A DNA stretch of 55,173 bases from Gemmatimonadales bacterium (GTDB taxonomy: Bacteria > Gemmatimonadota > Gemmatimonadetes > Gemmatimonadales > GWC2-71-9), in the NCBI GenBank assembly GCA_025937755.1, contig JAICQR010000004.1, positions 1 through 55,173 of the forward strand, given 5' to 3'. Positions 1 through 55,173 of the stretch are shown here, piece after piece. Numbering within the stretch: position 1 is the stretch's first letter; the number at the start of each line of letters is the position of its first letter. A model generated the notes under the pieces. That model had not been told where the DNA came from and searched no databases. It saw only the letters and a list, made by a program, of their open reading frames with translations. The position numbers were made by a program, and so were the translations under genes.

Positions 1-51
1 AGGACTCTCCTGATCCAGAGTCAGGCGTGTTGCCAGTTACACCAAGGGGCA
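1..51 (-). tRNA. tRNA-Gln (anticodon CTG), 3' end cut by window edge
   Basis: Reverse strand folds as a tRNA: acceptor 5' strand TGCCCCT, D stem GTGT/ACAC, and anticodon stem CCTGA/TCAGG closing the seven-base loop CTCTGGA. Anticodon CTG reads CAG (Gln), and U at position 1 is usual for tRNA-Gln. The T arm and the 3' acceptor strand lie left of base 1. Confidence 0.88.
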
Positions 52-68
52 GAATCTCGAATTTTCAA

Positions 69-141
69 TGGAGCTGAGGGGGATCGAACCCCTGACCTCT
101 GCAGTGCGATTGCAGCGCTCTCCCAGCTGAGCTACAGCCCC
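69..141 (-). tRNA. tRNA-Ala (anticodon CGC)
   Basis: A complete 73-nt tRNA. The acceptor strands GGGGCTG and CAGCTCC pair with a G3-U70 wobble, the hallmark of alanine tRNAs. The anticodon stem CTGCA/TGCAG holds loop ATCGCAC with anticodon CGC (codon GCG), and the T loop GTTCGATCC is intact. The discriminator is A, and CCA is not encoded. It lies 17 nt upstream of tRNA-Gln on the same strand, so the two may be co-transcribed. Confidence 0.95.
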
Positions 142-215
142 TGAGAGGCACAAAGCTAGCCAGGGGCCGGGCTTCGCGAAAGTTCCGGCCCCACGGCGTT
201 CCCGATCCCCGGCCC

Positions 216-812
216 CTACTCCACCGGCACCATCAAGTGCGCGTACGGGGACCCGGACCACATGACCCAGGCGCCGTTCCCCGGCGTGGTGGGCAGCCCC
301 GCCAATGTTGGCGGATCTGCAGGCACCAGCATCGTATGCGGCGGCTCGGTATTCCACTCCTCGCCGGGCGCGGGCGCCATTATCGACGGGTCATCGTTGC
401 TGGCATCGGCCCCGCCCTGGAGCATGTACCCCACCCCGGCCTTGTCGGTCTCGAACGGCGCCTGCCGACTCCAGGCATCGACCAGCCGGGCAAACACCGA
501 ATCCAGGCACATCGGGTCGTTGACCGGAGTCAGCGGCAGGTCGGGCATGCAGGTCCAGCCATTGGTGCCTGCCCGCAGCTGGGTCATTGGCGCACCCACG
601 CTGTCTCCCCACGCCATCACGGCCGCGCTCGCCGTGATCACGGAGGGCCCCGCGCTCATCGCATTCTGGATACTCCACTCCGGCGTGCCCTCCGCCGGCA
701 TGGCAGCCTCGGCCGCCATCTCGGATTCGCCCTCCGCTGCCTCGGGCGCTGGTCGTTGGCAGCCGAACAGGAGGAGAGGAACCACTGCCACTGCTGCGGG
801 AAGCCGGTACAT
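216..812 (-). CDS. hypothetical lipoprotein, 198 aa
   Basis: An N-terminal signal peptide (MYRLPAAVAVVPLLLFGC) ends in a lipobox LLFGC, so the mature protein should start with a lipidated Cys at residue 18. A short Ala/Glu/Pro-rich linker follows, then a domain of about 150 residues with several Cys and Trp that I do not recognise. It stands alone downstream of rnz on the same strand, with 49 nt between them. Membrane attachment is well supported by the lipobox; the function is unknown. Confidence 0.75.
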   Translation of the reverse strand: MYRLPAAVAVVPLLLFGCQRPAPEAAEGESEMAAEAAMPAEGTPEWSIQNAMSAGPSVITASAAVMAWGDSVGAPMTQLRAGTNGWTCMPDLPLTPVNDPMCLDSVFARLVDAWSRQAPFETDKAGVGYMLQGGADASNDDPSIMAPAPGEEWNTEPPHTMLVPADPPTLAGLPTTPGNGAWVMWSGSPYAHLMVPVE

Positions 813-861
813 AAAGACCCTCCTTCATGTCAAGGCTCGGAACTGCGGAGTTGACGTGGAA

Positions 862-1800
862 CTAGAGCATATGCTCCGGTACATCGGTGCGGAACCCCAC
901 CTCCGCCACCATCCCGTCCCGGGCCACGATCACCTCCGGGAACTCCTCCTGCGCCTCGGCCAGCAACTCCGGCGCGTCCCGGGTGTAGCGGGGACTGACG
1001 TGGGTCAGCACCAGTTGCCGCACCCCAGCCTCCCGCGCCACCCGGCCCGCCTCCCGGGCAGTCGAATGCCCGGTCTCCACCGCCCGCTCCTTCTCCTCGT
1101 CGATGAACGTGGCCTCGTGCACCAGCAGGTCCGCGCCCCGGGCGGCCTCCACCAGCGTCGGCACCGGGCGGGTGTCGCCGGAATAGACCACGGTCCGGCC
1201 CGGGCGCGACGGACCCACCAGCTCCTCGGGCCCCACCTCCCGCCCGTCCTCCAGCCGGACCCGCTCGCCCCGGTGGATCTGGCCCCAGAGCGGGCCCTCC
1301 GGCACTCCCAGCTCCCGGGCGAGATCGGGATCGAAGCGCCCCTTCCGGATGTGTTCCACCAGGGCCCAGCCGATGGTATCTGCCCGATGCTCGGTGGCGA
1401 AGGTCACCAGGTCGTAGTCCTTGCGCTTGAGGACGTCGCCCGCCGCGACTTCGACGATCTCGACCGGGAACTTGTTGCGCTCGATCCCGACCCCAAGCGC
1501 CGCACCGAGCACCCGCTTCGCCCCCTTCGGCCCATGCAGTGTCAGCGGCGCGGTGCGGTCGAGCAGGCCCATGGTGCGCACCAGCCCGATGACGCCCAGC
1601 ATGTGGTCGGCGTGGAAATGACTGAAGAAGATGTCGGTGAAGCTGAATCCCACGCCGTAGCGCATCATCTGGCGCTGGGTTCCCTCACCGCAATCAAAGA
1701 TCAGCGTCTCGCCCTCGCGCTGGATGGCGAGCGACGAGACGTTGCGGTGCACCGATGGCATCGCGGCGCCGGTGCCGAGGAAGGTGAGGGAGAGTGACAC
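862..1800 (-). CDS. rnz: ribonuclease Z (tRNA 3' endonuclease)
   Basis: Metallo-beta-lactamase-fold endonuclease that trims the 3' trailers of tRNA precursors. The 312 aa are the usual length of a bacterial short-form RNase Z. Visible landmarks are the N-terminal FLGTGAAMPS, the metal motif SHFHADH near residue 60 (HxHxDH), the later ligands YSGDTRP and HEATF, and the C-terminal LTHVSPRY. The predicted start is GTG at 1800; the downstream ATG would remove the FLGTG strand. The first base lies only 5 nt from a tandem-repeat block at 1806-1839, so no normal Shine-Dalgarno is visible. Its nearest neighbours to the left are tRNA genes, whose precursors are its substrates. Confidence 0.93.
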   Translation of the reverse strand: MSLSLTFLGTGAAMPSVHRNVSSLAIQREGETLIFDCGEGTQRQMMRYGVGFSFTDIFFSHFHADHMLGVIGLVRTMGLLDRTAPLTLHGPKGAKRVLGAALGVGIERNKFPVEIVEVAAGDVLKRKDYDLVTFATEHRADTIGWALVEHIRKGRFDPDLARELGVPEGPLWGQIHRGERVRLEDGREVGPEELVGPSRPGRTVVYSGDTRPVPTLVEAARGADLLVHEATFIDEEKERAVETGHSTAREAGRVAREAGVRQLVLTHVSPRYTRDAPELLAEAQEEFPEVIVARDGMVAEVGFRTDVPEHML

Positions 1801-1805
1801 GGTCA

Positions 1806-1839
1806 GCGCCTCGGCGCCTCGGCGCCTCGGCGGCTCGGC
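1806..1839. repeat. 8-mer tandem repeat, left arm of inverted pair
   Basis: Three copies of GCGCCTCG followed by GCGGCTCG. The last unit is the reverse complement (in rotation) of the CCGCCGAG unit repeated at 2254-2301. The block sits between the rnz start (1800, minus strand) and the four-helix-bundle ORF (1906, plus strand). Confidence 0.85.
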
Positions 1840-1905
1840 ACTGGTTCGATCCGTTCAGCGAGAATTTGGTAGTACTCCAGCCCAGGGCCATCGCGATGTT
1901 CGTTC

Positions 1906-2253
1906 ATGGCATCCTACCGGGAATTGCTCGCGTGGCAGGCCGCCCACGAGATGGCCGTATGCGTCTACAAGGTCACAGCTTCGTGGCCAACGCACGAGCG
2001 GTTTGGAATCACGTCGCAACTTCGTCGCGCTGCAGTGTCGGTACCAACCAACATTTCTGAAGGCGCAACACGACGCGGCAGCAAGGACTTCAGGAAATTC
2101 CTTGGTTACGCTCTAGCGTCGGCCTCTGAAGTGGAGTATCTGATCGATCTGGCGCTCGAAATCGGCGTCGCGACCGCGAATGACGCCAGCAGGCTAACTC
2201 CGCTGAACAAGCGGGCCGGCCAGCTCACTTATCGGCTGCTACGAAGCCTGTAG
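1906..2253 (+). CDS. four-helix-bundle protein (23S rRNA intervening-sequence type)
   Basis: A 115-aa all-helical protein of the family also called 23S rRNA-intervening-sequence protein (S23). Typical segments are visible: LLAWQAAHEMAV at the start, the helix-turn FGITSQLRRAAVSVPTNISEG near residues 38-58, then FLGYALASASEVEYLI. Homologues are encoded in intervening sequences of 23S rRNA genes, and the Avd proteins of diversity-generating retroelements share the fold; a function for free-standing copies is not established. This copy is bracketed by inverted tandem repeats at 1806-1839 and 2254-2314, and the right block begins directly after its TAG. No clear Shine-Dalgarno is seen. Confidence 0.85.
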   Translation: MASYRELLAWQAAHEMAVCVYKVTASWPTHERFGITSQLRRAAVSVPTNISEGATRRGSKDFRKFLGYALASASEVEYLIDLALEIGVATANDASRLTPLNKRAGQLTYRLLRSL

Positions 2254-2314
2254 CCGCCGAGCCGCCGAGCCGCCGAGCCGCCGAGCCGCCGAGCCGCCGA
2301 GCGGCCGAGCCGCC
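2254..2314. repeat. 8-mer tandem repeat, right arm of inverted pair
   Basis: Six perfect copies of CCGCCGAG (2254-2301), one variant CGGCCGAG, then a partial unit. It fills exactly the space between the TAG of the four-helix-bundle ORF and the TAG of the convergent mlaD gene. Its reverse complement matches the unit at 1830-1837. Confidence 0.9.
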
Positions 2315-3222
2315 TAGAATATCTGCACCTGAATTGGGATCTTGCCCGGGTTCGCCCGGATCGCTGCCATCAGTGAATCCAGCTGCGCCGTGGCGCGTAC
2401 CATCCCGAAGTAGAGCGTGCTGTCCCGGGCGAACTTGCCCAGGGTCCCTTCACCCCGATTGATCCCGTCCAGCAATTGCTGCAGCTCGTCACCCGTGGCG
2501 GCGAGCTTGGTGGACATGGCCTGCAGGCCCTGAGTGAGCGAATCACTCCGGTCCAGCGCTGCCTTGAGCCCGGGGTTGCTCACCACGGCCTCGAACTCGG
2601 TGGACAGCTGCCGGAACTCCGACAGCGTGCGGGTCAGTTCGGCCGACGGCCCGGTGTTGGGGTTGGCATAGAGCGCCATGGTCTGCTGGGTTGCGTCCAG
2701 TGTCTGCTGCAGCGCTGTCAGGGTCTTCTCCAGCGCTGCGGTCATCTCGGGGGAGACCATCGCCTGGAAACCGGAGAGGATCGTGTCCGCCCGCGCGGCC
2801 AGCGGCCCCGCGAGATCCGTGATCCCCAGCTGCGACGTGCCCATGATGATGGCGTCAGGTGGCAGCGGCGCAGGATCGTCACCCGGATCCAGCGCGATCG
2901 CGGCATCGCCCGCAGCGAGGCTGACCGTGAAGATCGAAGCCGCGGCGTCCCTCTGCAGCGGCAGGTCGCGGGTCAGCGCCACTTCCACCAGCACCTCGCC
3001 CGGCCGCACGAAAGTGATCGACTGGACCTTGCCCATCTCCACGCCGGAGATCCGGACCGCTGAGGCTTCCTTGAGGTTGCCGATGTTCTCGAACTGGATT
3101 CGCACCAGCTCGCCCGGGTTGAACGACTTGCCGCGGAGCCACATGGTCGCGGCGATGAAGAGGACGATGCCGAGGAGCACCAGCCCGCCCACCGAGACTT
3201 CCTTCTTGTAGTGCAGGTCCAT
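2314..3222 (-). CDS. mlaD: MlaD-family (MCE domain) phospholipid transport protein
   Basis: Substrate-binding component of a Mla-type ABC system that moves phospholipids between inner and outer membrane. One N-terminal membrane anchor (VGGLVLLGIVLFIAATMWL, about residues 11-29) precedes an MCE domain starting at about residue 37 (GELVRIQFENIGNLKEAS), with the conserved V-x-G-V-x-x-G-x-V segment (VRISGVEMGKV). A long helical tail with coiled-coil character runs from about residue 130 to the end, longer than E. coli MlaD (183 aa) and like other 300-aa MCE proteins. The ATG lies 2 nt after the mlaF stop, so the three genes form one transcription unit. Confidence 0.88.
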   Translation of the reverse strand: MDLHYKKEVSVGGLVLLGIVLFIAATMWLRGKSFNPGELVRIQFENIGNLKEASAVRISGVEMGKVQSITFVRPGEVLVEVALTRDLPLQRDAAASIFTVSLAAGDAAIALDPGDDPAPLPPDAIIMGTSQLGITDLAGPLAARADTILSGFQAMVSPEMTAALEKTLTALQQTLDATQQTMALYANPNTGPSAELTRTLSEFRQLSTEFEAVVSNPGLKAALDRSDSLTQGLQAMSTKLAATGDELQQLLDGINRGEGTLGKFARDSTLYFGMVRATAQLDSLMAAIRANPGKIPIQVQIF

Positions 3223-3224
3223 GG

Positions 3225-3980
3225 TCAGGCCTCGGGAAGCGTGGCGTTCTGGAAGTCGCGCTCGAGAAACTCCCGTACCTTGGGGCTGTCCGAGGCGAGA
3301 AACTCCTGCTGCGTTCCCTGCATCACGATCTTTCCTTCGCTGAGCAGCGCCAGCCGGTCGGCCACCCGGAATGCGCCGCGGACGTCATGGGTCACCATCA
3401 CGCTGGTGACGCCCAGTTCCTTGTCGAGCTGCTTGACGAGGTCATCGATGATGTCGGCGTTCACGGGGTCGAGTCCGGACGTCGGTTCGTCATAGAGCAG
3501 GTAGTCGGGTTCGCCCACGATGGCGCGGGCGATGCCGACCCGCTTGCGCATGCCGCCCGACAGCTCGGCCGGGTACTTCTCGATCGTTTCCGGCGCGAGG
3601 TTCACCAGCCGAATGCAGCGGGTGACCGCGTCCCGGCTGTAGGCCAGGTCATCGAACTTGTCGGTGTCCGAGATGCCCAGCCGCACATTTTCGAACACAT
3701 TCATCGAGTCGAACAGCGCGCCGTTCTGGAATACATACCCGATGCGGTAGCGCAACTGGCGCAGCTCGTTCCGCCGGAGCCTGGGGACATCGAGACCGTC
3801 CACGATCACGCTGCCGCGGTCGGGCTTGATCAGTCCGATGATGTGCTTCAGCAGCACGCTCTTCCCGGTGCCCGACGGACCCAGCAGGGCCACGGTCTCG
3901 CCGTCGGCCACCGTAAAATCCACCCCGTCCAGCACCACCTGCTCGCCGAACCGCTTGGCGACATCGCGAAGCTCGATCAC
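3225..3980 (-). CDS. mlaF: Mla-type ABC transporter ATP-binding protein
   Basis: ATPase of the phospholipid ABC transporter, 251 aa. It shows Walker A LLGPSGTGKS, signature LSGGMRKRVGIARA and Walker B LLYDEPTSGLDP. The 'GMRKRV' form of the signature is typical of MlaF/Mkl-like ATPases. I place the start at GTG 3980 (VIELRDVAKRF), which overlaps the mlaE TGA by 2 nt; the longer open frame upstream is out-of-frame mlaE sequence. It couples to the MlaE permease and to the MCE protein encoded 2 nt downstream. Confidence 0.9.
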   Translation of the reverse strand: MIELRDVAKRFGEQVVLDGVDFTVADGETVALLGPSGTGKSVLLKHIIGLIKPDRGSVIVDGLDVPRLRRNELRQLRYRIGYVFQNGALFDSMNVFENVRLGISDTDKFDDLAYSRDAVTRCIRLVNLAPETIEKYPAELSGGMRKRVGIARAIVGEPDYLLYDEPTSGLDPVNADIIDDLVKQLDKELGVTSVMVTHDVRGAFRVADRLALLSEGKIVMQGTQQEFLASDSPKVREFLERDFQNATLPEA

Positions 3981-4771
3981 ACCGTGAGCAGCAGCTGCGC
4001 CAGCAGGGTATCCAGCAGCAGGATCAGCACCGAGGCACTCACCACGGCACCGGTGGTGGAGCGGCCCACGCCTTCGGCGCCCTGGCTGGTGTTGAAGCCC
4101 ATGTAGCACGGAATGAAGGTGATGGCGCCGGCAAAGAAGAAGGCCTTGATGAGCGAGTAGTAGGCATCGAACGGGCGATAGTATGCCTGGGCGCCGTAGG
4201 CGAAGTCGGCATCGGTGAGCGGCATGACCTGCCGGGCAGAGAACCATCCCATCGCCACGCCGATCACGTCGGCGAAGATCACCAGCACCGGCACCATCAC
4301 CAGTCCGGCCACCACCCGCGGCACCAGCAGGTGCGACGCGGGCGACCGGCCCAGGCTCTCCAGCGCGTCGATCTGCTCGGTGACCCGCATGGTGCCGATC
4401 TCGGCGGCGTAACGCGCCCCGATCCGGCCCGCCAGAATCAGTCCGGTGAGCACCGGGCCAAGTTCAAGGACGATCGACTGGGTGACCAGCGTGCCAACCA
4501 CGAACCACGGCAGGTTGCCCTGGAACTGGTAGCCGGCCTGGAGCGCGGTCACCGCCCCGGCGAATGCGCTCACCAGCAGCACGATGAACAGGCTGCCGAT
4601 GCCGATGTTCCAGGCCTCATCCATGGCCCGCGGCACCCAGATCTTCGGCTCCTTGAGCCCGCGGAAGAACTCCACCACCAGCATGCTGAAACGCCCGACG
4701 TGTGCCAGGGCGCCAAGCACGATGCGGCCGATCGATCGGCGGAGGTCGAAGCGCTGGGGGGAAGGTGGCAT
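3977..4771 (-). CDS. mlaE: MlaE-family ABC permease
   Basis: Integral membrane permease of the Mla phospholipid transporter, 264 aa, with about five or six hydrophobic segments. Family landmarks include LELGPVLTGLILAGRIGAR and EIGTMRVTEQIDALESLG, the conserved cytoplasmic coupling region, and the C-terminal GAEGVGRSTTGAVV. The start is taken at ATG 4771 (MPPSPQRFDL), because longer versions add a poorly hydrophobic stretch that would overlap the divergent mutY start at 4793. It is the first gene of mlaE-mlaF-mlaD, and only 21 bp separate it from mutY. Confidence 0.9.
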   Translation of the reverse strand: MPPSPQRFDLRRSIGRIVLGALAHVGRFSMLVVEFFRGLKEPKIWVPRAMDEAWNIGIGSLFIVLLVSAFAGAVTALQAGYQFQGNLPWFVVGTLVTQSIVLELGPVLTGLILAGRIGARYAAEIGTMRVTEQIDALESLGRSPASHLLVPRVVAGLVMVPVLVIFADVIGVAMGWFSARQVMPLTDADFAYGAQAYYRPFDAYYSLIKAFFFAGAITFIPCYMGFNTSQGAEGVGRSTTGAVVSASVLILLLDTLLAQLLLTV

Positions 4772-4792
4772 GCGGTAGTATCTTGCCGCACC

Positions 4793-5463
4793 ATGCCACG
4801 TAAGTCCAGCCTGCGTACGCTCTCGCGCGGCTCCGAATTTCGCCGCCGCCTGCTGCGCTGGTTCCGGGCCCATGGCCGGGCCCGCCCTGGCGCCGAACCC
4901 GCGATCCCTACGCCATCCTCGTCTCCGAATTCATGCTGCAGCAGACCCAGGTCTCACGGGTGCTGGAGTACTGGCCCCGGTTCCTGGAGCAGTTCCCCGC
5001 CCTCCCGGCGCTGGCATCAGCGCCGCCCGCCAGCGTTCGGGAAGCGTGGGATGGCCTGGGCTACTACCGACGGGCCGCCAATCTGCAAGCACTGGCACGG
5101 ACAGTCGTCAGCAACGGAGGGGTGCTGCCGGATGACCCGGCCCAGCTGCGCAGGCTGCCGGGAGTGGGCCGCTATACCGCGGGTGCGGTAGCGAGTTTCG
5201 CGTTCGAACGGCGCACTGCCGCAGTCGACACCAATGTCGCCCGGGTGCTGCGGCGCGCATTCCATCCACGCCGGGCCAACGAGGCAACGCTCTGGGCAAC
5301 CGCCGAGGCGCTGCTGCCGAGGCGGGGACGCGATGCGTGGACCTTCAATCAGGCGATCATGGAACTGGGTGCGCTGGTGTGCACCGCGAGAGTGCGGAGA
5401 TGCGAAGTGTGTCCGGTGAGAGCGGCCTGTGCGACAGGCCGCAAAGTGACAAGTGACAAGTGA
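4793..5463 (+). CDS. mutY: A/G-specific adenine glycosylase MutY, short form with apparent 1-nt frameshift
   Basis: Base-excision enzyme that removes adenine opposite 8-oxoguanine. The N-terminus (ATG 4793; FRRRLLRWFRAHGR) is in one frame. From about base 4885 the protein continues in the next frame as PWRRTRDPYAIL, then SEFMLQQTQV (catalytic Glu), the helix-hairpin-helix LPGVGRYTAGAVA, VDTNVARVL (catalytic Asp) and the [4Fe-4S] cysteines C-x6-C-x2-C-x5-C near the end. Between 4880 and 4887 there are 8 nt where family alignment needs 9, so one base is missing: a true frameshift or a sequence error. The protein ends straight after the cluster, without the C-terminal 8-oxoG-recognition domain of E. 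coli MutY; its last codons and stop are tandem repeat. Confidence 0.8.
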
Positions 5464-5534
5464 GAAGTGAGAGGGGGAGGAGCGGGGGCTTCTCACTTCT
5501 CACTTCTCACTTCTCACTTCTCACTTCTCACTCA
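5444..5534. repeat. inverted 7-mer tandem repeats between convergent stop codons
   Basis: The left arm has AAGTGAC/AAGTGAG units (5444-5472), and the right arm has at least five CACTTCT units (5489-5531). The arms are complementary and could form a long hairpin around a G-rich centre. The mutY TGA (5461-5463) lies inside the left arm, and the stop of the opposing gene (5532-5534) touches the right arm. A bidirectional terminator role is plausible but not proven. Confidence 0.85.
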
Positions 5535-5990
5535 GAATCCAGTCCGGTACACCACCCCGGCGATCAGCGCGATCCAGGCCAGCACACCCGAGATGGAACC
5601 GACAATCGCGAGACGCTTCCGCAGCGCGTCGAAGGTCTCCGGTTCGGCCTCGGGGTCGGTCCGGCCGATGCGGCCCGCGGCTGGAAGCGAGACGATGAGG
5701 GTCAGCAGCGCACCCAGCAGGCCCGCGCCCTGCATCGTCATCAGCCAGTGACTCATGCCGGTCTCGAAGGCGTTCATCATCCGGAGCGTCAGCACCAGTC
5801 CCGACAGCACCACCAGGACCGCTCCCGGCGCGATGACCTTGCGCACGATTGCCGACTGGGCGCGCGCGACGGTTTGCTGGCTGCCCCGGTCATCACGCCG
5901 GACAACTTTCGCCACGCACATTGCGGCGATCCCGCCGCCGATCCAGAACGCCAGACCAGCGAAATGCACGAAGAGCCACAGCGCCTTCAT
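5532..5990 (-). CDS. small integral membrane protein, unknown function
   Basis: A 152-aa protein with four hydrophobic segments: about residues 1-27 (LWLFVHFAGLAFWIGGGIA), 52-72 (VIAPGAVLVVLSGLVLTL), 85-105 (MQGAGLLGALLTLIVSLP) and 130-150. The His in the first helix followed by FWIGG resembles CopD/DUF2269-like membrane proteins, but I do not assign a family. Its ATG overlaps the stop of the DUF2203 gene by 4 nt (ATGA), so it is the last gene of a patatin-DUF2203-membrane protein operon. Confidence 0.7.
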   Translation of the reverse strand: MKALWLFVHFAGLAFWIGGGIAAMCVAKVVRRDDRGSQQTVARAQSAIVRKVIAPGAVLVVLSGLVLTLRMMNAFETGMSHWLMTMQGAGLLGALLTLIVSLPAAGRIGRTDPEAEPETFDALRKRLAIVGSISGVLAWIALIAGVVYRTGF

Positions 5991-6412
5991 CGCGCCACCT
6001 CCGAGAGAATTGCGTCATCCACAGGTTGGCGTCCTTCGAAACCGCCGTCCACTGGATGCCAGTGTGTGATCCGTTCCTCACCCAGCCGCCAGCAGAGCAG
6101 GATCGGCTGGTCGTCCCGCAGCGAGGGAAAATCCACCAGGCCCGCATCGAAGCCCTTGAACACGCAGCCAATCGATTCCAGTTCCTTGAGGTATCCGTCG
6201 ATCCGGGAGGCGCGGGCGTTGACGTCGTCCAGCACCGCTCGCATCTCGGCCGTCTCACCGCTGTCCGCGCGCGCCGCAAGCGTGAGGGCCTCATAGCGCG
6301 ACACGCCTGCCCGCCACCCGGGATACTCCTTTACCAGGTCCGCCACGATTCCGCGCACCAGCGGAAGCGTTCGTTCCGCGTCCTCCAGGGTAAAGAGCCG
6401 TGAATTGCTCAT
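5987..6412 (-). CDS. DUF2203-family protein
   Basis: A 141-aa protein matching the DUF2203 pattern: N-terminal FTLEDAERTLPLVRGIV, a helical middle, then GCVFKGFDAGLVDFPSLRD followed by LCWRLGEERI and HWHPVDGGFEGRQP. The family is widespread and uncharacterised. It lies 13 nt downstream of the patatin gene and overlaps the following membrane-protein gene by 4 nt, so the three are probably made together. Confidence 0.82.
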   Translation of the reverse strand: MSNSRLFTLEDAERTLPLVRGIVADLVKEYPGWRAGVSRYEALTLAARADSGETAEMRAVLDDVNARASRIDGYLKELESIGCVFKGFDAGLVDFPSLRDDQPILLCWRLGEERITHWHPVDGGFEGRQPVDDAILSEVAR

Positions 6413-6425
6413 CGCACACTTCCCT

Positions 6426-7250
6426 TCAGGGCTCCGCCAGCACCGCGCGTGTCGCCCGATAGCCTTCAGTCATGAGCGCTTCCGCCAGATCGGGACGGAA
6501 GGTGGTTCCCCGCCTGATGGTGGGCCGCACATGCAGCAACGGAGGCCGCGCCGGATCAGCCCCCCACATCGCCAGCCGCAACGCGGTATTATCGGCCAGC
6601 AGCACGCTCATCGCCTCGTCGTGGGCCCGCCGCAACGGCAGCGACATGCCGGGGGCGATCCCTTCCTCGAAATTGCCGCCGAGGTCAACGGCGATGACCC
6701 GGGCGATGCCTGGCAGTGCAGCAAGCTCGAGCGGCAGCACCCCACGGAGCCCGCCATCCGCCAGGCGCCTGCCGCCCAGCTCTACCGGGGGATAGTAGAA
6801 CGAAAGCGCACAGGATGCGACCAGGGCATCCACCAGGGGAGCGTCCTCGCCACCTTCGCCAAACACGACCTGTGCGCCGGTGTCGAGGTCCACTGCCGTG
6901 AACGCGAGCGGAACGGAAAGTTCGCTGAAGCGTCGCGCCGGAATCACCGCCTCGATCATCCGGCGCAACGGCTCCGGCCGAAGCAGCGAGGGCGCGGTGA
7001 GGCCGCGCAAGGCGACCAGTGGGCGCTTCTCCACAATATCGCTCGCCGATGCCGCGAGCCGGCGCGCCAGCTCATCGGGGCTCATCCCGGTGGCGAGTGC
7101 GGCCGCGACGACGGCGCCCATCGAGGTCCCGATATACAGCGCAGGCTGGATCCCCGCCTCGGCGATGGCACGGGCAGCACCCACGTGGGCCGCAGCCTTG
7201 GCGCCACCGCCTGACAGCACCACCGCCACGCTTCCGGCAGCGATGGTCAC
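6426..7250 (-). CDS. patatin-like phospholipase (RssA-like)
   Basis: Serine acyl hydrolase with a Ser-Asp dyad. Visible motifs are the oxyanion-hole SGGGAKAAAHVG, the nucleophile elbow GTSMG, and the catalytic DGG in RRLADGGLRGVLP. The open frame extends to 7382, but its first 40 residues are polar and overlap the divergent doxX promoter region. I therefore prefer GTG 7250 (VTIAAGSVAVVL), giving 274 aa; ATG 7322 is the alternative. There is no membrane anchor, so it is probably cytoplasmic. It is the first gene of a three-gene leftward operon. Confidence 0.83.
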   Translation of the reverse strand: MTIAAGSVAVVLSGGGAKAAAHVGAARAIAEAGIQPALYIGTSMGAVVAAALATGMSPDELARRLAASASDIVEKRPLVALRGLTAPSLLRPEPLRRMIEAVIPARRFSELSVPLAFTAVDLDTGAQVVFGEGGEDAPLVDALVASCALSFYYPPVELGGRRLADGGLRGVLPLELAALPGIARVIAVDLGGNFEEGIAPGMSLPLRRAHDEAMSVLLADNTALRLAMWGADPARPPLLHVRPTIRRGTTFRPDLAEALMTEGYRATRAVLAEP

Positions 7251-7336
7251 GTCACTGGCCCTTGACAAAGATCCGGTTGAACGGGGATTCTCTTCACGTT
7301 GATCGTCCTGCCCTTCCCGCATCCGCGAGTTCACAT

Positions 7337-7759
7337 ATGAACGCAGCCACGATCGCGCGCGCCGACTTCGGACTTCTCGCACTCCGCGTCGTCACCGGTA
7401 TCGTCTTCGCCGCCCACGGCTGGCAGAAGTTCTTCCAGATGGGCCTGGACGGCGTGACTGGCTTCTTCACCAGTCTCGGCATTCCGATGGCGGGTATCGC
7501 CGCGCCGGCGGTGGCCACCCTCGAGCTGGCCGGTGGAATCCTGCTCATCCTCGGCCTGCTGACCCGGCCGCTGGGCATTCTCTTCGCCCTCAACATGGCA
7601 GGCGCGATCTTCTTCGCGAAAGCAAGGGGAGGATTCTTCTCGCCCGGCGGCATCGAGTTCGAGCTGCTGCTGCTTGCCGCGTCGCTCTGCCTGGCCATGG
7701 CCGGCCCCGGCGCGTGGGCGGTGGACCGGAACATCGAAGCCCGCCGACGGCTGCCCTGA
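7337..7759 (+). CDS. DoxX family membrane protein
   Basis: A 140-aa protein with four transmembrane helices in the DoxX pattern: LALRVVTGIVFAAHGWQKFF (residues 13-32), then the loop FTSLGIPMAGI, ATLELAGGILLILGLLTRPLG with its conserved Glu, and a last hydrophobic segment ELLLLAASLCLAMAGPG. DoxX proteins are quinone-linked or otherwise redox-related membrane proteins; a specific role cannot be given here. ATG 7337 starts directly before the first helix. It is divergent from the patatin gene and convergent with the thioesterase. Confidence 0.85.
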   Translation: MNAATIARADFGLLALRVVTGIVFAAHGWQKFFQMGLDGVTGFFTSLGIPMAGIAAPAVATLELAGGILLILGLLTRPLGILFALNMAGAIFFAKARGGFFSPGGIEFELLLLAASLCLAMAGPGAWAVDRNIEARRRLP

Positions 7760-7773
7760 CGTTGCGCAGGCCT

Positions 7774-7794
7774 GCGCCCGTTCACTTCGGGCGC
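7774..7794. terminator. possible bidirectional hairpin terminator
   Basis: GCGCCCG and CGGGCGC (7 bp, 7-nt loop) lie between the convergent doxX and thioesterase genes and overlap the last codons of the latter. A preceding palindrome GCGCAGGCCTGCGC (7764-7777) gives an alternative fold. There is no T tract. Confidence 0.4.
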
Positions 7795-8225
7795 CTCAGC
7801 TTGCGCTGCTCCTCTGCGCGCCGGTAACGCTCCCGCTCTTCATCGGTTTCAGCCACCAGCCGCGGCACTCGCCGCGGCTTTCCCTTGTCATCCAGCGCGA
7901 CAAACACCACGTGCGCCGTGTGGGTGTGACGCCGGGTGCCGGTGCTTACCTGCTCCGCGTGCACCTCGACAGTGATGTCCATCGAGGAGTTGCCCACGAA
8001 GTCCACCGCGGCAGTGCAGGTCACCAGCTCGCCCAGGTGGATCGGCTCCCGGAAGTCCATTCGCTCGATGCTGGCCGTGACCGCGATGCCACCCGCGTGC
8101 CGGATGGCCGCCACCGCCGCGGCCTGGTCGACCAGCGCCAGCAAGTCACCGCCGAAGAGGTCGCCCCGAACGTTCTGCATATGGGGCATGACGAACGTGG
8201 TGAGTTCGCTGCGGGAGCGGGACAT
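7782..8225 (-). CDS. acyl-CoA thioesterase, YciA-like hotdog fold
   Basis: A 147-aa hotdog-fold hydrolase of acyl-CoA esters. Family features are N-terminal FVMPHMQNVRGDLFGGDLLALVDQ with the catalytic Asp region, SIERMDFREPIHLGELVT in the middle, and ITVEVHAEQVSTG followed by HTAHVVFVALD. The tail after about residue 125 is Arg/Glu-rich and charged. The start is ATG 8225 or the in-frame ATG 8240; neither has a strong ribosome site. The reading frame continues upstream only through repeat sequence. Confidence 0.85.
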   Translation of the reverse strand: MSRSRSELTTFVMPHMQNVRGDLFGGDLLALVDQAAAVAAIRHAGGIAVTASIERMDFREPIHLGELVTCTAAVDFVGNSSMDITVEVHAEQVSTGTRRHTHTAHVVFVALDDKGKPRRVPRLVAETDEERERYRRAEEQRKLRRPK

Positions 8226-8252
8226 CGGGCGTGATTCCATAGGACGAAGGCA

Positions 8253-8338
8253 GTGTTGGAGTGTGGAAGTATGAGAGTGTGGAAGTCTTGGGCAGTATGG
8301 TACTCCTACACTCCCACACCCCCACACTCCCACACTTC
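8253..8338. repeat. inverted tandem repeats upstream of the thioesterase gene
   Basis: The left arm (8253-8286) carries GTGTGGAAGT-type units; the right arm (8302-8338) is its approximate reverse complement, with ACACTCCC units. It lies between nadE (ending at 8339) and the thioesterase on the same strand. The right arm touches the nadE TAA, so it could act as a hairpin downstream of nadE. Confidence 0.75.
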
Positions 8339-10132
8339 TTAGTAGTCCACCGGCCTCAGGTAGTACTCCCCGATTGCCGTCTGGCTCACCATCGCGACGG
8401 TGGGCAGACGCCGCTTCCAGTGAGTGGACTCGAGCCGGGTGCGGACCAGCTCGATCTCCGCGTCGCTGTAGCCCAGCAGGGCAATGTCGGCCGGGCGATA
8501 GCCCAGCAACAGCCAGTGCAGGATGTGATCGGCGCGGGCGTAGGTGATGCCGAAGTCGCCTTCGTCGGTCTGGCCCTGGACCAGGTCCGCGCTGGCAGGC
8601 TTGTCCACGATCACACTCGGCACGCCGACATGGCGGGCCAGGTCCCACACCTGCGACTTGAAGAGATCGCCCAGCGGATTCACCGGCGGTGAATCGTCGG
8701 CGTGCCAGGTGAAATATCCGAAGAGCCGCTCGGTCTTGTTTCCGGTGCCGAGCGGCAGCGCGCCGAGTGCCGATGAGAGATCGAACAGCGTGATCATGCG
8801 GGTTCGGGCCATCACGTTGCCAAGACGGCCCGGCGTGGTGGGCTCACCGATGTCCGCGGCGAGCGCGTCCACGGCATTGGAGATGTCCACCGTCCGGAGC
8901 TCGATGCCCAGTTCCCTCGCCACCAGGTCGGCGTGCGTCAGGCTGTCGCTGCTGGAGGCGTGGTACGGCATGCGCACCCCGATGACGTTCTCGGGCCCCA
9001 GCGCTTCCGCGGCGAGGTATGCCACCAGCGAACTGTCCACCCCGCCCGAAAGCCCGAGGATGCCCTTCTTGAATCCCCGGCGCCTTACGACTTCGTCCCT
9101 GAGGAACTCGACCAGCCAGCGACGAGTCAGTTCGGCCTCGATGGCGAGCGGGTCTTCCGCACCGCTTGGCAGGATGGCACGGCCGCTCGGCACTCGGGTC
9201 GCCCAGCGGCGGTCCCTGGAGCCGGTCTGAACACCCTCAGCGTTCGCGCTGCCGGTGCGGTCCTTGCCGTCCCACGCCTGCAGCAGGTGGGGCAGCCGCA
9301 TTTCCAGGTCGGACAGCAGTGGCAGGTCGGCGCGCGCACGCGCGATCTCGCCCAGATGAAGCCTGGACGACAGCACCGCATCCTCGAACACCGGCGCGCG
9401 AGCGATCAGTTCGCCCCGCGGGCCCGCCACCAGCGAGCCGCCGGGAAAGGCCTTGCCGCCCTCGAATCCCACCAGTTGCGCCACGGCCACGAATATGCCG
9501 TGCTCGCCGGCGACATCCCGGGCGATTCGCTCCCAGCGGCTCAAGCTCGAGGGACGTTCCTCGTCGGCATCGGGCTGTATCCCCCGCGCCGGGCTGGCGC
9601 TGGGCACCAGAAGCACTTCCGCGCCATCCAGCGCCGCGAACATCGGCATCACGCTGTGCCAGACGTCCTCACAGATGAGCATCGCCGCGCGTCCCCAGCT
9701 GGTGTCGAACGCCTCGACCGATCGGCCCGGCTCGACGAAGCGCTCCTCGTCGAAGACCCCGTACGTGGGCAGGAAGACCTTGCGATGAATGTGACGAATC
9801 CCGGGGTCGGAGCCCCCCAGCGAGGCGTAAATGGCGGAGTTGTGGAGGCGATTCTGGTGCAGCTCAAAGAACCCGAGGGAGACATCCACCGGCGGCGCGC
9901 CACTCGACTGATGCACGCTCCGGAGGTCCTCGAAGAGCTGGTCCGCGGTGAGCGACGATTCGCGCACGCCGCCCTCGAGGAAGTAACCGGTGAGGGCCGA
10001 CTCCGGCGCCAGCAGGAGATCGGGTGGCTCGGGCCACGCGCCGACTTCACGGAATACCTCGCCCAGGCGGGCAAGGTTGTCCTTGTAGGCGCCCTTCCGG
10101 GGCCGTACCTGCGCGATGGCGAGGCGGAGCAT
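8339..10132 (-). CDS. nadE: glutamine-dependent NAD+ synthetase
   Basis: Two-domain enzyme making NAD from deamido-NAD, ATP and glutamine, 597 aa. The N-terminal nitrilase-type amidase has its Glu-Lys-Cys triad in LLLAPESALTGY (Glu44), HRKVFLPTYG and LICEDVWH. The C-terminal synthetase begins near residue 350 with the PP-loop LGLSGGVDSS, followed by GTGNKTERLFGYFTWHADD and the P2-type segment KPASADLVQGQTDEGDFG. The Ala/Gly-rich joint near residues 280-320 is less conserved. It is transcribed alone and divergently from the DUF442 gene. Confidence 0.95.
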   Translation of the reverse strand: MLRLAIAQVRPRKGAYKDNLARLGEVFREVGAWPEPPDLLLAPESALTGYFLEGGVRESSLTADQLFEDLRSVHQSSGAPPVDVSLGFFELHQNRLHNSAIYASLGGSDPGIRHIHRKVFLPTYGVFDEERFVEPGRSVEAFDTSWGRAAMLICEDVWHSVMPMFAALDGAEVLLVPSASPARGIQPDADEERPSSLSRWERIARDVAGEHGIFVAVAQLVGFEGGKAFPGGSLVAGPRGELIARAPVFEDAVLSSRLHLGEIARARADLPLLSDLEMRLPHLLQAWDGKDRTGSANAEGVQTGSRDRRWATRVPSGRAILPSGAEDPLAIEAELTRRWLVEFLRDEVVRRRGFKKGILGLSGGVDSSLVAYLAAEALGPENVIGVRMPYHASSSDSLTHADLVARELGIELRTVDISNAVDALAADIGEPTTPGRLGNVMARTRMITLFDLSSALGALPLGTGNKTERLFGYFTWHADDSPPVNPLGDLFKSQVWDLARHVGVPSVIVDKPASADLVQGQTDEGDFGITYARADHILHWLLLGYRPADIALLGYSDAEIELVRTRLESTHWKRRLPTVAMVSQTAIGEYYLRPVDY

Positions 10133-10142
10133 GAGACAAAGA

Positions 10143-10200
10143 TAGCTTCGAGCTTCTGGCTGCGAGCCTCGAGGCTTGAAGCTCGGCGCTCGAAGCTATA
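10143..10200. repeat. palindromic short repeats in the nadE/DUF442 divergent promoter region
   Basis: Units related to AGCTTCGAGC occur on the left and their complement GCTCGAAGCT on the right. The outer arms TAGCTTCGAGC and GCTCGAAGCTA pair perfectly. It fills almost the whole gap between the divergent starts at 10132 and 10209, so any promoters must lie in or next to the repeat. Confidence 0.75.
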
Positions 10201-10208
10201 TTTCACTC

Positions 10209-10670
10209 ATGTCCAAGCTTCTCGATTCGGTCAGCGCGATCCCCAACGCTCATGAGCCCGCCCCGGGCCTGATCACCAGTGGCCAGCCCAGCGAGCAGCA
10301 GCTGCGGGACTTCGCTGCCGCTGGTGGCAAGGTGGTGCTCGACATCCGCGACCCCATGGAAGTGCGCCCCTTCGATGAGCCGGCCCTGGCTCGCGAGCTG
10401 GGGCTCGAGTACATCAACGTGCCGGTCTCGGCCGGCGCCGCCAGCGAGGAAAAGCTCGACCGGATCCTGGCCGCGGTGCGCGAGCACCGGGATCAGCCCA
10501 TGCTATTCCATTGTGGCAGCGCCAACCGGGTGGGCGGCGCACTGCTGCCCTGGTTCATCCTCGACCAGAAGATGGACGCTGATGCCGCGACCGAAGCAGC
10601 GATGCAGGTGGGACTCAGGAGTCCGGAATTCCTGGCGTGGGGAATGGACTACGCAGGATCGCACGGGTAA
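10209..10670 (+). CDS. DUF442 / beta-lactamase hydrolase-like phosphatase-fold protein
   Basis: A 153-aa protein with a PTP-like fold. It shows N-terminal GLITSGQPSEQQLRDFAAAGGKVVLDIR, typical of the DUF442 family, and the active-site loop HCGSANRVGG (Cys-x4-Arg, as in many DUF442 members rather than the Cys-x5-Arg of classical tyrosine phosphatases). The substrate is unknown. ATG 10209 is used; an in-frame upstream start lies in the repeat block. A strong hairpin follows the stop. Confidence 0.82.
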   Translation: MSKLLDSVSAIPNAHEPAPGLITSGQPSEQQLRDFAAAGGKVVLDIRDPMEVRPFDEPALARELGLEYINVPVSAGAASEEKLDRILAAVREHRDQPMLFHCGSANRVGGALLPWFILDQKMDADAATEAAMQVGLRSPEFLAWGMDYAGSHG

Positions 10671-10677
10671 TAAACGG

Positions 10678-10705
10678 CGGGGGCAGTGCATTCGCACTGC
10701 CCCCG
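10678..10705. terminator. hairpin terminator between convergent genes
   Basis: A perfect 12-bp stem (CGGGGGCAGTGC / GCACTGCCCCCG) with an ATTC loop, 7 nt after the DUF442 stop and 36 nt before the end of the opposing gene. There is no T tract on either side, so termination may be weak or Rho-assisted. The symmetric position suits both genes. Confidence 0.7.
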
Positions 10706-10741
10706 TCGCCTCTCTCAGCACTCAAACTACAAAATCCCCGG

Positions 10742-12232
10742 CTATCTGGGCCCGCGCCGTCCACTGCTGCCCCCGGAACTGCGGGCCGGTGCGGAACTGC
10801 TGCCTGACGATCGACTGGGCGATGCGGCCCGGCTGGGGCTGGGCGAAGAGCGGCCAGCGCTGCTACGGCTGGGCGCGGCACTCCGCGTCGGCTCGGCGGC
10901 TCGGCTGCTCGGCTCGACGCGGCGAGGTTCGGCGCGGCGAGGTTCGGCGCGGCTCGACGGCTCGGCGGCTTGGCGGCTCGGCTCCACCCTTCGAGGTTCG
11001 GCCCGCCGAGGCTCAGCCCGCTCGATGTTGGGACGCACCCGTTCCGATTCTACCTGCCGGTCGGGAACCGCCTTGCGAGAGCGGATCCGCTCGTTGCTGC
11101 TGGGCTCCACTCGCCGCGGCGTGGTTGCACGAGCCGGCTCTGCCTTGTTGGTCTCGGCCTGGCGCGACTCCACTCGACGCCGCTCCGGCCGGTCCGGCTC
11201 TGCCTGTGCCGGGGGCAGTGCAGCCCGTCGTGGCGAAGCTTCGTTGTTCCGGTCGCCCAACTGGGTGTTGACCAGGGGCGAGCGGCCGGCGTCGCCGCTA
11301 GTGACGGCGCGCCGAGCCGGTGCGGCGGGATTGTAAACCGTGTTCACGGCCCGCACGGATTCTGCCGAACGGTCGCGATAGGCCAGGCCATCCCACCGGC
11401 GGTCGTCCTGCTTGAACTGCGACGGCGTGGTGTAGCGCGGCCGATAGCTGCCGTAGTAGTCGCCCGGACGGTAGCCGTAATAGCTCGGATACCGGGGATA
11501 GCTGTAATGCGGGTAGTAATACGCCGGCCAGTAGCCGCGATGGTAGCCATACCCGTAGCCGAACGGATCGTAGTAGTCGCCGATGTGGATCGAAATCGAG
11601 CTGCCACGATACCGGTTGTAGTAGTACGGATCGCAGCTGTACGAGTAGTAACTCCAGCGACCGCAGTACGAATCGTAGTAGTAGACCGGGCTGACGTACG
11701 AGACCGGCGCATACGCGACGTCCGCGTAATCATTGACGATGTACGTGGCGAGGTCGTAATCGTAGCCGCCCTGCGCCATCCGGCTGGCGATTCCGGTCAG
11801 CACTGCCTCTTCGTCGCCGCGGGCGTCGCGCACATTGAGCGCGTCGTAGTCCCAGTGACGATTGAGGCTGTACTCCCCAAACCGGAATGGGTCACGGGAG
11901 ACAGCCGCCAGCACCACGCCGCGGCCGCTCTCCTCTTCGACCATGAACAGCCGGTCGTCGCCGCCCCGGTCGCGAAGCTCGTAGCTGCGGCGACCGCGCA
12001 CCCAGGTGTCGTCGTCAGGGTCGATGGGGTACAGCACCCGAACGCGGCCGTCGGGATCGGCGTGCAGCACGACGAGGTAGCCGTCGTCCTCCACCCGAAC
12101 CTTGACCCTGGCGTAATCGCCTCGCTCGTATCGGCCCGCCTCGTTGAGCGTGATCCTCACCGCAGGATCGTCCTGGACCGCCGACGACGGGCTCGGCGCC
12201 AGCACCGCTAGCAGGGCAAATGAAAGAAACAT
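10742..12232 (-). CDS. secreted DUF4384-like protein with Tyr-rich centre and Arg/Pro/Glu repeat tail
   Basis: A 496-aa exported protein in three parts. A signal peptide (MFLSFALLAVLAPSPSSA) leads to a domain of about 130 residues resembling DUF4384 (VRITLNEAGRYERGDYARV, then GYLVVLHADPDGRVRVLYP). Residues about 170-270 are extremely Tyr/Pro/Gly-rich (SPVYYYDSYCGRWSYYSYS). From about residue 330 the tail is a low-complexity Arg/Ser/Ala/Pro/Glu sequence with repeated RAEPRR and RVEPS units, ending in Ser/Gly/Arg. GGAGG sits about 5 nt before the ATG. It may be a surface or matrix protein; the tail DNA carries GGCTCGGC octamers like those of the repeats at 1806 and 2254. Confidence 0.75.
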   Translation of the reverse strand: MFLSFALLAVLAPSPSSAVQDDPAVRITLNEAGRYERGDYARVKVRVEDDGYLVVLHADPDGRVRVLYPIDPDDDTWVRGRRSYELRDRGGDDRLFMVEEESGRGVVLAAVSRDPFRFGEYSLNRHWDYDALNVRDARGDEEAVLTGIASRMAQGGYDYDLATYIVNDYADVAYAPVSYVSPVYYYDSYCGRWSYYSYSCDPYYYNRYRGSSISIHIGDYYDPFGYGYGYHRGYWPAYYYPHYSYPRYPSYYGYRPGDYYGSYRPRYTTPSQFKQDDRRWDGLAYRDRSAESVRAVNTVYNPAAPARRAVTSGDAGRSPLVNTQLGDRNNEASPRRAALPPAQAEPDRPERRRVESRQAETNKAEPARATTPRRVEPSSNERIRSRKAVPDRQVESERVRPNIERAEPRRAEPRRVEPSRQAAEPSSRAEPRRAEPRRVEPSSRAAEPTRSAAPSRSSAGRSSPSPSRAASPSRSSGSSSAPARSSGGSSGRRGPR

Positions 12233-12397
12233 GGGGCCTCCAGGAGGCGATCAGACACTTGGGTATAAGGAACGGCGCCAAACGTTGCGAAGGACGTGCC
12301 AGACACCCAAGTTACTGTCACTCAATGATTTGACGATTTCAGCCGCAGGCCAAACGTCCCCCGCCCGGGACGTCCAGCCGCGCGGGCGAGCGACACC

Positions 12398-12778
12398 TCA
12401 GCCGCGGCGTTCCCAGCACATCCGCATCTCGGAAATCCGCTCGCCCTCGGTCTCGCAGAAAATGCTGCCCCGGACATCGGTCCACTGGCCGGTGCGGCGC
12501 CGTCGAAACACGCACTTGAATTCGGTACTGAACCAGGGCCCGGCCACGTAGATCTCGCCTGACGAGAACGTGGCTTCCGATTGATGATACGGCGTTTCGA
12601 GCCAGTACTTCCCGATGGACTCCTTCCCCTTCAGCGGCGCACTGAACGGGGTTTCCACAAACACCGCCTCTTCCGTAAAAACGGATAGCAGCAAGGCAAT
12701 GTTCCCCTTGGCCCATCCCTTGCCAAACGTGTCGACGAGCTGTCGCCCAAGGGCCCCTATATCGATGCCGGTTTCCAT
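12398..12778 (-). CDS. SnoaL/DUF4440-like (NTF2 fold) protein
   Basis: A 126-aa protein with the NTF2-like pattern: helical LGRQLVDTFGKGWAKGNIALLLSVFTEEAVFVETPF, a short strand pair, and GKESIGKYW, followed by beta strands ending ISEMRMCWERR. Such domains are either small enzymes or ligand binders; no catalytic residues can be assigned. The ATG at 12778 overlaps the ATG of the divergent glycosidase gene in the shared sequence CATG, leaving no intergenic promoter space. Confidence 0.7.
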   Translation of the reverse strand: METGIDIGALGRQLVDTFGKGWAKGNIALLLSVFTEEAVFVETPFSAPLKGKESIGKYWLETPYHQSEATFSSGEIYVAGPWFSTEFKCVFRRRRTGQWTDVRGSIFCETEGERISEMRMCWERRG

Positions 12779-15380
12779 GCTTCGCAAGTTACCTGCGTTC
12801 ACTCGGTTGCGCCGTGCCTTCGCCCTGGGGGCGCTCGCACTGGTGCTGCCACTGGCGCCGGCGTCCGCGCAGGACTGCCCGGCGGCTTCAGGCGGGTCGT
12901 CGGCGCGTGGCTGGGAAGCCTGGCGCGGCGACTCGATTGAGGAGGCTGCCCGACGGTTCCGCCAGGCGTTGTCGCTCTGCAGCCGCAATCTCGACGCCAC
13001 AGTGGGGCTTGGCTTCGTGGAGTTGCGGCAAGGCAATCCTCATCGTGCCGATACCCTCTTCTCGGCTGTCACCCGCCGAGACTCGCTCAATCTCGATGCC
13101 TGGACCGGCCTCGCGCTGGCGCGCGAGCGAACCGGCCAGCGGGCCGGCGCCATCGCCGCAGCACTCCGGGTCGTCGAGCGCGATTCCACCAACGCCACGG
13201 CCGTCGCGGTGCTCAACCGCCAGGATCCAGAATGGCGGAGGGCAGCCCCCCTCGCATCGCCCAGACCAGCGACGCTGCAACTCACCGCGCGTACCCGGGG
13301 ACGGGACTTCGAAATCCTGGGCGACACCGGGTGGCGCCGGTTCTGGATCAAGGGAATCAATCTCGGCGCGGCGCTGCCAGGGCGATTCCCCTCGGAGTTT
13401 CCCCGTGACTCCACGCTGTATGCCAGCTGGCTCGCGATGATGGCGGAGATGAATGCCAACACGGTTCGGCTGTACACCATCCTGCCGCCCGAGTTCTATC
13501 GCGCGCTGCGGGGCTGGAATCAGGCCCATCCCGACCGCACACTGTGGCTGATGCACGGCGTGTGGACCGAGCTCCCGCCGCGCCACCAGTTCGACGAGCC
13601 GGAATGGGAAGCCGGGTTCGTCGCCGAGACCAGGCGAGTGGTGGACGTGGTGCATGGCACCACGATGCTGGAGCCACGGCCGGGACACGCGAGCGGCCGC
13701 TATGACGCCGATGTCGCCCGCTGGACGCTGGGCTACATCGTGGGCCGCGAGTGGGAGCCGTACGCGGTTGCGGCGTTCGACTCCGCCGATGCCCAGCGAG
13801 CAGATTGGCGCGGCCGCTTCCTGCAGGCGAAGCAGGCGCCCGCGATGGAACGCTGGCTGGCGCGGATCATCGACGGGATGCTGGCGTACGAGTTCGAGCA
13901 ATATCATGCGCTTCGGCCGGTTGCCTGGACCAACTGGCCGACGCTCGATCCGCTGACCCATCCGACCGAGGCGACCGGCGCCGAGGAGCGAGCGCTTCGC
14001 GAGCAGGCTGGCCGGCCGCTGGCCCGGGAGACGCTCGAGTACGACAACGACCTGCTCGGGCTCGACGCCAACCTGGTGCTGCCGGCTCCTGCAAACCCCG
14101 CAGGCGTGTTCGCCAGCTACCACGCGTATCCGTATTATCCCGACTTCATGACCCAGGATCCCGGTTATTCCCGGGCGCGCTCGCGTGAGGGTCGGTCCAA
14201 CTATGCCGGCTACCTGCGGGCGCTGGTGCGGCATCACGAGGGAATGCCGGTCCTGATCGCCGAATACGGTGTGCCGTCGAGCCGCGGAAACGCGCACCTG
14301 CAGGCGCAGGGGTTCGATCACGGAGGGCACGACGAGGCGGCCCAGGCGCGGATCGACGGTCGTCTCACGCGCGAGCTGCACGAGACCGGCACCGCGGGCG
14401 GCATCCTGTTCGCGTGGATCGATGAGTGGTTCAAGAAGAACTGGGTGGTGATCGACTTCGAGATCCCGCTGGAGAACACTCGCCGCTGGCACAACGTGAT
14501 GGATGCCGAGCAGCACTACGGCATGCTGGCCATGGTGGCAGGTGATTCCGCCGCCCGTCCAGTGCTGGGCGGCGACCCGTCACGATGGAGCTCGATGCCG
14601 GTGGTGGCGCGGCGAATGGCCTCAGCCGGGATGCCCATGACCCTCAGGGTATCCAGCGATGCGTCGTTCGTCTATCTCGGCATCGAGATGGACAGCAGCT
14701 TCGCGTGGGCCACCCATGGGCTGGAAATCGGCATCGATACCTGGAACGAGTCGCTGGGGCAGCATCAGTTGCCTCGCAGCGGAGTCTCCCAAGGCATGGG
14801 ATTCGAGTTCGTGCTGGACCTGGCCTCACCTGACAGTGGCGCGATGAAGGTCCTGCCGGAGTACAATCGCTACGCCGCGCTGGATGAGTCGGGCGACGAC
14901 CACGGCCAATTTCATCGGCGGCCCATCAGGGTAACGGACCGGGACGACGGCCGGTTCGACCCGATGCTGGTGGTGACCAACCGGGCGCGATACGGGAGGG
15001 ATGGGACCTTCTACGAGGCGCAGCAGGTGGACCGGGGCCGGCTGGCGTTCGGCACCGAGGAGCAATCGACGCTCAACGACTGGTATCACGACGCGAAGGC
15101 TGGGCTGATAGAGGTTCGCCTCCCCTGGGACCTGCTCAACGTGACTGATCCGTCGAGCAGGACGCTGCTGCTGGATCGCTCCAGCGAGGGACCGTTCGGC
15201 ACCGCCAGGGCGGAGGACTTTCACTTCATGGTTGTCGCGTACGACCACCGCAGTGGCGCTCCGGTTCAGCTGGCGCAGTCGAGCGGCTGGCGCTGGGCCG
15301 GGTGGGATGAACCCGAGTGGCACGTGCGGGTGAAGCCGGTGTATGACTCAATGCGCACAACCTGGAAGGAGCTGCCATGA
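12777..15380 (+). CDS. secreted TPR protein with clan GH-A-like glycosidase domain
   Basis: An 867-aa exported protein. The signal peptide (MLRKLPAFTRLRRAFALGALALVLPLAPASA) is followed by about 120 residues of TPR-like helices. A TIM-barrel-type region begins near residue 180 (FWIKGINLGAALPGRFPSEF). Likely catalytic acids are Glu325 in VGREWEP and Glu496 in LIAEYGVPSSRG, the spacing expected for a clan GH-A retaining hydrolase, with the Trp strand GGILFAWIDEWF near residue 550. The first motif has Arg-Glu where clan A usually has Asn-Glu. The C-terminal third looks like a CBM9-type beta-sandwich. The gene overlaps the next, a TPR-barrel, by 4 nt. Confidence 0.7.
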   Translation: MLRKLPAFTRLRRAFALGALALVLPLAPASAQDCPAASGGSSARGWEAWRGDSIEEAARRFRQALSLCSRNLDATVGLGFVELRQGNPHRADTLFSAVTRRDSLNLDAWTGLALARERTGQRAGAIAAALRVVERDSTNATAVAVLNRQDPEWRRAAPLASPRPATLQLTARTRGRDFEILGDTGWRRFWIKGINLGAALPGRFPSEFPRDSTLYASWLAMMAEMNANTVRLYTILPPEFYRALRGWNQAHPDRTLWLMHGVWTELPPRHQFDEPEWEAGFVAETRRVVDVVHGTTMLEPRPGHASGRYDADVARWTLGYIVGREWEPYAVAAFDSADAQRADWRGRFLQAKQAPAMERWLARIIDGMLAYEFEQYHALRPVAWTNWPTLDPLTHPTEATGAEERALREQAGRPLARETLEYDNDLLGLDANLVLPAPANPAGVFASYHAYPYYPDFMTQDPGYSRARSREGRSNYAGYLRALVRHHEGMPVLIAEYGVPSSRGNAHLQAQGFDHGGHDEAAQARIDGRLTRELHETGTAGGILFAWIDEWFKKNWVVIDFEIPLENTRRWHNVMDAEQHYGMLAMVAGDSAARPVLGGDPSRWSSMPVVARRMASAGMPMTLRVSSDASFVYLGIEMDSSFAWATHGLEIGIDTWNESLGQHQLPRSGVSQGMGFEFVLDLASPDSGAMKVLPEYNRYAALDESGDDHGQFHRRPIRVTDRDDGRFDPMLVVTNRARYGRDGTFYEAQQVDRGRLAFGTEEQSTLNDWYHDAKAGLIEVRLPWDLLNVTDPSSRTLLLDRSSEGPFGTARAEDFHFMVVAYDHRSGAPVQLAQSSGWRWAGWDEPEWHVRVKPVYDSMRTTWKELP

Positions 15381-16846
15381 GGCGCACGTTCGTGCTGGTG
15401 ATCGCGGCGCTCGCAGTCGCAGGTGTGGCGCCGCTCGGGGCGCAGGTGGCGGAAGGCAACTCCCACTGGGAAGCGGGCCGCGTTGCCGAAGCGAAGGCAG
15501 CGTACGAGCGCGAACTCCTGGCCAACCCAGCGAGTGTGCGCTCACTCTTCCGCCTCGCCACGCTCGCTGCGCGCGACGGCAAGCTTGACTCGGCGCTGGT
15601 GCTCATCGCCCGGGCCCGCCTGGCAGAGCCGGCTGATCCCGATGTACGGCTGCTCGAAGCGCAGGTGCTCAGCTGGAAAGGCGACCTCGCCGGAGCAGAG
15701 GCGCGCTACGACTCGGTGATCGCGAGCCATCCTGAGCGGCTGGACGCACTTGCGGGGAGGGCGCAGGTGCTGTCGTGGGATGGACGGCTGGACCCGGCCA
15801 TTGGGCAGTACCAGCAGATCCTCCAGCGAGATAGCGGAAACGTCGCGGCGCGCCTCGGGCTGGCACAGGCGTGGTACTGGAAGGGGCGGCCGTCGCTGGC
15901 GGAGCCGCACGTGCGCCGGGTCCTCGAGCTGGCCCCCGATCACCAGATAGCCACGGCGCTGTCGCGGGATGTGTCGCGAAGCCGGAGGACGCTGGCGCAG
16001 CTCGAAGTCGGCTGGAGCGATGACTCCGACGACAACACCAGCTGGTGGGAGAGCGTGGCTCTCGCCGTGCCGATTGCGGACGGTATCCAAACCCGCGTCT
16101 CCGGCCGGCTGCAGCAATCAACAGGTGCAGGAAGCGCGCAGGGCAGTGCGCGACAGGTGGAAGGCGGCGTGCACGTGGCCCGGCCCAGCTGGGGAGTCTC
16201 GGCAGCAGCCGGCCTGCGGGTCCTTGAGCCAATACTGCAGGAGTCGCGCAAGGAACCGGGGTGGCAGGTGGGCGGGTACATCTCACCGGCCCGACAGTTC
16301 ACGCTGTCGGGCTCGTGGCTGCACACCGCATTCGACGAGACCGCGAGGCTGATAGCATCGGACATCGACTACAACATGCTGAATGGCAGTCTCGATATCG
16401 GGCTGTCGCAGAGCGCCAAGATGGGACTCGGTGGCGGCCATACCTGGTTCAGTGACGACAACCGGCGATATCACGCCGTGGTGGTTGTCTCCCAGACCAT
16501 CGCGCGCGACTTCACCGTGGGGGCGTTCGGGAGGCAGATGGGGTTTGATTTCGCGGCGCCGGAATACTTCTCACCGGGCCGTTTCCGGCTGCTGGAAGCC
16601 CGCGCCGGCTGGAGCCGGATTTGGCCGATGTGGGAGGCGTCGCTTTCCGGGGGCCTTGGAGGGCAGCAGCCGTTCGAAGACGCGGAGTGGCAGGCGGAGT
16701 GGCACGCCGAGTTGAGCGCGGCATTTCGTCCGATTGAGCGGCTCAAACTGGGGGCCTTCGGGGGAATCACCAACAGTGTGGAGCGGTCGGTGACGGGCGC
16801 GTACCGGTACCGCACCGCGGGCATCCGGATCGAACTCGGATTGTAG
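15377..16846 (+). CDS. TPR protein with YaiO-like outer-membrane beta-barrel
   Basis: A 489-aa exported protein. A signal peptide (MRRTFVLVIAALAVAGVAPLGAQ) is followed by about 170 residues of tetratricopeptide repeats (EGNSHWEAGRVAEAKAAYER, LLEAQVLSWKGDLAGAEARY). The remainder alternates in a beta-barrel pattern and ends in TAGIRIELGL, a terminal aromatic/hydrophobic strand like those of BAM substrates. This architecture resembles YaiO and, more distantly, the TPR-plus-barrel exporters PgaA and BcsC. The 4-nt overlap with the glycosidase gene suggests the pair acts on one polysaccharide; this is inference from context. Confidence 0.75.
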   Translation: MRRTFVLVIAALAVAGVAPLGAQVAEGNSHWEAGRVAEAKAAYERELLANPASVRSLFRLATLAARDGKLDSALVLIARARLAEPADPDVRLLEAQVLSWKGDLAGAEARYDSVIASHPERLDALAGRAQVLSWDGRLDPAIGQYQQILQRDSGNVAARLGLAQAWYWKGRPSLAEPHVRRVLELAPDHQIATALSRDVSRSRRTLAQLEVGWSDDSDDNTSWWESVALAVPIADGIQTRVSGRLQQSTGAGSAQGSARQVEGGVHVARPSWGVSAAAGLRVLEPILQESRKEPGWQVGGYISPARQFTLSGSWLHTAFDETARLIASDIDYNMLNGSLDIGLSQSAKMGLGGGHTWFSDDNRRYHAVVVVSQTIARDFTVGAFGRQMGFDFAAPEYFSPGRFRLLEARAGWSRIWPMWEASLSGGLGGQQPFEDAEWQAEWHAELSAAFRPIERLKLGAFGGITNSVERSVTGAYRYRTAGIRIELGL

Positions 16847-16936
16847 AAGAGGTAGAGACGGTAGTAGAGGTGGAAGAGGGATCAACCGCATCTACCGTTT
16901 CCACTTCTTCTACCTCCTCTACCCCTTCTACCTCTA
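16847..16936. repeat. inverted purine/pyrimidine tandem repeats between convergent genes
   Basis: The left arm has GGTAGAG/GGTAGTAGAG/GGTGGAAGAG units; the right arm has TTCTACCTCCTCTACCCC units. The arms are complementary and separated by about 15 nt. The block fills the whole gap between the stop codons of the barrel gene (16846) and the kinase gene (16937). Confidence 0.85.
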
Positions 16937-19834
16937 CTACCCCCCCGCCCGCTGCACCCGAGCCAGCGCCTCGCGGGCTGCGGCGACTTGCGGCTGGAAC
17001 TCCGGATCGGCCCCCTCCCAGAGCGCGATGTAGCGGGTATAGGCTTCGGCGGACGCGGCGTAGTCGCCCTTCGCCTCAAGCGCGCGCCCCAGTGCCAGGT
17101 GCCGGATGGCATCGTAGTGGGGGTCGAAGGCGAAGCCATGGCGCAGCCGAAGTATGCCTTCCTCCCGGGTAGTGGGGCGAGCCGCCAGCACCAGCGCCAG
17201 GTGAAACCGGATCGGGGCCGACTGCGGCGGCCCCATCTTCCCGCTCGCTCCAGCCAGCCCCGCGCGCATGCGAGCCACCCCTGCGGCTGTGTCGCCTCGC
17301 TGCACCTGGGCCAGCCCGCGGGCGGCGTCCATCAGTTCGGCCAGGCCTGCCGGAATGGAATCGGCCGACTTGAGCGCGGCGGCTTCCAGGAACCGGACTC
17401 CGTCCGCAGTCTTCCCCTGTCCCAGGAAGAACAGTGACCGGTAGTAGAGCTCGTAAGGGTTGCGGGATGACAGCTCGCGCAGCGTAGCGCCGCCGCTTCC
17501 GGTTTCCCGGTTGATCACCCTGCTGAGCGAGTCGGCATAGCCGGGCGGGCCGAAGCCATTGATCACCGGCACGATAGGTCCCATGAATCGGGCCTCGCCC
17601 GTGATCTGGCCGGTTCTGATCTGCTCCCGCAATGCGTCCAGGCGGCCCAGTCCTGCCAGCACCATCGCCTGGACCCCGCGCAACTGCCGGACAATGGGCG
17701 CGCCGGTGGGCATCGAGTCCAGCACCTGGTCCAGCCGGGCGATAGCGGCATCGGCCGAGCGGTTCGGGTCGGTGGCGATTGCCGCGACGGTCCCGAAAAT
17801 GATATCTCCGCGCTGGCTTGCGATCACTTCCCCCCACGCCGAGTCCACCGGCTCATCGCCGAACATGAGCCGCCCCGCCGCACGGAAGCGTTCGGCTTCG
17901 GACTCGGCGTTGCTCGCCTCCAGGACGTGGAGGTAGCGCTGGAACAGCGCGCTGTCGCCGACGGCCATCGCCATCTCGATCGGATGGATGGCGGCCGGTG
18001 CCAGCGAAGAGTCGATCGCCAGCACCTTGTCGAACGGGGCCAGCAGCTGCGCCACTGGCATCGGCACCAAGTCTCTGCGGTGGAACTGCGACTCGCCCAG
18101 CAGGTACCAGCCGTCGGCGTCCTCCGGATGCGCAGCGGTGTAGCGACGCATCGAATCGGTGGCCGAGGTGTCGCCCAGCTGGAACAGCCGGTAAGCCCGG
18201 ACGATGGTCTGCTCGGCGGCTGGCAGCCGTTCGACGAAGCGTACCGCCGCGGCCCCGGCCTCCAATGCCTCGTCGTTGTCGGCATTGCCAGTCCAGCCGT
18301 AAGTCGTGGCCAGCCGGTAGTGCGCCAAGGCGAAGGTGGAGTCTTCGCTCACCGCATCGCGGAATGCCGCCGCGGCCGAGTCCCAGCGCGACTGGCGGTA
18401 GTACTGCTCGCCCCGGAGGTACGCGCGCATGGCGGCTGGTGAGGTCGTGGTGAGCGTCGCCACCTTGAGCGAAGGCAGCGGCTCGTTGGACCGCCACACC
18501 TCGCGCATGAGCGCGAGACTCAGCGCATCCACCAGGGACAACACGCTGTCGGTCGGGCCGTCCACCTGGGCGTGTCCCAGCTTGCTGGCGTCGCGGGCGT
18601 AGAGGTCGGCAGAAAGGCGAACGGAATTCCCGGTCTGGACCACGCTGCCCAGCAGGACTGCACCGGCGTCGACGTCACCCGCAACGGCGAGCGCGTCTTC
18701 GAGCGCAGCGCTCGAGCCCCGCTCCCTCCAGCGCTGCAACACGGTCCGCGGCTCCACCGTGTTGATGCCGCCCACGCCGTCGAGGTTGGTGGAAAGCAGG
18801 TCCACCAGGCCCTCGCCCAGCAGTTCGACGTCGGCCCCGCTGGTGCGGAAGGGGAGCACCGCAATGCGCTGGGCCTCCTCTACCACCGGCGCGCGACCGC
18901 GAAGCGCGGTCCAGCCGACGAAACCGGCAAGCAGCAGCACCGCTACGGCGGCGATTCCCATCCAGCGTCGCGACCCCCGAGCGGCGGCTTCATAGGCGCC
19001 GCTTCGGCCGCTCTCGAGAGCATCGGTGAACGCGGTGGCCGTCGCGAACCGCTTGCGAGGATCCTGGTCCAGTGCGCGCACCAATGCGGCGTCGGTGGAC
19101 TCGGGCACATCCGGGCGCACCTTGCGGACGCGAGGCCGGGGTCCGGAGATGCTCTTCGTGATGACCAACTGGACCGTCGGGCCGCCGAAGGCCCGCTCGG
19201 CCGTCAGCATCTCGTAGATGACGCAGGCCAGGCTGTACTGGTCGCTCCGGCCGTCGATCTCAGACTCGGCCGTGGCCTGCTCCGGGCTCATGTAGGCCGG
19301 CGTGCCTATGGCCATCCCCATGCCGGTGAGCTGCGGGCCGCCGGTTTCGACGGCGCGGGCGACACCGAAGTCCGCCACGACCGCGTGACCCCCGAAGAGC
19401 AGGATGTTTTCGGGCTTGATGTCGCGATGCACCACCCCGTGGGAGTGGGCGTAATCGAGGGCACTGGCGACTTCGCGAGCCAGCCGGATGGTTTCCTCGA
19501 CCGGCAGCCTGCCGTCGCGATCCAGCCGGTCGCGCACTGACTCGCCCTCGACGAAGGGCATGACATAGTAGAGCAGCCCGGCAGCGGCGCCGGAATCGTA
19601 CACGGCGAGGATGTGCGGGTGCTGCAGCCTCGCCGCCATCTCGATTTCGCGCAGGAACCGGTCCGTGCCGACCGAGGCACTCAGTTCGGGACGCAGGACC
19701 TTGATCGCGACCGCGCGGCCATGCTTGAGATCGCGCGCGAGAAAAACCGTGGCCATGCCGCCGGCGCCGACCTGGCGCTCGACGGCATAGGTGTCCTTCA
19801 GCGCTGTCGCAAGCTGCGCAAGTTGATCGGTCAT
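16937..19834 (-). CDS. transmembrane serine/threonine protein kinase with TPR region
   Basis: A 965-aa PknB-like kinase. The cytoplasmic kinase domain fills about residues 16-275: glycine loop VGAGGMATVFLA, catalytic Lys in AIKVL, HRDIKPENILL, activation-loop VADFGVA, and TPAYMSPEQ. A single membrane helix near residues 290-310 (MGIAAVAVLLLAGFVGWTAL) leads to an external part of about 650 residues, first a TolB-like/adenylate-cyclase-associated type segment (RIAVLPFRTSGADVELLGEGL) and then many TPR helices. This layout is very common in Gemmatimonadota and Acidobacteriota. The gene is monocistronic; a signalling input through the TPR part is inferred. Confidence 0.92.
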   Translation of the reverse strand: MTDQLAQLATALKDTYAVERQVGAGGMATVFLARDLKHGRAVAIKVLRPELSASVGTDRFLREIEMAARLQHPHILAVYDSGAAAGLLYYVMPFVEGESVRDRLDRDGRLPVEETIRLAREVASALDYAHSHGVVHRDIKPENILLFGGHAVVADFGVARAVETGGPQLTGMGMAIGTPAYMSPEQATAESEIDGRSDQYSLACVIYEMLTAERAFGGPTVQLVITKSISGPRPRVRKVRPDVPESTDAALVRALDQDPRKRFATATAFTDALESGRSGAYEAAARGSRRWMGIAAVAVLLLAGFVGWTALRGRAPVVEEAQRIAVLPFRTSGADVELLGEGLVDLLSTNLDGVGGINTVEPRTVLQRWRERGSSAALEDALAVAGDVDAGAVLLGSVVQTGNSVRLSADLYARDASKLGHAQVDGPTDSVLSLVDALSLALMREVWRSNEPLPSLKVATLTTTSPAAMRAYLRGEQYYRQSRWDSAAAAFRDAVSEDSTFALAHYRLATTYGWTGNADNDEALEAGAAAVRFVERLPAAEQTIVRAYRLFQLGDTSATDSMRRYTAAHPEDADGWYLLGESQFHRRDLVPMPVAQLLAPFDKVLAIDSSLAPAAIHPIEMAMAVGDSALFQRYLHVLEASNAESEAERFRAAGRLMFGDEPVDSAWGEVIASQRGDIIFGTVAAIATDPNRSADAAIARLDQVLDSMPTGAPIVRQLRGVQAMVLAGLGRLDALREQIRTGQITGEARFMGPIVPVINGFGPPGYADSLSRVINRETGSGGATLRELSSRNPYELYYRSLFFLGQGKTADGVRFLEAAALKSADSIPAGLAELMDAARGLAQVQRGDTAAGVARMRAGLAGASGKMGPPQSAPIRFHLALVLAARPTTREEGILRLRHGFAFDPHYDAIRHLALGRALEAKGDYAASAEAYTRYIALWEGADPEFQPQVAAAREALARVQRAGG

Positions 19835-19854
19835 TCAGGCGTCAAACCAGCACC

Positions 19855-20277
19855 TCACGGCCTGGTGAACGTCGCCGAGGCCTGCAGGAAGTAGTCGCCG
19901 GTGGGCGTGTCAAAGACATAGATGGCAACCCGGTACTGCTCCCCCGAGACCAGAGTCACATCTGGGACGAGCTCGGTGGCGCCGGTTGGGACCACGCCAT
20001 ACTGGACCGTCGGGTCGATGCTGTTGGAGCCGGACTCAACCCGCCAGACCGTCTCGTCGGTGTCGGGCCCGCCGGCGTCGTTGTCGAGCCGGATGACTTC
20101 TACCCGTGCCACGCCGCACGCTGGCGTCCAGGCGATGTTCGGGGGTGAGCCCGCCGCGTCGACGGACAGAGGAGTGACTGCCTCACATGCGCCATCGCCC
20201 GGGCCGGCGCCGTCATCGCATGCCAGTACGGCCAGAGAAAGCCCCGTCATCAGGGCCATCGTGAATCGCTTCATCAT
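19855..20277 (-). CDS. hypothetical lipoprotein, 140 aa
   Basis: The signal peptide from ATG 20277 (MMKRFTMALMTGLSLAVLAC) ends in lipobox LAVLAC, with Cys at residue 20 as the lipidated residue. The mature part is acidic and beta-rich (ARVEVIRLDND, EQYRVAIYVFDTPTGDYFLQ), suggesting an Ig-like or fibronectin-like domain. I do not recognise the family. It lies 20 nt upstream of the kinase gene on the same strand and may be co-transcribed. Confidence 0.65.
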   Translation of the reverse strand: MMKRFTMALMTGLSLAVLACDDGAGPGDGACEAVTPLSVDAAGSPPNIAWTPACGVARVEVIRLDNDAGGPDTDETVWRVESGSNSIDPTVQYGVVPTGATELVPDVTLVSGEQYRVAIYVFDTPTGDYFLQASATFTRP

Positions 20278-20417
20278 CGTTGCCTGCCTCCGTTGCCGTC
20301 GTCGAGGAATCACGTCGCTTCAATACTGGTCGCGCAGCCCTCCAGCCGGAAGGGCGCCACACCAGTCCGGCGGGAGACGCCTCCGACGGGCTGGGGCGCA
20401 CGGACCGACTCGCCGAT

Positions 20418-23186
20418 TCAGGGCTGCAACGGCGCCTGCTCCTTGTTGAAGTCCCCCGCCCGGACGGTTGCGAAGTGGGCGGGGTCCAGCCGGCTGCGCA
20501 TGACGGCGTTCACGGCATCGGGGGTGAGCGCACTGATGCGCAACTCGAGGTCGGCATCGAACTGGAGGGTGCGGTCGAGGTAGAGCCCGGAAGCCAGCAT
20601 GGCGGCGAGGGAGCCATCCTGGGAGCGTGATACCTCACGCGACTGCAGCCAGCCGGTTCGGGCCGCGTTGAGTTCCTCAGCGGTGAACCCATCCTGCCGT
20701 ACCCGCGCGATTTCCTCACCGAACGCCGCCGTGAGCTTCTCGGCATTCTCCGGGGCGTAGATCGCGTATGTGGCCCAGAAGCCGCTTTCATCCTGGGACG
20801 ACGTAGAAGCGAACGAGCCCACGCCGTAGCTCAGGCCGTCCTTCTGCCGGATCCGGGTGGCGAGACGGCTGTTGAGGAAGCCACCGCCGAGCATGTAGTC
20901 GCCAATGACCATCGCCGGCCAGTCAGGGCTATCGTCGCGCATCTCCAGTGTGGTGCCGCTGAAGAACATGGCGTTGGCCTTGTCCGGCGTGTTGATGACG
21001 ATGGTGCTGGAGTCCAGCGGAGTGTACTCGGACGGGATCCGTTCGAACGGGGTCCTGCTGCGCCATCCTCCGAGGAACGACGTGACCAGCTGGCTTACTT
21101 CAGCAGGATCAAAGTCTCCCACGAACGCCACCTGGGCATGATCGGCACCGTAGAAGTCGGCGTAAAAGTCCCGCACGCCCTCCAGTGTGACGGCATTGAG
21201 TGCTGCGATCTGCTCTTCCACGGTGAGGGTAGCGCGCGGGTCATCGGCCGGGTAGGGCTGGAGCTGGCGGACGAAGGCCTGCTGGGCCAGCACCTGGGGC
21301 TCTGACTTGCCCTGCTCCACCTGGGCCAGCCGCTCGGTCCTGAGTTCGGTGAACTCGCGTTTGTCGAATGCCGGCTCACGCAGCACCTGACCCACCAGCC
21401 GGAGCACCGCCGGCAGATTGGGGCGCTGGGCCTCGATTCGCACGACGGCGCTGGTGGCGCCGCCACCGATGCTGACCTGGGCGTTGAGCTTGTCGAATTC
21501 GTCCTTGATCTGCTGCCGGCTCAGGCTGCGGGTGCCGCGCATCAGCATGGCACCGGTCAGGGAACCTTCGGTGGCCCGTCCCTTGAGTGCCTGGAGGGAG
21601 CCGAACCGGAGGTTCATCGCAACATTGACGCGCTGCGCGCGGGTCCGCTTGGGAAGCAGCGCCAGCTCGGCGCCGCCGGGAATGATGCCCCGCGTGGTGC
21701 GGCTCTCGATGTTCGCCGGCGACGGATCGAACTCCTCACCCACGACGCGGGCGGTGTCGCCCTTGTAGTCCTTGACCAGTGCGGCCACGTCCGGCGGCGC
21801 GGGGATCTCGGCGCGGAGCGGCTCTTTCTCGGGCACAAACCGGCCGAAGGTCAGGTTGCTGGGCCGGATATACGCCGCAGCCACACGTGCGACGTCGTCG
21901 GTGGTGACTGCGCGCAGCCGGTCACGGTGGAGGAACATCATGCGCCAGTCGCCCAGCGCGGCCCACTCCGACAGGTTGAGCCCGGCCCGCTCGGGGTCGT
22001 TGAGGATCAACTCGAAGCTCTTGAGCAGCGCAGTTTTCGCGCGCTCGACTTCCTCATCTGTAGCGGGACGGGCCACCATTTCCGCAACGGTCCGGCGCAT
22101 GGTCTCCTCGGCCACGGGCAGCGAGTCCTCGAGCCGCACCCGGGCGTAGGTCATCAGCAGCCCGGGCTCGCGGAATTGCCAGGAGAACGACCCCACCGAC
22201 GCAGCCTGCTGGGTGCGTACCAGGGCCTCGTAGAGCCGTCCCGATGGTGCGTCGCCCAGCACTTCAGCCAGGACCTCCACTGCGGCAAAGTCGGCGTGGG
22301 TTCCGGCGGGCACGTGGTACGCCGCCATCGCAACCTGTTCATCTCCCACCCGGCGCAGCGTCACCGATCGCTCGCCATCCTGATCCGGTTCGTCAGTGTA
22401 GGTGGGCCACAGCAGCATGTCTCCGGTCCGCTCCGGCCGCGGGATGGCGCCGAACTTCTCCGCGATCAGGCTTCGGGTGGCGTCCTCCTCGAACTTGCCC
22501 GCGACGACGAGGATGGCGTTGTCCGGCTGGTAATACCGGCGGTAGAACGCCTGCAGGCGTTCGATCGGCACTTCCTCGATGTCGCTCCTCGCGCCGATCG
22601 TGGTATTGCCGTAGTTGTGCCAGAGGTACGCGGTGGACATCACCCGCTCCAGCAGAACGCCGAATGGATCGTTCTCGCCCGACTCGAACTCATTCCGGAC
22701 CACGGTGAACTCGCTCGCGAGATCATCCTTGGAGATGAAACTGTTGACCATCCGGTCGGCCTCGAGGTCGAGCGCCCACTCCAGGTTCTCCGCTGTCGCG
22801 GCAAAGGTCTCGAAGTAGTTGGTACGATCGGTCCAGGTAGTGCCGTTGGGACGGGCGCCGTGGCTGGTCAGCTCAGCCGGGATGTCGGGATGGTTGGGCG
22901 TACCCTTGAACACGAGGTGCTCGAGGAGGTGCGCCATGCCCGTCTCGCCGTAGGACTCGTGCCGGGAGCCCACCAGGTAGGTCACGTTGACGGTGGTGGT
23001 TGGCTTGGACGGGTCCGGAAACAGCAACACCCGCAAGCCGTTGGGAAGGCTGTACTCGGTGATGCCCTCGACCGTGGCCTGCTCGGTGAGGACGGGGACC
23101 GATGGTCCCTGGGCAAGGACCGGCGCGAACGGAGCCGAGGAGAGTCCCACCGCGAACAGCGCGGCGGACAAAAGGCGCGAGAGCAT
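20418..23186 (-). CDS. exported M16 family zinc metallopeptidase (two-domain)
   Basis: A 922-aa secreted insulinase-like peptidase. A signal peptide (MLSRLLSAALFAVGLSSAPFAPVLAQ) precedes the first M16 domain, which has the inverted zinc motif HLLEH (residues 86-90) and the downstream Glu in LEADRMVN. A second, inactive-looking M16 domain begins near residue 500 (ELALLKRTRAQRVNVAMNLRFGS) and lacks HxxEH, as usual for the clamshell partner half. ATG 23186 is chosen because it directly precedes the signal peptide; the longer frame runs into the barrel gene. It probably degrades peptides in the periplasm. Confidence 0.92.
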   Translation of the reverse strand: MLSRLLSAALFAVGLSSAPFAPVLAQGPSVPVLTEQATVEGITEYSLPNGLRVLLFPDPSKPTTTVNVTYLVGSRHESYGETGMAHLLEHLVFKGTPNHPDIPAELTSHGARPNGTTWTDRTNYFETFAATAENLEWALDLEADRMVNSFISKDDLASEFTVVRNEFESGENDPFGVLLERVMSTAYLWHNYGNTTIGARSDIEEVPIERLQAFYRRYYQPDNAILVVAGKFEEDATRSLIAEKFGAIPRPERTGDMLLWPTYTDEPDQDGERSVTLRRVGDEQVAMAAYHVPAGTHADFAAVEVLAEVLGDAPSGRLYEALVRTQQAASVGSFSWQFREPGLLMTYARVRLEDSLPVAEETMRRTVAEMVARPATDEEVERAKTALLKSFELILNDPERAGLNLSEWAALGDWRMMFLHRDRLRAVTTDDVARVAAAYIRPSNLTFGRFVPEKEPLRAEIPAPPDVAALVKDYKGDTARVVGEEFDPSPANIESRTTRGIIPGGAELALLPKRTRAQRVNVAMNLRFGSLQALKGRATEGSLTGAMLMRGTRSLSRQQIKDEFDKLNAQVSIGGGATSAVVRIEAQRPNLPAVLRLVGQVLREPAFDKREFTELRTERLAQVEQGKSEPQVLAQQAFVRQLQPYPADDPRATLTVEEQIAALNAVTLEGVRDFYADFYGADHAQVAFVGDFDPAEVSQLVTSFLGGWRSRTPFERIPSEYTPLDSSTIVINTPDKANAMFFSGTTLEMRDDSPDWPAMVIGDYMLGGGFLNSRLATRIRQKDGLSYGVGSFASTSSQDESGFWATYAIYAPENAEKLTAAFGEEIARVRQDGFTAEELNAARTGWLQSREVSRSQDGSLAAMLASGLYLDRTLQFDADLELRISALTPDAVNAVMRSRLDPAHFATVRAGDFNKEQAPLQP

Positions 23187-23259
23187 GAGCCGAGTTCCTT
23201 GAAGGGAGTACCGGTAAAGATACGGCCCGGAGTGGGCGGGGCAAATCGGCGGGGAGGAG

Positions 23260-24063
23260 CTAGAAGGGATGTTCCACGCTGAAGTACAGGAACACGCCGT
23301 TCTCGCCTTCGGTGTCGATGGTCCAGCCGATCCCGGGCACCAGCTGAGCCGTGCCGGCACTGATCGCGAACCGGACGCCGGGATTCAGCAGCGCGATGCT
23401 GGCATGCGCGGTCTCGCCCTCGGCGACAACGGCTGCCTCGCTGAGCCAGAGTGTCTCGAACATGAGATTGGCCCAGGGCAGAAGCAGGTACACCACGCTG
23501 GCGCCGGCATGGAGGTCGACCGCGAAGGCGCGATCGTCGCCTGATCCGCGGGCCGAAGGCGTGAGAGTCGAACCGGCGTTGGCGTGAAGCACGACGCGGG
23601 GCATCACGTCGACACTCACCGGCAGGTTGACCTGGACACCCTCCGCATCGGTGCCCCGGTTGTCGGACGATGAGCCTGTGGGCACCAGCAGGCTGATCCG
23701 CGGCGAAATGCTGGTCCTGCCGCCCGTGGCACCGAGCAATTGATAACGATAGTTCACCATGCCATCCCCGATTCCAGCGCCTGCGCCGCCATTGACCAGG
23801 CTCAGCGACCAACTCAGCTGGTGCTGGATTCCGCCCAGGGGCCATTCCTGGGTGAAGCCGTACGCCCACACGTCGCTGCGAGTCCGCTGGAAGGTCGAGA
23901 TGTGCTGGACAGCGCCCGCATCCTGATTGTAGGCCTCCTCGATCAGGAAACTGTTGTCGCGAACTACCATCGCCTCCTGCGCCAGCAGCACGGCGGGCAG
24001 CGCGATCACGGCGGTCAGGGCAGTCAGGGCAGTCAGGGCAGTCAGGGCAGTCAGCGATTTCAC
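23260..24063 (-). CDS. outer-membrane barrel-like protein, last gene of the dtxR operon
   Basis: A 267-aa exported protein. The signal peptide is built from a perfect DNA repeat (LTALTALTALTAVIALPAVLLAQ). The mature part has alternating beta strands (FTQEWPLGGIQHQLSWSLSL, RTSISPRISLLVPTGSS) and ends FLYFSVEHPF, an outer-membrane barrel-type terminal Phe; it resembles MetA-pathway/transporter-like barrels. The GTG start at 24063 overlaps the ZIP-gene stop. The EEAYNQDAGAVQHIS segment near the mature N-terminus is typical of this group. Co-expression with ZIP and the oxidase suggests a role in metal passage, but there is no direct evidence. Confidence 0.7.
   Translation of the reverse strand: MKSLTALTALTALTALTAVIALPAVLLAQEAMVVRDNSFLIEEAYNQDAGAVQHISTFQRTRSDVWAYGFTQEWPLGGIQHQLSWSLSLVNGGAGAGIGDGMVNYRYQLLGATGGRTSISPRISLLVPTGSSSDNRGTDAEGVQVNLPVSVDVMPRVVLHANAGSTLTPSARGSGDDRAFAVDLHAGASVVYLLLPWANLMFETLWLSEAAVVAEGETAHASIALLNPGVRFAISAGTAQLVPGIGWTIDTEGENGVFLYFSVEHPF
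24013..24055. repeat. 9-mer tandem repeat inside a signal-peptide coding region
   Basis: Four to five copies of GTCAGGGCA (reverse strand TGCCCTGAC). Because 9 is a multiple of 3, each unit adds Leu-Thr-Ala to the signal peptide of the barrel gene, so copy-number change would keep the frame. Confidence 0.9.
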
Positions 24064-25262
24064 GCGGGCACCAGCAGTCCCGTGGCGTACATGATCAGCA
24101 TGCCCAGGAGGAGTCCGGCGGTGTTCAGCGGCGAGAAGAGTCCAGCCGCAGCGTCGCGCCGGCGGAACATCTTCCAGAGCTCCCACACTACCTGAATCAC
24201 CGCGCCGGCCCCCAGGGCGAAGAACAGCGTGGTGAGCGCCGGTGAGTAGGTGAAGCCGCCGATCCAGGCGCCAATGATGGTCGGTCCGCCCGCCAGCAGG
24301 CCGAGCAACGCCAGCTGAGTGACGGTGGGGCGCTCGCGGCCCAGTGGGGCGATGATGCCGAGCCCTTCGGTGGTGTTGTGCAGCAGGAAGCCGATGACGA
24401 GGAATGCACCCAGCGCCACGGCACCCGAGGCATAGGCCGTGCCGATCGCGAGACCCTCGCCCAGGTTGTGGAGTCCGATGCCGAGCGCCACCAGGGTGGC
24501 CACGTACAGCGGGGTGCGAGCACCGTCGGCATGTCTGAGCTTGCCGATGGCGCTGATGATGAGCGGGGCGCCAACCACGCCGAGCAGCGCGAGGGAGATG
24601 CCCTGGAATGCGCTCGGCACCAGCGACGCGGTCTCCAATGCCTCGGCCATGGCGTCCACGCCCAGGAAGACCAGCAGGCCGATGGTGAGCGCCAGGAAGA
24701 AGTCCACCCACTTGCGGTCAATGCCACGCAGAAACGGGAGCCAGAGCAGCCCGATGAACACCGGGATCACGCCGACATAGATCCCGATCAGCGCAAAGGT
24801 GAGCAGGTAGCGGGCACCGGGCGTCGGGGTCCGTACCGCGACGTCGGTGACATGGCTGAAGGTGAGGCCGGTACTGGTGACGAGCGTGACGGTGACCGGC
24901 TCTCCGGTCACCCACGGGTAGCGGATGGTAATGTCGCGGCGCCCCAGCCGTTCCACCGTCCGGGCGCCGTTCATGTTGTGCACCCAGTAGGCCTGATCCA
25001 CCATCACCTGCGCGATGGTGACCGGCTCCGGGCCTCCATTCACCACCGTGGCATGGATTACCCCCGGCTGTGGGAACGACAGCCGCTGGATGGTGAGTTC
25101 CTCGACTGGCGGAAACACGTCGCGGGCGAGGTTGGCGGGGCCAAAGCGGAACACCACCATCACCACCAGCGCGAGCAGCAGCAGCGGGAGCACGCCCCTG
25201 AGCCAGAGCGGCACTCGCGCGCCCCAGCCGGTCACGGTCCGGTCCACGGTTGTGTCATGCAT
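24060..25262 (-). CDS. ZIP-family metal transporter with N-terminal extracytoplasmic domain
   Basis: A 400-aa membrane protein. A first transmembrane helix (about residues 20-40, VLPLLLLALVVMVVF) leads to about 100 residues of beta-rich extracytoplasmic domain (FPQPGVIHATVVNGGPEPVT). The ZIP domain follows from about residue 150, with its binuclear metal motifs HNLGEGLAIG and HNTTEGLGI in TM4 and TM5. ZIP proteins bring in Zn, Mn or Fe. The extra N-terminal domain is not part of usual ZIPs. ATG 25262 overlaps the oxidase stop by 8 nt, and the stop overlaps the downstream barrel start by 4 nt. Confidence 0.88.
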   Translation of the reverse strand: MHDTTVDRTVTGWGARVPLWLRGVLPLLLLALVVMVVFRFGPANLARDVFPPVEELTIQRLSFPQPGVIHATVVNGGPEPVTIAQVMVDQAYWVHNMNGARTVERLGRRDITIRYPWVTGEPVTVTLVTSTGLTFSHVTDVAVRTPTPGARYLLTFALIGIYVGVIPVFIGLLWLPFLRGIDRKWVDFFLALTIGLLVFLGVDAMAEALETASLVPSAFQGISLALLGVVGAPLIISAIGKLRHADGARTPLYVATLVALGIGLHNLGEGLAIGTAYASGAVALGAFLVIGFLLHNTTEGLGIIAPLGRERPTVTQLALLGLLAGGPTIIGAWIGGFTYSPALTTLFFALGAGAVIQVVWELWKMFRRRDAAAGLFSPLNTAGLLLGMLIMYATGLLVPA

Positions 25263-26301
25263 TGAGCGCGGGCTCCACCTGGAAGATCCCCATCCAGCCC
25301 AGCTCGGCGAACTCGCTCTGATGCGCGTGGAACATGAACGGCCCGGTGTGCTTGTACGAGAACTCGAGCACGGCGCGCTCCCCCTGCCCCATCGTGACGA
25401 TGTCAGTCCATTCAAACCGCTCGAGATCGGTACCGGTGCGGAAGAGCTTGAAGAAATTGCCGTGGATATGGAGCGAGTTGACGAGGTCGAACTCGGTGAT
25501 GTTCCCCAGATAGACCCGAACCAGTTCGTTCTGACGGATGCGGATCGGATGCTTCTGATAGTGGAATGCGACGCTGTTGACCGCGTACACCTCGTTGTCG
25601 TCGTCGAAGTTGGTGTCGAACGCGTTCATGATCATCACCAGCTCGTGCGCCGGCGGCCTGCCCTGTCTCGGATCGATGATGAAGGCGCCGTACAGCCCCT
25701 TGTGGATGTGCTTCTTCAGTGGCACGGCGTGGCAATGGTACAACTGGAGCCCGAACGGCTCGGCGTCGAAGTCGTACGTATACGTGCCGCCGGGCGAGAC
25801 CTGCTCGAACGCGCCATCGGCGGTGGCACCGTGGATGCCGTGAAAATGGATGGTGTGAGGGTGGAGTCCCTTGTTGGTGAAGTGCACCCGAACCTTGTCA
25901 CCCTCGGTGGCGCGAAGCGTCGGGCCAGGCACCTGCCCGTTATACGTCCAGGCCGCGAAGAACACCCCTGGCGCCACTTCGATTTCGCGGTCCTCTGCCA
26001 CGATGTAGTACTCGCGCAGGGTCCGGCCCGTGGGCAGGGTCGAGACCTTGCCGTAATCGAAGTCGGTCAGGTACGCGGTGGGGTCGAACCCGCCTGGCCG
26101 GATGTCGCCCACGCTTGCCATCGCGTGATGCATGGAAGTGTCGGACTGCTCTCCGAGGTGCGCGGCCGGCGTCTGGAGCGCCACGGCCGCACCGCCGGTG
26201 GCGAGGCCCACGCCGCCCAGGGCGGCGGCACCGAGCAGGCCGCGGCGCGACATCCGCGCGCGCGCGAGGTCGGCGAGCCGGGGTAGCCCGTCGCGGCTCA
26301 T
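25255..26301 (-). CDS. Tat-exported multicopper oxidase
   Basis: A 348-aa enzyme with a twin-arginine signal (MSRRGLLGAAALGG, Arg19-Arg20). The copper ligand blocks are HTIHFHGIH, YHCHAVPLKKHIHKGLYG, SLHIHGNFF and FMFHAHQSEFAELGWMG. The type 1 Cys lies in HCH of the first cupredoxin domain and the last block has Ala instead of Cys, so this looks like a two-domain laccase-type oxidase. Substrates of such enzymes include Cu(I), Fe(II), Mn(II) and phenols. ATG 26301 overlaps the dtxR stop by 4 nt, which points to metal oxidation as the role. Confidence 0.88.
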   Translation of the reverse strand: MSRDGLPRLADLARARMSRRGLLGAAALGGVGLATGGAAVALQTPAAHLGEQSDTSMHHAMASVGDIRPGGFDPTAYLTDFDYGKVSTLPTGRTLREYYIVAEDREIEVAPGVFFAAWTYNGQVPGPTLRATEGDKVRVHFTNKGLHPHTIHFHGIHGATADGAFEQVSPGGTYTYDFDAEPFGLQLYHCHAVPLKKHIHKGLYGAFIIDPRQGRPPAHELVMIMNAFDTNFDDDNEVYAVNSVAFHYQKHPIRIRQNELVRVYLGNITEFDLVNSLHIHGNFFKLFRTGTDLERFEWTDIVTMGQGERAVLEFSYKHTGPFMFHAHQSEFAELGWMGIFQVEPALNA

Positions 26302-26987
26302 GACTCCTCCTCGGCGCAGAGCAACGCGGCGGCAAGTTCGTGTCCGACGACGTGGGTCGCCTGATCGGTCTCAACCGTGATGGGTCCGAGGAAGGGACGG
26401 CGGTCGCGCAGCGTGATGTGGGCACCGGGAATCAATCCCAGGTCGGCCAGGTGTCGCAGGAACTCGGGCTCGCGAGTGCGAACGCGGTGGATCCGGGCCG
26501 AGTGGCCGGGCTCCATGTCGGTGAGCGCAACCTCGACCGTTTCCGGCACGCTCCCATCGGGCGACGGAATCGGGTCACCATGGGGATCCACGCGAGGGTT
26601 CCCCAACGCATCGGCCATCCGTTCGACCAGGTCGTCGGAGACGGCGTGCTCCAGGCGCTCGGCCTCGTCGTGCACAGTGTCCCAGGAATAGCCGAGGGCG
26701 GCCACGAGGTACGACTCGATCAGCCGGTGCCGTCGCAGCATCCGCAGGGCCACCCGCCGGCCTTCCGGCGTCAGCTGCACCCCGCGATACCTTTCGTGCT
26801 CCAGCAGCCCCTGCTCCGACAAGCGCTTGATCATCCCGCTGACGGATGCTGGCGCCAGCGCCAGATGCTGGGCGATTTCGCTGGTGGAGGCAGGCCGGAT
26901 ATCACTCGAAAGCCGGTAAATGGCTTTGAGGTAATCCTCTACCGATCTTGTGAGCGTGTCGGAAACGGCAGTCACTCCGGGCCTCAT
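26298..26987 (-). CDS. DtxR/MntR-family metal-dependent repressor
   Basis: A 229-aa regulator. The winged HTH starts SVEDYLKAIYRLSS and continues TSEIAQHLALAPASVSGMIKRLSEQGLLEHERYRGVQLTPEG. The dimerisation domain follows with RLEHAVSDDLVERMADALG, containing the usual Glu/His metal ligands. The C-terminal SH3/FeoA-like domain (HLADLGLIPGAHITLRDRRPF) makes it a full-length DtxR/IdeR type rather than a short MntR. ATG 26987 lies 7 nt from a DtxR-like palindrome, so autoregulation of the whole dtxR-oxidase-ZIP-barrel operon by Fe or Mn is likely. Confidence 0.92.
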   Translation of the reverse strand: MRPGVTAVSDTLTRSVEDYLKAIYRLSSDIRPASTSEIAQHLALAPASVSGMIKRLSEQGLLEHERYRGVQLTPEGRRVALRMLRRHRLIESYLVAALGYSWDTVHDEAERLEHAVSDDLVERMADALGNPRVDPHGDPIPSPDGSVPETVEVALTDMEPGHSARIHRVRTREPEFLRHLADLGLIPGAHITLRDRRPFLGPITVETDQATHVVGHELAAALLCAEEES

Positions 26988-26994
26988 TCTGAGT

Positions 26995-27008
26995 TTAGGC
27001 TCGCCTAA
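26995..27008. promoter_or_regulatory. DtxR-type operator
   Basis: TTAGGC-TC-GCCTAA, a perfect 6-bp inverted repeat with a 2-nt centre. It closely matches the half-site TTAGGY of DtxR/IdeR boxes and sits 8-21 nt upstream of the dtxR ATG. Binding there would block the promoter or ribosome access and so repress the operon when metal is replete. Confidence 0.78.
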
Positions 27009-27070
27009 CTTATGACGACGAGAGTCGGGGCGCAAGGCGCGCTGGAGGAAGTCCGGCGTCGCGCGGGAGT

Positions 27071-27634
27071 TCAGAGAAGTTCGAGAAACTGGGTCAGCAA
27101 CCGCTCGGTGAGGCCCCACACGACGCCGCCCGGGACGTGGTATGCCGGGCGCTCGAATTCCATTCCCCTGGCGACCACCGTCGTCTCGAAGTAGTTGGCT
27201 GCGTCGCGAAGGTGGTCGAGCAATACCCAGTCTGCGGTGTCCACCTCGTCGCTGAGTGTGAGAGCGGGGCGGTGATCCAGGTGGAAGACAAACGGTCGCA
27301 CGGCGACCGGTGGAAGCATTGGCGTGCTGGGCGCGAAGTCGTCCAAGGCACCAAGCGCACTGGCGACGGGGAGCGTGACACCGACCTCTTCCCATGTCTC
27401 ACGCCGAGCGGTGTGCTCGAGATCGGCATCGACCGGATCACGCCGGCCGCCAGGCAACGCCATCTGTCCCGACCAGGGATCTCCATCGCGCTCAGCGCGG
27501 CGAATGAGCAGGATGGACCCGGGATCCGGCGCGATGATTATCGCCACCGCCGCCCAGATCAACCCCACCCCCTCGGCCTCACGTCCCCGGCGCTCCCGCA
27601 GCCTGGCCGTCAACCGGTCTATTGCCGGGTCCAT
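27071..27634 (-). CDS. Nudix hydrolase, CoA pyrophosphatase-like
   Basis: A 187-aa hydrolase with a complete Nudix box, GGRRDPVDADLEHTARRETWEEVGV (G-x5-E-x7-REUxEExGU), preceded by ALP. The upstream LLIRRAERDGDPWSGQMALPGG contains the SGQMALPGG segment typical of CoA diphosphatases (NudL group). The C-terminal half has the UPF0035-like VWGLTERLL. ATG 27634 is 1 nt from the alpha/beta hydrolase stop (TGATG), so translation is coupled. A CoA or CoA-ester substrate is likely by family; not proven. Confidence 0.87.
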   Translation of the reverse strand: MDPAIDRLTARLRERRGREAEGVGLIWAAVAIIIAPDPGSILLIRRAERDGDPWSGQMALPGGRRDPVDADLEHTARRETWEEVGVTLPVASALGALDDFAPSTPMLPPVAVRPFVFHLDHRPALTLSDEVDTADWVLLDHLRDAANYFETTVVARGMEFERPAYHVPGGVVWGLTERLLTQFLELL

Positions 27635-28461
27635 CAGAGGTTCCGCATCATGAACCGCAAGGTCTCGTCCATCACCCGTTCCGCAGCAGGTACCGGCGGC
27701 TTCCATGGATGGGTCGCGCCAAAAGTATGACCGGTGGAGGGCACCATGAGCGTGGCGGCGGAGGGATTCGCCTGCGCCAGCCGCTCCGCGTCCGAGACAG
27801 ACACCGACTCATCCTCCTCCCCGTGCACGATCAACCAGGGAATAGTCAGGCGCGACGCGGCGGCGGTGATATCCAGGCGTGCAGCATTGGCGTCGAGGTC
27901 GTCCAGGATGTCCACGCCGAGGGGAAGGACCTGCCCGGTACGGGAGTTCTCGATGTCGATGTGTCCGCGCGAGCACCATGCCGCTCGCGTGGCCATGCTC
28001 CAGCGATCGGCGTTGGCAATAGCGGCCCAGGTTACAAGCGATCGCACCCTCGGATCCTCCCCGGCGGCCAGTATGGCCATCCCGCCTCCCCGCGAGTGAC
28101 CCACGAGTCCCAGCACAGTTGGCTGGGCGACACCCAGCGCACCACTGAACAGCGCGTCGACAAGCGTGCGAATGTCAGCCAGCTGGTGCGAATAGGTGTC
28201 GAGTGAGAACCGCTGGCCCAGGGTTGGCTCTCCCGCGGCATCCACTCCACTTCCGCTCAGGTTGAAGGTCACCGTGGTGAATCCCGCTCGCGCCGCCCGC
28301 TCGCCGAATGCGGGCCAGAAGCCCCAGTCCTTGAAGCCCTTGAAGCCATGCACGCCGATGATCGCCGGTCGCGCGCTGCGCTCACCGGCCGAGCGGACGT
28401 CGATGAACAGTTCGCCGAGACGGCCGGCGACGATGTGGCGAGCGAGACGAGGGGTGGCCAT
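27634..28461 (-). CDS. alpha/beta hydrolase (dienelactone hydrolase-like)
   Basis: A 275-aa serine hydrolase: oxyanion region IIGVHGFKGFKDWGFW, nucleophile elbow GLVGHSRGGGMAI, a late Asp in HGEEDESVS, and catalytic His in STGHTFGATHP. There is no signal peptide, so it is cytoplasmic. The substrate is unknown, with a small ester or lipid the family default. It is the first gene of a two-gene unit with the Nudix enzyme and is divergent from the TonB receptor. Confidence 0.85.
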   Translation of the reverse strand: MATPRLARHIVAGRLGELFIDVRSAGERSARPAIIGVHGFKGFKDWGFWPAFGERAARAGFTTVTFNLSGSGVDAAGEPTLGQRFSLDTYSHQLADIRTLVDALFSGALGVAQPTVLGLVGHSRGGGMAILAAGEDPRVRSLVTWAAIANADRWSMATRAAWCSRGHIDIENSRTGQVLPLGVDILDDLDANAARLDITAAASRLTIPWLIVHGEEDESVSVSDAERLAQANPSAATLMVPSTGHTFGATHPWKPPVPAAERVMDETLRFMMRNL

Positions 28462-28465
28462 TGGG

Positions 28466-28525
28466 GGAAGTCTTGGGTCACGAGTCGCGAGTCACAAGTC
28501 GCGGTCGTGGCTCGCGACGTGAGCC
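28466..28525. repeat. degenerate GAGTCGCG/CACAAGTCG repeats
   Basis: Units such as ACGAGTCGCGAGTCACAAGT, then GCTCGCGACGTGAGC as partial complement, lie just upstream of the alpha/beta hydrolase start and left of the TonB-receptor promoter. It is less regular than the other blocks. Confidence 0.55.
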
Positions 28526-28543
28526 TGGCGGTGTGCTCGAGGC

Positions 28544-28571
28544 TTGTTCCAATTCCGAAATACGATAATAT
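28544..28571 (+). promoter_or_regulatory. candidate sigma70-type promoter for the TonB receptor operon
   Basis: TTGTTC (28544-28549) and TAATAT (28566-28571) are separated by 16 nt in an unusually AT-rich island. They are followed at once by the Fur-box-like site. The positions agree with a transcription start near 28578. Confidence 0.45.
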
Positions 28572-28586
28572 TGTTCAGGTATGTGG

Positions 28587-28601
28587 TGATAACGATTCTC
28601 A
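28587..28601 (+). promoter_or_regulatory. Fur-box-like operator
   Basis: TGATAACGATTCTCA has the 7-1-7 inverted-repeat form of Fur sites (TGATAATGATTATCA) and differs from it at two of 15 positions. It lies 48 nt upstream of the receptor ATG and just after the candidate -10, where a repressor would block initiation. Confidence 0.65.
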
Positions 28602-28648
28602 TCTAGTTTTCACCCCCTGATTAACCGCCAACGGGTCAACAACTTCCA

Positions 28649-30517
28649 ATGAAAGCTGCAGCCCTCGCTGCCCTTGCTTCGCTCGCTCTTGCCGTACCAC
28701 TCACCGCACAGGATCCCGCTGATTCGCTCCGCGCCTATCAGTTGGAGGACATCAACGTCACCGCCGAACGCCATCCCAGCCGTTCAAGCGACGCTGCCGC
28801 GGTGGTGCGCACCGTCACTCGCGCCGAACTCGAGCGGCGGGCGGCGCCGGACGTAACCACCGTGCTGCGGGACGTGCCCGGCATCCAGATGGATCCGGTG
28901 GTCGGGTCCGGCGCCGGAGTGGCGCTGCAGGGCCTCGGTTCGGACCGGGTGCTGATCCTGCTCGACGGGTCACCGCTGGCCGGCCGCATCGGAGGCGAGT
29001 TCGACCTGAGCCGGGTGAGTCCATCGCAGCTGGAGCGGATCGAGATCGTCGAGGGGCCGCAGAGCACCCTGTATGGTTCCTCCGCACTTGGGGGCGTGGT
29101 GAACCTGCTCAGCCGCAACGATTTCTCGCGCCGCGCCGAGCTGTCGAGCCAGGTGGGTTCGCACGGCCAGCTCGACGGGCGCGGCCGAATCAGTGGCCGG
29201 CTCGGAGGCGCGGGACTCTCATTTGACGCGGGCCGGCGCACTGCGGACCTGGCGCCCGGTGCCGGGGCCACGACCATCGGCGAAGTCGGCCGGTGGGACG
29301 GCATGGCACGGATGTCAGCGCCGCTGGCGGGCGGTACTCTGGATGCCCGGGTGATGGGCATCATCGACGAGCAGATGTATCGCTCCGGTTCCCAGCCCAA
29401 TCCGCGCACCAGCTTCAACGACAACTGGCAGCTCGACGGACTGGTTGCCGCCACGCTCGACCCGGCAGGACGCACCGAGGTCCGGCTGCATGGGAGTCTG
29501 TACGATCATCGCTTCACCAGCTCCGGCACCGACTCCCGGGCGGATGGCGCCGCAGAGTGGGATCGCCAGCGGCTGCTTGATGCCGAGGTGATCCGCCGCG
29601 GCAATGTGGGAGGGCACCGCTGGCTCGCAGGCATCAAGGGTGAGCGCGAGTGGCTGGAGAGCGAGCGGATCGACGGCGGCTCGCGCTCGGCGTGGTCCGG
29701 CGCCGCATTCGCCAGTGGCGAGTGGGCACTGGGCACCAGGTTGCGGGCGTCCACCGGACTGCGGCTCACGTCGGGCGAGCGCTGGGGCACGGACCTGGCC
29801 CCCCGCGTCGGGCTGGTGGCCACGCTCCCTGCGGGTGGCTACTTCAAGGTCGCAGGCGCACGCGGGTTTCGCGCGCCGTCGTTCAAGGAGCAATACACCA
29901 ACTTCACCAACAGCCAGGGCGGCTTCAGCTACACCGTGCTGGGCAATGAAAACCTGCAGCCCGAGCACTCGTGGAATGCGAGCGCTGAAGTGGGCCGAAG
30001 CGCGGGCGGCACACGGGTATATCTGCGCGGCTTCCATAACTGGCTCGACAATTTCATCGAAACCGAGCTGGTGGATCCCGCCACGAGCACGTTCCGCTAC
30101 CAGAACGTGAGTTCGGCCCGGACCCGCGGTCTGGAAGGTGGCGCCACGGTCTCGAGGGGCATCGTAACGGCGCGCGCGTCGCACGCGTGGCTGTCCACCG
30201 AGGACGAATCCACCGGCGAGTCGCTGCTGGGCCAGGCCGCCCACACCAGCCGGGCCGCGGTCACCGTGCTGCCGGGCCCGGTGGACATCACCGGCGAAGT
30301 GATCTACACCGGCGCAGTGCCGCTACGCCGCACGGCCACCGGCACCGATGAGCAGGCAGACTACGCCCGGCTCAACCTGTCGGGCGGCATCAGCCTTCCG
30401 TCAGACCTTCGGTTCACCGTTGGCGCAGACAACCTGCTCGACACCCGGCCCGAAGGCGCCGCCACGTTCCTGGGGCGTCGTTTCTTCGCTGGCCTGACCT
30501 GGGGGTTTGGATGGTAA
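28649..30517 (+). CDS. TonB-dependent outer-membrane receptor
   Basis: A 622-aa receptor. The signal peptide (MKAAALAALASLALAVPLTAQ) is followed by a TonB-box-like LEDINVTA near residues 32-39. The plug domain has VTTVLRDVPGIQMDP, LDGSPL and RIEIVEGPQSTLYGSSALGGVVNLLSR. A 22-strand-type barrel fills the rest, with the receptor signature VAGARGFRAPSFKEQYTNF and a terminal FFAGLTWGFGW. The size and plug are of the BtuB/siderophore class. A Fur-box-like site upstream suggests iron control. The stop overlaps the exported chelatase-like gene. Confidence 0.93.
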   Translation: MKAAALAALASLALAVPLTAQDPADSLRAYQLEDINVTAERHPSRSSDAAAVVRTVTRAELERRAAPDVTTVLRDVPGIQMDPVVGSGAGVALQGLGSDRVLILLDGSPLAGRIGGEFDLSRVSPSQLERIEIVEGPQSTLYGSSALGGVVNLLSRNDFSRRAELSSQVGSHGQLDGRGRISGRLGGAGLSFDAGRRTADLAPGAGATTIGEVGRWDGMARMSAPLAGGTLDARVMGIIDEQMYRSGSQPNPRTSFNDNWQLDGLVAATLDPAGRTEVRLHGSLYDHRFTSSGTDSRADGAAEWDRQRLLDAEVIRRGNVGGHRWLAGIKGEREWLESERIDGGSRSAWSGAAFASGEWALGTRLRASTGLRLTSGERWGTDLAPRVGLVATLPAGGYFKVAGARGFRAPSFKEQYTNFTNSQGGFSYTVLGNENLQPEHSWNASAEVGRSAGGTRVYLRGFHNWLDNFIETELVDPATSTFRYQNVSSARTRGLEGGATVSRGIVTARASHAWLSTEDESTGESLLGQAAHTSRAAVTVLPGPVDITGEVIYTGAVPLRRTATGTDEQADYARLNLSGGISLPSDLRFTVGADNLLDTRPEGAATFLGRRFFAGLTWGFGW

Positions 30518-31383
30518 TGCGCCTGATGATCCTGGCGATCCTTGCGGTGGCGCCTGCGGCGCTTCAGGCCCAGGGAGGGTTGCTGGTCGTTGCACACGGC
30601 GCCAACCAGGGCTGGAACGACCGCGTGCGCGAGACGGTCCAGAACGTGAACTGGGACGGACCGGTGGCAATCGCCTTCCTGATGGGCGCCGAGGCCGACT
30701 CGGTGGGATGGGACGACGGCGTAGCCCGGCTGGTGCGCGAGGGAGCGCGTGAGATCACCGTGGTCCCGCTCATGGTATCGAGCCACGGGTCGCACTACCG
30801 CCAGATCCGGTTCTACGCCGGCGAATTGCCATCGCTGCCAGCGGAACTTGCGGGTCACGATCATGGTGACCACTCGGCGCCGCCGGTGCCGATGCGGGTG
30901 ACGCCCGCGCTGGACGATGCGCCGGAATTCGCGGCTGCACTGTCGGCTCGGTGGCGCGAAATGGGAACGGCCGACCAATCGCGGCCGTTGCTGCTGGTGG
31001 CGCACGGCCCCAACGATCCCACTGATGCCGTGGAGTGGCTGGCCGATATCGGATCGGTGAGTGAGGGACTGCGCGCTGCCACGGGCAAGGATCTCTTCGT
31101 GGGCCTGCTGCGAGATGACGCGCCGGCTCCGGTGCGGGCCAGAGCGGTGGCGGCAATGCGCGACAGCGTGCTGGCGATGTCGCAGCGGTCAGGTGACTCG
31201 GTGGTGGCGCTGCCGGTGATGATCTCGTCCGGTTCGATCACCCGGACCAAGATTCCCAACGACCTGGCAGGGCTGCCGATCCGCTATCACGCCGAACCGC
31301 TGGCGCCGTTGCCGGAGCTCTCGCGCTGGATCGAACGAGTAGGGCGCACAGCGGCTGCCGCCGAACGCGCTGACGCGCGCTGA
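30511..31383 (+). CDS. exported CbiX/SirB-like chelatase-domain protein
   Basis: A 290-aa protein whose N-terminus (LMILAILAVAPAALQAQ) looks like a signal peptide, so it should act in the periplasm. Two class II chelatase-like halves follow: residues 23-110 (LLVVAHGANQGWN with His29; VVPLMVSSHGSHYRQI with His92 and His95) and 158-250 (LLLVAHGPND with His165; VVALPVMISSGS). A His-rich loop HDHGDH (116-121) separates them. Cytoplasmic CbiX/SirB insert Co or Fe into sirohydrochlorin; an exported version beside a TonB receptor is unusual. The start at ATG 30511 overlaps the receptor by 7 nt; ATG 30517 (TAATG) is the alternative. Confidence 0.78.
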   Translation: MVMRLMILAILAVAPAALQAQGGLLVVAHGANQGWNDRVRETVQNVNWDGPVAIAFLMGAEADSVGWDDGVARLVREGAREITVVPLMVSSHGSHYRQIRFYAGELPSLPAELAGHDHGDHSAPPVPMRVTPALDDAPEFAAALSARWREMGTADQSRPLLLVAHGPNDPTDAVEWLADIGSVSEGLRAATGKDLFVGLLRDDAPAPVRARAVAAMRDSVLAMSQRSGDSVVALPVMISSGSITRTKIPNDLAGLPIRYHAEPLAPLPELSRWIERVGRTAAAAERADAR

Positions 31384-31384
31384 A

Positions 31385-32335
31385 TCAGGAAACGGCCGGC
31401 TCCAGCAGCTCCACCGTACCCGCGTCAGCATCCAGGCAGGCGCGCACGCCAATGGGCAGGGTCCACTGGTCGTCGAGATGGCCTATGGGAAACCCGAAGG
31501 CAACAGGAATGCGCAGCGGTTCGAGGTAGTGAGCCAGCACGCGGTCGAGCCCGGCGGCGCCATCGGCGCCCCGGGCCGGCATTTCAGTGAACCGTCCGAC
31601 AATAACGCCTGCCAGACGTTCCAGCAGGCCGGCCAGCCGCAGGTGGGAGAACATCCGGTCGACCCGGTACGCATCCTCCCCCACGTCCTCCAGGAACAGC
31701 AGGGCACCGTCCAGCGACGGCAGATACGCCGTCCCGATCAGGCACTGCAGCAGCGAGAGGTTGCCGCCCACCAGCGGACCTTCGGCGCGACCGCCCGCGA
31801 GCGTCGCGACCCTTCCCTGTTCGGGGACCAATACTCCCTGCGGCATGTCAGGTCGACCCAGCGTCCCCGGTGCGGAGGCCGACGCGACTACCCGCTCGAG
31901 GTGGGTGCGCGAGAAGGGACGCAGCTCGCGCCGCGCCACCGGTGCGTGAAAGGTGACGCAGCCAGCCTGGCGGTAGAGCGCCAGCAGCAGGGCGGTGATA
32001 TCGGAGTATCCGAGCACCGGACGCGGCTGGCGCGTGCTGCCATCGAAATCGACCCGGTCGAGGATCCGGGTGACGCCGTAGCCACCCCGGATGCACCAGA
32101 CCGCGTGAATGGCGGGATCGGTCAGGGCCCAGTTGAGGTCAATCAGTCGCGCCTCGTCAGGCCCGGCGAACCACGCCTCGTGCATCGCGGTGTTGCGGCC
32201 GAGCACCGGCTCCCATCCGAGCGCGCGGCAGAGCTCCTGGGCGCGGCGGAGGTCGTCGTGTTCCAGCAGCGGGCCGGCGGGTGCAACCAGTGCAACCCGG
32301 CTTCCGGCAGCGATACGAGGTGGTCGAACGATCAT
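31385..32335 (-). CDS. ldcA: LD-carboxypeptidase (S66 family)
   Basis: Cytoplasmic murein-recycling peptidase that removes the terminal D-Ala from tetrapeptides. Family signatures are VALVAPAGPL near the N-terminus, IRGGYGVTRIL, the nucleophile in LGYSDITALL, the catalytic Glu in LFLEDVGE, and the catalytic His in FGFPIGHLDDQWTLPIG. The 316 aa are normal for LdcA. The start is ATG 32335 (MIVRPPRI), which has GGGG 7 nt upstream; an in-frame ATG at 32347 adds four residues. It converges with the chelatase-like gene with only 1 nt between the stop codons. Confidence 0.9.
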   Translation of the reverse strand: MIVRPPRIAAGSRVALVAPAGPLLEHDDLRRAQELCRALGWEPVLGRNTAMHEAWFAGPDEARLIDLNWALTDPAIHAVWCIRGGYGVTRILDRVDFDGSTRQPRPVLGYSDITALLLALYRQAGCVTFHAPVARRELRPFSRTHLERVVASASAPGTLGRPDMPQGVLVPEQGRVATLAGGRAEGPLVGGNLSLLQCLIGTAYLPSLDGALLFLEDVGEDAYRVDRMFSHLRLAGLLERLAGVIVGRFTEMPARGADGAAGLDRVLAHYLEPLRIPVAFGFPIGHLDDQWTLPIGVRACLDADAGTVELLEPAVS

Positions 32336-32382
32336 CTTTGACCCCATGCAGCCACGGGAGTAGGTTTGACTTCCAACTTGTT

Positions 32383-32388
32383 AAGGAG
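32383..32388 (+). promoter_or_regulatory. Shine-Dalgarno deciding the RsbRD-like start
   Basis: AAGGAG 7 nt before GTG 32396. This favours GTG 32396 over the longer in-frame TTG at 32366, which has no such site. Confidence 0.7.
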
Positions 32389-32395
32389 CACGGCA

Positions 32396-32953
32396 GTGCG
32401 CGCTTCGCAGCCCGCGTTGCTCGCCGCTGGTCGTGTGATCGTCGAATCTCGCGATGCGATCGTAGCGGAGTGGACCGAACGCCTCGGTGACCGCTTGACC
32501 GCCGCACGCACGATACCGCGTTCCCTCGTCGAGCGGGAGTTCCGTCTGCTTCTCGACCTCATGGCCCATCAGGCGGGGCCATTGAGGCGGGAAGTCCGGC
32601 CCATCTGGCAACGAGCCTCCGAGCACTACGGACGCACCGCTTCCGCGCGCGGCCTGGCCGCGGGCGAGGTGGTCGAAGAGCTGCTCCATCTCCGTGACAT
32701 CATGACCCGGTATCTCGCGCCGGTTGTCGCTGCCATGCGCGCCCGTCAGGGCATGGCGATCCTGCTCCGGCTCAACCGGGTGCTCGACTACGGCGTGGCC
32801 GCATCGGTGGTGGGCTACACTGATGCGCTGGTCGCCACGCTGATGGGCTCCAATGGCGTTCCCGGCGAAGACGGCAAGGGGGACGCAGAGGACGTGGAGC
32901 GCCAGCTGGGGCTGCTCGAGGCGGAGCTCGAGCAGCTCGTCGGCACGCGCTGA
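32396..32953 (+). CDS. RsbRD N-terminal-domain-like helical protein
   Basis: A 185-aa all-helical protein resembling the RsbT co-antagonist RsbRD N-terminal domain, a non-haem globin-like fold: IVAEWTERLGDRL, then HYGRTASARGLAAGEVVEELLHLRDIMTRYL, and LNRVLDYGVAASVVGYTDALV. No STAS, kinase or phosphatase domain is attached, unlike full stress-signalling sensors. The C-terminus is an acidic helix (DVERQLGLLEAELEQLV). It is followed with a 4-nt overlap by the glycosyltransferase. Confidence 0.68.
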   Translation: MRASQPALLAAGRVIVESRDAIVAEWTERLGDRLTAARTIPRSLVEREFRLLLDLMAHQAGPLRREVRPIWQRASEHYGRTASARGLAAGEVVEELLHLRDIMTRYLAPVVAAMRARQGMAILLRLNRVLDYGVAASVVGYTDALVATLMGSNGVPGEDGKGDAEDVERQLGLLEAELEQLVGTR

Positions 32954-34095
32954 CCCCGCTGCAGCTGGCGGCCGAGTGGTGGTGGGCGGCCTGGCTCGGC
33001 CCCTGGCTGCTCTACTTCAGGCTGTTTCCCAAGCGCCCTCGGCTCGATGCAATCGCCGCCCTGCTGCAAGGCGATCGCATCAGCGTCATCGTCCCCGCGC
33101 GCAACGAAGCCGCCCGCATTGCGGCCTGCGTCGCGTCATTGCTCCGCAGCAGGTACACCCCCTTCGAAGTCATCGTGGTGGACGACCGTTCCACCGACGA
33201 TACCGCCGGCATCGTCAGTTCATTGTCATCGCGCGATGCTCGAATCCGCCTCGTCCCGGGCGAGGAGTTGCCGCCCGGCTGGTATGGCAAGCCGTGGGCC
33301 TGCCTGCAGGGGTTCCACGCAGCGACGGGCGAGACGCTGCTCTTCACCGATGCAGACACAGTGCACCAGCCAATGCTGGTACCCCACGCGGTTGCGGCGC
33401 TCGCGACCACCGGCGCCGGAATCGTCACGATCTCGCCGCATCTCAGTTGCGTGACGTTCTGGGAACGCGTAGTGATGCCGCAGGTCTGGCTGCTGCTGGG
33501 AACCCGCTACCATCCTGCTGCGGTCAATCGCGCCACCCGAGCGCGCGACGTGATCGCCAATGGTCAGTTCATCATGACGTCGCGCGAGGACTACCTGAAG
33601 GCCGGCACCCACGAGGCGGTGCGGAGCGAAGTCGCGGAGGACCTGGCGCTGGCCCAGCGCTACGCCGATGCGGGGCTGCGGATCTGGTTTGCGTTCGCCG
33701 AGAACCTGATGGAAACCCGGATGTATACCGGGCTGGCGCACCTGATCGAGGGGTGGTCCAAGAATCTGTACCTGGGCGGTCGGCGCTCCTTTCCCGGCGA
33801 GCCGGTGCTGCAGGCACTGGTGCCGGTGGCGCTCTCGCTGGCGATGGGTTTCTGGCTGGTGCCGCCGCTGATGCTCATCGCGAGCCTGGTCTTGCCCTCC
33901 CTGTTTCTGCCCGCGCTGACGGCGACATGTATCTCGGTGCTGTTCTGGGCCGGAGTCTCGCTCTCGATGCGGAACCCGCCGTGGTACGCGCTGGCGTACC
34001 CTGCCGGCGCCGCCGTGGCGCTGTGGATCGTGTTGCGATCCACCTGGCGCGGAGCTGGCCGGGTCGAGTGGAAAGGGCGGACCTACAACAGCTAG
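32950..34095 (+). CDS. family 2 glycosyltransferase (HpnB/CrtQ-like)
   Basis: A 381-aa membrane-bound GT2. An N-terminal Trp-rich helix (WWWAAWLGPWLLYF) precedes the catalytic domain: ISVIVPARNEAARI, the nucleotide-sugar site VIVVDDRSTDDT, the metal site LLFTDADT, and EVAEDLALAQRYADAG with the catalytic Asp. Two or three C-terminal helices follow (VPVALSLAMGFWLVPPLMLI). No ATG, GTG or TTG precedes the first motif in frame; the best start is CTG 32950, where CTGA overlaps the preceding stop as ATGA usually does. A lipid-linked sugar product is likely, but the acceptor is unknown. Confidence 0.82.
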   Translation: MTPLQLAAEWWWAAWLGPWLLYFRLFPKRPRLDAIAALLQGDRISVIVPARNEAARIAACVASLLRSRYTPFEVIVVDDRSTDDTAGIVSSLSSRDARIRLVPGEELPPGWYGKPWACLQGFHAATGETLLFTDADTVHQPMLVPHAVAALATTGAGIVTISPHLSCVTFWERVVMPQVWLLLGTRYHPAAVNRATRARDVIANGQFIMTSREDYLKAGTHEAVRSEVAEDLALAQRYADAGLRIWFAFAENLMETRMYTGLAHLIEGWSKNLYLGGRRSFPGEPVLQALVPVALSLAMGFWLVPPLMLIASLVLPSLFLPALTATCISVLFWAGVSLSMRNPPWYALAYPAGAAVALWIVLRSTWRGAGRVEWKGRTYNS

Positions 34096-34136
34096 TGGGA
34101 AGTGGGAAGTGGGAAGTGGGAAGTGGGAATTGGGAG
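34095..34136. repeat. 7-mer tandem repeat after the glycosyltransferase stop
   Basis: At least five copies of GTGGGAA, beginning within the TAG at 34093-34095 and degrading into GTGGGAATTGGG. There is no complementary arm nearby. Almost the same unit recurs at 45905-45940. Confidence 0.88.
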
Positions 34137-34213
34137 GAAATGCGCTGAAACGCCACCCACCGCGCTGAAGCGGTTACCGCACAACAGCCGGCGCATCGCA
34201 CTGTGGGGCGACC

Positions 34214-37200
34214 ATGTCGTCGCCCCGTCCGCTGGTACTCGCCGCAGTTCTCCGTTCCATCGAACGGCTGCCCGATCTCCCGCATCTTGCTGCGTGGCTC
34301 GGCGCCCAGCCGCTGTGGCAGCCGATCACGCCGCCACCACGCGGTTGTAATGCCGCGGCACTGATCGGACGGCTGGGCGACATACTCTGGATCGGTGTAG
34401 AAAGCGTTTCCCGGCCCGAGCGCGCCGCCTTGCGCGAGTCGCGACGGCTCGCTGCTGACGGTCACCAGGCAGCAGTCATCGGGCTGTCGCATGATGCACC
34501 GCCCGCCGGCGTGCGCCTCGCACTGGCTGTCACCGGCGGCATCAGTCCACTCACCCTCGCGGTGCACGACGCCGACCGGGTCGCGCAGGCGGCACTCGAG
34601 CGGCTGCGGCTCGCAGCCAGTGAGCCTGCGTCCACCTGGCTGGCGCGCGCTGCCGACGCGCTGGCAGGACAGGGCGCCGGCGCTGCGTTCTTTCGCTGTT
34701 TTCGTGACTCATTGACGCGATTCGAGCAGCAGATCGTCACCAGCGCCCGCGGAGAGCAGCGGCGCACGCTGGCACTGGTGCAACTCACCCGCCTGCTCTT
34801 CCTCTACTTCATCCAGAGCAAGGGTTGGCTGGATCACCGGCCGGCCTACCTGCGTGAGGAGCTGGACCGGGCGCTCAATGCCGGCCGGGGGCTGCAGCGC
34901 TGGATGTTTGCGCCCCTGTTCTTTGGCGCGCTGGCGTGTCCCGCCCCCAAGCGCACCGGCAGGGGTCGCACGCTCGGCAACCTGCCCTTCCTCAATGGCG
35001 GGCTCTTTACCCGCCACCCGCTCGAGCGCACTGCCGGATGCGGCGTGCCCGACCTCGCCTGGCGCGAAGCGATGGACCAGCTATTCGAGCGATTCCATTT
35101 CACCGTGGCCGAGGACGACGGCGGCGGTCACTCCGTTGCGCCTGACATGCTGGGCCATGTGTTCGAACGGGTGATGGCTGCCGATCGCCGCAAGGAAGCC
35201 GGTGCGTTCTACACGCCCGCGACACTGGTACGCCAGACGCTGGATGAAGGCCTGACTTCGGCGGTGGCGCAGCGGCTCGGCATCGCCTGGAGCGATGCGT
35301 CCCAGCGGCTCCGTGCTGGCGACTTCTCGGTGCGGGCGTCGCTGCGTGGGCTTCGCATACTCGATCCCGCGTGCGGATCGGGCGCATTCCTGCTGGGAGC
35401 GCTGGAACGGCTCACCGAACTGCGTGGGGGGCCCGGCGAGCAGGCACACCAGCTGCGGCGCGAAATTCTCGCCGGCCAGATTTTCGGCGTGGATCTCGAT
35501 CCCATGGCCATCAGGCTCACGGAGCTTCGACTCTGGCTGGCAGTAGCGGCAGGCGACCAACCGACAACGCCTGAAAAGGTGGAGCCGCTTCCCAATCTCG
35601 ATGCCAGTGTGCGACAGGGGGACGCGCTGCGCGAGCCGGCGGAACTCATCGCCGTGAATGCGGGAGCAGGCCGGGAGCTGCGAACGCTGAGGCAGCGGTA
35701 CGTCCGAGCCACCGGAATTACCAAGCAGGCCCTGGTGCGGCAACTGCGACGTGGCGAGCTGCTCGCAGCGGCACGCGCGCTCGAGAGCGCAATCGGGCGC
35801 CTGGAACAGCGAATCCGCGAGTTGCTGCACATTGCGCGGGCACCCAATCTCTTCGGCCAGCCGGCGCGCCTCGACCGCCAGCAGCGCGACCTGCTGGCGA
35901 TTCTCCGCCGCGAGCTGCGGGAGCTGCGCCGGGCGCGGCGCGAGTTGAAGCGCGAGGGGCGGCTGCCATGGTTCAGCGCCGCCGCGCAGTTTGCCGATGT
36001 CATGTCGGCCGGGGGCTTCGACCTGATCGCAGGCAACCCGCCATGGGTGCGGGCCGAAGCCCTGGCACCGGGAGAGCGCGAACGCTTGTCGCGGCGGTTC
36101 CGCTGGTGGCGCACCGCTGGCGGCAGAGGCTACCGGCATCAGCCGGACCTCGCTGTGGCGTTCACCGAGCGGGCGCTCGAGCTGGTGGCACCCGGAGGAA
36201 CCATCGCGCTTCTGGTGCCCGAGAAGCTCGCCACCGCGGGCTACGGGTCAGTGATGCGGGGTGGACTCACATCGGGCTGCACGCTGCGGACGGTCGCGGC
36301 AATCTCACCGGAAGGCGCGGCTGAATTTGGTGCCACGGTCTATCCGATGATGCTGGTGGCTTCGAAGCAGGTCGCCCAGCCCGACGCTCACGTGCGCCTG
36401 GGGCTTGGCGCCGATGCTGCCGCCGTGCCGCAGCGGTCGCTGGGCGCGGGCCCGTGGATACTCGGCCGAAGCGGCATGGGTCAGCTGGCGGCGAGCCTGG
36501 CTGCAACGCATCCCCGCCTGGGCGACTCGCTCCGACCATGCCTGGGCGTGAAGACCGGCGCCGACAGGGTCTTTCTCGATCCCGGCGACGTCGAGGCCGA
36601 ATTGCTCCGGCCGGCAGTGCGTGGGCGCGATGTCCGCCCGTTCCGGGCGTCGAGCCGGCACACGCTGCTGTGGACTCACGATGCTTTCGGTGAACCGCTG
36701 GCCGCGCTTCCCCCTCGGGCCCATCGTTGGATTGCGCAGCACGCCGGCCAACTGATGGCGCGCAGCGACGCACGATCCGGCGCTCCATGGACGCTGTTCC
36801 GGGTGCGCGGCGCGCTCTCACGTTGGCGTGTCATCTGGGCCGACGTCTCCCGGCGGCTTCATGCCGCTGCGCTCGTGGGCGACTCAGCCAGGCACATCCC
36901 ACTCAACACTTGTTACCTGGTTTCGATGTCCAGTGCAGCCGAGGCGAATGCGCTGACCGCCTGGCTCAATGCGCCGATCATCCGGGCTCTGGCAGCAGCG
37001 GCGGCGACGCCAGCCTCGGGAGGATATTGCCGCCACACCGCCAGCGTCGTGGAGCAACTCCCGCTGCCGGCGAGTGTCCTCGAGAGTGCAGCACTGCAAG
37101 CGCTGGCGGAGGCGGCGTCCGAGTCGGGCGAGGATGCTGAGGCACTCGACACGATTGCTGCCGAGGTGCTGGGGTTGGATCGCCGTGAGTGTCGCCGGCT

Positions 37201-37216
37201 GGCATCGCTGGGGTGA
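34214..37216 (+). CDS. Eco57I-class N6-adenine DNA methyltransferase, 1000 aa
   Basis: A large class I SAM-dependent methyltransferase. A helical N-terminal third (LLFLYFIQSKGWLD near residue 195) leads to KEAGAFYTPATLV, the SAM-binding motif I LDPACGSGAFLLGAL (about 382-396), a coiled-coil Arg-rich insert (about 500-590), and motif IV NPPW (about 607-610). The C-terminal 350 residues look like an MmeI/Eco57I-type target-recognition region. I see no PD-ExK nuclease domain at the N-terminus. It is followed 4 nt downstream by a helicase, as in helicase-methylase defence loci. The region upstream is non-coding repeat. Confidence 0.9.
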   Translation: MSSPRPLVLAAVLRSIERLPDLPHLAAWLGAQPLWQPITPPPRGCNAAALIGRLGDILWIGVESVSRPERAALRESRRLAADGHQAAVIGLSHDAPPAGVRLALAVTGGISPLTLAVHDADRVAQAALERLRLAASEPASTWLARAADALAGQGAGAAFFRCFRDSLTRFEQQIVTSARGEQRRTLALVQLTRLLFLYFIQSKGWLDHRPAYLREELDRALNAGRGLQRWMFAPLFFGALACPAPKRTGRGRTLGNLPFLNGGLFTRHPLERTAGCGVPDLAWREAMDQLFERFHFTVAEDDGGGHSVAPDMLGHVFERVMAADRRKEAGAFYTPATLVRQTLDEGLTSAVAQRLGIAWSDASQRLRAGDFSVRASLRGLRILDPACGSGAFLLGALERLTELRGGPGEQAHQLRREILAGQIFGVDLDPMAIRLTELRLWLAVAAGDQPTTPEKVEPLPNLDASVRQGDALREPAELIAVNAGAGRELRTLRQRYVRATGITKQALVRQLRRGELLAAARALESAIGRLEQRIRELLHIARAPNLFGQPARLDRQQRDLLAILRRELRELRRARRELKREGRLPWFSAAAQFADVMSAGGFDLIAGNPPWVRAEALAPGERERLSRRFRWWRTAGGRGYRHQPDLAVAFTERALELVAPGGTIALLVPEKLATAGYGSVMRGGLTSGCTLRTVAAISPEGAAEFGATVYPMMLVASKQVAQPDAHVRLGLGADAAAVPQRSLGAGPWILGRSGMGQLAASLAATHPRLGDSLRPCLGVKTGADRVFLDPGDVEAELLRPAVRGRDVRPFRASSRHTLLWTHDAFGEPLAALPPRAHRWIAQHAGQLMARSDARSGAPWTLFRVRGALSRWRVIWADVSRRLHAAALVGDSARHIPLNTCYLVSMSSAAEANALTAWLNAPIIRALAAAAATPASGGYCRHTASVVEQLPLPASVLESAALQALAEAASESGEDAEALDTIAAEVLGLDRRECRRLASLG

Positions 37217-37220
37217 GCCG

Positions 37221-38723
37221 GTGCCCCGGCTCGTCGCCGAGGCTCTCGCCGAGGTAGCGGCGCTCCCGGAACGTGTTACCGGGAGGACGTCCGCCTCGGC
37301 GCAAGACGTAGTCGGCGCGATGGCAGCGGCCGCACGTCCGCCCGAGTCAGCCATTGAGCTTCCTTCCTGGCTCCTGCCCGATCAGATCCGCTGCTGCCGC
37401 CGAGCGCTGGCGGCGATGGACCAGTACGGCGGTGCGCTGGTGGCGGAGCCCCCGGGAACGGGGAAGACATTCATCGCGCTGGCGGCCGCCCAGGCACGGT
37501 TCGGCGGGCGCGCAACCTGTCTGGTGCCGGCCGCGGTCGCCACCCAGTGGGAGCGAACCGCCTCGCGTCTCGGCGCTCACGCACGGGTCGCCACTCACGA
37601 GGCCGCCAGTCGCGGTTCCCTCCCTCCGCCGGACGGACTCATCGTCATCGACGAAAGTCATCGATTCCGCAACCAGACCACCCGACGCTACGACCACGTC
37701 GCGCGCTGGTTGCCCGGGCGTACCGCACTGCTGCTCACGGCCACGCCGGCGGTCAATCGGCTGGCCGACATCGTGCGCCAGTTGCAGCTGGTGCTGTCGG
37801 ACGACGCCCTGGCGCCATGGGGCGTGCCTTCGCTCGCGCAATTGGCGAGGGTAGAGTCGCTCCCGGAGGCGATCTGCCGGGTGGTGATGCGCTCTCCCGG
37901 GCACCAGTCTCTCCCTCGCCGCAATGAACGGCAGGAGCGGCCGTCAGCAGCTCGCTCGATGCTTCCCCTGCTTCGCGGCATCGACATGCTCGCGCTTGAC
38001 GCTGAGCCGCCGGTGGCAGGACTGGTGCGTGGCGTGCTGATCCGTGCGGCGGCGTCCAGCCCCGCAGCGCTGCTGGCGGCCCTGATCCGCTACCGCGCGC
38101 TGCTCGAATCAGCACGCGACGCCGGCGAAGCAGGACGAAGCCTGTCGCGCCTGGCGCTCCGGCGATGGGCCGGGGCTGACGGGCAGCTGGTGATGTGGCC
38201 GCTGATTCCGGACGAGGGCGAAATGGTGCGATTACCGCTCGACGACCTGCGCCAGCTCGATCGCCTCGTCGAGGCGACTCGTCGCGCCGGCACGCTCCGT
38301 GACCCCCGGGCCGAGCGCCTGGGCGTACTGCTTGGGGACGGCCGCAGGACGCTGGTGTTCACCACGGCCCGCGCGACGGTGCATTACGTAGCCCGGCGAC
38401 TGGGACGGCATCGGGTAGCGTGGTGTACCGGTGAAGACGCTGGTATCGGAATGGAGCGCTGCGACCGCGACACCGTTCTCAGCCTTTTCCGGCCGGGCCC
38501 GATACATGAGCGCGCACCCAGGGTGCTGGTCACCAGCGACGTGTCCGCGGAAGGCATCGATCTGCATGGCGCCGAACGGGTCGTGCACTACGACCTGCCC
38601 TGGACACCGGCCAGACTGGAGCAGCGCGAAGGCCGGGCCATCAGGCATGGCTCAGCGCACGAGGTGGCGGAAGTGGTGCGCTTCCTTCCGCCCCCGGTCG
38701 TGGAGCGGCGACTGGGCCAGTAA
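37221..38723 (+). CDS. SNF2/DEAH-type helicase, 500 aa
   Basis: Superfamily 2 ATPase. Walker A is EPPGTGKTFIAL (about residues 76-87), with VPAAVATQWER (motif Ia) and IVIDESHRFRN (DESH, 144-147). Motif III is LLLTATP. In the C-terminal RecA lobe, RVLVTSDVSAEGIDLHGAERV and LEQREGRAIRHG correspond to motifs V and VI. It is shorter than most SNF2 helicases and has no visible nuclease or DUF1998 domain. The start is GTG 37221, 4 nt after the methyltransferase stop, implying one operon. Confidence 0.88.
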   Translation: MPRLVAEALAEVAALPERVTGRTSASAQDVVGAMAAAARPPESAIELPSWLLPDQIRCCRRALAAMDQYGGALVAEPPGTGKTFIALAAAQARFGGRATCLVPAAVATQWERTASRLGAHARVATHEAASRGSLPPPDGLIVIDESHRFRNQTTRRYDHVARWLPGRTALLLTATPAVNRLADIVRQLQLVLSDDALAPWGVPSLAQLARVESLPEAICRVVMRSPGHQSLPRRNERQERPSAARSMLPLLRGIDMLALDAEPPVAGLVRGVLIRAAASSPAALLAALIRYRALLESARDAGEAGRSLSRLALRRWAGADGQLVMWPLIPDEGEMVRLPLDDLRQLDRLVEATRRAGTLRDPRAERLGVLLGDGRRTLVFTTARATVHYVARRLGRHRVAWCTGEDAGIGMERCDRDTVLSLFRPGPIHERAPRVLVTSDVSAEGIDLHGAERVVHYDLPWTPARLEQREGRAIRHGSAHEVAEVVRFLPPPVVERRLGQ

Positions 38724-38747
38724 CGGATACTCCACTGCAAGGCGGCG

Positions 38748-39416
38748 TTGCCGGCCCGGGCTCAGTTGCTCAACCAGGAGCTCCTGGCCTGGCCCGAGCT
38801 ATTGGAGGAGCTCGCAGAGCCGCCCGCTCGGGGGCCGCTCCTCGCGGTCGTGCGAGACGGAGGCTCGCGCGGCGTGCTCGCGGCGTTGCAGCTCGTTGGA
38901 CATGACGGCACCAGCTCGCATTCGGCCGGTGCTCGTCTGGTCTGGCTTCCAGCCATCGGTGCGCTTCGAGAGGACGTGCAGGCGCTTGCATCCGCGTTGC
39001 GACGGGCCCGCCGCCATGCCGGCATGCGGATTTCGGCGGACGGCGAGCTGCGCCGAAGCGAGCAATCGCTGCTCGCGCGCGGGCTGGCCAGGGCCAGCGT
39101 TGATTCGCTTGGCGCTGAGCTCAGCGCCGACCGCCGGGCCTCGCGGGCGCTTATCCGCAGGCTGGGGTTGCTGGCGGGAGAGGCGGCGCGCAGGCGCGAC
39201 ATCGCCGACTTCGAGCGCTGGTCCCGTGCCTCCCAGTGGCTCGCCCGTAATCGAACCACCGGCACCGAGCGGCTGGCGGCGCAGCTGGCCGCCGCATCCA
39301 CGGTCGATCTCCGGCAGCTGGCGTCGGCATTGCCTCCGCCGCCCCTACTGGTTACGTGGGAACTCCGGGCGACACACGTCATCGCCTTCCGTTCGGCAAC
39401 CGACTCGCTACGTTGA
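38748..39416 (+). CDS. unknown protein, third gene of the methyltransferase-helicase operon
   Basis: A 222-aa Ala/Arg/Leu-rich protein, mostly helical. The N-terminal part (LLAVVRDGGSRGVLAALQLVG, LVWLPAIGALREDV) looks alpha/beta, and the C-terminal part is helical with many Arg (LIRRLGLLAGEAARRRDIADFERW). No P-loop, nuclease or metal motif is seen. The start appears to be TTG 38748, 24 nt after the helicase stop. Position suggests a subunit or adaptor of the same system; the family is not recognised. Confidence 0.6.
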   Translation: MPARAQLLNQELLAWPELLEELAEPPARGPLLAVVRDGGSRGVLAALQLVGHDGTSSHSAGARLVWLPAIGALREDVQALASALRRARRHAGMRISADGELRRSEQSLLARGLARASVDSLGAELSADRRASRALIRRLGLLAGEAARRRDIADFERWSRASQWLARNRTTGTERLAAQLAAASTVDLRQLASALPPPPLLVTWELRATHVIAFRSATDSLR

Positions 39417-39420
39417 GCGC

Positions 39421-40089
39421 ATGACGCGCCTCACTACCGTGCTGTTCGACCTCGACGGCACCCTGATCGACTCGATCCGCCTCATCCTCGACAGCTATCA
39501 CCATACCCTGGCGTCCCACGGCATCGCGGCCCGGAGCGACGACGAGTGGCTGGCGGGGATCGGCACCCCGCTTCAGGTGCAGTTCGCCGAATGGGCCGAG
39601 TCGCCCGGCATCGAAGCGATGATCGCCACCTACCGGGACTACAACCTGGCCCATCACGACACCCGGGTCCTGCCCTATCCCGGCATCGTGGAGATGGTCC
39701 GTACCGTACGGCAGGCAGGCTTGCTCACCGGCCTGGTCACCAGCAAGAACCGGTCGGGGGCATTGCGAGGGCTCCGGCTGTGCGGCCTGGACGAGGCCAT
39801 GGACGTGCTGGTCGGCGCGGACGATGTGGAACATCCCAAACCGCATCCCGAGCCGGTCCTCAAGGCGCTGAGTGCACTGGGCCAGCCGGCGGAATCGGCG
39901 ATGTACATCGGCGACAGCATCCATGACATGCAGGCTGGCCGAGCCGCGGGTGTTCTCACCGCGGCTGTCCTCTGGGGACCTTTCGGGCGCGAACATCTCG
40001 AAGGCAGCCGGCCCGACTTCTGGCTGGACCGTCCCGATCAACTGCAGGCAGTCGTCAGCAAACTCAGCGCCGGGCTTCCTGCGCAGTAG
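39421..40089 (+). CDS. HAD-family phosphatase (Gph/PpaX-like)
   Basis: A 222-aa HAD hydrolase: motif I LFDLDGTLIDS, a helical cap with TYRDYNLAHHD, motif II VTSKNR, motif III Lys in HPKPHPEP, and motif IV YIGDSIHDMQAG. The family includes phosphoglycolate phosphatase and pyrophosphatase PpaX. The ATG at 39421 is 4 nt after the preceding stop. The gene seems unrelated in function to the defence-like genes upstream. Confidence 0.9.
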   Translation: MTRLTTVLFDLDGTLIDSIRLILDSYHHTLASHGIAARSDDEWLAGIGTPLQVQFAEWAESPGIEAMIATYRDYNLAHHDTRVLPYPGIVEMVRTVRQAGLLTGLVTSKNRSGALRGLRLCGLDEAMDVLVGADDVEHPKPHPEPVLKALSALGQPAESAMYIGDSIHDMQAGRAAGVLTAAVLWGPFGREHLEGSRPDFWLDRPDQLQAVVSKLSAGLPAQ

Positions 40090-40164
40090 CCTCGTGGCCA
40101 GTCTTGCCCCATGCCGCTCGCGCGGTATTTTCCGGCGCCTCCCTTCGTTACTCTGGATGTGACA

Positions 40165-40785
40165 ATGCGCCTCCTGCCGCGCGATGAGAAGTTCTTTGAG
40201 CTCTTCAATGCCGTCGCCCAACTCAACGTCGATGCCGCCAAGTTGTTGCAGGACTTGGTGGTAGCGCCCGTGGACCATCGCCGGCCAATCGTGGATGCGA
40301 TCAAGCGACTGGAGCACGAGGCCGACGAGATGACCCACGAGGTGGTGAACCGGCTCGACCGGACGTTCATCACCCCGCTCGACCGGGAGGACATCCACAT
40401 GCTGGCGTCCCGGCTCGACGATGTGATGGACCTGATGGACGGCACCGCCCGCCGGGTGCAGATGTTCCATGCCGGCGAGTCGCCCCCCGGCGCGGTGCGG
40501 ATGGCCGACGTCATCCACCGCACCTGCCAGCAGCTGCTGCTGGGCGTGCTGCACCTGGAGAACCCCAAGAACGGATCGGTGCTGGAGGCCTGCAAGCAGG
40601 TCAAGCTGCTGGAAGAGGAGGGCGACTCGATCTACCACGAGTGGGTGGGACGGCTGTTCGAGGGCTCGCCCAACGCACTCGAAGTGATCAAGTGGAAGGG
40701 TATCTACGACAACCTCGAGCGCACGCTGGACCAGGCCGAGGACGTCGCAAACGTGCTGGAGTCCGTCTTCATCAAGCACGTCTGA
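40165..40785 (+). CDS. PhoU-like DUF47 accessory protein of Pit
   Basis: A 206-aa helical protein of the DUF47 group: RDEKFFELFNAVAQLNVDAAKLL at the start, then KRLEHEADEMTHEVVNRLDRTFITPLDREDIHMLASRLDDVMD with the E-x3-D metal-binding type helix pairs, and KWKGIYDNLERTLDQAEDVANVLES. Proteins of this family accompany Pit phosphate carriers. The ATG 40165 choice omits an upstream polar stretch; the stop is 2 nt from the pit start. Confidence 0.9.
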   Translation: MRLLPRDEKFFELFNAVAQLNVDAAKLLQDLVVAPVDHRRPIVDAIKRLEHEADEMTHEVVNRLDRTFITPLDREDIHMLASRLDDVMDLMDGTARRVQMFHAGESPPGAVRMADVIHRTCQQLLLGVLHLENPKNGSVLEACKQVKLLEEEGDSIYHEWVGRLFEGSPNALEVIKWKGIYDNLERTLDQAEDVANVLESVFIKHV

Positions 40786-40787
40786 GC

Positions 40788-41816
40788 ATGGATCCAGCTA
40801 CATACGTCATCGTCATCGTCGTGGTGGCGCTGCTGTTCGACTTCATCAACGGCTTTCACGACAGCGCCAATTCCATCGCCACCGTGGTATCCACCCGGGT
40901 GCTTTCACCCGGGGTCGCGGTATTCTGGGCGGCGTTTTTCAACTTCGCGGCGGCGTTCATCGTTGGCACCGCGGTGGCGAAGACCGTCAGCAAGGGCCTT
41001 ATCGACCCTGCCATCGTCTCGGCGGATGTGGTCCTCGCCGGGTTGCTCGGCGCGATCATCTGGGACCTCGTTACCTGGTGGCTTGGACTTCCCACCTCCA
41101 GCTCGCACGCATTGCTGGGCGGCTATGGCGGCGCCGCCATCGCCAGCGCCGGGTTCGATGCGCTGATCCTCAGCGGGTGGATCAAGCCGGTCGTGTTCAT
41201 CGTGTTCTCGCCCTTGCTCGGCTTCATTCTCGCCTTGTCGCTCACGGTGGGCCTCAGCTGGCTGCTCCGGTATGCGCGGCCGGGGCCGGTGGACAAGGCA
41301 TTCCGAAAGCTCCAGCTGCTGTCGGCCGGGCTCTACTCTCTCAGTCACGGCGCCAACGACGCCCAGAAGACCATGGGCATCATCGTCGGACTGCTGGTCG
41401 CGTCGCAGGGACTCTTCGCCCAGAGCGAAGGCTGGACCCGATTTCTCTACACGCCGACGGCCGACCGCATCCCACTCTGGGTGGAATTCGCGGCCTACAG
41501 CGCGATCGCGCTGGGCACGGCCCTTGGCGGATGGCGGATCGTGAAGACGATGGGGAGCAAGATCACACGACTGCGGCCCTTCGGCGGGTTTTGCGCCGAA
41601 ACCGCGGGCGGCATTTCCGTCATGCTCGCATCGGCGTTTGGCGTGCCGGTGAGCACGACGCACACCATTACCGGCGCGATCGTGGGTGTGGGCTCGGCTC
41701 GGCGGGCTTCGTCGGTGCGCTGGAATATTGCGACGAGGATCGTGTGGGCGTGGGTCCTGACGATGCCGCTGGCTGCCGTCATTGCGGCTTTCTGCTATCT
41801 GATTCTGGCTACCTGA
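40788..41816 (+). CDS. pit: low-affinity inorganic phosphate transporter (Pit family)
   Basis: A 342-aa membrane carrier with about ten helices and the two inverted Pit repeats: the first has FDFINGFHDSANSIATVVSTR, the second SHGANDAQKTMGIIVG. The substrate and ion site region also shows GLPTSSSHALLGG and GVPVSTTHTITGAIVGVG. Pit proteins move metal phosphate with protons or Na+. It is the second gene of a DUF47-pit pair. Confidence 0.95.
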   Translation: MDPATYVIVIVVVALLFDFINGFHDSANSIATVVSTRVLSPGVAVFWAAFFNFAAAFIVGTAVAKTVSKGLIDPAIVSADVVLAGLLGAIIWDLVTWWLGLPTSSSHALLGGYGGAAIASAGFDALILSGWIKPVVFIVFSPLLGFILALSLTVGLSWLLRYARPGPVDKAFRKLQLLSAGLYSLSHGANDAQKTMGIIVGLLVASQGLFAQSEGWTRFLYTPTADRIPLWVEFAAYSAIALGTALGGWRIVKTMGSKITRLRPFGGFCAETAGGISVMLASAFGVPVSTTHTITGAIVGVGSARRASSVRWNIATRIVWAWVLTMPLAAVIAAFCYLILAT

Positions 41817-41825
41817 CCACCAGTT

Positions 41826-42986
41826 TCAGGCGGCACGCAACGCATCGAAGGACTTTGCGACATTCCGATACTGGGCCAGGAGAGTCTCGTCCACAGCGTC
41901 CCAGCGGCGCGCGGCCGCGGTGGCCAGCGCGCCGCTGGTGAGCTGGCGCCGCAGCAGCGGATCGGACAGGACCCGGTCCAGCCCCTCGATCAACCCCGGC
42001 ACAGAGTTGGGTGCCACCAGCAGCGCGTTGTTCCCGTCCTCGGCAAACTCCAGCACCCCACCAGCGGCGGCGGCCACCGCCGGCAATCCCGAAGCCATCG
42101 CTTCCAGCAGCACGTTGCCGAAGGTCTCGGTCACACTGGGGAAAGCAAACGCGTCGGCGGAGGCATAAGCCCGGGAGAGCGCGGCCCCCGACAGCACGCC
42201 AGTCAGGTGCACTCCCGGCTCGCTCCGGCGGCGCAGCTCGGCCTCCAGCGGCCCTTCGCCCACCAGCAGCAGCCGTGCGTCCGGGTGCCGGGGAAGGATC
42301 TCGCGCCAGGCATCAATCAGCAGGTCGAGATTCTTCTCCCGTGCCAGCCGTCCGACGTAGGCAATCACCTGTGTTTCGGGTCCGGCTCCGATTGATGCAC
42401 GGAAGGCGTCGTCCCGAAAGGCGGGGTCGAAGCGACGCCCGTCCACTCCACGGGTCCAGACGTCGGTGTGCGTCACGCCCCGCGCATTGAGGTGCTTCTC
42501 ATAAATCCGGGTCGGTGTCAGCACCTGTTCGGCCTGGTTGTAGAACCAGCGGAGGTACCTCCATCCCGGCTTGAGGGCCCAGCCGCAATGATATCGTGCG
42601 GCGTAACTCTCGTAATCGGTGTGGGCCGAAGCCACCACCGGAACGGACAATTCGCGCGCGACGCGAATGCCGGCATAGCCGAGCGCAAACTCGGTGGCGA
42701 CATGTACCAGGTCAGGACGGAACGCGGCCACGTCCTCCACCAGCGCCCGGTGACGGGGAAAGGCCCACTGCACGTCCGGATAAAGGAAGAGGGGTGCGCT
42801 CCTGGAGCGGTGCACCTCCGGACGGTCGCCCTGCGGCGGCAGCGGATAGGTGGCAGTGTACACCCGCACGGCGTGACCACGGGCCATCAGGCTGTCGGAC
42901 AGACGGGTGAGCGTGATGCCCACCCCGCTGACCATCGGCCAGTAGACCTCGGAGAATATCGCGATCCGCATTTGCGAAGCATCCAT
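41826..42986 (-). CDS. family 4 glycosyltransferase (MgtA/PimB-like)
   Basis: A 386-aa GT-B enzyme: N-terminal RIAIFSEVYWPMVSGVGITL, HTDYESYAARYHCGW, acceptor-lobe VIAYVGRLAREKNLDLLIDAW, donor-lobe FPSVTETFGNVLLEAMASGLPAVA with the E-x7-E motif. The pattern matches GDP-mannose-type and other alpha-glycosyltransferases acting on lipids. The start is ATG 42986 or ATG 42971; a longer version overlaps the region of the divergent SRPBCC gene. The acceptor is unknown. Confidence 0.9.
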   Translation of the reverse strand: MDASQMRIAIFSEVYWPMVSGVGITLTRLSDSLMARGHAVRVYTATYPLPPQGDRPEVHRSRSAPLFLYPDVQWAFPRHRALVEDVAAFRPDLVHVATEFALGYAGIRVARELSVPVVASAHTDYESYAARYHCGWALKPGWRYLRWFYNQAEQVLTPTRIYEKHLNARGVTHTDVWTRGVDGRRFDPAFRDDAFRASIGAGPETQVIAYVGRLAREKNLDLLIDAWREILPRHPDARLLLVGEGPLEAELRRRSEPGVHLTGVLSGAALSRAYASADAFAFPSVTETFGNVLLEAMASGLPAVAAAAGGVLEFAEDGNNALLVAPNSVPGLIEGLDRVLSDPLLRRQLTSGALATAAARRWDAVDETLLAQYRNVAKSFDALRAA

Positions 42987-43072
42987 TACCAGTGTCACGC
43001 CCTCACGACGTCCGGGATACGGTAAGTTACCGTGATGCACGGACTGCCCGCGACCCGCACCCCCCGCCTGCC

Positions 43073-43525
43073 ATGAAACTCGAACTCAGCGGGGCCGAGA
43101 CCATGGCCACCGACCGGGACACCGTGTGGTCCTGCCTCACGGACCCCGCTTTCGTGGGCCAGTCGGCCCCGGGCAGCGGCGAGGTCACCGTCCTGGGGCC
43201 TGGTCATTTCCGGCTGAGCATCGGCGTTGGTATCGCAATCTTCAAGGTCACGTTCGACATGGACGTGCAGATGCACGACCTGATTCCGCAGGAGAGCGCC
43301 CGCCTCACTGCTACGGGCGGGGCGCACGGCACCCGCGCGTCGGTGTCGTCGTCGGTGCAACTGGCGGATGCCGGACCGAGACTTCAGCAGCTCAACTGGG
43401 AGGCGATTGGCGAAGTGAGCGGAACTCTCGCAGATCTGGGCGCCCCCATCGTCGAAGCCGTCATTCGGGCGATGAGTCGCGATTTCTGGCAGGATTTTGC
43501 GCGCAGGGTCGAGGGACACACCTGA
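43073..43525 (+). CDS. CoxG-like SRPBCC-domain protein
   Basis: A 150-aa START/SRPBCC fold protein similar to carbon monoxide dehydrogenase subunit G: MKLELSGAETMATDRDTVWSCLTDPAFVGQSAPG, the strand FRLSIGVGIAIFKVTFDMDV, and a C-terminal helix EAVIRAMSRDFWQDFARRV. Members bind hydrophobic ligands or help mature membrane enzymes. No cox genes lie nearby, so the name is structural only. Confidence 0.8.
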   Translation: MKLELSGAETMATDRDTVWSCLTDPAFVGQSAPGSGEVTVLGPGHFRLSIGVGIAIFKVTFDMDVQMHDLIPQESARLTATGGAHGTRASVSSSVQLADAGPRLQQLNWEAIGEVSGTLADLGAPIVEAVIRAMSRDFWQDFARRVEGHT

Positions 43526-43552
43526 GGCCGGCGTGCAATGACGACCAGCGCG

Positions 43553-44152
43553 TCACGAATCGCAGACGACGCTGCCCGACCTGGCTGGCGTAGTCCGCTC
43601 CCGATCAGTAGCAGGCCGCGTCCCTACTCGCCCGACCCAGACGACGCAGCTCGAGCCAGTCCACCCCTCGAGCGTCGAACGGCCGGTCCACCCGCTGTCG
43701 CTGGCGGACTCGATTCGCACCGTCACTCCCGGCCGCGGAATCAGACGCAGCGTCAGGTAGGAGAGGTTGCTGGCGTAGCGGGCGTTGTTGGCGAAGTGTT
43801 GTTCCTGGGCCGTGGCGAGGTTCTCGAGGTCCAGCCGGGGAGCAGTTGACCGCGGCGGCGCAGGCGGTGTCGCTGGAACACTTTGCTCTGGCGCCGGTTT
43901 GATCGGACCATCGGCCACGTCGGCCGCGCTGGGATAGTCGCGGGAGGCCGGCTCTTCTGTCCGCCGAGCTGACCGGCGCTCCTGCGGCGCTGGAGCCGGG
44001 GCACTGTCGGCGACCTGCATCGCCGACGAAGGTGGCGCTGGCTGACGTCCCAGGCCTTCGCAGGCGGTCAGCAGCAGGCCACCGGCCGCGAGCGCGACGA
44101 TGCAGCGGCAGCCCCGGATGCCGGGGACGTAGAAGGAGGGGGGGAACTCCAT
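43553..44152 (-). CDS. lipoprotein with type IV pilin-like C-terminal domain
   Basis: A 199-aa protein. Signal peptide IVALAAGGLLLTAC ends in a lipobox with Cys near residue 31. A Pro/Ala-rich linker (about residues 40-105) leads to a domain ENLATAQEQHFANNARYASNLSYL, RPGVTVRIESASDSGWTGRS and SSCVVWVG. That last domain matches the C-terminal part of bacterial type IV pilins and pseudopilins, with a Cys pair in place of the usual tail disulfide. There is no pilin methylation site. The start is ATG 44152. It is divergent from the amidohydrolase. Confidence 0.65.
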   Translation of the reverse strand: MEFPPSFYVPGIRGCRCIVALAAGGLLLTACEGLGRQPAPPSSAMQVADSAPAPAPQERRSARRTEEPASRDYPSAADVADGPIKPAPEQSVPATPPAPPRSTAPRLDLENLATAQEQHFANNARYASNLSYLTLRLIPRPGVTVRIESASDSGWTGRSTLEGWTGSSCVVWVGRVGTRPATDRERTTPARSGSVVCDS

Positions 44153-44220
44153 GGTATGATCGTACGCCCGGATCGAACGTGGCGCCAGATACGTGTCCAC
44201 CATGCCCGGAGGAAAATCGA

Positions 44221-45906
44221 ATGCGGCTGATCCACGGCTCCGCGCTGCTCATGCTATCGCTGGCCGCGTGCGCGCCTGCCTTGCAGCCTGCTCCGCCGGA
44301 TTACGACGTCATCATCCGGAACGGTACCATCTACGACGGGAGCGGTGGCGCCGGCATCCCGGCCGACGTCGGCATCAAGGGCGACACGATTGCCCGGATC
44401 GGCGATCTCGGCGGTGCGAGCGCTGCACGCGAAGTGGACGCCAGGGGCATGGCCGTGACCCCCGGGTTCATCAACATGCTGAGCTGGGCCAATGTCGCCC
44501 TGCTGCACGACGGCCGTTCCCAGGGTGACATCCGACAGGGCGTCACGCTCGAGGTGTTCGGCGAGGGCACCTCGATGGGGCCGCTCAGCGACTCCATGCG
44601 CGCCCGGTCGCTGGCCAATCAAGGAAGGATCAGGTACGACATTCCCTGGCGCACCTTGGGTGGCTACCTCCAGCACCTGGAGGACAGGGGCGTATCGACC
44701 AACGTCGCGTCGTTTGTGGGCGCCACCACGCTTCGTATCCACGAAGTGGGATACGATGACCGGCCGGCCACCGCGGACGAACTGACCCGGATGCAGGAGC
44801 TGGTGCGGGAAGCGATGCGCGAGGGAGCGCTGGGCGTCGGGTCGTCGCTCATCTACGCCCCTGCCAACTTCGCACCTACCGAGGAACTGGTGGCACTGGC
44901 CAGCACGGCCGGCGAATACGGTGGGATGTACATCTCCCATGTGCGTTCCGAAGGCGCAGGACTGCTGCCCGCGCTGGACGAGCTGATTCACATCGCCGAT
45001 GCGGCAGGGGTACGCGCGGAGATCTATCACCTCAAGGCGTCGGGACGCGCCAACTGGCCCCGGCTGGACAGCGCCATTGCCAAGGTCGATTCCGCCCGGG
45101 CCGCTGGTCTCGCCATAACAGCGGACATGTACACCTACCCTGCCAGCTCCACCGGACTCGACGCCACCATGCCGACCTGGGTGCAGGAGGGAGGGCATGA
45201 CGCCTGGGTCGCGCGCCTCAAGGATCCGGAAGTTCGCGCGCGGCTCGGTGCCGAAATGCGGGGCGATGGTTCCACCTATGACAACGCGTTTGCCAATTCG
45301 GGTGGCCCCGACGGCATCCTGCTGGTGTCGTTTCGGCAGGATTCGCTGCGCTACCTGGCGGGCAAGACGCTGGGTGAGGTGTCGCGGATGCGGGGGACTC
45401 CGCCCGAAGAGACAGCCATGGACCTCGTCATACAGGACGACAGCGACGTCGGTTGCGTCTTCTTCACCATGTCGGAAGACAACGTGCGCAAGAAGATCGC
45501 GCTGCCGTGGTTGAGCTTCGGCTCCGATGGAGGCTCGTACTCGGCCGAGGGCGTGTTTCTGCTCTCGGGCACCCATCCCCGGGCGTACGGCAACTTCGCC
45601 CGGTTGCTAGGCCGCTACGTCAGGCACGAGCAGGTCATTTCAATGGGCGAGGCCGTGCGCAAGCTCTCGGCGCTGCCAGCGAGCAATCTCCGCATCGAGC
45701 GCCGGGGTCAGCTCAAGCCGGGCTTCTTTGCTGACGTGGTGGTGTTCGACCCGGCCACCATTATTGACCACGCCACCTTCGAGCAGCCGCACCAGTACAG
45801 CACTGGGGTGCGCGACGTCTTCGTGAACGGCGTGCAGGTCCTGCAGGACGGTGAGCATACCGGCGCAATGCCGGGGAGGTTCGTGAAGGGGCCGGGGGCG
45901 CAGTAA
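44221..45906 (+). CDS. exported D-aminoacylase/amidohydrolase-family protein lacking HxH
   Basis: A 561-aa lipoprotein-type amidohydrolase (signal LLMLSLAACAP). It matches N-acyl-D-amino-acid deacylases: IIRNGTIYDGSGG, TPGFINMLSWANVALLHDGRS, TLEVFGEGTSMGPL, SHVRSEG, EIYHLKASG, FGSDGGS and QLKPGFFADVVVFDP. Normal members have GFID-x-H-x-H at the first metal site; here this is GFINMLSW with no His. Later ligands (His in SHVRSEG and EIYHLKASG, Asp in GSDGGS) remain. This looks like a one-metal subgroup. ATG 44221 is used, since upstream sequence is out-of-frame. Confidence 0.82.
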   Translation: MRLIHGSALLMLSLAACAPALQPAPPDYDVIIRNGTIYDGSGGAGIPADVGIKGDTIARIGDLGGASAAREVDARGMAVTPGFINMLSWANVALLHDGRSQGDIRQGVTLEVFGEGTSMGPLSDSMRARSLANQGRIRYDIPWRTLGGYLQHLEDRGVSTNVASFVGATTLRIHEVGYDDRPATADELTRMQELVREAMREGALGVGSSLIYAPANFAPTEELVALASTAGEYGGMYISHVRSEGAGLLPALDELIHIADAAGVRAEIYHLKASGRANWPRLDSAIAKVDSARAAGLAITADMYTYPASSTGLDATMPTWVQEGGHDAWVARLKDPEVRARLGAEMRGDGSTYDNAFANSGGPDGILLVSFRQDSLRYLAGKTLGEVSRMRGTPPEETAMDLVIQDDSDVGCVFFTMSEDNVRKKIALPWLSFGSDGGSYSAEGVFLLSGTHPRAYGNFARLLGRYVRHEQVISMGEAVRKLSALPASNLRIERRGQLKPGFFADVVVFDPATIIDHATFEQPHQYSTGVRDVFVNGVQVLQDGEHTGAMPGRFVKGPGAQ

Positions 45907-45940
45907 GTGGGAAGTGGGGAGTGGGAAGTGGGAAGTGGAA
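45905..45940. repeat. 7-mer tandem repeat between convergent genes
   Basis: AAGTGGG and GTGGGAA units begin in the amidohydrolase TAA (45904-45906) and end close to the argR stop (45949). The same unit as at 34095-34136. No complementary arm. Confidence 0.85.
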
Positions 45941-45948
45941 GCGACTGA

Positions 45949-46401
45949 TCAGGCGGGGCGTGTGAGTTCCTGAACCTGACGCACGAACCGGCGCTGCTGG
46001 GCGCGGCCACCGGTGGCGACGAAGATGGTGTCATCGCCAGCCAGGGTGCCAACTACCTCGGGCCACGCGAGCCGGTCCAGCGCCACACCCACCCGGTTCG
46101 CCTCCCCAGGCGGTGTGTGCAGCACCACCATCGCGTCGCCTGCGGTATCCACAGTGAGCACGCCCTCGGCGATGCGACGCTCGTCGGGGTCCTCCGAATT
46201 GCGCGCCGGCGCCTCGGGACGGCGATAGGCCCCGCCCGCCTTCACCAGGCCGAGGGCGGAGATGTCTCGGCTCACGCTGGACTGGGTCACGTCCCACCCC
46301 TCGGCAGCGAGCGCCTCCGCCAGTTCCTCCTGGGTGCGTACCGACCTGGTCTCTATCAGCTCCAGAATCTTGAGGTGCCGCTTGCGACGATCGGCCGTCA
46401 T
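45949..46401 (-). CDS. argR: arginine repressor
   Basis: A 150-aa regulator of the arginine genes, and the last gene of the arginine operon. The N-terminal winged HTH shows RRKRHLKILELIETRSVRTQEELAEAL and WDVTQSSVSRDISALGLVKAGG. The C-terminal oligomerisation/arginine-binding domain contains LTVDTAGDAMVVLHTPPGEANRVGVALDRL and the GDDTIFVATG segment with the Asp-Asp pair that binds arginine. ATG 46401 overlaps the argH stop by 4 nt, so the repressor is made with the pathway it controls. Confidence 0.92.
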   Translation of the reverse strand: MTADRRKRHLKILELIETRSVRTQEELAEALAAEGWDVTQSSVSRDISALGLVKAGGAYRRPEAPARNSEDPDERRIAEGVLTVDTAGDAMVVLHTPPGEANRVGVALDRLAWPEVVGTLAGDDTIFVATGGRAQQRRFVRQVQELTRPA

Positions 46402-47774
46402 GCCGGTATCCTCCTTCCGGTCAGTCGAGCCATTGCGCGCTCGAACCGCTGTCGCTCGGCGCGGCTCCACCTGCGCGCGGCACGAGCCCGGATGGCGGCT
46501 TCGCGGAGCCCCGGATTGCCCACACCACCGGTGCTGCTGCGCCGCCGGATGACGTCCTGCACGCTCGGCGCAGCATGCACCTTGCCGGCCGACAGCTCAT
46601 CAGCCACATCGCGGTAGGCCCGACGGAAGGGCTCACCCAGTTCTACCCGGCGCATCACCTCGTCGGTCGCCAGCGCTCCTCCCTCCAGCGCGGCACCGCA
46701 ACGCTCGCGATCCGCTCCCAGCGCGCTGATTACCCGCGGCAGCATCGTCAGCATCTCGCCGGTGCGGTCCAGTCCGCGGAACAGCGGCTCCTTGAGGAGC
46801 TGGAAGTCGCGGTGGTACCCGCTACCCAACCGTGCCTTCAGTGCCATGACCGCAGCCAGGTCGCCTTCCACCGCAGCTGCACGCGCCCGCGTCAGCTCGA
46901 ACAGATCAGGATTGTGCTTGTGCGGCATGATGCTGCTGCCAGTCGTGAACTCCGCCGGCAAGACGAAGTATCCGAACTCCTCTGCGCTGTACAGAATGAC
47001 ATCGGTGGAAAGCCTGGACAGCTCGTGGCCAGCCTGGGTGCACCAGAAGAGTACGGCAGCCTCGAGCTTGCCCCGGCCGTTCTGCACCGAAGCGAGGTTG
47101 CGGTCCAGCCCGCCGAAGCCCAGCGCGCGGGCAACGCGCTCGCGCGGCAACGGAAGCGGTACTCCATAGCCGGCAGCGCTGCCCAGCGGTGAGCGGTCCA
47201 CCCGCTCCCAAAGCGTCGGCAATTCCTCGATCGTGTCCAGCAGCCCCTCGGCCAGCGCGCCGGCCCAGAGTGCCACGGAAGACGGCATGGCGCGCCGCTG
47301 GTGGGTGTAGCCGGGCAAAAGCACGCGCTGGTGCGTACGACCGAACTGCAGCAGCGCCTCCGCGACATCGAGGGCGCCGTCGTGGAGTTCCAGCAGCCGG
47401 TCCTTCAGCATGAGTCGCAGGTCCACAGCTACCTGATCGTTGCGCGAGCGACCGGTGTGGAGCCGCTCACCAGCACCACGGTCGCGACGGGTGAGCCATG
47501 CCTCCACCGCGCTGTGGGCATCTTCCTGCATTGCCCCAATACCAAGCTTCCCCGATTCGACCGCACGCAGTGCAGCCCTGAGTCCGGCGCGGAGCCGGAC
47601 GTGCTCCCTGCCGGAGATGAGCCGTGCGGCGAGCAGTCCTTCGATGTGGCCGAGGCTGCCGAGCACGTCCCACTTGAGCAGTCGCGTATCCCAGTGCGGA
47701 TCATCACCGATGCTGTAGGCCAGCATCGCCGCATCAGGACTGGCATTGGGCTGCCAGAGGGTCCGCGGGCTCAC
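46398..47774 (-). CDS. argH: argininosuccinate lyase
   Basis: Last enzyme of arginine biosynthesis, splitting argininosuccinate to arginine and fumarate. It is 458 aa with the superfamily signature TTGSSIMPHKHNPD (the mobile catalytic loop, near residue 285), HTGRSRNDQVAVDLRL, and TPGYTHQRRAMPSS-type substrate loop (LPGYTHQRRAMPSS). The start is ATG 47774, overlapping the argE' stop by 4 nt; the stop overlaps argR by 4 nt. Confidence 0.95.
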   Translation of the reverse strand: MSPRTLWQPNASPDAAMLAYSIGDDPHWDTRLLKWDVLGSLGHIEGLLAARLISGREHVRLRAGLRAALRAVESGKLGIGAMQEDAHSAVEAWLTRRDRGAGERLHTGRSRNDQVAVDLRLMLKDRLLELHDGALDVAEALLQFGRTHQRVLLPGYTHQRRAMPSSVALWAGALAEGLLDTIEELPTLWERVDRSPLGSAAGYGVPLPLPRERVARALGFGGLDRNLASVQNGRGKLEAAVLFWCTQAGHELSRLSTDVILYSAEEFGYFVLPAEFTTGSSIMPHKHNPDLFELTRARAAAVEGDLAAVMALKARLGSGYHRDFQLLKEPLFRGLDRTGEMLTMLPRVISALGADRERCGAALEGGALATDEVMRRVELGEPFRRAYRDVADELSAGKVHAAPSVQDVIRRRSSTGGVGNPGLREAAIRARAARRWSRAERQRFERAMARLTGRRIPA

Positions 47775-48847
47775 GAGAGATAATCCTTCGCCACGCGGGC
47801 GTAGTACCCTCGCGCCGCACTCACCTCATGCAGATCCACATGCTCGTCAGGAGTATGCGAGCGCCGACTGGTGCCAGGACCGCACTTCACCACGTCCGTG
47901 TCCCGCAGGAAGACCCAGTCCGAGCAGGTAGGGCTGCCATACAGCTCGGCCTGCGGCCGAAGCCGCCCAAGCACTTCGAGCAGCCGCGAGGGCCCCGGCG
48001 TCTCACATGGGACCAGCCGGTCTGATGTCACGACTACCTCGGACTTGAGCCGTTCGCGCAGCCGGGTCGCGATGGCTTCATGGGGCCACGCCGGTGTGCT
48101 GCGGATGTCGAGCACCGCCCGGGCCGAGGGTGGCGTCACGTTTCGGCTGACGCCGCCCTCGAGCATGGTCGCGGTGACGGTGGGAGCGCCCAGCAGGCCG
48201 TGAGGCCGGTCGGGGAAGAGACCCCCGAGCGCCACGAGGTCCTCGGCCAGTGTGGTGACGGCATTGACGAACTCGCCATCCGCCACCGCATAGCCGGCAT
48301 GGCGCTGGTCGCCGTACGCGACGAGATCAACCATCATCAGCCCGCGCTGGGCAATTGCGAGGTCGAGATTGGTCGGCTCGCCTACGACGGCTGCATCCAC
48401 CTTGCCGGTGCGGGCGAGCGCCTCCGGCATGGACGTGTGCCGGGTCTCCTCGCCGTAGCCGAGAATCACGACAAGTTCGCCATGAAGCGCCGACGGATCG
48501 GCGGCGACATCGCGAGCGGCGTACAGCATCGCAGCCACCGAAGCTTTTGCGTCTCCCGAACCTCTGCCATAGAGCTTTCCGGTTTCGATGGTGGCCTCGA
48601 AGGGCTCGCGCAGCCAGCCGTCGCCTGCGGGCACGGTGTCGAGATGCGACACGAATGCCAGGCGACTGCCGGGCGCGGCACCACGGACGGTCACCCGCAC
48701 TCCCGCGTCATCGCGAACGACCTCGAGACCCCACTCGCGCACGCGACGCTCGACGAGGATGCCCACGGCCTCCTCGTCGCCGCTCACCGACGGCGTACCT
48801 ACCAGCTCCCGCAGAAGCTCAATCTCGTCCGGCCAGGTCAACGCCAA
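47771..48847 (-). CDS. argE: M20 deacylase of the arginine pathway (ArgE'-like)
   Basis: A 358-aa M20 metallopeptidase-fold deacylase. It shows FVSHLDTVP (metal His/Asp), GRGSGDAKASVAAML, the general-base Glu pair in GYGEETRH, and VGEPTNLDLAIAQRG. In pathways with argF' the substrate is N-acylcitrulline rather than N-acetylornithine, so this is best read as N-acetyl- or N-succinyl-citrulline deacylase (assigned from context). Its ATG region overlaps argB by 29 nt, the largest overlap in this operon, and its stop overlaps argH by 4 nt. Confidence 0.85.
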   Translation of the reverse strand: MALTWPDEIELLRELVGTPSVSGDEEAVGILVERRVREWGLEVVRDDAGVRVTVRGAAPGSRLAFVSHLDTVPAGDGWLREPFEATIETGKLYGRGSGDAKASVAAMLYAARDVAADPSALHGELVVILGYGEETRHTSMPEALARTGKVDAAVVGEPTNLDLAIAQRGLMMVDLVAYGDQRHAGYAVADGEFVNAVTTLAEDLVALGGLFPDRPHGLLGAPTVTATMLEGGVSRNVTPPSARAVLDIRSTPAWPHEAIATRLRERLKSEVVVTSDRLVPCETPGPSRLLEVLGRLRPQAELYGSPTCSDWVFLRDTDVVKCGPGTSRRSHTPDEHVDLHEVSAARGYYARVAKDYLS

Positions 48848-49787
48848 GGTAGGTCGCTTTCTCCTTTCGGCCGACGATCATGGTGCCACAGCCGGCACCG
48901 GTGAACACCTCCAGCAGCAGCGCGTCCGGCTGGCTGCCGTCGATGATGTGGGTGCGCTCGACCCCGTTGGTTGCGGCCCGGATGCACGCCTCTACCTTGG
49001 GCCGCATGCCGCCGGCCAGCGCGCCGCTCTGCATCAGCTCGGTCAGGTCGTCGGGATCGGCAAACGTCACCAGGGTCGAAGGATCGCTCCGGTCACGCAG
49101 CACCCCTGGGACGCCAGTGAGAAAAATCAGCTTCTGCGCGTGGAGGGCCGTGGCGATGGTCTCGGCCACGGTGTCGGCGTTCACATTATAGACGTTGCCG
49201 TCGTCGTCGCCCGCAAGGCTCGCGATTACGGGCACGAAGCGCGCGTCGAGCAGGCTGGAGATGACGCGCGGGTCGGTCCGGTCGATATCGCCCACGTGGC
49301 CGAAATCCACCACCTCTTCCCTGCCGCTGTCGTCCATCACCGGCACCGGCGGGCGCCTGTGCGCGGTGAGCAGGTCGGCGTCGACTCCGCTCAAGCCAAC
49401 GGCCTGCACCCGGTGCTCCCGGAGTGCCGACAGCAGGTCGGTGGTGAGCAGGCCCGAGTAGACCATCTTGGCCACTTCCAGCGCGTCATCATCGGTGATC
49501 CGCCTGCCGGCAACCAGGCGCGGCTCGCGGCCCAGTCGGCGCGACATGGCCGAGGCCTGCGGCCCGCCGCCATGGACCACTACCAGGCGAATGCCCAGCG
49601 AGTGAAGCAGGGCCAGCTGCGCTGCGACCTGGTCCAGCACGGCTTCGTCCTGGAGGACGTCTCCGCCGAGCTTGACCACGAACACCTGATCACGATAGTG
49701 CCGGACGTACCGCAGCGCGCCCTTGAGGCCGGCGATGCCGCGGCTGGGATCCAGACTCATCCGTTCGGTCTCCTGTCGACTTTCCAT
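48819..49787 (-). CDS. argB: N-acylglutamate kinase
   Basis: A 322-aa amino-acid kinase-fold enzyme that phosphorylates N-acetyl- (or N-succinyl-)glutamate. N-terminal FVVKLGGDVLQDE, the glycine-rich HGGGPQASAMSRRLG, VNADTVAETIATAL and GVPGVLRD are visible. It is slightly longer than the usual 260-300 aa because of a helical N-terminus. Its ATG forms TAATG with the argF' stop (1-nt overlap). No N-acetyltransferase domain is fused to it, so it does not supply the missing first step. Confidence 0.9.
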   Translation of the reverse strand: MESRQETERMSLDPSRGIAGLKGALRYVRHYRDQVFVVKLGGDVLQDEAVLDQVAAQLALLHSLGIRLVVVHGGGPQASAMSRRLGREPRLVAGRRITDDDALEVAKMVYSGLLTTDLLSALREHRVQAVGLSGVDADLLTAHRRPPVPVMDDSGREEVVDFGHVGDIDRTDPRVISSLLDARFVPVIASLAGDDDGNVYNVNADTVAETIATALHAQKLIFLTGVPGVLRDRSDPSTLVTFADPDDLTELMQSGALAGGMRPKVEACIRAATNGVERTHIIDGSQPDALLLEVFTGAGCGTMIVGRKEKATYLGVDLAGRD

Positions 49788-50800
49788 TACGGCCGTCCGA
49801 GCAGTTCCAGCAGCACCGCCCGCTGCACATGCAGCCGGTTCTCTGCCTCGTTCACGACTACACTGTTGGGCCCGTCCAGCACCGCATCATCGATCTCGAC
49901 GTTGCGGCGCACCGGCAGGCAGTGCAGCACAATGCCCTTGCCGTCCCTCGTCGCGCGCAGCCGGTCACTGGTCAGGCGCCACTCGCGATGCGGCTTCCGC
50001 AACGCCGCTCCCTCTTCCGGCCGTCCGAACGCGCCCAGCGCGCCCCACGCCTTCACATACACGGCGTCCGCTCCGTGCATCGCGCTGTCGAGATCGTCAG
50101 AAACGCTGACCGTCCCGCCCGCAGCCCCTGCCAGCCGGGTGATGGTGGCCATGTCGTCCGGGTCGAGATCAAAGCCGGGAGGCCGGGCCACCACCAGATC
50201 CATCCCCATCATCGCACCGGCGATGGCCGCACTGGCCGGGACCGCCGTTGGCAGCGCCTTGGGATGCCATGCCCACGAGAGCACAAACTTCTTGCCGCGC
50301 GTCTGGCCAAGGTGTTCGCGGAGCGTCAGTGCATCGGCCAGGCCCTGGCAGGGATGCCGGCGAGTGCTCTCGAGATTGATGACCGGCTTGTCGGAGTAGT
50401 GGGCAAAGTCGCGGATGAGCCGGTCCTCGCGTTCGACCGCCCAGTCATTGCCTTTGGGGAACGCGCGCACCGCCAGCGCATCGGCGTACCGTGCCAGCAC
50501 CCGTGCCGCGTCCACGACATGCTCCACCGAGGAGCCATCCATCACCACACCATGCTCGGTCTCGAGGGTCCATGATCCCTTGCCCGGCTCCAGCACCAGC
50601 GCGTGGCCGCCGTGAAGGAACATCGCGGTCTCGAAACTCGTCCTGGTGCGAAGGCTCGGGTCCATGAAGATCATCGCCAGCACCCGGCGCTCGAGCCCGC
50701 CCTCGATCTCGCCTCGCTTGATCCGCGCAGCGAGTCGGAGCAAGGCCTCCACGCCGTCGGCGCCCCAGTCCTCCATCGCGAGGAAGTCGCGCTTGCTCAT
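49787..50800 (-). CDS. argF': N-acetyl/N-succinyl-ornithine carbamoyltransferase
   Basis: A 337-aa transcarbamylase of the AOTCase/SOTCase group, not classical ornithine transcarbamylase. Signatures are MDPSLRTRTSFE (carbamoyl-phosphate site), HGGHALVLEPGKGSW (Trp77), MDGSSVEH and the C-terminal HCLPVRRNVEIDDAVLDGPN followed by NEAENRLHVQ. The residue matching Glu92 of Xanthomonas AOTCase is Val92 here; the Bacteroides SOTCase has Pro at this place. The pathway therefore transfers the carbamoyl group to an N-acylated ornithine. The start ATG 50800 overlaps argD by 4 nt. Confidence 0.9.
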   Translation of the reverse strand: MSKRDFLAMEDWGADGVEALLRLAARIKRGEIEGGLERRVLAMIFMDPSLRTRTSFETAMFLHGGHALVLEPGKGSWTLETEHGVVMDGSSVEHVVDAARVLARYADALAVRAFPKGNDWAVEREDRLIRDFAHYSDKPVINLESTRRHPCQGLADALTLREHLGQTRGKKFVLSWAWHPKALPTAVPASAAIAGAMMGMDLVVARPPGFDLDPDDMATITRLAGAAGGTVSVSDDLDSAMHGADAVYVKAWGALGAFGRPEEGAALRKPHREWRLTSDRLRATRDGKGIVLHCLPVRRNVEIDDAVLDGPNSVVVNEAENRLHVQRAVLLELLGRP

Positions 50801-51951
50801 GCGAGCACCTCGCGGAGAGAGCCGAGCAGCAGGTCGGCTTCGGCCAGGCTGAACGAAAGCGGCGGCATCAGCCGCAGCACCGCGGGATCGGTGGACGTGC
50901 CGGTCAGCACCCGGCGCTCGAACATCGCGCGCTGGACCTGAGCTGCAGGACGCTCCAGGCGCAGGCCGAGCAGCAGGCCGCGCCCCTGCACCTGCGGCAC
51001 TCCGATGGACGCTGCACCCGCAACGATGTGGTCACTCACCCGGGTGACATTCTCGAGCAATGCCTCCTCATCGATGACCTCGAGTGTCGCGATTGCCGCG
51101 GCGCACGGCACCGGGCCACCACCGAAGGTGCTGCCCAGGTCGCCGATGGCCACCTGGCTGGCGATGGCGCTGGACGCGATCGTTGCCGAGATCGGCATGC
51201 CCGAGCCCAGGCCCTTGGCCATGGTCAGCAGGTCCGGCGTCACCCCGAACGACTCTGCTGCCGTGAAGTGCCCGCTGCGGCCAACGCCACACTGGATCTC
51301 GTCGAAGATCATCAGCACGCCGCGCTCGGCTGTCACTTCCCTTGCCCGATCGAGGAATTCGACCGAGCAGTCTCGCGCCCCCATCATCCCCTGGACCGGC
51401 TCTACGATCAGCGCCGCGACATCGTCGCCCAGAAGCCGGTCGAGCGCAGCAACGTCGTTGAACGGCACCTTCGCCGAGAGTTGCACGCCCGCTCGGCGGG
51501 CGGACGCCATGTATTTCTCGCCGTCGGTCACCGCGAGACAGCCGAGAGTACGGCCATGCCAGCCGCCCTCGATTGATACGACCCGCTGGCGACCGGTCAC
51601 CTTGCGGGCCAGGTGCAGCGCGTTCTCGTTGGCCTCGGCGCCCGAGTTGGCGAAGAACACGCCCGACAGCGGCGCTGGCATTCTGGCGACCAGCAGCTCC
51701 GCCAGCCGCTCGCGGTTGGGATGCGGCAGTACCGTGGAGTAGAAGAGCAATTGCGCGGCCTGCTTCGCGATCGCCGCCACCACATGCGGATGGCTGTGGC
51801 CGGTGGAGGAAACGGCGTGGCCGCCGTACGCGTCGAGCCAGCGCTGTCCCAGGTCGTCGGTGATCCACGAACCGCTGCCCGACACCGGACGCACCGGCAT
51901 CTGGGCATACACCGGCAGCAGCGCGGACTCGGCGGCCGGCCGGCTCAGCAC
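50797..51951 (-). CDS. argD: N-acylornithine aminotransferase
   Basis: A 384-aa class III PLP aminotransferase. It shows FANSGAEANENALHLARK, VEPVQGMMG, the Asp of the PLP pyridine site in FDEIQCGVGRSG, and the Schiff-base Lys in TMAKGLGSGMPI. It converts N-acylglutamate semialdehyde to N-acylornithine. The start at ATG 51951 overlaps argC by 7 nt, and its stop overlaps argF' by 4 nt. Confidence 0.93.
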   Translation of the reverse strand: MLSRPAAESALLPVYAQMPVRPVSGSGSWITDDLGQRWLDAYGGHAVSSTGHSHPHVVAAIAKQAAQLLFYSTVLPHPNRERLAELLVARMPAPLSGVFFANSGAEANENALHLARKVTGRQRVVSIEGGWHGRTLGCLAVTDGEKYMASARRAGVQLSAKVPFNDVAALDRLLGDDVAALIVEPVQGMMGARDCSVEFLDRAREVTAERGVLMIFDEIQCGVGRSGHFTAAESFGVTPDLLTMAKGLGSGMPISATIASSAIASQVAIGDLGSTFGGGPVPCAAAIATLEVIDEEALLENVTRVSDHIVAGAASIGVPQVQGRGLLLGLRLERPAAQVQRAMFERRVLTGTSTDPAVLRLMPPLSFSLAEADLLLGSLREVLA

Positions 51952-52994
51952 GGAAAAATTCCCACTGCCGTCAGCCCCGCGGCCTCGTCGAAGCCCAGCG
52001 CGAGGTTCATCGCCTGGATGGCCTGGCCGCCGGCGCCTTTCACGAGGTTGTCTTCAGCCACCATCACCTGCAATTCGCGGCCGTCGTCGGAGAGCGCGGC
52101 GTGGATCAGCGCGTAGTTGGAGCCCACCGCATGGGTCAGTTCAGGGGCGCGGTCCAGTACCCGGACAAATCGGCGATCCGCATAAGCATCGCAATAGAAC
52201 GCCGTTGCACCATCGGCCATCGTCGAGGGCCGCTCGCTGAAGCGGGCGTGCAGCGTGAGGTAGATCCCCCGCACCCAGGGCCCCGAATGCACCATGAGCC
52301 GAGCCTGGGCATCAGCGTTGCCGGTCCATTCGCGCCAGCTCGAGAGCACCTCGGCTTCGTGGCGGTGGCCCAGCACCGAATAGGCGAAGACATTGTTGGC
52401 ACGAGCCGGATGATGGGTCGAGGGCCGGGGACTGACACCTGCGCCGCTGGAACCGGTGATGCCGAACAGCACCGGCGTGGTCTCGATGCCAGCGCTGGCG
52501 AGCGGCCACAGTGCAAGTTGCGCCGCGGTGGCGAAGCAGCCCGGCGCAGCGATCGCGGTGGCGCCGCGCAGCTTGTCGCCCAGCACGTCGGCCAGACCAT
52601 AGGTGAATCGATGGACGTGATCAGGCGACGCATGCTGGCCGTAGAATTGTTCGTAGAGCCGCATGTCGGCAATCCGGAAGTCAGCGGCCAGGTCGATTAC
52701 CAGTCCCGGACCCGACTCGAAGATCGCGGCCGCCAGCCGTGAGGACTCGCCCTGCTCCAATGCCAGAAACACCACATCCCGCCCGATGGCTGCCTCGCCG
52801 GGCGACATGCCGGAGAAGCGGGCGTCCGTCAGCGGTGCGAGGCTGGGATGCGCCTCGGAAATCGGCTTGCCGGCCTGGCTCCGGCTGGTGGCGACGATCT
52901 CGCCCACCGCAGGATGTCCCAGCAACAGCCGCAGCAACTCTCCACCGGCATATCCGGCCGCGCCCACCACCGCCACACGCAATCCGCTGCTCAT
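51945..52994 (-). CDS. argC: N-acyl-gamma-glutamyl-phosphate reductase
   Basis: A 349-aa NADPH-dependent reductase. N-terminal Rossmann motif VAVVGAAGYAGGELLRLL, the catalytic Cys in AAPGCFATAAQLAL (near residue 150), and the His region in SPRPSTHHPARANN. The start ATG 52994 overlaps the preceding P-loop gene by 4 nt; a longer upstream extension exists in the frame but duplicates that gene's end. Confidence 0.93.
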   Translation of the reverse strand: MSSGLRVAVVGAAGYAGGELLRLLLGHPAVGEIVATSRSQAGKPISEAHPSLAPLTDARFSGMSPGEAAIGRDVVFLALEQGESSRLAAAIFESGPGLVIDLAADFRIADMRLYEQFYGQHASPDHVHRFTYGLADVLGDKLRGATAIAAPGCFATAAQLALWPLASAGIETTPVLFGITGSSGAGVSPRPSTHHPARANNVFAYSVLGHRHEAEVLSSWREWTGNADAQARLMVHSGPWVRGIYLTLHARFSERPSTMADGATAFYCDAYADRRFVRVLDRAPELTHAVGSNYALIHAALSDDGRELQVMVAEDNLVKGAGGQAIQAMNLALGFDEAAGLTAVGIFPC

Positions 52995-54079
52995 GCGTGG
53001 CTCCCGACCGCAGCCCGATCGGCCACCCACGCGTCATAGCCCTTGCGCGCCACCTGGACCAGTCCGTCGGCATCCCGGCGGGCGTTGTGCGCCGCGATGC
53101 CGAGCGCGGTCCGGATGTAGTTGCGGCCGACATCGTTGTCGGTGGCGGGGCCGGTGATGACGTCGACGGGCAGCCCGAACCGCTCGCGCATCAGCTCGAC
53201 CGCGCCCCAGCAGGCCACCGGGTCGGGCGCGGCCATGATCCACGCGCACGCGGCGCCGGCGAGCTCGGAGTCGGCCAGGATGTCCTGCACGCCGTACTCG
53301 CCCAGGATGCCATCGCCCAGCTCCGCCACGATCACGTCGGGTCGCGGCTGGGCCAGGCGATTGAAGATTCCCTTCGCCGTGGCGACGGTGACTCCCGGAT
53401 GGGTGCTGGCAATGCCAACATCGTTGAAGGTGAGTGCCGCCTGCGCTCCCGCATCCTGCATCGCCAGCGCGTCGCGCATGAGCGAAACACCGGTGAGCTT
53501 GGCAGCCGCGACCTTGAGCCCCGAGCGGGCGAGCCCCCGCACCAGTTCGGTCGCCGCGACGGTCTTGCCCGCGTTCATGCAGGTGCCGGCCACGTAGACC
53601 ACCGGCACCGACGACTCAAGGGTGCTGGACGGCGGCACCGCAAAGTCGCGGATGTGCGCGGGGCGCCCCACACGGTCTCCCAGAGCCGGAAAGCTGAGCA
53701 CCGCACCCAGCACCTCGGCGCTGAATGGCGGACCGATGTCGGGGTTCTCCGAGGTGCACTGCCCCAGAATTCCACCCAGGTTGAGCACCTGAATCACGTC
53801 TCCCACCGAAATCTGGTCCGGCACGACGCCGGCGTAGCCCCGGAGCGCGCGCCGTGAGCCGAGCACGCCTGCCAGCACGTCCCCCGCGCGAAGCGACACC
53901 ATGCGGCCGGCAAGATCCTCTACCGTGTTGTAGGCGCTCTTGTCGGACAGGATGCGCACCGCCAGCACATACCCCTCCTGCGCCACGATCTGGTCGCCCA
54001 CGATTACTTCGTGCGCGAGGTGGGCATTACGGGTGGCAGACGCAATTCGGTCGAGCCGAATCCTGGTGGTGACGACCAT
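52991..54079 (-). CDS. P-loop protein (DUF1611/MobB/dethiobiotin-synthetase-like) inside the arg operon
   Basis: A 362-aa protein between argG and argC, coupled to both (TGATG and ATGA overlaps). The first 155 residues are a beta-rich domain that I do not recognise (VIVGDQIVAQEGYVLAVRIL, LGGILGQCTSENPDIG). A P-loop domain follows: GTCMNAGKT (165-173), KLTGVSLMRD, VIVAELGDGILGEYG. It resembles SIMIBI-class NTPases such as DUF1611, MobB and dethiobiotin synthetase; the exact family is not certain. DUF1611 includes DgcN, an N-acyltransferase acting on D-glutamate, so a role in forming N-acylglutamate, otherwise missing here, is possible. Confidence 0.7.
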   Translation of the reverse strand: MVVTTRIRLDRIASATRNAHLAHEVIVGDQIVAQEGYVLAVRILSDKSAYNTVEDLAGRMVSLRAGDVLAGVLGSRRALRGYAGVVPDQISVGDVIQVLNLGGILGQCTSENPDIGPPFSAEVLGAVLSFPALGDRVGRPAHIRDFAVPPSSTLESSVPVVYVAGTCMNAGKTVAATELVRGLARSGLKVAAAKLTGVSLMRDALAMQDAGAQAALTFNDVGIASTHPGVTVATAKGIFNRLAQPRPDVIVAELGDGILGEYGVQDILADSELAGAACAWIMAAPDPVACWGAVELMRERFGLPVDVITGPATDNDVGRNYIRTALGIAAHNARRDADGLVQVARKGYDAWVADRAAVGSHA

Positions 54080-55173
54080 CAGCTCGCTCCCCGATTGCCA
54101 GCACGTGCGGCGAGCAGCGATGGAATGGCGGAGACCCGGGCGAAGTCGCGGGCCTCGTCTCCGGTCCAGAGGCGGTTCTCCTCGCCGTAGGTGGCGACTG
54201 CCGGGTCCATCATGGAGAACGGGCTGCGGGCTCCTGTAACCAGGAACCGGCCGGGCCACAGCTGTACCCGGGTCTCACCGGTCACGCGCTGCTGCGAGCT
54301 GGCGATCATCGCCTCGATGTCGCGGAGCGCGGGATCGAAGTAGTGGCCTTCGTGCAGCCTGTCGCCGTAGAAACGGCCCAGCTGGTCCTTCCAGAACGTC
54401 TGCCACTTGGTGAGCACCAGCTTCTCCAGCTCCCGATGAGCGGCGATGAGCAGCAGCGCGGCGCCGGCCTCGAAGCCGATCCGGCCCTTGATCCCGAGGG
54501 CGGTCTCGCCGACATGGATCGAGCGACCGATGCCGTAGTGTCCGCAGATGACGCTGAGCTCGTCGGTCAGTTGGGCTCCGGAGAATTGATGACCGCCGAG
54601 AGATACAGGGATGCCGTGCTCCCAGCCGATCACCATTTCCCGCGAAGGAGGTGTCTCTCGGGGTGGCTCGATCAGGTCTGCGGGCGGCCCTTCCCAGGTG
54701 TCGTGGGTCCAGCCGCCGCCCCAGGTGGTGCCCCAGAGGCCGCGATTGACCGAGTAGGCGCTGGCCTTGGCCGGCACCGGCAGACCGCGCGCCTCGAGGA
54801 AAGCGATGGTCTGGGCTCGGGTGAGCCCTTCCTCGCGGATGGGGGTGATGATCTGAAGCTCGGGCGCCATGACCCGGATAGCGATGTCGAACCGGATCTG
54901 GTCGTTGCCCGCCCCGGTGGAGCCGTGGGCCACGGCGCCAGCGCCGATGGCGCGGGCGACTTCGACCACGGACAGCGCCTGCTGGGTGCGCTCCGCGGCG
55001 ACGCTCAGCGGATAGACCTCGCCCCGGAGGACGTTGCCCTGTATCAGGTAGCGGACGAACCGCTGGTAGACCCGCTCGCGGGCGTCCACCTCGTGATGGG
55101 CGACGGCCCCGACCGCCTCGGCCTGGCGGCGGATCGCGGCGCGATCGGCGGAGGTGGTTCCGCCGGTATCCAC
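54079..55173 (-). CDS. argG: argininosuccinate synthase, N-terminus beyond the window
   Basis: The 364-aa visible part lacks the N-terminal PP-loop SGGLDTS, which must lie right of 55173. The remainder matches ArgG: VAHGSTGAGNDQIRFD (ATP and citrulline site), SAYSVNRGLWGTTW, IHVGETALGIKGR, and LELEKLVLTKWQ-like RELEKLVLTKWQ. It condenses citrulline and aspartate before argH. It is the first visible gene of the operon in the direction of transcription, so its promoter is outside the window. Confidence 0.93.
   Translation of the reverse strand: MDTGGTTSADRAAIRRQAEAVGAVAHHEVDARERVYQRFVRYLIQGNVLRGEVYPLSVAAERTQQALSVVEVARAIGAGAVAHGSTGAGNDQIRFDIAIRVMAPELQIITPIREEGLTRAQTIAFLEARGLPVPAKASAYSVNRGLWGTTWGGGWTHDTWEGPPADLIEPPRETPPSREMVIGWEHGIPVSLGGHQFSGAQLTDELSVICGHYGIGRSIHVGETALGIKGRIGFEAGAALLLIAAHRELEKLVLTKWQTFWKDQLGRFYGDRLHEGHYFDPALRDIEAMIASSQQRVTGETRVQLWPGRFLVTGARSPFSMMDPAVATYGEENRLWTGDEARDFARVSAIPSLLAARAGNRGAS

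What the first reader, a model, noticed from the sequence alone, without database searches (positions are those of the whole stretch)
34214..39416. Adenine methyltransferase-SNF2 helicase-unknown protein operon, candidate defence system
A 1000-aa Eco57I-class methyltransferase with target-recognition tail, a compact DESH helicase and a 222-aa protein are adjacent (4- and 24-nt gaps). The combination recalls DISARM (drmMI, drmD) and helicase-methylase systems, but there is no drmA/B/C, no BREX gene and no nuclease domain. The third protein is unrecognised and may be the effector.
Basis: partly seen in the sequence, partly recalled or inferred. Interest (0 to 1): 0.65.

Follow-up and report, generated by a model that had tools for sequence, protein, structure and literature searches.

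The report
Core methyltransferase–translocase pair, helicase stop-split
The supposed three-gene defence operon is really two genes, a DNA-adenine methyltransferase and a DNA-translocating helicase that an in-frame stop codon has cut in two, and this pair is inherited vertically by nearly every member of the bacterial order Gemmatimonadales, so it behaves more like a core-genome system than a mobile defence island.

Summary
It lies in the helicase's own frame, one TAA and eight codons downstream. In all 44 relative loci measured the helicase frame runs on for 210-349 aa past that point. The window therefore holds two genes: an Eco57I-class adenine methyltransferase and a SNF2-like helicase with a premature stop. 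No effector is hidden there, and no nuclease domain was found. The pair is not a patchy defence island. The methyltransferase is in 39/41 sampled genomes and roughly 90% of the order. The helicase is adjacent in 69/70 loci. In the 20 listed same-order genomes without the methyltransferase, the helicase orthologue is missing too. Both gene trees follow the families, and the neighbours are housekeeping genes. DISARM, BREX, Dpd and MADS2 cut-offs are missed by wide margins. Gemmatirosa kalamazoonensis keeps the methyltransferase without the helicase; its published methylome contains an asymmetric 6mA motif, ATGCAC, that probably belongs to this enzyme (by elimination). Most likely this is an ancient, nuclease-free, methylation-guided translocase system fixed in the lineage; whether it excludes foreign DNA or serves a housekeeping epigenetic role is open.

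The parts
34214..37216 (+). Eco57I-class N6-adenine DNA methyltransferase, 1000 aa, intact
   Evidence: Pfam Eco57I 67.9 bits, N6_Mtase 44.3 bits, MmeI_Mtase 35.4 bits, all above cut-off; orthologues full-length across the order
34214..34663 (+). N-terminal domain of the methyltransferase (aa 1-150): fastest-evolving part, no conserved acidic/lysine residues of a nuclease; order of strands and helices in a low-confidence model resembles a PD-(D/E)XK fold (inference)
   Evidence: conservation over 45 sequences; rates; low-confidence model
35363..35389 (+). SAM-binding motif I, DPACGSGAF (aa 384-392)
   Evidence: conserved as DPA.GSGAF in 45 sequences
36032..36046 (+). catalytic motif GNPPW (aa 607-611)
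   Evidence: conserved in 45 sequences
36371..37093 (+). target-recognition region (about aa 720-960, boundaries approximate)
   Evidence: its divergence tracks the catalytic domain, r = 0.87 over 1770 pairs; region assigned by position relative to the motifs, inference
37221..39416 (+). one ancestral SNF2-like helicase/translocase gene (731 codons if the in-frame TAA is read through), start GTG 37221
   Evidence: same frame on both sides of the TAA; relatives have a continuous frame
37449..37469 (+). Walker A motif PPGTGKT (aa 77-83)
   Evidence: G.GKt conserved
37650..37661 (+). motif II DESH (aa 144-147; DEAH in most relatives)
38721..38723 (+). premature in-frame TAA that splits the helicase; recent mutation or assembly base error
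   Evidence: absent from all other homologues measured; the downstream half is not abnormally diverged
38724..39416 (+).
   Evidence: in-frame continuation in 44 relative loci; no Pfam/PADLOC/NCBIfam family; model low confidence here

Best explanation
Shown: the locus is a two-gene core pair of Gemmatimonadales and allied families, an Eco57I-class N6-adenine methyltransferase (MTase) followed by a SNF2-like DNA translocase, vertically inherited. In this genome the translocase gene has an in-frame stop that creates the apparent third ORF. Inferred mechanism: the MTase methylates an asymmetric site throughout the genome (probably ATGCAC in Gemmatirosa). The translocase, for which no orthologue was seen in the MTase-less genomes checked, is an ATP-driven motor that acts on DNA according to that mark, impeding incoming unmethylated DNA by translocation and displacement rather than cutting, since neither protein carries a recognisable nuclease. 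If the stop is real, the motor is probably inactive or weakened in this genome, leaving an orphan-like MTase.
For: Same-frame ORFs and continuous homologues. Helicase adjacent in 69/70 loci. In 20 of 20 listed same-order genomes without the MTase the helicase orthologue is missing; 5/5 positive controls have it at 430-795 bits. Both trees recover families f1, f2, f3 and f9 as single groups. Catalytic and ATPase motifs conserved. Similarity by parts to BREX PglX/BrxX, DrdV, MmeI and CamA, and to DrmD, DpdE and RapA. No nuclease family hit. Dependency pattern: MTase can occur without the helicase (G101), helicase not seen without the MTase (0 of 20).
Against: No phage or plasmid-exclusion data exist. 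Order-wide vertical retention and a recognition region that diverges in step with the catalytic domain are unlike typical defence genes. The flanks hold no defence genes. ATGCAC is neither avoided nor enriched in about 1 Mb of order DNA. The dependency pattern could also arise if the operon is usually lost as one piece.
Confidence: 0.45

Rival explanations
1. Housekeeping epigenetic system: the MTase is a lineage-wide regulatory methylase (functional analogue of CamA or CcrM), and the SNF2-like protein helps it or remodels protein-DNA complexes at methylated sites.
For: Roughly 90% prevalence in the order and vertical descent; housekeeping neighbours; recognition region co-evolves with the catalytic core without clear swaps; MTase retained without helicase in Gemmatirosa; structural relatives include CamA, an orphan MTase present in all C. 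difficile genomes (PMC8187626); in Halobacteria conserved MTases are orphans while RM systems are patchy (PMC6471742).
Against: A dedicated SF2 translocase next to the MTase in 69/70 loci is typical of restriction-like systems; absent from at least 20 sampled genomes of the order, so not essential; no over- or under-representation of the candidate motif.
Confidence: 0.35
2. A remnant of a DISARM or BREX system that lost its other subunits once and then spread by descent.
For: Among the best NCBIfam relatives are DrmD (59-155 bits) and PglX (up to 61 bits).
Against: Scores are far below the family cut-offs (DrmD 610, PglX 400-900); no drmA/B/C or brx/pgl genes in the flanks; two genes with conserved motifs throughout the order, so not decaying.
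Confidence: 0.08
3. One reading: three-gene defence operon whose third protein is an unknown effector.
For: A 222-aa open frame exists with a possible TTG start.
Against: Same frame as the helicase, continuous in all 44 relative loci measured; no relative was found to encode it separately.
Confidence: 0.02
4. Concerning the lesion only: the TAA is a base error of this draft assembly, and the gene is intact in the organism.
For: The assembly is fragmentary (226 contigs, about 80% complete); the C-terminal half shows no excess divergence; L003 also carries an apparent frameshift.
Against: Nothing in the sequence distinguishes an error from a recent real mutation; reads are not available.
Confidence: 0.4

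Closest known systems
DISARM class with DrmMI and DrmD
   Same: adenine MTase and SNF2-like helicase as building blocks; DrmD is among the best helicase relatives
   Different: no DrmA, DrmB or DrmC; scores far below the equivalog cut-offs; core-genome inheritance
BREX PglX/BrxX
   Same: large Eco57I-class N6 MTase with C-terminal recognition region; top fold match, from a low-confidence model
   Different: no other BREX genes in the neighbourhood; 61 bits against a cut-off of 400 or more; partnered by a single SNF2-like helicase
Type IIG/IIL enzymes (MmeI, DrdV, BsaXI)
   Same: one-chain MTase with N-terminal domain, connector, catalytic core and recognition region; PADLOC REase_MTase_IIG 105 bits
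   Different: no conserved nuclease residues in the N-terminal domain; paired with a translocase
CamA of Clostridioides difficile (orphan core MTase)
   Same: one-chain adenine MTase fixed in a lineage, no restriction enzyme (PMC8187626)
   Different: CamA is about 577 aa, without the long N-terminal part, and is described as an orphan; species-wide rather than order-wide
RapA/HepA, SNF2 family translocases
   Same: best solved-structure relative of the motor by sequence, RapA 75 bits
   Different: match confined to the second motor lobe; C-terminal part not matched to RapA; linked to an MTase

Membership tests
DISARM | DrmA helicase, DrmB (DUF1998) and usually DrmC (PLD) encoded with an MTase | tested here: not met
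   ten flanking proteins give no PADLOC hit other than a generic hydrolase at 18.5 bits; definition from PMC9142583
DISARM | helicase scores as DrmD (NCBIfam cut-off 610 / 950) | tested here: not met
   82.1 bits for the window; 59-155 bits for intact relatives
BREX | MTase scores as PglX (NCBIfam cut-offs 400-900) | tested here: not met
   60.9 bits at best; 41-58 bits in relatives
BREX | BrxC/BrxL/PglZ partners | tested here: not met
   none among flanking proteins
Type IIG/IIL restriction-modification enzyme | Eco57I/MmeI-type methyltransferase core | tested here: met
   Pfam Eco57I, N6_Mtase and MmeI_Mtase above cut-off
Type IIG/IIL restriction-modification enzyme | active N-terminal nuclease (PD-(D/E)XK residues) | tested here: not met
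   no conserved acidic/lysine residues in aa 1-150 over 45 sequences; sequence-based, no assay
Core/orphan regulatory methyltransferase (CamA-like role) | lineage-wide, vertically inherited, no restriction enzyme | tested here: met
   no nuclease found next to it
Core/orphan regulatory methyltransferase (CamA-like role) | solitary (no cognate partner) | tested here: not met
   helicase adjacent in 69/70 loci
Core/orphan regulatory methyltransferase (CamA-like role) | loss changes gene expression | not testable with these tools
   needs a knockout and transcriptome
SNF2-like SF2 translocase | Walker A, DExH, SNF2-rel and Helicase_C domains | tested here: met
   Helicase_C 62.4 bits, SNF2-rel_dom 29.5 bits above cut-off; motifs conserved
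MADS / Dpd | MAD2 or DpdE equivalog score | tested here: not met
   MAD2 25.1 of 720; DpdE 76.1 of 500

The most novel reading that the evidence does not exclude
An ancient two-component methylation-and-translocation system, with a SNF2-type motor whose action depends on an adenine-methylation mark, has become part of the core genome of a whole bacterial order, working without any nuclease as a chromatin-remodeller-like or DNA-exclusion device.
Probability: 0.3. Interest if true: 0.75.

Novelty: new variant of a known kind. Interest (0 to 1): 0.5.

Why it matters
Pairs of an adenine methyltransferase with an SF2 translocase are known mostly from restriction-like, horizontally moving systems. 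A pair kept by descent across a whole order, without a nuclease, asks whether such systems can be domesticated into core epigenetic or genome-surveillance machinery. Gemmatirosa, with the methyltransferase but not the helicase and with a published methylome, and cultured Gemmatimonas strains make it directly testable. The case also shows how one stop codon can mimic an 'unknown effector gene' in defence-system mining.

Tried and rejected
Third ORF as a separate gene or effector: rejected. Membership of DISARM, BREX, MADS, Dpd: cut-offs not met. Mobile or phage origin: the viral-contig scan confirmed no relative; plasmid and phage records give only partial matches of roughly 25-30% identity among the rows shown, none covering 80% of the query. 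ATGCAC or RGATCY as a selected motif: ATGCAC shows no bias; AGATCT is under-represented, not followed up. Relaxed evolution of the part behind the stop: not seen, mean residual -2.2 points against a pairwise s.d. of 4.9. Structure models: helicase moderate (pLDDT 61), MTase poor (pLDDT 47.5), so fold matches are used only as support. Literature searches found no description of this pair (open-access library only).

Full report
What is there. The window encodes, on the + strand, a 1000-aa MTase ORF (34214-37216), a 500-aa helicase ORF (GTG 37221 to TAA 38723) and an open frame 38748-39416. Pfam gives Eco57I, N6_Mtase and MmeI_Mtase for the first, Helicase_C, ResIII and SNF2-rel_dom for the second, and nothing for the third, which also has no PADLOC or NCBIfam hit. 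The window is a whole contig (C42) of a fragmentary 2.3-Mb assembly, 226 contigs, about 80% complete; close relatives are labelled Gemmatimonadetes.

The third protein is the end of the helicase. Positions 37221 and 38748 are in the same frame; only TAA 38721-38723 and eight codons lie between. In 44 relative loci the helicase frame runs on for 210-349 aa beyond the equivalent point (L003, whose N-terminal half is frameshifted, is included by its second half). The alignment crosses the TAA without a gap, for example RRLGQ*RILHCKAALPARA against EQRLQLGAILNRKRALPARV of L003, and a lysine just after the stop (K507) is invariant in the five-row alignment. A phylum search with the 222 aa finds relatives only inside larger open frames. 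Within its family the window's C-terminal half is no more diverged than expected from its N-terminal half (mean residual -2.2 identity points, pairwise s.d. 4.9), so the stop is recent or is an assembly base error.

Distribution. The MTase is in 39 of 41 genomes (the window's own and 40 close relatives) and in all 28 of them that are at least 90% complete and at most 5% contaminated. In a draw of 395 genomes of the phylum, 278 match; by my count of that list 72 of 81 genomes of the window's own family do, and about 130 more genomes of the same order, most at E below 1e-60. Matches in families f5-f7 of the class are mostly weak and are probably other MTases. The absences include several small genomes of 1.8-2.4 Mb. 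The list of genomes without a match was cut off, so the prevalence in the order (roughly 90%) is an estimate.

Coupling. The helicase lies directly downstream on the same strand in 44 of 44 loci, in 14 of 15 further ones and in 11 more loci of families f4 and f9, where the end of the MTase precedes it: 69 of 70. The last 11 were fetched with the helicase as query, so they test adjacency only. For the 20 listed same-order genomes without the MTase, a helicase profile finds only weak, partial matches (at most 86.5 bits), while five positive controls give 430-795 bits next to the MTase. Upstream and downstream neighbours are often the same: LD-carboxypeptidase, an RsbRD_N-like protein, glycosyltransferase 2, a HAD phosphatase and a phosphate transporter. 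None of ten flanking proteins is a defence gene.

Descent. In maximum-likelihood trees of the MTase (60 rows) and the helicase (55 rows), the families f1, f2, f3 and f9 each fall on one side of a branch, the minimum possible number of label changes; support is 99-100 except for f1 in the helicase tree, 17. The recognition region tracks the catalytic domain (r = 0.87 over 1770 pairs) with no clear swaps; the lowest pairs are 11-15 points under the fit. No RM system was run as a control, so I take this only as a hint against rapid specificity change.

The exception and a motif. One genome, G101, has contigs of 5,311,527, 1,106,233, 1,040,503 and 20,952 bases, the sizes published for Gemmatirosa kalamazoonensis KBS708, whose methylome shows three 6mA motifs: RGATCY, ATGCAC and CCAGN7TCA (PMC3974934). 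It keeps the MTase but has no helicase after it nor a helicase orthologue elsewhere. Families PF07669 and PF02384 find only this MTase and an HsdM-like protein near an HsdS-like gene; PF01555, PF02086 and PF05869 find nothing. The bipartite motif fits the type I system, and ATGCAC, asymmetric like the sites of Eco57I-class one-chain enzymes (established knowledge), fits the core MTase. The enzyme for RGATCY was not found, so this is elimination, not proof. ATGCAC shows no bias in about 1 Mb of order DNA.

How it may work. No nuclease family was found in either protein, in the window or in intact relatives, and the N-terminal domain of the MTase has no conserved catalytic acids or lysine. Relatives with solved structures are MmeI, CamA, BrxX/PglX and DrdV for the MTase (the MTase model is poor, pLDDT 47.5) and RapA and SNF2 remodellers for the helicase (pLDDT 61). 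The dependency pattern (MTase can do without the helicase, helicase not seen without the MTase) is what a restriction-like pair would show, with the motor as the risky half. Order-wide vertical inheritance and housekeeping surroundings are what a domesticated epigenetic system would show. I put the first at 0.45 and the second at 0.35.

Comparison with known systems. The helicase scores 82 bits as DrmD (cut-off 610) and the MTase 61 bits as BREX-2 PglX (cut-off 400); intact relatives do not reach the cut-offs either. The pair is therefore not filed as DISARM or BREX. In Halobacteria RM systems are patchy and conserved MTases are orphans (PMC6471742); this locus combines a conserved MTase with a conserved motor, which makes it an unusual variant.

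Limits. Most loci come from unnamed, draft genomes; frameshifts and stops may be assembly errors. Distribution outside the phylum is essentially untested. No activity has been shown for either protein here.

Noticed in passing
   Followed up: partly
L003, about 10200-10310: The helicase of this Gemmatimonadetes MAG is split by an apparent frameshift in its N-terminal half, a second lesion of the same gene.
   Followed up: no
L131 (G045): Helicase matches lie in several short pieces of the same contig with the end of an MTase upstream; the pair may be decayed in this family-f4 genome.
   Followed up: no
window 34094-34133: Short tandem repeat of about 7 bp (GGGAAGT) between the glycosyltransferase gene and the MTase.
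   Followed up: no
about 1 Mb of pooled loci: AGATCT is under-represented in Gemmatimonadales DNA (observed/expected 0.72; 0.51 in family f2), while the other RGATCY forms are not.
   Followed up: no
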